A program made the translations under genes and the position numbers. A DNA stretch of 35,138 nucleotides, from contig NZAC01000041.1 in the NCBI GenBank assembly GCA_002686085.1, positions 1-35,138 of the forward strand, read 5' to 3'. Below, piece by piece: positions 1 to 35,138 of the stretch. How positions within the stretch are numbered: position 1 is the stretch's first letter; each line of letters starts with the position of its first letter. The notes under the pieces were generated by a model. It had not been told where the DNA came from. It did no database searches and saw nothing but the letters and a program-made list of their open reading frames with translations. This DNA comes from Roseibacillus sp. (GTDB taxonomy: Bacteria > Verrucomicrobiota > Verrucomicrobiia > Verrucomicrobiales > Akkermansiaceae).

Positions 1-82
1 CAGGTACAAGCGAGAGAACGAACTCAGGAGTGATTACTTTGGGGGATTTACCCCCAGGTGCAGACCGGGGTAAAAAGTCCTC

Positions 83-1384
83 ATGCTTCAACCGAATCGC
101 CGTCATTTCCTTGCTGCTACCGCCTCCATCGGAGCGGGATACTGGGCAGGAACATCTCCCCGGGTCCGTGCCGCCTCTCCGAACGACAAGCTCAACATTG
201 CCTGTATCGGAATCGGAGGCCAGGGAGGAGGCAACCTCGGAAAGGTTGCGGGAGAGAATATTGTGGCGGTGTGTGACGTGGACGAGAAGCGGGCCGGCAA
301 GAATTGGACGCGCTTTCCAAAAGCGAGGCAATACCGTGACTTCCGCAGGATGCTTGACGAAATGGACAAGTCCATCGATGCGGTGGTGGTGAGCACTCCA
401 GACCACACGCACTTTCATCCCGCCCGGCAAGCTATGCTGATGGGCAAGCATGTCTACTGCGAAAAGCCTCTGGCGCATTCTGCATGGGAATGCCGGGAAC
501 TGACCCGGATCGCCAACGAGATGAAGGTGGCTACCCAGCTCGGAAACCAGCGCCACGCCAACAGCGGAATGCGTCGTACGGTGGAAGCAGTACAAAGCGG
601 CATGATCGGAAAGATCAAAAAAGTCTATGCCTTTCAGGGAGGGAGCCGGGGGATGCCTGCGCTCCCGGAAGACTTCCCTGCTGTTCCCAGGCACTTGGAC
701 TGGAATCTCTGGCTGGGCCCCGCCAAGGCCAGGCCCTACAGCCCGGCCTACTGCCCTTACAACTGGAGATTCTGGTGGGACTTCGGGACAGGAGAAACAG
801 GCAACTGGGGATGCCACACCCTCGATATTCCCTATTGGGCTCTCGGCCTGAGCCATGCGAAACGAGTAGACCTGGATGTTATTCCAGAAGCGTCGGAGAT
901 TGATTCCCAACGAACTCCCAAGAGAATGCAAACCCGACTTGAGTTTGCAGCTTCCGACGATGGCAAGCGGCCCGCGCTGTCCGTGCACTGGTGGCATGGC
1001 GGACCCCGCAAGGAGATATTCAGCAAATATGAGGCCGAACAGAAGATGGTCCTGTTTGTAGGCGAGAAGGGGACAATCTCAGCCGACTTTGGGGGATACA
1101 CCGCCAGAATGTTTGACGGATCGGATCCAGTTGTACCAGTGGAGTCAATCGCTCCCTCTCCGGGCTTTCATCAGGAGTGGATCGGAGCCGCTAAGGGTGG
1201 TCCGCGCGCAACCTGCGATTTTGTCGACTATAGCGGGCCACTCGCTGAAGGAGTTCTCCTGGCCAATGCAGCATGGCGCTCCGGGGGCGGGTTCGACTGG
1301 AACGCCAAGGCTTTCAAGCCAACCGGCAACGGGAAATCCGAGGAGTTCATCCATTCCGAATTCCGCGAGGGATGGAAACTCTAA
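83..1384 (+). CDS. Tat-exported Gfo/Idh/MocA-family oxidoreductase
   Basis: A 433-residue NAD(P)-dependent oxidoreductase of the Gfo/Idh/MocA family, which usually oxidises or reduces sugars and inositols; the substrate cannot be read from the sequence. The N terminus carries a twin-arginine signal (Arg6-Arg7 followed by HFL and a hydrophobic stretch to about residue 30), so the folded protein is probably exported. A Rossmann fold follows with the glycine-rich loop GIGGQGGG at residues 43-50. The family EKP motif with the catalytic lysine is at 127-129. The later GCHTLDIPYW segment matches the usual position of the active-site histidine and aspartate. The ATG start is chosen because the Tat signal begins there; no Shine-Dalgarno is obvious. 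It is convergent with the next gene (12 nt gap). Exported members of this family are abundant in Verrucomicrobiota and Planctomycetota and are often linked to polysaccharide use; that role here is inference. Confidence 0.9.
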   Translation: MLQPNRRHFLAATASIGAGYWAGTSPRVRAASPNDKLNIACIGIGGQGGGNLGKVAGENIVAVCDVDEKRAGKNWTRFPKARQYRDFRRMLDEMDKSIDAVVVSTPDHTHFHPARQAMLMGKHVYCEKPLAHSAWECRELTRIANEMKVATQLGNQRHANSGMRRTVEAVQSGMIGKIKKVYAFQGGSRGMPALPEDFPAVPRHLDWNLWLGPAKARPYSPAYCPYNWRFWWDFGTGETGNWGCHTLDIPYWALGLSHAKRVDLDVIPEASEIDSQRTPKRMQTRLEFAASDDGKRPALSVHWWHGGPRKEIFSKYEAEQKMVLFVGEKGTISADFGGYTARMFDGSDPVVPVESIAPSPGFHQEWIGAAKGGPRATCDFVDYSGPLAEGVLLANAAWRSGGGFDWNAKAFKPTGNGKSEEFIHSEFREGWKL

Positions 1385-1396
1385 GGCCCATTTGGA

Positions 1397-4300
1397 TCAG
1401 TTTCCCCGCAGGCGAGCAAAATAAGACTCTCCACTAGGGTTGACAGGACTGGCAAGGCGCACAGTCACGGTGACAGTGCCATCTCCATTGTCAACTTGGG
1501 TGAGTGGTTCGGTCTGGCCCGGGTTAGATGACCAAGTCACGAGGTCGCTGGAAGTCTCAACGGAGAGAGATCCTAAAGCATTGAGATTCTCTTGGTAGGT
1601 AAGCACGAGATAGTTTTCGATCATCCCATCTATTTCGAAACTCTCGACCTCGATACGCGGTGCCGGAGCATCCGAGGCAAGATCCGGGCGCGACCCATAG
1701 AGAAACTCGAGGAAGTTACTGATGCCATCGAGGTCGTCGTCGCTGCCGGGACCACCCTCCAAGTTGTAGCCAACGGCCCAGGCGGCATAGTCAGTTCCGA
1801 CAGGTTCGGGTGTTCCCGGTGAGCCCCCCGTTGCACGACTGGCAACCCAACTGGCCGCGAGTCCGTGGTCTGGATCGCTCGCGGGGTTGACGAGCGCGAG
1901 GCTGGGCCCGTCCCCATCAGCCGGGGCAGGCCAAGGTGGTTGATCGTTGTAGCTGAAGCTGTGAACAGGATTAGAATCTGCTCCCAGAATTATAATTCGC
2001 TCCCCGTCGTTGCTGAGGCGCCCGGAATATTCAAACCACTGGGTTGCGGGCAGCGCACCGTAGCGCATCTCATAGGCAAGCTGGTTCCGCAAAAGAACCA
2101 CCCTCTCACCTGGAGAGAGGACCGTATTGTCAGGGAAGGAGAAGTTAACGCCTGCGCTGAAGCGCACGCCCGTGAGATCGATTGCTCGTGACCCAATATT
2201 GAGAAGTTCAAGAAACTCATAATCGTCCCGGTCGTTACTCACCGCCGATTCCTCCGGTGTGGCAGGATCAGCGGGATGATAATGCATTTCTGCAACAACA
2301 AGATTTCCGGCCCCTGCCGGCTCGGTATCAAGAGTAAACAGTGCTTCGTTCAGAGCACTCCATTCTCCTGTATCATTGTTGTAGGCGCGGGCTCGCAGCC
2401 TCGCCGGCTCACTTAGGAAGAGAGGGTCTGAAATATTATCTCCGCCTCCCCCGCCCCCCGCCGTGGTCTCACCCCGGAGAATAAGATCCATGCGCATGTC
2501 GGAGCTGGTTCCACTTCCCTGATGCACCTCGACTGCAATCGTGTTGGTTCCTGCCCGAAAGGCAGTAGTTGAAATTGTGTAATCGGACCACGCGTCCTCA
2601 CTGCTAGTAGTGCTACTGGCATACTGGTCGTAGGTTGCCCCGGAGGGCAGGTTGGGGGTGCGGATGATCTCAGAACCGTTAAGATACACCGCCGCGGCGT
2701 CGTCATATTTCAAACGAAGCGTGAACCGAAGAAATCGGGATGGATCTGGGACATTAATCGCTGTTCGAAAATAGGTGGTAGCGTACTTATTGCTACTGCT
2801 AGGGCCAAAGGAGACCGTTGTTCCCGCCCCTTCTCCATCAGATCCATACCCCAGCTCGGATGGACCCTCTTCCCATGAGGAATCGTCAAAGGCACTGACT
2901 CTCCAGCTGGTTCCCTGATTGCTCCCGTCGTCGAGGTATTTCCAGAGATAACCAGTGGTAATAAAGGTTTGTGGTGGGTCGACCTGATTGCCACCTCCGA
3001 AGGAAGCAAGCGTAGCTGTTGGGTTGGGGACTCCTCCCGGCAGCCGGGGGTCACTTCCGTCGAGGGTATAGTAGATAGTGTCAGCGTTGGTTGACATTGT
3101 CAGAGGGGTAGTCGACAGGACAGAACCTCCATGCTGGCTGAAGACGGGCGCGATGGTATCCGGATACATGCCACTCGCCCTGAATCGACCAACCATCGTA
3201 CTAGTCAGGCCCCTGAAGTGATTGTTGACCAGATTCTGCTGGTAGTTGAGCCAGTCCTGATATTCGCGAAACTGATCTCCCCAACGCGCGGACTCGGCAA
3301 TAAACCCCGGCCGGGCTTCATCAACACGCTTTTGCAATCGCTCAATATTCTGAGATGGCGTAAGAGCTCCATCATTGAAAAAGTGCATGTGGATGCGGTC
3401 AGCAACGAGCATGGCAAAGTCTGTATTTCCGTTGCGGAGTCGTGACATCAAATCCAGAGGACCGGAACTTGTAACTGAGCGATTTGTGCTACGCAGGTAG
3501 CCATCGGCGTCCTTCATCTGGAAGCGAAAAGGCTGCCCCTGGATCTTGGAGCCCAGCAGCCTGACCTCACTCTCAGAATCGCCACTTACCCATAGCAGCA
3601 TGAAGTCGATAAGGTTTGCGACATCGATATTGTTATTATTGTTTGCCCACGGATTGGATCCTGATGCCAGTGCCTTCGCCTCATTCCAGAAGACACCGTC
3701 ACCGTCGTAGACTTTTTCATCATTGCGGAATCCGTCATTGAGATTCACCGCATCATAGTCCGCCTTGGGGCCTCCAAAATAACTTGAAGCCATGTCAGCA
3801 TTCCATCGCTCACGCAGATGATATTGCCCCCAGTAACTCCCGTTGAGGTAGACGTGCACAAAGCGCCCGTGCGGAGCAAGATTGCCCATATCCAGCATAG
3901 AGTCATCAGTGAAGCGGTTGGACATGTAGGCTCCACGGGAGCGCATATCGTGGGACCCACTTCGTAAATCCATGATGTCAAAGCGATCAGTTGGCGGGTA
4001 GTGCTTGTATTCGAATCCGTCGAAGATGGGATATTCGACCTTGGTCGCGCCGTATTGTGAGCGAAAGCCAATGCGGAAGCTCTTCTTCCGGAAGTTAGTG
4101 TAGTACCCTCCAAAGTGCTTTAAGCCGGCGTTTTCCTGAAAACCAGCTCTACCATCGGGAAAGATCATCTCCACTGACGTTGGCGACTCACTCCGGATAT
4201 TGCTGCCCCCCTCATTCTGAAACGGACCGGGGTTATCCGTGACTATTGAAATAGTCGGCACGGCCTTGAGAGCATCAACCATCTGGGGCCCAAGGGTTGC

Positions 4301-5674
4301 CGACTGGGTGACGGAGGTGCGCATGCGAGACTGATTGACCACGTCCTCCAGAAACAGGTAAGTCTGTGTGTCAACGTTGGTAGGCCTTAACCCGGCCTTG
4401 TGTGCCATGGCACGAACCACTGTAGTCCCGGTTACCTGAATGGGCCCGGTGTAGATCATCCCTCTTGTTGGGCTCGGCGGGCTTCCATCAAGCGTGTAGC
4501 GAATCTCAGCGCCTTCCGTAGAGGAGGTGACTTCAAGGGCAAAGGGATCCTCAAAGAAACCGCGATCTATATTAAATGAAGTGTCCCCGACAAACCCGTC
4601 AAACGTATCTCCATTGAAGGTCCGCGGCGAGGGCGAGGCCAGATAACCTGGATCTCCGAGCGACGGATCCGTGATTCGGGTGCCTGTCAGCTCTGCGGTG
4701 ATCAGCATGTCCGAACTGGTGATGCCGTCATTCAACCCGTGAATGGCGAGAACATTCGTGCCACGCCTCAATCTGTTCACGAACGAAGTAATGTCCCAGT
4801 CAAGAAAGGTTACCGCCTCCCCGTCCGAGTGATTGCCGGTTGCCTCGGAATTCCAAGTTAATCCACCAGGTGCGTTTGCGTCCGCAACCAGACTGTCATT
4901 GAGGTAGGCGACGAACCCGTCATCGTATTTCATCCGAAGGGTCAGGCTGGTAATGGTTGAAGGATCACTAACCTCGAAAGGAATGCGGATATAAACAGAG
5001 GTATTAACTCCGTTAAAATCATTACCGAGGTCGCCATTTGCACCAAACTCCTGAGCGTAAGTATCGTTCTCGTCGTAGCCGATTCCCATTTGGGCAGATT
5101 GCCACCCGGAGTCATCAAATTCCTGCTCGGTCCAGTCGCCGCCCAGCGAGTCATCTGCTGGAATAATGAGCCTGACCTGTTGCGTCGGACCGACTAACAT
5201 TGTGGGGGTCAAGCCACCTCCCTGCATCAGACCATACGAAGCATCCTCAAACTGCTCAGGGAGCGGGTTTTCCTCGGTGCCAAACTCCGCAACTATGGAA
5301 GTGCCATCCGGGTTGATGAGGGCCAGATATTCCCCTTCGCTGGATATCTTGAAATTCGTATGAAGCTCAGACTCGCGATTACGACGGTCCTTTCCCGAGG
5401 CAAACACCAGCAGAAATCCGTTTTCAGCAATCTCCACTGAAGGGAACCTCCACATTGTGAGTGTGTCCGCTGCGTCAGTGAGAAAGTAGCCATCAAGATT
5501 CACGGAAGTATCACCGGAGTTAAAGATCTCTATCCAATCGGAGGCATCACCATCCTCATCTTCGATGGTTCTCCCATTGTCCGCCATGAACTCTGTAATA
5601 TAGAGCCGGGCTGAAGCTGGTGAAGCCATCAGGAGTCCGAGGGCGAAAAGGGCTTTCAGTAGCTTCGAGATCAC
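1397..5674 (-). CDS. Giant secreted lamin-tail / CotH-kinase-like multidomain protein
   Basis: A 1425-residue secreted protein. It has a Sec signal peptide (cleavage near Ala22), then a lamin-tail domain (about 23-150, ITEFMADNG...DWIEIFN). A galactose-binding-like beta domain follows (about 165-330, with KYDDGFVAYLND), then a chitobiase C-terminal-like segment (IRYTLDGSPPSP, about 370-445). A CotH-like region (about 460-800) contains KSFRIGF, LRSGSHDMRSR and YWGQYHLRERW. After that come a second IYYTLDGSDP segment, a second galactose-binding-like copy (KYDDAAAVYLNG, about 905-1075) and a second lamin-tail domain (about 1120-1240). The C terminus has an AWAVGY...DLDGISNFLEFLYG stretch and an SSDLVTW...SYFARLRGN end, typical of verrucomicrobial exported proteins. 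The start is GTG; an ATG 10 nt upstream is out of frame. CotH proteins can phosphorylate surface proteins, but whether this divergent copy is an active kinase is unknown. Confidence 0.87.
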   Translation of the reverse strand: MISKLLKALFALGLLMASPASARLYITEFMADNGRTIEDEDGDASDWIEIFNSGDTSVNLDGYFLTDAADTLTMWRFPSVEIAENGFLLVFASGKDRRNRESELHTNFKISSEGEYLALINPDGTSIVAEFGTEENPLPEQFEDASYGLMQGGGLTPTMLVGPTQQVRLIIPADDSLGGDWTEQEFDDSGWQSAQMGIGYDENDTYAQEFGANGDLGNDFNGVNTSVYIRIPFEVSDPSTITSLTLRMKYDDGFVAYLNDSLVADANAPGGLTWNSEATGNHSDGEAVTFLDWDITSFVNRLRRGTNVLAIHGLNDGITSSDMLITAELTGTRITDPSLGDPGYLASPSPRTFNGDTFDGFVGDTSFNIDRGFFEDPFALEVTSSTEGAEIRYTLDGSPPSPTRGMIYTGPIQVTGTTVVRAMAHKAGLRPTNVDTQTYLFLEDVVNQSRMRTSVTQSATLGPQMVDALKAVPTISIVTDNPGPFQNEGGSNIRSESPTSVEMIFPDGRAGFQENAGLKHFGGYYTNFRKKSFRIGFRSQYGATKVEYPIFDGFEYKHYPPTDRFDIMDLRSGSHDMRSRGAYMSNRFTDDSMLDMGNLAPHGRFVHVYLNGSYWGQYHLRERWNADMASSYFGGPKADYDAVNLNDGFRNDEKVYDGDGVFWNEAKALASGSNPWANNNNNIDVANLIDFMLLWVSGDSESEVRLLGSKIQGQPFRFQMKDADGYLRSTNRSVTSSGPLDLMSRLRNGNTDFAMLVADRIHMHFFNDGALTPSQNIERLQKRVDEARPGFIAESARWGDQFREYQDWLNYQQNLVNNHFRGLTSTMVGRFRASGMYPDTIAPVFSQHGGSVLSTTPLTMSTNADTIYYTLDGSDPRLPGGVPNPTATLASFGGGNQVDPPQTFITTGYLWKYLDDGSNQGTSWRVSAFDDSSWEEGPSELGYGSDGEGAGTTVSFGPSSSNKYATTYFRTAINVPDPSRFLRFTLRLKYDDAAAVYLNGSEIIRTPNLPSGATYDQYASSTTSSEDAWSDYTISTTAFRAGTNTIAVEVHQGSGTSSDMRMDLILRGETTAGGGGGGDNISDPLFLSEPARLRARAYNNDTGEWSALNEALFTLDTEPAGAGNLVVAEMHYHPADPATPEESAVSNDRDDYEFLELLNIGSRAIDLTGVRFSAGVNFSFPDNTVLSPGERVVLLRNQLAYEMRYGALPATQWFEYSGRLSNDGERIIILGADSNPVHSFSYNDQPPWPAPADGDGPSLALVNPASDPDHGLAASWVASRATGGSPGTPEPVGTDYAAWAVGYNLEGGPGSDDDLDGISNFLEFLYGSRPDLASDAPAPRIEVESFEIDGMIENYLVLTYQENLNALGSLSVETSSDLVTWSSNPGQTEPLTQVDNGDGTVTVTVRLASPVNPSGESYFARLRGN

Positions 5675-6059
5675 GGCCTCTCATAGATACCTCCCCGAGG
5701 CTAAGGGGACAAGCATGGGCTCACTCCTGCCGAAAAAATACGGTATATCCTCTGCAAATAAAGCGACCCCGGGAACTCACCGGGGCCATGTCACCCGAAC
5801 GGCGAGGAACCGACAACCAGAGCATCTAAGCTGAGAACGATCCCGGGAACACAGGCACATTGCTGGGCGGAAACAGATCTGCCCGTGGAATTGGACACCC
5901 AAAAGCACCCCATCAACAGCGCGTGGGCCACTCGAAAGAGTGATCGCCTTGACACGAGACTAGCAGCCAAATACGGCCGGAGGTCATGCAACGAGAAATT
6001 CCGTTTCTTCTATTTGGAATTTTACCGGATTTCCCTCATCTCTTTCACACAAAGCTCTC
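5675..6059. other. Intergenic region between divergent genes
   Basis: No convincing gene lies here. The short reading frames lack recognisable domains and overlap the start of the ATP-grasp gene. A GC-rich inverted repeat (CCCCGG, 7-nt loop, CCGGGG) lies at 5767-5785, and a TTGACA hexamer at 5949-5954 lacks a good -10 partner. Because the flanking genes diverge, promoters for both should be in this stretch, but I cannot place them. Confidence 0.5.
5767..5785. repeat. GC-rich inverted repeat in the divergent intergenic region
   Basis: A perfect 6-bp inverted repeat, CCCCGG and CCGGGG, separated by 7 nt. It has no U-tract typical of a terminator on the plus strand and only a mixed TTTATTT on the minus side. 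It could be a leader hairpin for the minus-strand giant protein gene or a protein-binding site; neither is demonstrated. Confidence 0.35.
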
Positions 6060-7022
6060 GTGAGAAACATGCCCACTCCTGCTCTTGCCGTCCTCTATGA
6101 ACATCCCACTTGGCAGCAGCCACTTTTCGACGCCCTCGACAAACGTGGCGTCGATTACCTCGCCTATGATGTGAAGTCTGCAGTCTTCGGCCTGACAGCA
6201 GACCTTCAGGCTTCAACAATTTTCAACCAAGTAAGCCCCAGCGCGTATGTCCGCGGCAATGGACATGCTGTGCCGTTTGCGCTCGCTCTGCTTGATCACC
6301 TCGAATCTACCGGTGCAAGAGTGCTCAATGGGGCCTCCACCTTTCGACTGGAACTCGACAAAATAGCTCAGATTCGCCTGATGCGTGACCTCGGCATGGA
6401 TTATCCGTGGACGGTCGCCTTTAACAATGTGGAAGCATTGCGAGATCACGAAGCGGCCCTCACCTTCCCTGCGATTCTTAAGCCCAATCAGGGAGGCAGT
6501 GGGGCCAGAATGGCAGAGGTGAGCAGCCTGAATGAACTAACTAGTCTGCTCGAGAAAGAACCGTCATTTTGGCAGCCAGATCCGGTTCTACTGCTTCAGG
6601 AGAAGCTCGACCATGACCCTGGCTCACAAGGCATTGTGCGGTTGGAATTTCTTGGTGGAAAGCTTCTCTACGCCATGCGAGTGGTCGGGGTGTCGGGCTT
6701 TAACCTTTGTCCGTCCATAGACTGTAACCCGGAAGGCGACGAGGCAGGGACCTGTGCAGTGCCCGGCACGACGCCAGCAAGCGACCCCCAATTTCTACCC
6801 TATCCTGAAGTCCCGGATGACGTGGTGGAAGAGGCCAGCCGCCTCTTCAAGGCAACGGGGTTTGATGTTGGAGCCCTAGAATACCTAATCACAAGCAACG
6901 GACGACGGGTCTTCTACGATATCAATGCCAATTCCAACTTACGACGTTCCGTGGGGTTAGCCATGGGCTTCGACCCATTTGATCTAGTCGCCGAATATCT
7001 CGAACGGCAACTAACCTCATAG
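6060..7022 (+). CDS. ATP-grasp (RimK / glutathione-synthetase-like) ligase
   Basis: A roughly 320-residue ATP-grasp enzyme. The family couples a carboxylate to an amine or thiol by way of an acyl phosphate. Visible features are the ATP-binding lysine and glycine-rich loop (ILKPNQGGSGARM), the adenine-contacting acidic segment (VLLLQEKLDHD) and the C-terminal metal-binding DINANSN. The N-terminal part (LAVLYEHPTWQQPLFDALDKRG) resembles the pre-ATP-grasp domain of glutathione-synthetase and RimK relatives. The start may be GTG at 6060 or ATG at 6069 (MPTPALAVLYEH); the latter fits the fold equally well and neither has a clear ribosome site. No adjacent gene suggests a substrate: both neighbours are secreted-protein genes on the other strand. 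It could make a small peptide or modify a protein tail. Confidence 0.8.
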   Translation: MRNMPTPALAVLYEHPTWQQPLFDALDKRGVDYLAYDVKSAVFGLTADLQASTIFNQVSPSAYVRGNGHAVPFALALLDHLESTGARVLNGASTFRLELDKIAQIRLMRDLGMDYPWTVAFNNVEALRDHEAALTFPAILKPNQGGSGARMAEVSSLNELTSLLEKEPSFWQPDPVLLLQEKLDHDPGSQGIVRLEFLGGKLLYAMRVVGVSGFNLCPSIDCNPEGDEAGTCAVPGTTPASDPQFLPYPEVPDDVVEEASRLFKATGFDVGALEYLITSNGRRVFYDINANSNLRRSVGLAMGFDPFDLVAEYLERQLTS

Positions 7023-7091
7023 AGCGGATCTCAGCAAACCGACGCAGACTCCGACTTCTTCTGAAGACGAGAATCCGTGGCGTCTCTTACC

Positions 7092-10000
7092 TCAGGGATT
7101 CTCTATCACCATAAAGAAGCGGCGGGGATCAGTCACCTCACAGGGTACACCGCAAATCACCTCTCCACCCGTTCCTGTGAAGGTTCCATCTCGATTGATG
7201 ACCCCATCAAGAACGCTGCAGGCAGCATCATCCCATTGGATAAGATCGATCGACTCCCGGACCCGATAGGTTCGACCAAGCCGGGTTGCAATCGTGAGCT
7301 CCAAGAGGGGTTCTGGTTGAGTAAGCAGCGCAATCCGTCGAATCCCAAAGGGCACTTCTCCTTCGCGACTGAGACGAACCGAGACACTGAACAAACGCTC
7401 TGAGGTAATCACTCGATCACCCCCGTAGAGACGGTGGATTTGCAGAGAGGTGAAGTCGGGAGAGTTAGTCCCGTCATCGAAGCGCGTGAGCAGCACATCA
7501 ACCGGATGGACCTCGCCGGGGTCAAGGGAGACCGAGATGCGGTAGGCGTTACTAGAGACGGCATCGGCAAGGTTCTCTCTGACCCCTAGGATTCCCGCTG
7601 TATCCGAGATCACGAAGTCGGCAGTGACCAGCTGGTTACTGGTGTTCTCGAGAAAAAGCTCAGTAGTTGCGGTGCCACCCACAGGAACTGCCACGGGCTC
7701 AATTGGGTCTCCACCAATAACAACCGTCCCCTCTTCAGGCGCAAAGATCTTGCCCGTGCAGCAAATAGGTTCGAGGTCGGGGTTAATGACCGCACAGACC
7801 TGGTAGGCGGCACAGAAGCCCGGTTCAAGCCCTTCGCAGTCGATCTGGATGGGTATGGTGACGCAACCACCGGGAGGAACTGGACCGATCGTCCCACTCG
7901 CAGGACTGAAGGCAGAAGGAGGCAAAGTTACCGGGCAAGCTGGGTCCGGAATGGAGGTAGCAGACCAGGTATAGGTGCGAGGAACAGTGGAGTTGTTGCA
8001 GATCGTGTAACTGGTCGTTGCGACCAGCCCTCCTCCATCTGCGTTGGGACGGCAGGGTATTAGATCGTCAAGCTTGCAAGTATCAGGAAGCTCTGGCTCT
8101 CCTCCACATTCTGGCAGCTCGATACAGATCTCCTGTGAGCAGCACTCGACGAGGTCAGAGTCATGGACGGCGAAATTGACACAGATTGAACCTGGCAGCC
8201 CGATGTAGCAGGCCTCCACGGTGCCGATGCCACCCGGTGGAATGGGATTCGGAGAGGGCTCGACCGACGCATCGACGAATCCGGAGGGAGGCAGGAAGGT
8301 CGCGTGTGCAAAGTCGAATCCAGCACTGCCATTGAAATTGGTCAGGTTGAGGACGGCGAGCTCAATGGTGTATTTAATCAGACCATTAGGCTGAGGCTCG
8401 CAAGTGACCGACTGATCGATTACCTCAAGACAATCACAATTGGGGAGGTCGAAGCAGAACTTCTCTGTGCAACACTCCTCCCCAATAGAATCAAGCATGG
8501 TCAGACGCAGACAGAACTTCTCCCCGCTGGTAGAAGTCGGCAGGGTAATATTCTGGGTGTAGGTGCCTCCGTCTGGGATGCCAGCCCCAGGAATCTCGAT
8601 GATATCATCCGGGTTTGGTGTTCCGCTGATAGCACCCCCTGGGAGTTCATCAACAGGGCAAGGAGTGAACCACAGATATTTGACGGTCTTTCCTGACAGA
8701 TTCGTTAAGGTCACGTCGATACTGAAGGGTGCACCCTCTTCCTCAGGGCATTCGATATCCCTCACTTCAATTTCAACACAACGAACATCCTGAGGATCCT
8801 GCATGATGTCGATGTCGCCGCCGACGCCCTTGTAGTCCGGACCACCCGTCGTGTAATCAGGATCGTAGGGAACTCGATAGCTATAGTCGACAATCGCAGA
8901 AACTAACGGAAAGTCGGTGACTCTTACGCCCTGAAGTCCGTGGGGACCTTGGTCGGTTGCGGTATCAGCACTGGAGCACCAGATGAGCTCCTCTTGAACA
9001 CCTCCCTCAATCCCGAAGTCCGCGCCGCCATAGGTCTCACCCCGGCCCCAGCTGTTGCCAGACTGGAGGGTATTCGTGATGCCCCAGCTGCTAACGGAAG
9101 TATCCCATTGTGCGACGAACACCCTACCGGCGTGATTTGCGCTGGCAATGAAGCCCCCTCCCCAGTCCCTCTGACCTCGTTGAGCAAGGATCATCCTCTG
9201 GCCGTCAGCTGAGATCTCGATGTCGGCCACCGGGATGTGGATTGCAAACCAATTAGGAGCCCCCGGAGTTTCTCCGGGAACCGTAAGGATCTCAGTGTCC
9301 GTACTGGGGATAATCGCACCCGTTGCGTCGAGGTCAACGCGGCGGATCTTTCCCTCGTCACCAGCGTAGCCCGTATTCCAAACGGCGTAATAGACCTGCT
9401 TATTGTGGACCGAGATCCCCCAGAGGCGTTCATTCACGGGAGGCATTCCGGGGTCACCCGGATCGGGCGTGAGGGGATCGAAGGGTGTGCCAGACGGCGG
9501 GCCACCACCAGCAGGAATACGATAGATCATACCGTCCTCCATATTAGTCGCAAAGAACTGATCAAAATCAGAGTCGTAGGCGATATTGCCAACGCCAGGG
9601 CCTGAGATGAATCCATCACCCAGATCCACGGCCTGCTGAGGAAGCACCGAAAACACGGTGGGCACTCCGGTTATACGATCAATTTTGTAAATAGTCCCCG
9701 CTGCCGAGAGATCGGTGGCACCGCCACCGAGAACGCCGTATTGGCGATGGAATTCGTAACTCGGGGCCTGATTAGGATACAGCCCCCCCGCAGCCACATA
9801 CATGTCGCCGTCAGAATCGATCTCAGTACCGAAAAGCATCCCCAGATTTTCGGCGGTCCATGATGGCTCGTGATGACACTCGAGGCTCGGCGTTCCGTTA
9901 CTGGTCACCGCTGTCCACAGAGGCGCAGAAAAGCCACGCATTCCGTAATTGAGCGGGTCGGGATTGCGGATGTCCATTAAGCCTAAGGAGTAGGCCACGT

Positions 10001-10193
10001 TCGCAGGGAGCGGGTTGCCAAAAGCATCTTTCTTAGGGCCAATACAGGTAACAATCGCGATCCCGGGTTGCATCTGGGGAGTGCCCCAGGGTGGAGCGCT
10101 GGAAGCAGCTGTGACCAGAAAGAGTAATGCTGTGGCCATCGTCGCGATGATTTTCGGACAAATCGACGCTGCAGATTGTGAGGCGTTCTTCAT
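7092..10193 (-). CDS. Large secreted Cys-rich protein with propeller-like N-terminal half
   Basis: A 1033-residue exported protein of unknown function. I start it at the ATG at 10193, because MKNASQSAASICPKIIATM begins a standard signal peptide ending near ASSA (about residue 33). An in-frame upstream start at 10235 would add 14 residues ahead of the signal. Residues of about 60-460 contain repeated beta-rich stretches (IYKIDRITG, GNIAYDSDFDQFFATN, MIYRIPAGG, KIRRVDLD) suggestive of a beta-propeller. From about 470 to 815 come Ig-like modules rich in cysteine with recurring pairs (EECCTEKFCFDLP, ECCSQEICIELP, ICCTGKIF). The last 200 residues include another Ig-like domain and an end with SIDLIQWDD...DPRRFFMVIENP. 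The paired cysteines suggest disulfide-stabilised extracellular modules. No catalytic motif was recognised. Confidence 0.82.
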   Translation of the reverse strand: MKNASQSAASICPKIIATMATALLFLVTAASSAPPWGTPQMQPGIAIVTCIGPKKDAFGNPLPANVAYSLGLMDIRNPDPLNYGMRGFSAPLWTAVTSNGTPSLECHHEPSWTAENLGMLFGTEIDSDGDMYVAAGGLYPNQAPSYEFHRQYGVLGGGATDLSAAGTIYKIDRITGVPTVFSVLPQQAVDLGDGFISGPGVGNIAYDSDFDQFFATNMEDGMIYRIPAGGGPPSGTPFDPLTPDPGDPGMPPVNERLWGISVHNKQVYYAVWNTGYAGDEGKIRRVDLDATGAIIPSTDTEILTVPGETPGAPNWFAIHIPVADIEISADGQRMILAQRGQRDWGGGFIASANHAGRVFVAQWDTSVSSWGITNTLQSGNSWGRGETYGGADFGIEGGVQEELIWCSSADTATDQGPHGLQGVRVTDFPLVSAIVDYSYRVPYDPDYTTGGPDYKGVGGDIDIMQDPQDVRCVEIEVRDIECPEEEGAPFSIDVTLTNLSGKTVKYLWFTPCPVDELPGGAISGTPNPDDIIEIPGAGIPDGGTYTQNITLPTSTSGEKFCLRLTMLDSIGEECCTEKFCFDLPNCDCLEVIDQSVTCEPQPNGLIKYTIELAVLNLTNFNGSAGFDFAHATFLPPSGFVDASVEPSPNPIPPGGIGTVEACYIGLPGSICVNFAVHDSDLVECCSQEICIELPECGGEPELPDTCKLDDLIPCRPNADGGGLVATTSYTICNNSTVPRTYTWSATSIPDPACPVTLPPSAFSPASGTIGPVPPGGCVTIPIQIDCEGLEPGFCAAYQVCAVINPDLEPICCTGKIFAPEEGTVVIGGDPIEPVAVPVGGTATTELFLENTSNQLVTADFVISDTAGILGVRENLADAVSSNAYRISVSLDPGEVHPVDVLLTRFDDGTNSPDFTSLQIHRLYGGDRVITSERLFSVSVRLSREGEVPFGIRRIALLTQPEPLLELTIATRLGRTYRVRESIDLIQWDDAACSVLDGVINRDGTFTGTGGEVICGVPCEVTDPRRFFMVIENP

Positions 10194-10465
10194 GAATTGA
10201 TTGGGTTTGTGGAGAGGACAAATAAGTTTCCCCATAGAGCAGGGTTACTGACTCCTCGTTCCATGAAAAGCCGATTCTTGATACGGGAGAGCCCTGCAAG
10301 GCGCTCACTTTCTCCCCTCTTCATAAATATAGAGGAATTCCCAATGCGCGGCGCCTAGTGAAAAAATTAAACCTGCTCCCGTCATAGAGCCATAAGAGAC
10401 GCCTCTCGCCCCGCCGGTCTCTCGAAAGACAAAGCCCGGGCACCCACATCTCAGCAATCTGATCG

Positions 10466-11050
10466 TCAACTCTCCGGAACGGTTCGCTTCTTTTTGATGA
10501 GACGACGAATGATAAATGTCATGAGAACCAGCACGAGAACTACTGCTACCACAGGCACAATCACTGCCAGAACCGAACATGCCACTGCTCCTCCAGCCTC
10601 CGCAGTACTTACCACCGGGTTCGCCACTCCTCCGGTGGTAGTGGTAGAAGCAGCCCGGGTCAGCGCGGAGCCGATCTGAATTGTTCCCGCCATTCCTCCG
10701 CCACCGATTACCGCGAGCATCCACTGTAGAGCAGGGCTGACGTCTTCGATCTGGCCGAGACTGGCCGCGGACACAAGCACACCCGCAACAACTGCTGCAG
10801 GAGTTGTCACACTGTCGAGCAGGTTGTCGACCCAGGGTATGTAGTAAGCGCCGATCTCGAGAAGCGTAGCCGCCGCAAAGGCGATCAGGACCCACGTTTC
10901 GGATATCCAGACCCAGGACTCTCCCAATTCAACCAGCCCTGCCCGGGACGCAATACTCATCGCGAGGAGGGGCACAAACACCCTAAACCCACAAGCCGCG
11001 GACAACGCCAAGCCGAGACTCAGAGCTGTGATGAGATTCCAAAAATCCAT
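10466..11050 (-). CDS. DUF4126-family membrane protein
   Basis: A 194-residue integral membrane protein that I recognise as the DUF4126 type. It has an N-terminal hydrophobic helix with a conserved-looking GFRVFVPLLAMSIASR segment, and a middle region with WVLIAFAAATLLEIGAYYIPWVDNLLD. Small-residue-rich helices follow (VVAGVLVSAASLG; MLAVIGGGGMAGTIQIG), with a final helix ending in RRLIKKKR on the presumed cytoplasmic side. About five or six transmembrane segments are expected. The biochemical role of the family is unknown to me. The ATG start is preceded by an AT-rich leader. It is transcribed in the same direction as the DUF1552 gene upstream, 245 nt away, so probably separately. Confidence 0.8.
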   Translation of the reverse strand: MDFWNLITALSLGLALSAACGFRVFVPLLAMSIASRAGLVELGESWVWISETWVLIAFAAATLLEIGAYYIPWVDNLLDSVTTPAAVVAGVLVSAASLGQIEDVSPALQWMLAVIGGGGMAGTIQIGSALTRAASTTTTGGVANPVVSTAEAGGAVACSVLAVIVPVVAVVLVLVLMTFIIRRLIKKKRTVPES

Positions 11051-11295
11051 AGTGAAATAGTTTATTTAATTAAGATGCCCATTCCGGATGAAAGCTTCTG
11101 ATTACTTTCCTTTGGAGGGAGAGCAACCCCGGCTTTTTCGCCCAGAGATGGCTCCTGCAAGATACCATTACTGCCATCTTAGCACATCGAATCTCCTATC
11201 TCAAAGTTTCTACCGTTACAAACCTCACTCTTTTTTGGAATCGCCTTGCGAACTCGCTACACAATGAATTCCTCGCTGGCAGCATGGCCACGAGA

Positions 11296-12903
11296 TCACC
11301 CGTTGGCCTGACCGGGCTTGCTATTGCCAAAGAGAGAGCTCACCCCGGTAACCTTCGTGATCACGAGTTGCCCGTCTTTCTCTCCACTATTCCCCGTCAG
11401 CTGAATCGGAGTCCCTACGTGATAGGCCAGGTTGAAGCGATGGAAGTCGCCGAAGCCAACCTCGATTCGAACCGGCGCCTTCCCCTCTATATCAATGTAG
11501 AAGACCTTGGCCTCATCCAGATTATCCGACATGCGAAAACGCCCCTGTGCCGTAATCGTGCCCTGACCCCGCTTCACCCAGCTCTCAAAGGGACGCTCGC
11601 GAAATTCTTCAAAGGGGCTTCCGTCAAGACCCGGTAATGGGGAAGAAGCCTGTGAGTAGGATTCTGCATCCACCCCGAACTTCTGCATCAGGGCCAGGTG
11701 AAGTCGCCCAAGCTCCTGATTCTTGGAGTATCTCAGATAGCGCCCCGTCTTCAGCATGCCTCCCCCCTTCCCTGCCAGAACGATGGGGATACGCTGAGCG
11801 GTGTGATTATCACTGTGCCCCATTCCAGATCCGAAAAGCACCACACACCGATCCAGCAAACTGCCTTCGCCGTCCCGGTAACTTTTCAATCGAGTGAGCA
11901 GGGAATCAAATTTTTCCATGTGCCAGAGACTGATCTTAAGAAGAGCATCAATGTTGGATCGACTAAAGTTCCGGAAGAAGTGAGACAGGTAATGGTGCTG
12001 TCGATTAATCCCAAGAAAGTCAAAGATGAGACGGCTGTTGCTGTTACCCAGCATGTAGCTGATGCAACGTGTGGAATCCGTCCACAAAGCCATCGCGATA
12101 ACGTCCAGCATTGACTCTACCTGGTCGTCGAGGGAGAAGGGAGTGTCCGGACGCTGAAGACTGGAAAAGTCCACGACTCCTTTCGAGGCAGAGGACATCT
12201 TCTGAAGGCGTTGCTCGGTTTCCCTGAGGACCGTGAAATACTCATCCAGGGTTTCGCTGTCCTCCTTACCCGCCTTTCGCTCCAACGCTTTCGCATCTGC
12301 CCGGACCCGGTCGAGGAGGCTGCCCATCTCCTCTCGGCGATTGGGGTCCTGAGAGGGATTCCGGAAGAGGCGATCGAAGACAAGCTGAGGATCGCTCTCC
12401 CTTGGTAGCGGTTTTCCTTTCCGGTCGTAGGATATATAGCTGCACCCAATCTGATTTACAAAGATTCCCTCGGTGGTGAGCTCGAGCGAGCGATGCGTCG
12501 TTTCATTTCCGATCTTGTCCGCAATAATCTGGTCCACAGAAGCAGACTTCCGGTTGTTATGATGCCCGGAAAGGAATCGACGAGTCGAGTTACTGTGAGA
12601 GGAAAACCCGAAGTCCCCCATGTTATCCAGGATCAGGAGGTCATCCCGATGCCGGGAAAACGGCTTCATCAAAGGAGACATCCGGAAATCATTTTCCGTG
12701 CCTCCATTGATATTCCAAGAGGGCGGATGCACCCCGTTGGGCTTGAAGAGGGTGACAAAGCGAACAGGGGAAGCACTCCCTTCCTCTCCACGAACTCCCG
12801 GTGCCCCATGAGACTTCATGATGTTCAGCAGCGGCAAAGGCACAAGAGCTCCTGCCGCTCCTCTAAGGAACGTTCGCCTCCCAATCTTCCACGAAGTGCT
12901 CAT
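11296..12903 (-). CDS. Tat-exported DUF1552-family protein
   Basis: A 535-residue protein of the DUF1552 family, found mainly in Planctomycetota and Verrucomicrobiota and of unknown biochemical function. It begins with a twin-arginine signal (Arg9-Arg10 in GRRTFLRGAAGALVPLPLL), so it is exported folded. The family-like body includes RFVTLFKPNGVHPPSWN, LLILDNMGDFGFSSHSNS, FLSGHHNNRKSASVDQIIA and VVLFGSGMGHSDNHTAQRIPIVLAGKGGG. The last two resemble the alkaline-phosphatase-like fold of the related DUF1501 sulfatase-like proteins. It has a C-terminal extension of about 80 residues (from GTITAQGRF). Its first bases overlap the last bases of the DUF1592-family gene by 4 nt, so the two are translationally coupled and probably act together outside the cytoplasm. 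Confidence 0.9.
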   Translation of the reverse strand: MSTSWKIGRRTFLRGAAGALVPLPLLNIMKSHGAPGVRGEEGSASPVRFVTLFKPNGVHPPSWNINGGTENDFRMSPLMKPFSRHRDDLLILDNMGDFGFSSHSNSTRRFLSGHHNNRKSASVDQIIADKIGNETTHRSLELTTEGIFVNQIGCSYISYDRKGKPLPRESDPQLVFDRLFRNPSQDPNRREEMGSLLDRVRADAKALERKAGKEDSETLDEYFTVLRETEQRLQKMSSASKGVVDFSSLQRPDTPFSLDDQVESMLDVIAMALWTDSTRCISYMLGNSNSRLIFDFLGINRQHHYLSHFFRNFSRSNIDALLKISLWHMEKFDSLLTRLKSYRDGEGSLLDRCVVLFGSGMGHSDNHTAQRIPIVLAGKGGGMLKTGRYLRYSKNQELGRLHLALMQKFGVDAESYSQASSPLPGLDGSPFEEFRERPFESWVKRGQGTITAQGRFRMSDNLDEAKVFYIDIEGKAPVRIEVGFGDFHRFNLAYHVGTPIQLTGNSGEKDGQLVITKVTGVSSLFGNSKPGQANG

Positions 12904-14855
12904 TGCTTTTCCTGATTCTCGATAATCGTCTCCCGGAAGGAGGAACTCATTACGATTTCAGTGAATAGATCTTTCCACGTTCCGTTGTGCTCAACAATCT
13001 TTTCCGTGATCTGATCGATCACGGGATAGTCGTTCCTCGTCATTTTTCTGCAGAGCGCGTAGGAAAGCGTGCGCTCCACCGCGTTCCGAACAATTCGGCC
13101 ACGCTGCGAGTTCATAAAGATCGTTTTCAGTCCGGCATAATCCGTAAAGGTCTCTCCACTGGGTAATTTTCCTGATGTATCGATCACGCTCCCCGATGCA
13201 CTCCCCTTTTTCCCATCCCGCTTGATAAAACGCCCATTAGTATCGTAGCCATCAAGAGAAAACCCGATGGGATCAATTTTTTCGTGACAACGAGCGCAGC
13301 TGACATCGCTACGATGTCTCTCAAATCGCTCACGGAAAGTGAGCTTCTCCCCACGCGGGGCGGGCTTAATCGGAGGGATATCAGCGGGAGGCTCTCCCAG
13401 CCGCTCCCCAAGCACCCTGCGAAGAAGCCATGTCCCGCGCTGGATCGGACCCCGGTTCATCGTAAGAATGCCGGGCATGGTGAGTATCCCTCCCCTCCAG
13501 CTGGCTTTTTCCAGAGTGAACCGCTCGAAGGGCGTCGTCTGCCGCTCAATGCCCTTGGGAGTCGGATGAAGCTTCATCCGGCCGCGATCTTCTCCATAAA
13601 AGCCTGACACCCCGGTGTTAATGAAGGTCGTTTTTGAATCAATCAACTCCATTACCGGGCGGTTCTCCGTGAAGAGATAATTCAAAAACAGAACAGGCTG
13701 TGTCCGGAGAGAATGGTGCGCGATGGGGTTGGTAATCAGTGCGTCGAGATTCGCAATGCCCAGCCATTGCACCCCAAAACTTTCGGAAAGACTACGCGCA
13801 GAAGGAGACTTAAGCATCCTCTCCACCTGATCCCGCAGAGCTTCTGAACTGGACAGCTCACCATTCTGCGCCAAGAGCATAAGCTCGTCATCTGGCCGGT
13901 CTTCCCAGAGGAAGTAGGAAAGTCGCTCTGCCAGTTCGTAGCTGTCGACGGGTTGCCGGCCCCCGGCGTTTACCGGCATCAACATCCCTCGGTAGAGAAA
14001 CTCGGGCGATAGCAGGACCGCCTTAAGCTCAAACTTAAGGATCGCCACGAGGCTCCTTCCAGAATGTCCCCTGATAGCTTCGAGCGCTTCCTCAAGACGC
14101 GAATCGGGCACATGGCGGCGAAAAGCACGGGGAAGGAAATAGCGCACCAGAGCTTCTGCCTGCTTTTCAGAAAAGTCCTCCAAATTCCATTCATCCGGAA
14201 ATTCTCCTCCAATCAAACCCTTGAGCCCTGCTCGTTGTTTGGGCGCAAACAGCTTCTCGAGAGCGGCCTCGGTGAGAAACGCATATTGCTCCCACAGAGC
14301 GGACGAAAGCGGGGCTCCGTGGGTATCGTTAACGAATCCGCTGTCACCTGGTGGATCTTTCGGAAGCAGCTTGAGAACCAGCGATTGCTCTCCGGCCACC
14401 GTCTGCTGCGCCTCGGCAACCACAACCTCAAGATCAAAACCGAACAACGACCTCAAGCTGTTCCGATACTCCGGACCCGAAAGCCGCCTCGGCTTGAACA
14501 CCCCAGGACGAGATTCTACCGGTGCTGAAAGCCTGAGATCGTACCACTCCGCGATTTTCTTTTTTGCTTCGGGCGTCAACTGAGGGTGATCCTCAGGCGG
14601 CATCTCCCCGGCCTCCACGACTTCTACAACCGTTTCCCAGAGCTCAAACCGAGCATCGGCATCGGCATCGGTCCTGATCTCGGTGAAGTCAACTCTGCCC
14701 TTTACTGTCTCGCCTCCGTGACATTTGAGACACGAGGCCTCAAGTATCGGACGAATATCCTCTTCGAATGCCACCTCCGCGCTCATTCGCGAAGCACCGA
14801 GGGCCATGAGGCACGCGGTAACCCGCACAACGGAGGAGCCCACGCTTCTGGCCAT
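12900..14855 (-). CDS. DUF1587/1595/1592/1588/1585 multidomain c-type cytochrome-like protein
   Basis: A 651-residue exported protein of the planctomycete-cytochrome-associated type. After a signal peptide (residues 1-26) comes a haem c motif CLKCH at 42-46 within the PSCyt1-like DIRPILEASCLKCHGG. The usual DUF1587, DUF1595, DUF1592, DUF1588 and DUF1585 segments follow (PRRLSGPEYRNSLRSLFG; YFLPRAFRRHVPD; YELAERLSYFLWEDRPDD; the RGGILTMPGIL region; RNAVERTLSYALC). A second CxxCH (CARCH) lies near 519-523 in DUF1588. Two covalently bound haems are therefore plausible, in an exported redox role of unknown substrate. The ATG at 14855 is preferred over an in-frame TTG 21 nt upstream because the signal peptide starts there. 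It overlaps the DUF1552 gene and lies 79 nt downstream of the selenoprotein candidate. Confidence 0.9.
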   Translation of the reverse strand: MARSVGSSVVRVTACLMALGASRMSAEVAFEEDIRPILEASCLKCHGGETVKGRVDFTEIRTDADADARFELWETVVEVVEAGEMPPEDHPQLTPEAKKKIAEWYDLRLSAPVESRPGVFKPRRLSGPEYRNSLRSLFGFDLEVVVAEAQQTVAGEQSLVLKLLPKDPPGDSGFVNDTHGAPLSSALWEQYAFLTEAALEKLFAPKQRAGLKGLIGGEFPDEWNLEDFSEKQAEALVRYFLPRAFRRHVPDSRLEEALEAIRGHSGRSLVAILKFELKAVLLSPEFLYRGMLMPVNAGGRQPVDSYELAERLSYFLWEDRPDDELMLLAQNGELSSSEALRDQVERMLKSPSARSLSESFGVQWLGIANLDALITNPIAHHSLRTQPVLFLNYLFTENRPVMELIDSKTTFINTGVSGFYGEDRGRMKLHPTPKGIERQTTPFERFTLEKASWRGGILTMPGILTMNRGPIQRGTWLLRRVLGERLGEPPADIPPIKPAPRGEKLTFRERFERHRSDVSCARCHEKIDPIGFSLDGYDTNGRFIKRDGKKGSASGSVIDTSGKLPSGETFTDYAGLKTIFMNSQRGRIVRNAVERTLSYALCRKMTRNDYPVIDQITEKIVEHNGTWKDLFTEIVMSSSFRETIIENQEKQ

Positions 14856-14934
14856 GAATCTAATATTAAGACTCAAGGTCGGCAGCGCCCCTCTCCCAAG
14901 ATCTTTCCATGTCGCGTATCCTGCTGCAAAAATA

Positions 14935-15303
14935 CTATTTCACCTTGAGCAACTTACTGATCACTTCCAACACTTTGGCTTTGCCATAATTGTGGCCCTC
15001 AACTGCGGCTACCAGCTTTCCATCCTTATCTCTCGCCACGATGCCGTGACTCGCCAACTTCGCGCTCTTGATATCTTCCTTGCTATTCCCTTCTCCAACC
15101 TTGCGGGCGGAAATCTTAACGTTCTTGCCATGCTGTTTGCTCTGGTCATTCACGATGACCGTAATTTTATCACAAAGCACTCATCCGTCGAAATAGTAGT
15201 AGATCAGGGAAGGTTTTTTCTCCTCGGCCAGAGCCGGAGCTATAAAGCCCAGCGGTAGAAGAAAAACGAGCAGTGTTACTCTGAATAAATTCATTGAAGC
15301 CAT
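14935..15303 (-). CDS. Candidate exported thioredoxin-like selenoprotein (in-frame TGA as Sec)
   Basis: Read with the TGA at 15183-15181 as selenocysteine, this is a 122-residue secreted protein. Residues 1-26 form a signal peptide (MASMNLFRVTLLVFLLPLGF... ending APALA, with Met4 an alternative start). A beta strand SLIYYYFDG follows, then Sec41-Val-Leu-Cys44, a helix, a strand NVKISARKV, a strand pair GIVARD/KLVAAVEGH, and a final helix KAKVLEVISKLLK. That order matches a minimal thioredoxin-like fold, with UxxC exactly after the first strand; His replaces the usual cis-proline neighbourhood (ASHGIVARD). No other stop interrupts the frame. Neither half makes sense alone: the first has a signal and nothing else, the second has no signal and no first strand. 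A hairpin fitting a bacterial SECIS follows the TGA. The alternative is a pseudogene with a nonsense mutation. The selABCD machinery is not in this window. Confidence 0.75.
15144..15160 (-). promoter_or_regulatory. Putative bacterial SECIS hairpin
   Basis: In mRNA sense the element reads GGUCAU-CGUGA-AUGACC: a perfect 6-bp stem with a 5-nt loop having G at loop position 2. The stem starts after a 20-nt spacer downstream of the UGA, so 26 nt separate the UGA from the loop. Known bacterial SECIS elements have the loop about 16-37 nt after the UGA, a short upper stem and a G among the first two loop bases; this one meets all three. A possible lower stem (UUUGU with GCAAA) lies outside it. Confidence 0.7.
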
Positions 15304-15537
15304 TGTAGCGAGCGCAGCAAAATGAGCTAGTCCTCTTTTCATAGGGCGTAAACCGCAACGTGGCGGCTTGAACAGAGTTTCTTCAGCTGATTCAGAGAGG
15401 ACTCCTCAGCCTCCTCCTCTCTCAATCGGGCAGGCAATTTCCCGCTCGTGCAAGGAGACCAAATCCCCATAACCCCCTCGCAGTAGCCGCTCCGAGCATG
15501 ACATTGCCTGCGACACAGCCTCGTGTAACCATCACTT

Positions 15538-16476
15538 GTGCTCGAGATCAACAGTTACCTGCACCAGATCAAAACGACACCCCTCGTGGAAGTATCTCTC
15601 GATGGCAACAAACCTGGCATCTGGTGCAAACTGGAGTATCTCAATCCCAGTGGTTCTACAAAGGATCGGATTGCCCGTCATATTTTAGAGAAGGCATGGC
15701 AAAAAGGTCATATCCGCTCAGGCGACACTGTGGCAGAGGCCTCGAGCGGATCCACTAGTATTGCATTCGCTCTCGCCTGCAGCCAGATGGGACTTCAGTT
15801 CGTCGCCTTTATTCCCGATAGTGCCACCTCTGAACGTGAACTAATCATCAAGGCCTACGGTGGCGAGGTGAAGAGAATTAGCGGAGGAATGCCGGAAGTG
15901 CTCCGTATTGCACGGGAGACAAGCGAAGATAGGGGTTGGTTTCTTGGACGGCAGTTCTCCAATGCAGACAATACCGAGGCTCACCGCCTCAATACTGGAC
16001 CCGAAATTCTAGAGCAGATTCCCGGAGGAACCGTTGACGCAATTGTATCAGGCGTGGGCACGGGCGGCACCCTTCGTGGTCTCTACGAGGCATTTTCGAG
16101 TGCGGGATGCGCCATTACAGCCCACGCAGCAATCCCGCGGGACGTTGCTCTTTTCGGATCAAATGTTGAATGCTGTAGCCTCCGTTTCAGTAGTGACGTG
16201 CCCGGGGTTGCCGATGGGCTAAGCGAGATTTATGAGGAATGGCAATGTGATGATTTGCGGGAATGGGAAATATCCGGTCAGGACTGCCTCGACCTGACCC
16301 GACAACTCTGGGCACTCGGTTTTCCGGTCGGTCCCAGCTCTGGATTAAATTTTGCAGGGGCTCTCAAAGTCCTCGATCACCTCGGACCCAACGCCGTTGT
16401 GGCTACCGTCTTCCCAGACCGGATGGAGCGTTATTTCTCTCACAAGGTCTTCGAACAGATTCGTAGCCACTCCTGA
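15538..16476 (+). CDS. PLP-dependent cysteine-synthase-family enzyme
   Basis: A 312-residue fold-type II PLP enzyme of the cysteine synthase / cystathionine beta-synthase family. The PLP lysine is K42 in NPSGSTKDRIA, the phosphate-binding loop is GTGGT at 174-178, and the pyridine-nitrogen serine region is GPSSG at 265-269. The substrate-carboxylate (asparagine) loop, TSGNT in canonical CysK, reads SSGSTS at 69-74. Substrate choice may therefore differ from O-acetylserine sulfhydrylase; cysteine synthase, cysteine lyase or a related beta-replacement reaction are all possible. The start is GTG at 15538, the only candidate near a stop at 15526. It is divergent from the selenoprotein candidate with a 234-nt gap holding no other gene. 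The 59-nt gap to the LptF/LptG gene allows co-transcription. Confidence 0.85.
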   Translation: MLEINSYLHQIKTTPLVEVSLDGNKPGIWCKLEYLNPSGSTKDRIARHILEKAWQKGHIRSGDTVAEASSGSTSIAFALACSQMGLQFVAFIPDSATSERELIIKAYGGEVKRISGGMPEVLRIARETSEDRGWFLGRQFSNADNTEAHRLNTGPEILEQIPGGTVDAIVSGVGTGGTLRGLYEAFSSAGCAITAHAAIPRDVALFGSNVECCSLRFSSDVPGVADGLSEIYEEWQCDDLREWEISGQDCLDLTRQLWALGFPVGPSSGLNFAGALKVLDHLGPNAVVATVFPDRMERYFSHKVFEQIRSHS

Positions 16477-16535
16477 TCACTCGGAAGCTCCGCTTGTAAC
16501 CAGAGCAGAAGCAAAGTAGGGTTCTCTACAGTCCC

Positions 16536-17807
16536 ATGCGTATCGCGGACCGTTACATCGGCTGGCAGGTTCTCTATGGCACGATCTTCGGGGTGTCCCT
16601 GCTCACCGTGGTCCTCGTGCTTGGGCAGCTTTTTCGGAAAATTCGACCCCTCCTCGTGGAGCAGGCTGCTCCTCTTGAACTTATGGGACAGTTTATTCTC
16701 CTGATCATCCCGTTTACCCTGATGTTCACCCTCCCTTGGGGTTTCCTCGCCTCGACTCTTCTCAGCTTTGGGCGTCTCTCCAGTCACAACGAACTCCTCA
16801 GCCTCAGAATGGCGGGCCTTAGCCTGACTCGGCTTGCTTTGCCTGTCCTTCTCGTCGCAGCATGCCTTTCTGGACTGTGCTGGTGGCTGACCGGAACGGC
16901 TGCTCCGCGAGCAAAGGATGCCTCCCGCAACCTCCTCTACGAAGCTGCCCGAAAGGACCCTCGTAACTTAATTAAACCACGAGTCGTAATTTCGCGGTTC
17001 CCAAGCCAGAGAGTCTATGCCGAAGCCGAGGACGAAACCGGACTCCTCCGAGGGCTTCACATCTATAAGTTCTCAGGGCAGGGACGGGACGCAAATCTGG
17101 AAGCCTATATGTTTGCTGAGGAAGTGGATCTTTATGTCAATGAAGAGGAGAAGCAACTACGGCTCAAGCTCTCTAATCCCTTTATAGAGATCTCAATGAA
17201 CAAGGATACGGTTTCACCAATCCCCATCAGAGCGACGGAAATGGAACCCGTCCTGATTGACTTTTCCGCCACCAACAAAAAGAGGAATAAACCATCGGAC
17301 ATCACCAACGACGATGCTCCAATTCGCATCTTGCAATCTCAGGAGCGTGAGGAGCTCTCCCGCAGGGAGCTCTCAGGAGAGATCCCTCCCCAATCGGCGG
17401 GCCTTCCCGTTGGAACAACTTTCCCATCGGGTCTCGAAGAGAGTCAGGAACTACCTCCCGAAACTCTTACCGCCAGAAGGGCCGAGGAACTTGAGACCAT
17501 AATTGCCCGGGAAAAGCGCTTCCAGGAGGAGCTCAATATCGAAATTCATAAGCGTCGGTCGATCTCGATGGCTTGCCTTTCATTTGCCATGATTGGCATT
17601 CCCCTTGGAATTTCCGCCCGCCGTCGCGAAACATCTAATGGCCTCCTGATCAGCCTCTTTGTAGCTGCGGCCTACTTTGGTCTTTTGATTTTTGCGCAGC
17701 AGATTGAAGACGCACCTTTGCCTTTAGTTCTCACCATTCTCTGGCTTCCCAATGCCCTCTGCTTCATTGTTGGGATATGGCTCTTCCGACGTGCCAGCTT
17801 CCGCTGA
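16536..17807 (+). CDS. LptF/LptG-family lipopolysaccharide export permease
   Basis: A 423-residue inner-membrane permease of the YjgP/YjgQ (LptF/LptG) family. With the LptB ATPase these extract lipopolysaccharide from the inner membrane and pass it to LptC/LptA. The N-terminal signature RIADRYIGWQVLYGTIFGVSLLTVV is followed by helices near 12-34, 54-80 and 98-120. A soluble jelly-roll periplasmic domain (about 125-345) and three C-terminal helices follow, including SISMACLSFAMIGIPLGISARR. At 423 residues it is longer than the E. coli proteins (about 360) because of a charged linker (about 250-335) with a coiled-coil-like RRAEELETIIAREKRFQEEL. I cannot assign F or G with confidence. It implies an LPS-bearing outer membrane. 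The SulP gene follows after 21 nt, probably in the same transcript. Confidence 0.88.
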   Translation: MRIADRYIGWQVLYGTIFGVSLLTVVLVLGQLFRKIRPLLVEQAAPLELMGQFILLIIPFTLMFTLPWGFLASTLLSFGRLSSHNELLSLRMAGLSLTRLALPVLLVAACLSGLCWWLTGTAAPRAKDASRNLLYEAARKDPRNLIKPRVVISRFPSQRVYAEAEDETGLLRGLHIYKFSGQGRDANLEAYMFAEEVDLYVNEEEKQLRLKLSNPFIEISMNKDTVSPIPIRATEMEPVLIDFSATNKKRNKPSDITNDDAPIRILQSQEREELSRRELSGEIPPQSAGLPVGTTFPSGLEESQELPPETLTARRAEELETIIAREKRFQEELNIEIHKRRSISMACLSFAMIGIPLGISARRRETSNGLLISLFVAAAYFGLLIFAQQIEDAPLPLVLTILWLPNALCFIVGIWLFRRASFR

Positions 17808-17828
17808 TTCTTACTTAACGAAATACTA

Positions 17829-19703
17829 ATGCCTAAGCTTTTCCTGCAGAATCTCCTCCGGCGTGCCCGCTACACGCGGAAGAGAACCAGCGAGGAGAGC
17901 AGGCGGCTTGACCCCCTGCCAATTCGCGGCCCTTTACGACGATACAACTCCGCGAAATTCACGCAGGACTTTCGCGCTGCGATCAATGTAGCCCTTCTCG
18001 CCCTGCCACAGGGGATGGCCTATGCAGCAATTGCAGAACTTCCTATCGCCTATGGGATCGCATGCTCTGCCGTTGCTGCGATCGTAGCTCCATTTTTCTC
18101 CGGGTCACGACACACCATTCTAGGTCCAACGAATGCGACCGCCTTCATGATCTTCTCCTTCTTTCTCATTCCGGGAATGACTTCCTCGAAAGGAGAGATG
18201 ATCGCGTTGATGCCCCTTCTCTGCCTCATGGTCGGTGCATTCTGCATCGTAGGCGCAATCCTGCGAGTCGCAGACCTCCTCCAATTCGTTAGCAGGAGCG
18301 TTCTGGTCGGATACATCGCAGGAGCTGCCACGCTGATCATTGCCAACCAGTTCAAGCATATTCTCGGGATCACCGAACTGATGGAGGGCGGAGGTACCAC
18401 GTTTGTCACTATTCTGCTTAAACTACTGGGTAACCTTTCCTCACTCCAGTGGCAGCCTCTTGTACTTGGAGCAGGCACTCTCCTTTGTTATCTGGTGCTG
18501 CAATCCCGCTTCAGGCGCATCCCGGTTTTCGCCGTAACTCTCGTTCTGTTTTCATTTCTTGCCTGGATTCTTGGAGAGAAGACCAGCCTCGGCTTCGCAG
18601 AGGTGTCCAAATTTGAGGCCTTTTCCTTTCAGGACCTCGCCCCGGAATTTGCCATTTTTGCCCAGCCTGGACTTCTCGACAAGGTCGCCCAGCTTTCCAC
18701 CATTGCATTCGCCATTGCCTTCCTCGCGTCCTTGGAGAACACCGTGATGTCAAAATCACTGGCCTCCCGCACCGGGGACCGCCCTGATGTGAATCAGGAT
18801 ATGTTATCCGTGGGCGCAGCAAACGTCGCAGCCGGTATCTTTGCCGGCATGCCGGCATCGGGCTCCCTCACCCGCTCTGCTCTCAACTACGAATCAGGAG
18901 CGCGGACTCGCCTTGCCTCCCTCTTCTGCGGAATACTCTGCCTCGCTGGCATCTTCCTGCTCGCAACCTTCCCTCTCGTGCAGCACGTTCCCCGGGCTTG
19001 TCTTGCTGGACTCGTCATCGCTGTTGCCGGATCCCTGATTTCTCCGCGTGTCATTCGGATTTGCCTGAGATCCACCCGCGATGACGCTCTCGTTCTTATT
19101 GTCAGCTTTATCGCGGCCCTGTTCGCGCCATTACACACGGCTATCTTTATTGGAATCGCACTGTCCATCTCACTGTTTCTACGAAAGGCCTCCCGCCCTT
19201 ACCTTGTGGAATATGAAGTGAACGACGAAGGCGATCTCAGGGAGCTTGGAGAAAAACGGAAGCGACCCAACCCTTCCATTTCAATCGTTCACGTGGAAGG
19301 CGACCTCTTTTTTGGCGCTGCGGAACTTTTTCGAAACCAGATTCAGCGCACCTTCGTTGACGAAAACCTGAAGGTTATCATTCTACGATTAAAGAATGCC
19401 CGTCACCTGGACGCCACGAGTGTTCTTGCTCTTGAAGATCTGATCCGCTCAGCACGAAAAGAGGGCAGACATATCATCATATCAGGTGCCTCTCGCGAGG
19501 TGTATCGCGTTTTGAAATTCTCAGGCGTCCTTGAGGTTCTACAGGAAGGTTGCGACCGCTCCAGAGGAGAGAGCAACCTCTACCTTTTCATGCCAAGCAA
19601 CCCCAATATTTCTACTCGTGATGCCCTGAAGAGGGCTCAGCAGATTCTAGGCACCGATAAGGCTGATATTAAGATCTTCTACGATCCCGAAAAAGGGGGC
19701 TGA
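17829..19703 (+). CDS. SulP-family anion transporter with STAS domain
   Basis: A 624-residue inner-membrane transporter of the SulP (SLC26) family, which moves sulfate, bicarbonate or dicarboxylates. The transmembrane core of about 45-450 contains the family motif LPQGMAYAAIAELPIAYGI and the GPTNATAFMIFS segment. A C-terminal STAS domain (about 480-600) includes SIVHVEGDLFFGAAEL and RLKNARHLDATSVLALEDL. An N-terminal basic cytoplasmic tail of about 35 residues precedes the core. The substrate cannot be settled from sequence; a sulfate role would fit the cysteine-synthase-family gene two positions upstream, but bicarbonate is equally possible. It starts 21 nt after the permease gene and ends convergent with infA (37-nt gap). 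Confidence 0.9.
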   Translation: MPKLFLQNLLRRARYTRKRTSEESRRLDPLPIRGPLRRYNSAKFTQDFRAAINVALLALPQGMAYAAIAELPIAYGIACSAVAAIVAPFFSGSRHTILGPTNATAFMIFSFFLIPGMTSSKGEMIALMPLLCLMVGAFCIVGAILRVADLLQFVSRSVLVGYIAGAATLIIANQFKHILGITELMEGGGTTFVTILLKLLGNLSSLQWQPLVLGAGTLLCYLVLQSRFRRIPVFAVTLVLFSFLAWILGEKTSLGFAEVSKFEAFSFQDLAPEFAIFAQPGLLDKVAQLSTIAFAIAFLASLENTVMSKSLASRTGDRPDVNQDMLSVGAANVAAGIFAGMPASGSLTRSALNYESGARTRLASLFCGILCLAGIFLLATFPLVQHVPRACLAGLVIAVAGSLISPRVIRICLRSTRDDALVLIVSFIAALFAPLHTAIFIGIALSISLFLRKASRPYLVEYEVNDEGDLRELGEKRKRPNPSISIVHVEGDLFFGAAELFRNQIQRTFVDENLKVIILRLKNARHLDATSVLALEDLIRSARKEGRHIIISGASREVYRVLKFSGVLEVLQEGCDRSRGESNLYLFMPSNPNISTRDALKRAQQILGTDKADIKIFYDPEKGG

Positions 19704-19740
19704 TAGGGTAAGACCGGCTCTCTTCCGCAGGAAGAAAAGC

Positions 19741-19935
19741 TCATCCTACCCGGTAAACGATTCGCGCCTTGGTCGTATCGTAAGGCGACATCTCCATTTT
19801 TACCTTGTCGCCTACCACCAGCCTTATGAAACGCTTTCGCATTTTCCCCGATATGTGGGCAAGAACCTCGTGATCACTAGCCAACTTGACCTTGAACATC
19901 GTACCAGCAAGAACCGATGAAATTGTTCCTTCCAC
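19741..19935 (-). CDS. infA: Translation initiation factor IF-1 (core)
   Basis: An S1/OB-fold protein matching IF-1 along its length: [58 protein letters not shown]-1 binds the 30S A site and helps IF2 and IF3 select initiator tRNA. From the GTG at 19935 it is 64 residues, slightly shorter at the N terminus than the usual 71-72. The frame stays open upstream for 36 more codons that look real (GPPRR... Arg-rich, then [16 protein letters not shown]) back to an AUC codon at 20043, just after an in-frame stop, with no ATG, GTG or TTG in between. The true protein may therefore start at a rare codon or at the GTG. It is divergent from rplM and convergent with the SulP gene. Confidence 0.9.
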
Positions 19936-20196
19936 CTCGACAGCCTTGTCCTCTCCATCCGCGCCCTTCTTAGGCCCGCTGTAATCTGTGCGGCGCCTCC
20001 GGCGGCCGCCTCTGCTTCTCCGTCTTCTTGGTGGTCCTGCGATAACTTAAAATTGGGTTGAGCGAAGCAACTTACGCAGCTGCGCGCGCCCATCATTAGC
20101 GATATTCTCCTTCCCGCAATCGAAATCTGTGCTCAAAGGACCTTATTTAAGGTCTTGGGGCATCCTGCAATCGTTCATTGCCACCAAGGATTAGCG

Positions 20197-20225
20197 TTGA
20201 CATAAAGTGGCCTCGCTCCTAGCTT
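20197..20225 (+). promoter_or_regulatory. Possible sigma-70-type promoter for rplM-rpsI
   Basis: A perfect TTGACA at 20197-20202 is followed after 17 nt by TAGCTT at 20220-20225, a poor -10 match (3 of 6). It lies about 45 nt ahead of the rplM start, a sensible distance for a ribosomal protein operon leader. Confidence 0.35.
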
Positions 20226-20268
20226 TCCGCCCCTTTGCCAACCCGGCTAAGCCTCTACAACGCCTGAA

Positions 20269-20697
20269 ATGAAGACCTTTTCTGCAAAAGCCACTGAAGT
20301 TGATCGCAAGTGGTATGTCATCGACGCAGCCGACCAGATCCTTGGCAAGGTCGCAGTAGAAGCTGCCCGCCTCCTTAGAGGGAAGCACAAGCCGATCTTC
20401 ACCCCCCATGTTGACACAGGAGATCACGTGGTAATCATCAACGCAGAGAAGGTTCGCTTGAGTGGCAACAAGGAAACAGAGAAAATTTACACCAGCTACT
20501 CTGGATACGTTGGCGGCCAAAAGGTGGAAACACCGCAGAAAGTTCGAGCTCGGAGACCTGAGCTTCTCGTCGAGCGCGCAATCCGAGGCATGGTTCCTCA
20601 CACTCGTCTTGGAAGAGCGCAGTTGCGTAAATTAAGAGTTTATGCAGGCGCTGAACACGAGCAGGAGGCTCAGAAGCCTGAGCCCTACACAATCTAA
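20269..20697 (+). CDS. rplM: 50S ribosomal protein L13
   Basis: A 142-residue L13. It shows the standard N-terminal [23 protein letters not shown], the [17 protein letters not shown] segment, [10 protein letters not shown] and the basic [25 protein letters not shown] end region, at the normal family length. It is an early-assembly protein of the large subunit that binds 23S rRNA. rpsI follows 32 nt downstream, the usual bacterial rplM-rpsI pair, and one terminator after rpsI serves both. Start ATG; no strong Shine-Dalgarno. Confidence 0.97.
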
Positions 20698-20729
20698 TTA
20701 CCCACCGGAAGCGAATACCCTTTTCCAAA

Positions 20730-21128
20730 ATGCCTGCTACTGAAAACACTTACACTGCCACCGGTCGGAGAAAGACTGCTGTTGCCCGGATCTGGATGAC
20801 GGAAGGCACTGGAAGAATAATCATTAACAATCGATCGTTCGAAGAGTATCTCCCAACAATCCCTCTTCAGAACGAAGTTCTAGCCCCTTTTCAAACTACA
20901 AATCTGGTTAACAAGTATGACCTCAAGGTAGTAGTTCGGGGTAGCGGAGTACCAGGACAGGCTGATGCCATCAAACTTGCAGTGGCCAGGGCGCTCACGG
21001 AAATGAATTCCGAACTGCGCGGAAGCCTCAAGGCTGCAGGCCACCTCAGGCGTGACCCACGCGCCAAGGAGCGAAAGAAAGCTGGTCAGCCCGGCGCTCG
21101 TAAGCGCTTTCAGTTCTCCAAGCGATAG
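20730..21128 (+). CDS. rpsI: 30S ribosomal protein S9
   Basis: A 132-residue S9 with the N-terminal YTATGRRKTAVARIWMTEG, the central GSGVPGQADAIKLAVARAL and the basic tail ending KRFQFSKR, whose last residues reach the P-site tRNA in the ribosome. Length is normal. It is co-transcribed with rplM and followed by a strong hairpin with a U-rich tract. Confidence 0.97.
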   Translation: MPATENTYTATGRRKTAVARIWMTEGTGRIIINNRSFEEYLPTIPLQNEVLAPFQTTNLVNKYDLKVVVRGSGVPGQADAIKLAVARALTEMNSELRGSLKAAGHLRRDPRAKERKKAGQPGARKRFQFSKR

Positions 21129-21151
21129 AGCATTCGAAGCCTCAGAGATCC

Positions 21152-21190
21152 AAGCCGCTCGTCTACAGACCTGCGGCTTTTTTCTTTTTT
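21152..21190 (+). terminator. Rho-independent terminator after rpsI
   Basis: AAGCCGC at 21152-21158 pairs with GCGGCTT at 21173-21179. The interior GTCT/AGAC can extend the stem, leaving a 2-nt loop and small internal bulges. A T-rich tract (with one C) follows immediately, 24 nt after the rpsI stop. Confidence 0.9.
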
Positions 21191-21230
21191 TGTTTAGCCT
21201 CTGATCTCGGTTTCGCCTTGAATCTGGGAG

Positions 21231-21995
21231 GTGAGATTACTCTCTTGGAATGTTAATGGAATCCGGGCTGCACTCGGCAAAGGAGCAGCAGAGTCCCTCC
21301 TTGAGGTAAACCCGGATGTTTTCTGCCTGCAGGAGACCAAGGCCCGCCCTGAGCAGGTGGAGCTTCCCCTTGAGCTGGGAGGCTACCGGAACTACTGGAA
21401 CTCCGCCGAAAAGAAAGGGTATTCAGGCACTGCGATCTTCTCGAAAGAAGAGCCCTTGGATGTCTTAATGGGTATGGGCATCGATGAGCATGACAATGAG
21501 GGCCGTGTGATCTCTGCTGAGTATCCCGACTTCATGCTCGTCAATGTTTACACCCCTAATTCACAAAACGGACTACGCCGGCTTCCCTATCGAATGGAGT
21601 GGGACAAAGCTTTTCGTAACTATTTGAGGCATCTGGAAGACACCCGGGACAAGCCGGTTATTTTCTGCGGGGACCTTAATGTGGCCCACCATGAAATTGA
21701 TATTGCCCGCCCAGACCAGAATCGCAGGTCAGCAGGATTTTCAGATGAGGAACGCGAAAGCTTCAGTGAGACTCTGGGATCAGGCTTTACCGATTCCTTT
21801 CGCCACCTGCACCCCGATACTGCAGAGGCCTATTCCTGGTGGTCTTACCGAGCGCAGGCACGGCAGAGGAATATCGGTTGGCGTATCGACTATGTCGGCA
21901 TCTCGGACGCCCTCATCCCTCGGCTTGAATCAGCCTCTATCTATCCTGAGATCCACGGCTCCGACCATTGCCCGGTCGGCATTGTTTTCAAGTGA
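21231..21995 (+). CDS. xth: Exodeoxyribonuclease III (AP endonuclease family)
   Basis: A 254-residue exonuclease III / ExoA-type AP endonuclease for base excision repair; it cuts 5' of abasic sites and removes 3' blocking groups using Mg2+. The active-site series is complete: SWNVNGIRA near the N terminus, CLQETKA with the metal-binding Glu, [28 protein letters not shown] and the terminal GSDHCPVGI with the catalytic Asp-His. The start is GTG at 21231, directly after a GGGAG-like stretch too close to serve as a normal ribosome site; the SWNVNG alignment leaves no room for a later start. It lies after the rpsI terminator, so it should have its own promoter, and is convergent with purF (51 nt). 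Confidence 0.93.
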
Positions 21996-22046
21996 ATCAA
22001 GGGAAAATGCGCGCGATCCTCGAGCCACTCTTGCCCCCAGACCCAA

Positions 22047-23969
22047 TCACAAGGGCAGGTCATAGCTCCGACCCGAGACCCCATCTCTCCAGTTTACGAA
22101 AGCAGAATTCACCGTCGCGTATCCGCCCGGCGTGGGATAGTTGCCGGTGAAATACCAGTCACCACATGACTCCTGCAAGGAGTTGTGAAGGTTTCCGATA
22201 GTCTGGAAGATCACCTCAACCTCACCCTGCCATCCATTTTCTGGATATACCATCCGGCTGATCTCTGCGGAAATCTCTTCAGCCGTAAATGGCTCGTAAA
22301 TCTTCTTAACGCAGTTCTGCATCTCATCCCAGGGCTTGCAGAGCTCTTCCAGACAGTCCTGGTGCACTTCCTCAATGAGACCCTGACGCCCGTTGCGCTC
22401 TAGCAATCGAACAGCCGCTTGAAACGCGATGAACTTCCCCAGTTCTGACATATCAATCCCATAGCAATCCGGGTATCGAATCTGCGGAGCGGTCGAGCAT
22501 ATGACAATTTTCCTTGGATTCGTCCGACCAAGAATCTTGAGAATCGATGTCTTGAGCGTTGTCCCTCGGACAATTGAATCGTCAAGGGCTACGAGGGTAT
22601 CATCTTCTCCCACAACGCCGTAGGTAATATCGTATACGTGCGATACCAGCTGGGCCCTGCCCTTCTCCTGAGAAATAAAGGTCCGCATCTTGATATCCTT
22701 GTGCGCAATCTTTTCCCCCCTCGGCCAGTTGTCCATGATGTGATGGTTAAGCAAGTCTTCATCCAGATCTCCGGAGCGGGCGGCTTCCAGAATGTTTGCT
22801 CTCACCCGATCCCGGCGATACTGGCGGAGACCGTCCATTAGGCCATACCAGGCCGTTTCTGCAGTATTAGGAATAAAGGTTATGACAGCCGCACCGAAAT
22901 CGCCATCGATGGATTCCACCACCTGTTCGGTCAAGGCTGAGCCCATCGCCTTGCGCTCCTGATAGATAGCAGGGTCATTCCCTCTCGAAAAATAAATGCG
23001 CTCGAACGAGCAGTGTCGCTTCTCCGCGGGAGGAGCGAACCGCTCTTCGCTCATTGTCCCGTCTCTCTTGATAGTCGCTACCACCCCCGGCTCGAGCTCC
23101 TCCACTTCCTGCTGCGAGGCCTCAAAAACGGTCATCAAGGGAACGCGCTCCGAGGCATAGGCAACCACTTCATCCGTTACCAACCGATGACATGGTCGGA
23201 TTCCATGCGGATCGCGCATGACGAACACGTCTCCATTTCCAATCACCCCGCAAATTGCATACCCTCCATCCCAGCTCCCGGCAGACTCGGTGACTATTCT
23301 ACTAACATCCAATTCATCCGAGATCCGTTGTGGTATCTCTTTTCCGGGAACTCCGTCGTCGCGTAAGCGGCGGTAAATATCTGAGTGAGCTTCATCAAGA
23401 TGAAACCCAACCTCTTCTTGGACAGTCTGGGTGTCCGTTCCGAATACCGGGTGCTGCCCCCGCTCAATTAATTGCTCATTGAGAGCCCTGGCGTTGGTCA
23501 TGTTAAAGTTCCCCATGACCATCAGGGTTCGCGTGGGCCAGTTGCTCCGACGCAGGTAGGGATGGCAGGAACCAGAATCAAATTCACCAGAAGTTCCGTA
23601 CCGAAGGTGCCCGATGAGAACTTCTCCGGCAAAATCGAACCTTCGCTTCAAGGCGTCAGGATCATTCAATTCCAGCTCGCCCTTTTGCGCGAGTTGATTG
23701 ACCTGCTTGAGCTCAAGCTGAAACAGATTCGCAAGTGAATCACGAGAAGAGTCGCGACGACGAAAGATGTAGGGTTGCCCCTTCGGCATATCGAGCTTAG
23801 CACAGCCAATCCCCACGCCGTCGTGCCCCCGGTTATGCTGCTTTTCCATGAGCAGGAATAGTTTTCGAAACCCCCAGAGAGCATCCCCGTAACGGTCCTG
23901 AAAATAGGCCAGAGGCTTACGTAGGCGTACTACCGCAATCCCGCATTCATGATTCAGGTGATCGCTCAT
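22047..23969 (-). CDS. purF: Amidophosphoribosyltransferase (long form)
   Basis: A 640-residue glutamine PRPP amidotransferase, the first committed step of purine synthesis (PRPP plus glutamine to phosphoribosylamine). After a short propeptide (MSDHLNHE) the Ntn nucleophile is Cys9 in CGIAVV. Glutaminase-domain features follow: QHNRGHDGVGI, GHLRYGTSG and MVMGNFNMTN. The phosphoribosyltransferase domain has the PRPP loop LVALDDSIVRGTT at about 455-470 and RYPDCYGIDMSELG. It is about 130 residues longer than the E. coli enzyme (505), with a C-terminal extension containing a CGDWYFTGNYPTPGGY motif. The same long form is known to me in Bacteroidota and Verrucomicrobiota. It starts 7 nt after the purM stop. 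Confidence 0.93.
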   Translation of the reverse strand: MSDHLNHECGIAVVRLRKPLAYFQDRYGDALWGFRKLFLLMEKQHNRGHDGVGIGCAKLDMPKGQPYIFRRRDSSRDSLANLFQLELKQVNQLAQKGELELNDPDALKRRFDFAGEVLIGHLRYGTSGEFDSGSCHPYLRRSNWPTRTLMVMGNFNMTNARALNEQLIERGQHPVFGTDTQTVQEEVGFHLDEAHSDIYRRLRDDGVPGKEIPQRISDELDVSRIVTESAGSWDGGYAICGVIGNGDVFVMRDPHGIRPCHRLVTDEVVAYASERVPLMTVFEASQQEVEELEPGVVATIKRDGTMSEERFAPPAEKRHCSFERIYFSRGNDPAIYQERKAMGSALTEQVVESIDGDFGAAVITFIPNTAETAWYGLMDGLRQYRRDRVRANILEAARSGDLDEDLLNHHIMDNWPRGEKIAHKDIKMRTFISQEKGRAQLVSHVYDITYGVVGEDDTLVALDDSIVRGTTLKTSILKILGRTNPRKIVICSTAPQIRYPDCYGIDMSELGKFIAFQAAVRLLERNGRQGLIEEVHQDCLEELCKPWDEMQNCVKKIYEPFTAEEISAEISRMVYPENGWQGEVEVIFQTIGNLHNSLQESCGDWYFTGNYPTPGGYATVNSAFVNWRDGVSGRSYDLPL

Positions 23970-23976
23970 CCAGAAA

Positions 23977-24975
23977 CTATTGCTTGGAACTCACCCGAAC
24001 TCCGGAGGTCTCATCAACTACCCCAAGAATGGTTCCACCCGGACCAGCCTCAACTGCGGCACCAACCTCAGACTCATCCACTATGACTACCCAGCCAAAA
24101 CCCATGTTGAACGTATGCCAGCAACTGGTCTCATCGACAAAGGCTAGGAGCTTCTGCACTGCTGCATTTTTCCATTCTGGAACCAAAAGGGAGGAACCGT
24201 ATCCCTGCCCCGAAAGCAACCTCTCCAGATTCTCCGGAAGTCCTCCGCCCGTGATATGCGCCATCGCTCTGGCTCGAATACCCCTCGCCTTCAAGTCACT
24301 CGCCACATCATGGTAGAGCCTTGTGGGAGGAAGAAGAGACTCAACCTCGTCTCGCGAGAATTCCGCACTATTTTCGGCTAGGACTCGCCGAACAAGACTC
24401 CAGCCATTTGCGTGGATTCCGTCTGACTCATATCCTACCAGCACATCGCCAGGAGCGATCGTCCCTGCGTCCAGCATTTCGTCTTTTTCCACACAACCAA
24501 CACAAAATCCAGAAAGCTCAACAACACCCTCGGGAACAAGCCCGGGCATTTCCGCAGTTTCCCCACCGGCGAGAATACATCCACAATCTTCCAGGTAATC
24601 CGCCATCCCTGCAACCAGTCTCGTGATGCGGTTCTCATCGAGTTGTGCTATCCCGATATAATCGAGGAACATAAGCGGATCTCCTCCTGTCGTCAGAATA
24701 TCGTTGACGCTCATGGCAACAAGATCCTTACCTGCGTCCTCGATCCGATCATACTCCAGCTGAACCTCGAGCTTTGTTCCCACTCCATCACACCCGGTAA
24801 CAATCACTGGGTTCCTATAGTTCTCGAGCTCAAGCGCGGCGGCAAATAGTCCGTATCCTCCCATCAACTGCCGCTGCCTCTGGGTCCGCTGAACGTGGGT
24901 GCGAATATCACCGACCAGGGCCGCCGCCTTCACCGTATCAACGCCTGCCTCTGTGTAGGTCAGCTTGTCGGCCAT
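23977..24975 (-). CDS. purM: Phosphoribosylformylglycinamidine cyclo-ligase (AIR synthetase)
   Basis: A 332-residue AIR synthetase, which closes the imidazole ring of FGAM in an ATP-dependent step of purine synthesis. Family landmarks: TYTEAGVD near the start, VTGCDGVGTK, MSVNDILTTGGDPLMFLDY, ILAGGETAEMPG, ESDGIHANGWSLVR, HITGGGLPENL and FNMGFGWVVIV. The ATG at 24975 (MADKLTYTEAGVD) is chosen over an upstream in-frame start at 25035, because the extra 20 residues do not belong to the family. It sits 7 nt upstream of purF and 82 nt downstream of mutL, so a mutL-purM-purF transcript is plausible. Confidence 0.94.
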   Translation of the reverse strand: MADKLTYTEAGVDTVKAAALVGDIRTHVQRTQRQRQLMGGYGLFAAALELENYRNPVIVTGCDGVGTKLEVQLEYDRIEDAGKDLVAMSVNDILTTGGDPLMFLDYIGIAQLDENRITRLVAGMADYLEDCGCILAGGETAEMPGLVPEGVVELSGFCVGCVEKDEMLDAGTIAPGDVLVGYESDGIHANGWSLVRRVLAENSAEFSRDEVESLLPPTRLYHDVASDLKARGIRARAMAHITGGGLPENLERLLSGQGYGSSLLVPEWKNAAVQKLLAFVDETSCWHTFNMGFGWVVIVDESEVGAAVEAGPGGTILGVVDETSGVRVSSKQ

Positions 24976-25057
24976 TCGATGGTTTTTTAACAGGCCAACG
25001 CTTGACCGCAAGCCCAACATCACCAGCCCCGACACACACCTTTATATCGATGTCGGC

Positions 25058-26884
25058 CTACGACCTCCCGAATTTACGCTCCAGTTCCGAGAGGGCAAAC
25101 TCGACTAGAATCGGCCGCCCTCCAGGAGTGATGTAGGGTTGGTCGCATTCGAAAAGCTGTTTCAGCAGAGCTTTCCCCTCATTTTCGCTACAACGGCCTC
25201 TTTTTGCCCCCGCCCTTGCCAGTTTCGCAGCAAACTTCTCGGCAGCTAGCTCACGACTGCTTTTCCCCTCAGCGCTGTGAACAAGTTCATCAACCATATC
25301 GAGGAGCAGGTCTCTGGGCTCCACCTCACTTAGGGCCGAGGGAATACCGCGAAGCTGCACCGTCCCAGCGCCAAAGGGTTCCAGCTCCATCCCTGCCAAC
25401 CTGAAGTTATCCACATTTCTAAGAACCACATCAAGATCCCGGGATTCCAGATCAATGAGCAACGGCACCAGCAATCCCTGAGATTCAGCTTCTCCCTTCT
25501 TCATCACCCCCAAAATGGTTTCAAATAAGATCCTCTCACGGGCAGCTTCACCCTCGAGAAGCGCCAATCCGTCGCTTACTTCGAGGATAAAATAGGAACC
25601 ATGAAGAACTCCCATAACGTGAAACGAAAGGTCTTCGGATCCACCACTAGCTGCTACGAGTTCCGGTTGCACCTCCGTCGTCCAAGTTCTGGGACCTGAT
25701 GACCCCGAGTCGCTCTCCTTGACGCGGATTGCGCCTCTGTCCGGATGGAGCTGCTCATCATTTTCACCTGCAACGGATTCAGTGTTCACTCTCCGTGGAT
25801 AGGCGAACTCTGAGATCTCTCCTTCAACAACACTTCCCTTCACGACGGAGCTAACTGCTCCTGAAAGAGGCGCAGCGCCTGGCCCGCAGCTCGCTTTTCT
25901 TTTAACGGTATCTCCGATAGCCTCCAGCAAAAGAGCCCGTAGGTCCCCTGGCCGGTGAAACCTCACCTCCCGCTTCGAGGGATGAACATTTACATCGACA
26001 AGCAAAGGATCCATCTCCAGCCAAAGCCAGGCTGCTGGATGACGATCCCCCGGAAGTGTTCCTCGGCAGGCTTCTGCCAGTGCCCGCCAGACCACCTGGT
26101 CCTCAACCGGTCGCCCATTCAGAAACAAATACTGACCCCTCCTGCTTTTTCGAGCAGCGTCCGGGGAGCCGAGGTATCCACTGACTGCCATACCAGGATA
26201 TTCAAGGCGGCAGACTTCCCGGAGGTTAGCGAGATCCTGTCGGCTGCCAAGGTCTGCGATACGAACTCTTCTGTCGTCAGTCGCAGGGATGTCAAAGGAG
26301 ATTTTCCCGTCCTTTCGATATATGAACCGAGTCTCCGGACTTGAGAGCGCATGAAGCCTGACCTGGTAATCAACATGGGCTGCCTCAGTGGACTCACTTC
26401 GTAAAAATTTCCGGCGAGCCGGGATGTTATAAAACAGATCTCGGACTTCGACTGTCGTCCCTGGGGGGCACCCTGCTTCACAAACGTCCTTGAGCTGTCC
26501 TCCCTCCACCATGATCGCTGTTCCAGAAACAGAATCCTGAGTCCGTGTCATCAAACGAAACCGGGATACACTGGCAATCGAGGGGAGTGCCTCTCCTCGA
26601 AATCCAAGCGTTGTTATCGCATTAAGCCCTTCTTTCTCTCGGAGCTTGCTGGTTGCATGTCGCTCCAAACTCAAGACCGCGTCATCCCGCCCCATTCCAC
26701 ATCCGTCATCGGTCACTTTGATGAGAGCAATTCCCCCACGCTTGCTCTCGACCCGCAACTCATTCGATCCGGCATCGAGACTATTTTCCACCAGCTCCTT
26801 CACCACACTAGCCGGACGCTCCACAACCTCCCCCGCGGCCACTTGGCTGGCAAGGGCATCGGGCATGACTCGGACATCTGGCAT
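25058..26884 (-). CDS. mutL: DNA mismatch repair protein MutL
   Basis: A 608-residue MutL. The GHKL ATPase domain is intact: IAAGEVVERP-type start (VAAGEVVERPASVVKELVENSLDAGS), DDGCGM, TLGFRGEALPSIASVSR and GTTVEVRDLFYNIPARRKFL; the linked S5-like domain has VDVNVHPSKREVRF. A low-complexity linker (about 335-415) leads to the C-terminal dimerisation domain. Where endonuclease-type MutLs carry DQHAxxE, this protein has EGEAARERI (near 441), and the CPHGRP-like motif reads TPGGRP, so nicking activity is doubtful. The start MPDVRVMPDAL at 26884 is preferred over an upstream in-frame start at 26956. It is divergent from the Fe-S carrier gene. Confidence 0.94.
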   Translation of the reverse strand: MPDVRVMPDALASQVAAGEVVERPASVVKELVENSLDAGSNELRVESKRGGIALIKVTDDGCGMGRDDAVLSLERHATSKLREKEGLNAITTLGFRGEALPSIASVSRFRLMTRTQDSVSGTAIMVEGGQLKDVCEAGCPPGTTVEVRDLFYNIPARRKFLRSESTEAAHVDYQVRLHALSSPETRFIYRKDGKISFDIPATDDRRVRIADLGSRQDLANLREVCRLEYPGMAVSGYLGSPDAARKSRRGQYLFLNGRPVEDQVVWRALAEACRGTLPGDRHPAAWLWLEMDPLLVDVNVHPSKREVRFHRPGDLRALLLEAIGDTVKRKASCGPGAAPLSGAVSSVVKGSVVEGEISEFAYPRRVNTESVAGENDEQLHPDRGAIRVKESDSGSSGPRTWTTEVQPELVAASGGSEDLSFHVMGVLHGSYFILEVSDGLALLEGEAARERILFETILGVMKKGEAESQGLLVPLLIDLESRDLDVVLRNVDNFRLAGMELEPFGAGTVQLRGIPSALSEVEPRDLLLDMVDELVHSAEGKSSRELAAEKFAAKLARAGAKRGRCSENEGKALLKQLFECDQPYITPGGRPILVEFALSELERKFGRS

Positions 26885-27146
26885 GAAGTAAGCATAGAAG
26901 CTTTCAGCACGCGCTCCGATCCAAATTACGCGCTCCGTGAAAGCGGGAGATCCCACGGCCCATGTGCAAAATAAATCAGCCTCTCGTTTAAGATCAGCCG
27001 AAGGTTTTTAAAATTTACTCTTTGTATCCTGAGGTTTAAACCAATGCTGCACATCGGTTCTTGTCAAATATTCCTCCTATCCGTCACGACCACAAAGAAG
27101 CGCTGGCACATTTCTCAACCCGCCCCCATCTTTTTCTGCCTGTTTA

Positions 27147-27527
27147 ATGATTACGCTTACAGATATCGCCGTCCAGGAACTGAAGGCCCTTCTGATCGAC
27201 AAAAAGGCTTCGGGTGAGTCCGGCCTCAGGCTTGGTGTCCAACGAGGTGGATGTGCCGGTCTACAATATACCATGCAGGTATCCAGTAGGGCAGATGAAG
27301 ACGAGGTGATCGAACAAAGCGGGGTGCGGGTCTTCCTCGCTCGGGATAGCATCGAGCACCTCAGAGGGTGTCTGATCGACTATTCGAGTGACCTTTCCGA
27401 CGCTGGCTTCAAGATCGTAAACCCAAATGCTGCACGCTCATGTGGTTGCGGCACTTCTTTCGAAGCAAAAGAGGAAGGGGTTGAGCCCGACTACGATTCA
27501 AGTCTCGACGGAAGCAACTGCTCCTGA
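27147..27527 (+). CDS. A-type Fe-S cluster carrier (IscA/SufA/ErpA family)
   Basis: A 126-residue HesB/IscA-family protein that carries [2Fe-2S] or [4Fe-4S] clusters to apo-enzymes. The three ligand cysteines are in canonical places: C36 in RGGCAGLQY, and C99 and C101 in SCGCG. The start ITLTDIAVQELKALL is also typical. A 20-residue acidic tail after the CGCG motif is longer than in most relatives. Which subtype it is cannot be told from the sequence, and no isc or suf gene lies nearby. A likely client in this window is glutamate synthase, whose Fe-S clusters are visible in gltB and gltD. Confidence 0.92.
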   Translation: MITLTDIAVQELKALLIDKKASGESGLRLGVQRGGCAGLQYTMQVSSRADEDEVIEQSGVRVFLARDSIEHLRGCLIDYSSDLSDAGFKIVNPNAARSCGCGTSFEAKEEGVEPDYDSSLDGSNCS

Positions 27528-27688
27528 ATGCCGCACACGATGACTTTCTGCCTTCCGCTTCAAAGATCCTTCGCGGAGCTGATGGGGGCAGGTTTCTCCG
27601 TAGCCTCCCCTCAGTGGCAGCCAGACATCCTGCCTCGGCCCACCATTCATTTACCACACCGACTCGTAGCTCGAACTCGTCACCGCTG

Positions 27689-28447
27689 ATGCCAAGGTCT
27701 CAGGAGTTGAGGACATTTATCAAACGCCGTCCACCCTGGTTCTGGTGGATGCTCGCTCAGCTCCTTGCAGGTGCGTTTGCAGTCGCTAGCTGGAGCTTCT
27801 GTCTCTTTCTATTCAGTGTCCCCGAGCGTCCATGGAATTATGAAACCCTCCGTAAGCTTGGCAGAATCTCCCCGGTCCAATCCTATGATCCAATCGAGGC
27901 CCCGGAGGGCGCGAGTGCGGATCCTCAGTTACTCCTTTCGAAATTTTACTCTCTCTCCAGTGCTCAGTTGGCCGCTCACAACCTTCATTTCAAGCGGAAC
28001 TACATCACAAACTTTACCAAGCCAGAGGTTGTTCACTACGTTGAAGGGACCTACCAGCTCACAGGCACTCGCCAACTCACGGAGGCAGACTTATTTTACC
28101 CAGGAATGGCCTGCCGCTTCGAGGCCATCGTTCTGGCCGACGAACTGGCGGAACCAAGTCCCTATCCAGTGATCCTGGAGCTTCTCCTGCCCTTGGATAC
28201 ACCCGTAACTAATTCATTCTACCCCGTCGGACACCAGCTCACTTTGAAATACCTCGAGCACAGGGCTCTCATCCTGCACGCCTCAAGAACTGGCACTGCC
28301 AAGGAGCCTGAATTGTGCCTGACCGTAGTGCCCCTAGCCTTTGAGAATTATCAGGATCCGGATGGGAATCCTCTCCCACTCACACCACCTGATCCGCTCA
28401 GGGTCTCCGCACAATTCCCGGTTCTGACCGAAAACCAACCTCGATAA
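27689..28447 (+). CDS. Hypothetical membrane-anchored protein
   Basis: A 252-residue protein I do not recognise. A basic N terminus (MPRSQELRTFIKRRPP) leads into one transmembrane helix (FWWMLAQLLAGAFAVASWSFCLFLF, residues about 18-42), followed by an extracytoplasmic domain of about 200 residues. The start at 27689 is preferred over an in-frame start at 27614, because the added 25 residues look like non-coding composition and would bury the anchor. The body includes RISPVQSYDP, a KRNYITNFTKPEVVHYVEGTY stretch and a beta-rich end. It may be co-transcribed with the Fe-S carrier upstream (161 nt gap), but no functional link is evident. It is convergent with the next gene (49 nt). Confidence 0.68.
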   Translation: MPRSQELRTFIKRRPPWFWWMLAQLLAGAFAVASWSFCLFLFSVPERPWNYETLRKLGRISPVQSYDPIEAPEGASADPQLLLSKFYSLSSAQLAAHNLHFKRNYITNFTKPEVVHYVEGTYQLTGTRQLTEADLFYPGMACRFEAIVLADELAEPSPYPVILELLLPLDTPVTNSFYPVGHQLTLKYLEHRALILHASRTGTAKEPELCLTVVPLAFENYQDPDGNPLPLTPPDPLRVSAQFPVLTENQPR

Positions 28448-28496
28448 ACCTTCTCGCGAAATCTCTGGAATTTACTCTGGCAAACAACTTAATCCT

Positions 28497-29396
28497 TCAC
28501 CTCCCTCTGAGACGGATTACCTCGGATGGCCCCACCACGAAGTTTTCGGTTCCTGCAGGATTGACCTTTCCGCCCTCCTGCACCTGATACTCAAAAACCT
28601 TCAGCGGCTTCACTCCAGCCACCTGCGACATAAGGTAAACACGAACGGCTAGCGGCTCTTTCCCCTCTCCACCTGGCAGTGTACGCGCGGTAAATTGCAC
28701 CTCATTTAGTCCATCTCTCGCACCCCCGATAACTACCTCCGAAGCCTTGGTATTCTGATACAGATGCCGGCTGACGCCATTCACCATCACTTTCACCTCC
28801 CGCCCCGGACAATACACATATGTCTTGGCGATATATTTCACGGCCCCGCGAAGCACTACGGTTGGCTGCTCGATATTCCCCTTAGGCAAAAACTCTGGCC
28901 CCTCGAGATGGTCGAGCTTTCCTGCCTCAAGCTGTTTCCGTGCTTCTGGAATACTTGCGAGGTTCATGTAATCTGCCGAGTCGTACTTCCAACGATTACC
29001 TTCTTTCGCAAACGAAAGAACCAAAAGATTGTTGGGCGGAGTTCCCCCTACTTTAAAATCTACAGGCCCGAGGTAAATCATGTTGGCCGTGATTCCTTTT
29101 ACTTTTACTGCCAGCAGTTTCAGCGGCCGGTTATCAGGTGGGCTCGCAGGAAGGCTCGAGAGGGCAAAAGATATGGGCCGGCGCTCTGAATGAATCCTGT
29201 TGAGGATGGAGATCCGGCGATGAGAGGCTGTATGGATCTGCCATTTCTCAATATCTCTTCTGATCACCGAGTCTCTCCAATGCTGGTATACTGCATCAAG
29301 ATGCCGAACAAGGGCGGCATCGGCCTTCTGCGGAGCCGCCTGCAGCATCCCGGCAATTCCGCTAACACCCAAACAGGCTAAAACCGTGCGAATCAT
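28497..29396 (-). CDS. Hypothetical secreted protein
   Basis: A 299-residue exported protein of unknown function. The signal peptide is MIRTVLACLGVSGIAGMLQA (cleavage near residue 21). An alpha-helical segment with HLDAVYQHWRDSVIRRDIEKW follows, then beta-rich regions containing LLAVKVKGITANMIYLG and an apparent Ig-like C-terminal half (VVLRGAVKYIAKTYVYCPGREVKVMVNG). Only one cysteine remains in the mature part. The ATG at 29396 is clear. It is divergent from the hydrolase gene with only 30 nt between the starts, so the two promoters must overlap or lie within coding sequence. Confidence 0.72.
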   Translation of the reverse strand: MIRTVLACLGVSGIAGMLQAAPQKADAALVRHLDAVYQHWRDSVIRRDIEKWQIHTASHRRISILNRIHSERRPISFALSSLPASPPDNRPLKLLAVKVKGITANMIYLGPVDFKVGGTPPNNLLVLSFAKEGNRWKYDSADYMNLASIPEARKQLEAGKLDHLEGPEFLPKGNIEQPTVVLRGAVKYIAKTYVYCPGREVKVMVNGVSRHLYQNTKASEVVIGGARDGLNEVQFTARTLPGGEGKEPLAVRVYLMSQVAGVKPLKVFEYQVQEGGKVNPAGTENFVVGPSEVIRLRGR

Positions 29397-29426
29397 GACC
29401 TAAACTATGGACATCCTTGATCATGA

Positions 29427-30320
29427 ATGAAAAATAAATCCACCCCTTCTTCCCTTTTTCACGTGATCGACCAACTTGTCAAAGCCCCCGCAATCGGTGA
29501 GGCGCGCGAACAAGAGCTTCTGAAGAAGGCTCATTCTTTCATTTACTTTCACTCGCCGGGAAAGGACCTGGCTGCGCACTTCTTTTTCCCACCCGGACAC
29601 GAGCCACAGTCTGCAAGCGCGCCAGTCATCCTCTTCCTCCACGGAGGGATGTGGGATCTCTCCATGGCAACCCAGTTTGTTCCCCATGCACTTCACTTCG
29701 CGGCGCGGGGCGCCGTCTGCATGTGCGTCGAGTATCGGGTTGCGGGAGAGAACAACAGTAATAGCCCTGTCGACGCTCTCGAGGATACCGCCATGGCAAT
29801 GGTTTTTCTTCGAAAGAACGCAGCTATCCTCGGCATCAATCCAGAAAAGATTGTCCTAGGGGGGTCGGGCTCAGGGGCTCACCTCGCCCTTTGTTGTGCA
29901 ACCCTTCCGGAAATTGGAAAAGAGCCCGGAAAGCATTTCCGACCCTGTGCTCTTTTTCTGTTTAGTCCGATTGTTAATACTACCCGTAAGGGGGTAGGCG
30001 GAGAGAGCTTCATTTCTGAGGAGGAAGCAAAACACTTCAGCCCCTCTGAATACGTGCCACAGGCAGGCCTTCCCCCTTGCATGCTTTACCATGGCAAGAA
30101 TGACCGGCTCATTCCTGTCGAAGTAGTGGCTAAATTTGCCAAGCGATACGGCAAGAAAAAGAACCGTTGCGAGCTAATCGAATTCGAAGGTGCCGGCCAC
30201 ACCTTTTATAATTACAACTCTCATCAGCAGAATTACGAGGTCACCCTGCACTCAGCAGACGCCTTTCTGGTCAGCCTTGATATCCTCGAGCCCGATCCTC
30301 TCGCTAACGAACTTCAGTGA
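29427..30320 (+). CDS. Alpha/beta hydrolase, esterase/lipase-like (nucleophile position altered)
   Basis: A 297-residue alpha/beta-hydrolase of the hormone-sensitive-lipase / acetyl-esterase type. It has the oxyanion-hole motif HGG at 72-74 (LFLHGGMW), VEYRVAG at about 101-107, the acid candidate Asp in YHGKNDRLIP and the histidine in EGAGHTFYN. At the nucleophile elbow, where GxSxG is expected, the sequence is G146-S-G-S-G150 in GGSGSGAHLAL: serines flank a central glycine. Either a neighbouring serine serves, or the enzyme is inactive. No signal peptide is visible, so it is probably cytoplasmic. ATG at 29427; another ATG overlaps 4 nt upstream in a different frame. Confidence 0.82.
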   Translation: MKNKSTPSSLFHVIDQLVKAPAIGEAREQELLKKAHSFIYFHSPGKDLAAHFFFPPGHEPQSASAPVILFLHGGMWDLSMATQFVPHALHFAARGAVCMCVEYRVAGENNSNSPVDALEDTAMAMVFLRKNAAILGINPEKIVLGGSGSGAHLALCCATLPEIGKEPGKHFRPCALFLFSPIVNTTRKGVGGESFISEEEAKHFSPSEYVPQAGLPPCMLYHGKNDRLIPVEVVAKFAKRYGKKKNRCELIEFEGAGHTFYNYNSHQQNYEVTLHSADAFLVSLDILEPDPLANELQ

Positions 30321-30435
30321 GCCCCCCTCCCGGGCGGCCCAATACACGAATGGCCCATCCATTCTTGACCGAAACCCGGCGCCTTTGAATTCCACCGGCT
30401 ACCCGAGACCCCAGCCACGCCAGTGCAGATTATTC

Positions 30436-30459
30436 GCAGCCTGTAACTCTAAAGGCTGC
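30436..30459. repeat. Inverted repeat in the hydrolase-DUF4399 spacer
   Basis: GCAGCCT at 30436-30442 and AGGCTGC at 30453-30459 are perfectly complementary, with a 10-nt loop. There is no U-tract on either side, so it is not a standard terminator. The rest of the 244-nt spacer shows nothing recognisable. Confidence 0.35.
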
Positions 30460-30564
30460 CTCCGACCTACACCACCAGCTCAAAACGGCTGTGAGGCAAT
30501 GACGAGGGACAGGACTTGCACAACGGCAGGACCGTCTGTAGTTTTCCGTCAACCGCAACCTGTT

Positions 30565-31023
30565 ATGTTCAAGAAATCACTTCTCACCGCCGTTGCCATT
30601 ATTGGGTCTCTCCTCACTGCCACCGGTCAGGATGACGCTGCGAAGCCGCCTAACCCCCTTGAGACGCCCTCTCCTAAGGGAGCCCGCGTATACATTCAGG
30701 GAATCAAGGACGGGAGAACCTTCAAGGGACCCGTCACAATTCGTTTCGGACTCAAAGGAATGGGAGTGTGCCCTGCAGGGACCTACCTTCCTGATACAGG
30801 ACACCATCATCTTCTGATCAACATGGATGCCTCTGAACTCGACAAGAAGTTGCCGATTCCTTCCATCGATGGAAAATGCCTTCACTACGGCAAAGGACAA
30901 ACCCAAGTCACCCTCGACCTGCCAAAAGGCAAGCATACTCTCCAGCTTGCCTTCGCAAATTTTGCACACATCCTTCACAAGCCTGCGGTGATTTCGAAGA
31001 AGGTCACCATCACGGTAGAGTAG
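30565..31023 (+). CDS. DUF4399-family secreted protein
   Basis: A 152-residue exported protein of the DUF4399 family. The signal peptide is MFKKSLLTAVAIIGSLLTATG (cleavage near residue 21), followed by a Pro-rich stretch. Family-like segments come next: ARVYIQGIKDGRTFKGPVTIRFGLKGMGVCPAG, the histidine-rich TGHHHLLINMD, HYGKGQTQVTLDLPKGKHTLQL, and a C-terminal strand KKVTITVE. The paired histidines suggest metal binding, which is inference. An in-frame reading back to 30190 would overlap the hydrolase gene and add about 125 non-protein-like residues, so the ATG at 30565 is chosen. It is convergent with gltD (190 nt). Confidence 0.82.
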   Translation: MFKKSLLTAVAIIGSLLTATGQDDAAKPPNPLETPSPKGARVYIQGIKDGRTFKGPVTIRFGLKGMGVCPAGTYLPDTGHHHLLINMDASELDKKLPIPSIDGKCLHYGKGQTQVTLDLPKGKHTLQLAFANFAHILHKPAVISKKVTITVE

Positions 31024-31048
31024 AACTTTACAGTGGCAGGATAATCCA

Positions 31049-31070
31049 TTGAGGGATCAAATGCCCTCAA
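31049..31070. terminator. Possible weak bidirectional hairpin between convergent genes
   Basis: TTGAGGG at 31049-31055 pairs perfectly with CCCTCAA at 31064-31070 (8-nt loop), 25 nt after the DUF4399 stop and between convergent genes. No U-tract follows on either strand, so intrinsic termination would be weak. Confidence 0.35.
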
Positions 31071-31213
31071 GCGAACCTTAGTGCCGTAGAAAGAGTCTTC
31101 ACCAGTTCTAGCCTCTGCCAGGGGCTATCGGTGTCCCCACAGCCAAATGGTGTGGACCCTGACCAGGTGCTTGCTCAGGGCTCTCTTCCTGTGAGCGCAA
31201 TTGCAGGATTCGG

Positions 31214-32713
31214 CTACGGGAGCTGAGTGCTACCCATGAGATAGCGATCGCATTCTCGCGCAGCTCCCCGCCCCTCGTTAATTGCCCATACGACGAGGCT
31301 TTGGCCGCGCCGCATATCTCCCGCAGCAAAAACCCCTTCCACGTTGGTCGTGTATTTTTCGTGCTCAGCCTTGACGTTACTGCGCGCATCCGTTTCGAGA
31401 CCAAACTGGTCTATGACCTCTTGCTCCGGGCCAACAAACCCCATCGCGAGGAGCACTAGCTGACTAGGCAGAACCCGTAGCGTTCCCTCCGTCTCGATTG
31501 GCGAAAATCGCCCGGCATCATCTTTCTGCCAGGTGATGTCCACTACCTCGATACCCGACACGTTACCATCGTCGTCCTTGATGAACCGCTTCGTCATGAC
31601 GAGATACTTACGAGGTTCTTCACCCTGCAGGGCCTGTGCCTCCACCTGACCATAGTCGAGGGTGTAAACCTTGGGCCACTCGGGCCAGGGGTTGTCTGAA
31701 GCACGCTCCATGGGCGGCATGGGCATAATTTCGAGCTGGATGACACTTTTACACTTCTGGCGAAGACTAGTGCCAACACAATCTGTGCCTGTATCGCCCC
31801 CTCCAATGACAATCACATCTTTCCCTGTCGCATTGAGTTCTTCTGGATTCGTTCCATCGAAATCGTGATCAAGCTGATGACTGGTGTTGGCAGTAAGGAA
31901 GTCCATGGCCATATGAACCCCCTTCGCCTCCCGATTGTCGATCGGCAGATCTCTCCCCTTGGTTGCTCCACAGCAGAGAACTGTGGCGTCGAAATCCTTG
32001 GCTAGTCGTTCCTTCGACCAATCTGGGTCCTTCCCGATATCAACGCCCGTCACAAATTCTACTCCTTCCTCACGCATGAGATTGACCCGGCGATCAACGA
32101 CTTCCTTCTTATCAAGTTTCATATTGGGGATCCCATACATGAGCAATCCTCCAATTCGATCAGCCCTCTCGAATACTGTGACCTGATGGCCCGCAAGGTT
32201 GAGCTGGTCCGCACAGGCAAGACCCGCGGGACCAGAGCCAACCACGGCAACCTTCCTGCCTGTCCGCTGGGCGGGGACCTGAGGCGTAAACCATCCCTCT
32301 TCCCAACCACGGTCAACGATAGAGCACTCTACATCCTTGATCGTTACGGGAGGCTCTATGTAGCCGAGCACACAGGAGCCTTCGCAGGGAGCCGGGCAAA
32401 CACGCCCGGTAAATTCTGGGAAATTATTCGTTTTGCGCAACCGCTCAAGCGCTTCCTGCCAGCGATTACGATACACGAGATCATTAAACTCCGGGATGAG
32501 GTTGTTGACCGGGCAACCGCTGGCCATACCAGAGATGAGAAGACCCGTATGGCAATATGGAGTCCCACAATCCATACAGCGCGAACCTTGCTTCATCACT
32601 TTCTCGTCTGAGCGATGGGCATGAATTTCGTTCCAGTCCTTGATCCTCTCAAGCGGCGGACGATTGGGAATAGTTTCCCGTTCGGTGTCTAAGAATCCTG
32701 TTGCTTTTCCCAT
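31214..32713 (-). CDS. gltD: Glutamate synthase (NADPH) small subunit
   Basis: A 499-residue GltD. The N-terminal ferredoxin-like region binds two Fe-S clusters ([12 protein letters not shown], then GCPVNN and [10 protein letters not shown]). The FAD fold has [17 protein letters not shown] and the NAD(P)H fold has [15 protein letters not shown]; the C terminus carries [19 protein letters not shown]. It feeds electrons from NAD(P)H to the large subunit, which makes two glutamates from glutamine and 2-oxoglutarate. The ATG at 32713 ([13 protein letters not shown]) matches family starts; an upstream in-frame start at 32779 adds 22 unrelated residues. It lies 98 nt downstream of gltB on the same strand. 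Confidence 0.95.
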
Positions 32714-32811
32714 TACGTTACACTGTGTCTGCTTGATGGGAAAGTTAGCCTTCCCGTGCTGGAAAATGACGCCAGTCACAGCGCCACGTTCACCTTATCC
32801 TGATATCTGGT

Positions 32812-35138
32812 TCAATTTCCAACCTTTGCGTTTTCTTCGAATGCCGCGAGAATGACAGCGTCTCCTTCGAGTCCACTTTCCTCTGCTCTCTTGATGGCAT
32901 TGAGAACCCTTTCGTAATCGGCAGGGAGAACCTTGAAGAACTGAGGGACGATATTGCTCCAGTCATCCAAAAGCCTCTTTCCCTTCTCGCTTCCGGTAAG
33001 CTCCACATGCTTCTCAACCCGATCTTTAACCTCAGAAATCTCGCTGTCACCACACTCAATCAACGGATAGAGATTGACCATTGCCCGGTTAAGCTTGGAC
33101 TCAAAGTCCCGGTTCTCATCGTACACGTAGGCAACACCACCACTCATTCCTGCCGCAAAATTACGACCCGTTCCACCAAGGCAGACTACTGACCCACCAG
33201 TCATATACTCACAGGCATGGTCGCCTACGCCTTCTACCACCGCGTGCACCCCGCTATTACGGACACAGAAGCGCTCGCCTGCTACCCCCGCAATATTCGC
33301 CTCCCCGCTCGTTGCTCCGTAAAATGCCACATTCCCAATAATAATATTTTCTTCAGGAGCGAAATCAGGATGTGAATTCCTCGGAGGGTAGACAATCACC
33401 TTGGTGCCGCAAAGACCCTTTCCTATGTAATCGTTAGCATCTCCTTCCAATTCAAGTCTCATTCCTTTCGGACAGAATGCACCGAAGCTCTGGCCTGCAC
33501 TTCCCGTAAATTTGAGTTGGATAGTATCCTCGGGAAGTCCTTCGGCACCATAGCGCCGGCTGATCTCGGCACCAGTAATCGTGCCCACCACTCGATTGGT
33601 ATTGAGGATGGGAAGCTCCGCAGAAACCTTGGTGCCTGATTCCAAGGCTGGCCTGCAAAGCTCGAGCAGCACCGTATTATCCAAAGCCCGGTCAAGCAGG
33701 TGATCTTGCTTCTGCGTACAGTGTGCCTCTACGTGTTCACCCACCTTCGGTTGATAAAGAATGTTCGAGTAATCAAGCCCCTTGGCTTTCCAGTGATCAA
33801 TTGCCTGACGCATTTCTAGGCGGTCACACTGACCGACCATCTCATTAATCGTCCGGAAGCCGAGCTTGGCCATCAACTCACGAATACCCTCCGCCACAAA
33901 GTTCATGAAGTTGACCACATTCTCCACTGCCCCGTTAAACTTTGCTCGAAGGCGCGGATCCTGCGTAGCCACTCCAACGGGACATGTGTTTTTGTGACAA
34001 ACCCGCATCATGAGACAGCCCAGAGTAACCAGCGGCGCGGTGGAGAATCCGTACTCTTCCGCCCCAAGTAACGCCGCAATAACCACGTCACGGGCGGTTT
34101 TAAGCTGGCCATCCGTCTCCAGAACCACCCGGCTGCGCAGATCGTTCAGAAGCAGCGTCTGATGGGTCTCTGCCAGCCCAAGCTCCCATGGGCATCCGGC
34201 ATGTTGAATGGAAGAACGAGGACTTGCCCCCGTGCCACCATCATGACCAGAAATAAGCACAACATCAGCCTTCGCCTTCACAACGCCTGCGGCAACTGTG
34301 CCAACCCCGATTTCCGAAACCAGTTTGACATTCACCCGCGCATTAACATTCGAATTCTTGAGGTCATGGATAAGTTCAGCCATATCCTCAATCGAATAAA
34401 TGTCGTGGTGAGGCGGTGGAGAAATCAGCCCCACTCCCGGCGTTGTTCCGCGAACTTTTGCAATCTGCGGAAGCACCTTGTGACCGGGCAATTCTCCTCC
34501 CTCCCCGGGCTTAGCGCCCTGCGAAATCTTAATCTGCAGTTCCTCAGCGTTGACCAGGTAATGGCTGTGGACGCCAAAACGCCCACTCGCGATTTGCTTG
34601 ATAGCGCTTTTCTTCGAGTCCCCGTTGGGTAGCGGTTCGAACCGAATCGGATCCTCTCCTCCCTCACCTGTATTGGAGCGCCCTCCAACCCGGTTCATCG
34701 CTACAGCCAGAGCTTCGTGAGCCTCTTTGGAAATAGAGCCATAAGACATGGCACCTGTTTTGAAGCGCTTTGCGATTTCCGAAGCAGGTTCGACCTCCTC
34801 TAGGGGAATTGCTCTAGCGGGGTCGAACTTGAATTCCATGAGCCCACGGAGGGTATAGAAATCCCGGGCCTGATTATCGATCAGTTCACTGTAGCTTGTG
34901 AAAAGATCATAATCTCCCAGACGTGTAGCCTGCTGCAGAAGATGGATACTCTGGGGGTTAAAGAGGTGGCGTTCCCCATCGGCTCTCCACTGGTAGAGCC
35001 CTCCAGCATCGAGGGCCTCGTTCTCAACTTCTCTGGGCTTAAACGCGTCGTCATGGCGAATTTTTACTTCCTGGGAAATCACATCCAGTCCGATGCCCTC
35101 TACTCGCGAAGCAGTACGACAAAAATATTTATCAATAA
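32812..35138 (-). CDS. gltB: Glutamate synthase large subunit, C-terminal half (cut by window edge)
   Basis: This is the C-terminal part (about 775 codons) of the roughly 1500-residue GltB; the frame stays open to the last base, so the glutaminase half lies outside. The edge segment [20 protein letters not shown] matches the family domain that precedes the synthase part. A GTG at 35082 is thus internal, not a start. The FMN-binding synthase domain shows [48 protein letters not shown] and [16 protein letters not shown]. The 3Fe-4S ligands are in [16 protein letters not shown]. The GXGXG domain follows ([39 protein letters not shown]). gltD is 98 nt downstream. Confidence 0.95.

Follow-up and report, generated by a model that had tools for sequence, protein, structure and literature searches.

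A putative family of exported thioredoxin-fold UxxC selenoproteins, nearly confined to Verrucomicrobiota

Several UxxC thioredoxin-like families figure among the 119 prokaryotic selenoprotein families of a 2026 review, in which Verrucomicrobiota are not mentioned (PMC13188914). Sec thioredoxins (PF00085, UxxC) and exported thioredoxins share the thioredoxin fold and a helix 1 that opens with UxxC or CxxC, and SaoT (NF040730) and TsoX (NF045809) are small thioredoxin-like UxxC selenoproteins. The hypothetical protein GOS_C (NF045500, Omp28_seleno), also thioredoxin-like with UxxC, is a selenoprotein described from marine metagenomes (PMC2398784); of the known families it comes closest by description. 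The gene described here resembles them all in these respects. It lies on a contig of a marine member of Verrucomicrobiota, Roseibacillus sp. (NZAC01000041.1, assembly GCA_002686085.1), whose 35,138 nucleotides were analysed as a whole and are referred to as the window, and its product is very probably an exported selenocysteine (Sec)-containing thioredoxin-fold protein.

On the minus strand an ATG at 15303 opens a frame of 40 sense codons, a TGA (15183-15181, the only in-frame TGA in 15303-14935) and 81 further codons that end at a TAG at 14937-14935 (MASMNLFRVTLLVFLLPLGFIAPALAEEKKPSLIYYYFDG-TGA-VLCDKITVIVND...KLLKVK-TAG), just as the original prediction had laid it out. That prediction also placed the start at 15303. 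An ATG is indeed present there, but ATG 15294 is more likely to be the conserved start, because a TGA directly precedes the aligned ATG in one relative (L040) and the codon aligned to 15303 is not ATG in two others (L036 and L037). Residue numbers nevertheless follow the 15303 start (122 aa, Sec41) throughout.

14935..15294, minus strand: predicted selenoprotein gene; preferred start ATG 15294 (119 aa, Sec38), stop TAG 14937-14935
15226..15294, minus strand: predicted N-terminal signal peptide (MNLFRVTLLVFLLPLGFIAPALA)
15172..15183, minus strand: UxxC active-site motif, from TGA (Sec41, 15183-15181) to TGT (Cys44, 15174-15172)

The signal peptide, likewise proposed at the outset, is made plausible by its AxA-type end and by a hydrophobic N-terminus common to the aligned relatives. 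Further upstream, a stretch beginning MKRGLAHFAA (window 15342-15303, minus strand) is kept within the genus in the frame of the gene and could serve as a leader or have a regulatory role; a start within it was considered and rejected, since L040 has stops between this stretch and the gene. In 25 of 28 sequences the Gly just ahead of the TGA (window 15186-15184) is encoded by GGA, with a codon homozygosity of 0.79 against 0.30 expected, a bias which suggests that the base 5' of the UGA is constrained.

The same protein is encoded across the same TGA in 13 of the 58 genomes searched, the source genome included, and at 28 loci of the GTDB collection; 27 of these belong to Verrucomicrobiota, and the sole match labelled outside the phylum is a Lentisphaerales metagenome-assembled genome (L060). 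In a search across the order, 47 of 387 genomes gave a match, the copies comprising 43 with one TGA, four with Cys and no stop (all from one genus) and one fragment outside the site. Recurrence on this scale goes far beyond chance. The TGA occupies the same codon in all 46 distinct Sec sequences, in which Cys44 is invariant, and is retained even where protein identity falls to about 41-50%; the protein is conserved on both flanks. Relatives carry either TGA or, in a distant clade, Cys at this position and no unrelated residues; the original prediction had proposed to look for both forms. Since the same TGA recurs across many independent assemblies, the sequencing error or isolated nonsense mutation that had been raised as alternatives are excluded.

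The four Cys homologues (L095-L098) are lipoprotein-like and have CFLC in place of UxxC. They are detected by a profile built from Sec sequences only (E 5e-11 to 5e-4, per 10,000 sequences), and in the tree a single fully supported branch splits the Sec from the Cys forms. Like the Sec family, this sister family carries the HG motif and the two invariant His residues. Cys forms of the close family were absent from the scan of the GTDB collection, whose search patterns would have caught them.

These comparisons bear on the alternative that the TGA is an ordinary stop and the locus a broken gene or two short reading frames (40 and 81 codons) read separately. Standard table-11 ORF calling does return just an 81-aa piece (15180-14935) from the GTG directly after the TGA, as had been foreseen. 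Yet the same TGA with conserved flanks is found in dozens of genomes, many members have CCG or CCC after the TGA and hence no start codon there, the Cys homologues form one continuous protein, and the predicted fold requires strand 1, which is encoded before the TGA. We consider an ordinary stop very improbable.

Beyond the order, a phylum-wide sample of 388 genomes gave no match other than the source genome, a plasmid search gave no match, and a class sample of 384 genomes returned members together with ordinary exported thioredoxins at marginal scores. Four such distant class-level matches (L119, L121, L122 and L125) were rejected as members, being ordinary exported thioredoxins with IPT. 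The family is nearly confined to Verrucomicrobiota. Most dS values are saturated, and dN/dS carries little weight.

A short way downstream of the TGA lies a candidate for a further element expected of a bacterial selenoprotein gene.

15144..15160, minus strand: predicted upper hairpin of a bacterial SECIS, GGUCAU-CGUGA-AUGACC; loop 26 nt past the UGA

Its 5-nt loop (CGUGA), in which the second position is G and the third U, closes on a 6-bp stem, and the 54-nt minimum free energy (MFE) is -12.3 kcal/mol. The hairpin agrees with the bSECIS consensus of a loop of 3-9 nt with G within the first two positions, a stem of at least 4 bp, a distance of 16-37 nt from the UGA and an MFE at or below -7.5 kcal/mol (PMC13188914). 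Taken alone, the folding energy of the sequence after the UGA is unremarkable (z -1.5), and the evidence for the SECIS was accordingly drawn from synonymous-site conservation and covariation in place of this weak score. Synonymous sites in codons +8 to +11 are frozen: among 32 representatives less than 90% identical, none of 20,000 synonymous shuffles was as extreme, and these codons rank first in synonymous conservation over the whole stretch. Stem cells are paired in 96.5% of cases across 38 distinct rows, and another version of the loop, AGUUG/AGUUA, retains the GU. In three sequences the stem shows a compensatory double change from U-A to C-G, in addition to a G-U step; since these changes also alter amino acids, protein conservation does not explain them, although all three come from one related group and may represent a single event. 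A rival pairing is predicted in the L051 group, and several relatives have an MFE that does not reach the -7.5 kcal/mol threshold.

The genome that holds the window (3.95 Mb, 96% complete) encodes the complete machinery for which the original prediction had proposed to look: SelA (2.6e-125), SelB (281 bits against a cut-off of 242, with SelB beta-barrel and winged-helix domains), a SelD with an in-frame UGA of its own (CAGUASK), and a tRNA-Sec with a UCA anticodon (67.3 bits, gathering score 47). Gene and machinery also travel together. SelA is present in 33 of the 58 relatives, and all 13 carriers of the gene are among those 33, while the gene was found in none of the 25 genomes that lack selA (Fisher p 2.4e-4 over 58 genomes, with kinship ignored). 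Among 38 further genomes with a match to the gene, 36 have some selA match, 34 of them above the cut-off; all 20 near-complete genomes have selA, and the exceptions are incomplete assemblies. That the TGA is read as another residue, such as Trp in a reassigned code, is scarcely credible: all that speaks for it is the use of TGA as a sense codon in this gene, and against it stand the complete Sec machinery, the Cys in homologues, the SECIS-type hairpin and the position of UxxC in a thioredoxin fold.

AlphaFold2 models from 43 aligned sequences support the thioredoxin-like fold that had been suspected from the sequence. All five models agree (pLDDT 82-88; best 88, best pTM 0.74) on the predicted order b-a-b-a-b-b-a, in which UxxC sits at the N-terminal end of helix 1, and the closest PDB matches of the model are thioredoxins (Z 12.7, rmsd 1.8 over 87 residues; Foldseek E 4.5e-5). 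Seven positions are invariant in all 46 Sec and four Cys sequences: Tyr36, Sec/Cys41, Cys44, His86, Gly87, Gly95 and His104. Three of them were placed by alignment with E. coli thioredoxin.

15043..15048, minus strand: invariant His86-Gly87, aligned to Ile75-cisPro76 in E. coli thioredoxin
14992..14994, minus strand: invariant His104; just after the residue aligned to Gly92 of E. coli thioredoxin

Going by the alignment, both sites fall on the face next to the thioredoxin active site where substrate binds, and His104 comes after the last strand. The cis-Pro that precedes strand 3 (E. coli Pro76) is absent, with Gly87 in 50 of 50 sequences. This proline has been described as likely to take part in substrate binding and perhaps to guard against the binding of metal (PMC2757866).

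The genomic neighbourhood lends no guilt by association, and the gene stands alone: neighbours vary from clade to clade and there is no conserved operon. In the window a DUF1592/PSCyt cytochrome gene (12900-14876) and a DUF1552 gene (11296-12903), both on the minus strand, follow the selenoprotein gene. The window, L046 and L051-type loci adjoin planctomycete-type cytochrome genes (DUF1592/DUF1552 or DUF1549/DUF1553/DUF1501), and comparable pairs of a cytochrome gene with DUF1501 or DUF1552 occur on its flanks in some further clades. An operon-based function built on these neighbours was rejected and the adjacency is treated as incidental, because most clades do not have it and PSCyt1 domains number 20-66 per genome; with 44 matches in the source genome, chance adjacency is plausible.

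What, then, does the protein do? The loss of cis-Pro, together with two invariant His residues, is the reason for keeping a metal function in play as the main alternative, in which the main job would be not thiol/disulfide chemistry but to bind or hand over a soft metal ion (e.g. Cu or Hg) through Sec41, Cys44, His86 and His104, after the manner of a thioredoxin-fold metal chaperone. The Gly that replaces cis-Pro is preceded by His, and His104 is invariant, in every Sec and Cys sequence, and periplasmic export is compatible with such a role. On the other hand, the literature (PMC13188914) regards known thioredoxin-fold proteins with a Sec-containing UxxC as redox proteins, and no metal-transport genes recur near the loci examined. 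A metal chaperone is an unlikely reading, and the function is probably redox rather than metal.

The best reading makes the protein a selenol/thiol oxidoreductase that works in the periplasm and represents a new family. At the level of sequence the case consists of the conserved UGA, the Sec/Cys pairing, the machinery, the SECIS signature, the predicted fold and the phyletic linkage, and on this basis insertion of Sec in vivo, export, redox chemistry and the parts played by the His residues can be envisaged as follows. SelB-type machinery would read the UGA as Sec, aided by the conserved hairpin just downstream, and the signal peptide would direct the chain to the periplasm. The mature domain of ~93 residues would fold as a thioredoxin in which Sec41-x-x-Cys44 opens helix 1. 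The selenolate would attack an oxidised substrate such as a disulfide or a peroxide, Cys44 would resolve the intermediate as a selenenylsulfide, and a periplasmic donor would re-reduce it. By alignment, His86, which precedes the site of the lost cis-Pro (Gly87), and His104 would sit on the substrate face beside the active site, where they probably tune the selenol or bind substrate. Without the cis-Pro, it is less certain that the protein acts as an ordinary thioredoxin. A bolder and rather doubtful version of the proposal is a Sec-dependent family, in which the replacement of cis-Pro by His-Gly would have created a periplasmic selenolate-thiolate-bis-His site whose metal or peroxide chemistry needs selenium, so that Cys is barred in close homologues.

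If the reading as a selenoprotein holds, one family would be added to the ~119 prokaryotic families of the 2026 review (PMC13188914), and its gene is one that ordinary gene callers would miss or truncate. According to the authors of deep-Sep, every selenoprotein known so far seems to have Cys homologues, and selenoproteins without them may be lost to the filter that these authors use (PMC12013277). A family without Cys among its close homologues is a case that such pipelines may lose. The family also makes it testable what selenium does beyond sulphur in a thioredoxin fold that lacks cis-Pro.

The comparison with described families accords with the original impression that this is not a recognised selenoprotein family: no named selenoprotein family was matched in NCBIfam 20.0, and no scanned member reaches a Pfam or NCBIfam cut-off. 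Thioredoxins of PF00085 are the best PDB neighbours, with a weak profile similarity (12.8 bits for the window protein, gathering score 23.5). Unlike them the new family lacks WCGPC, has Gly preceded by His for cis-Pro and an extra invariant His104, and carries Sec in all close members; the exported class-level thioredoxins L119, L121 and L122, for comparison, carry KCIPCK and IPT. Sco copper chaperones have a CxxxC plus a His metal site, whereas the spacing in the new family is UxxC, which sets it apart from them. The models of SaoT and TsoX give best scores of 16.8 bits (cut-off 65) and 16.3 bits (cut-off 52), and with DF (NF049942, cut-off 70) included the maximum is still 16.8. ArsF (NF040494) matches the Cys sister protein L016 weakly (18.1 bits, below the cut-off of 60) and none of the Sec members scanned. 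Identity with GOS_C was rejected: NF045500 is a 377-position Omp28-type model, unlike the new family, it has no match in the source genome, and the members of the new family all fall short of its threshold (>200 bits). The class Trx-like 3 of the GOS survey has 183 Cys homologues, again unlike the new family (PMC2398784); single metagenomic reads of the family may sit unnamed in the GOS catch-all classes Trx-like 1 or 3. Judging from its sequence, the family, unnamed in the catalogues searched, belongs among the thioredoxin-fold UxxC selenoproteins.
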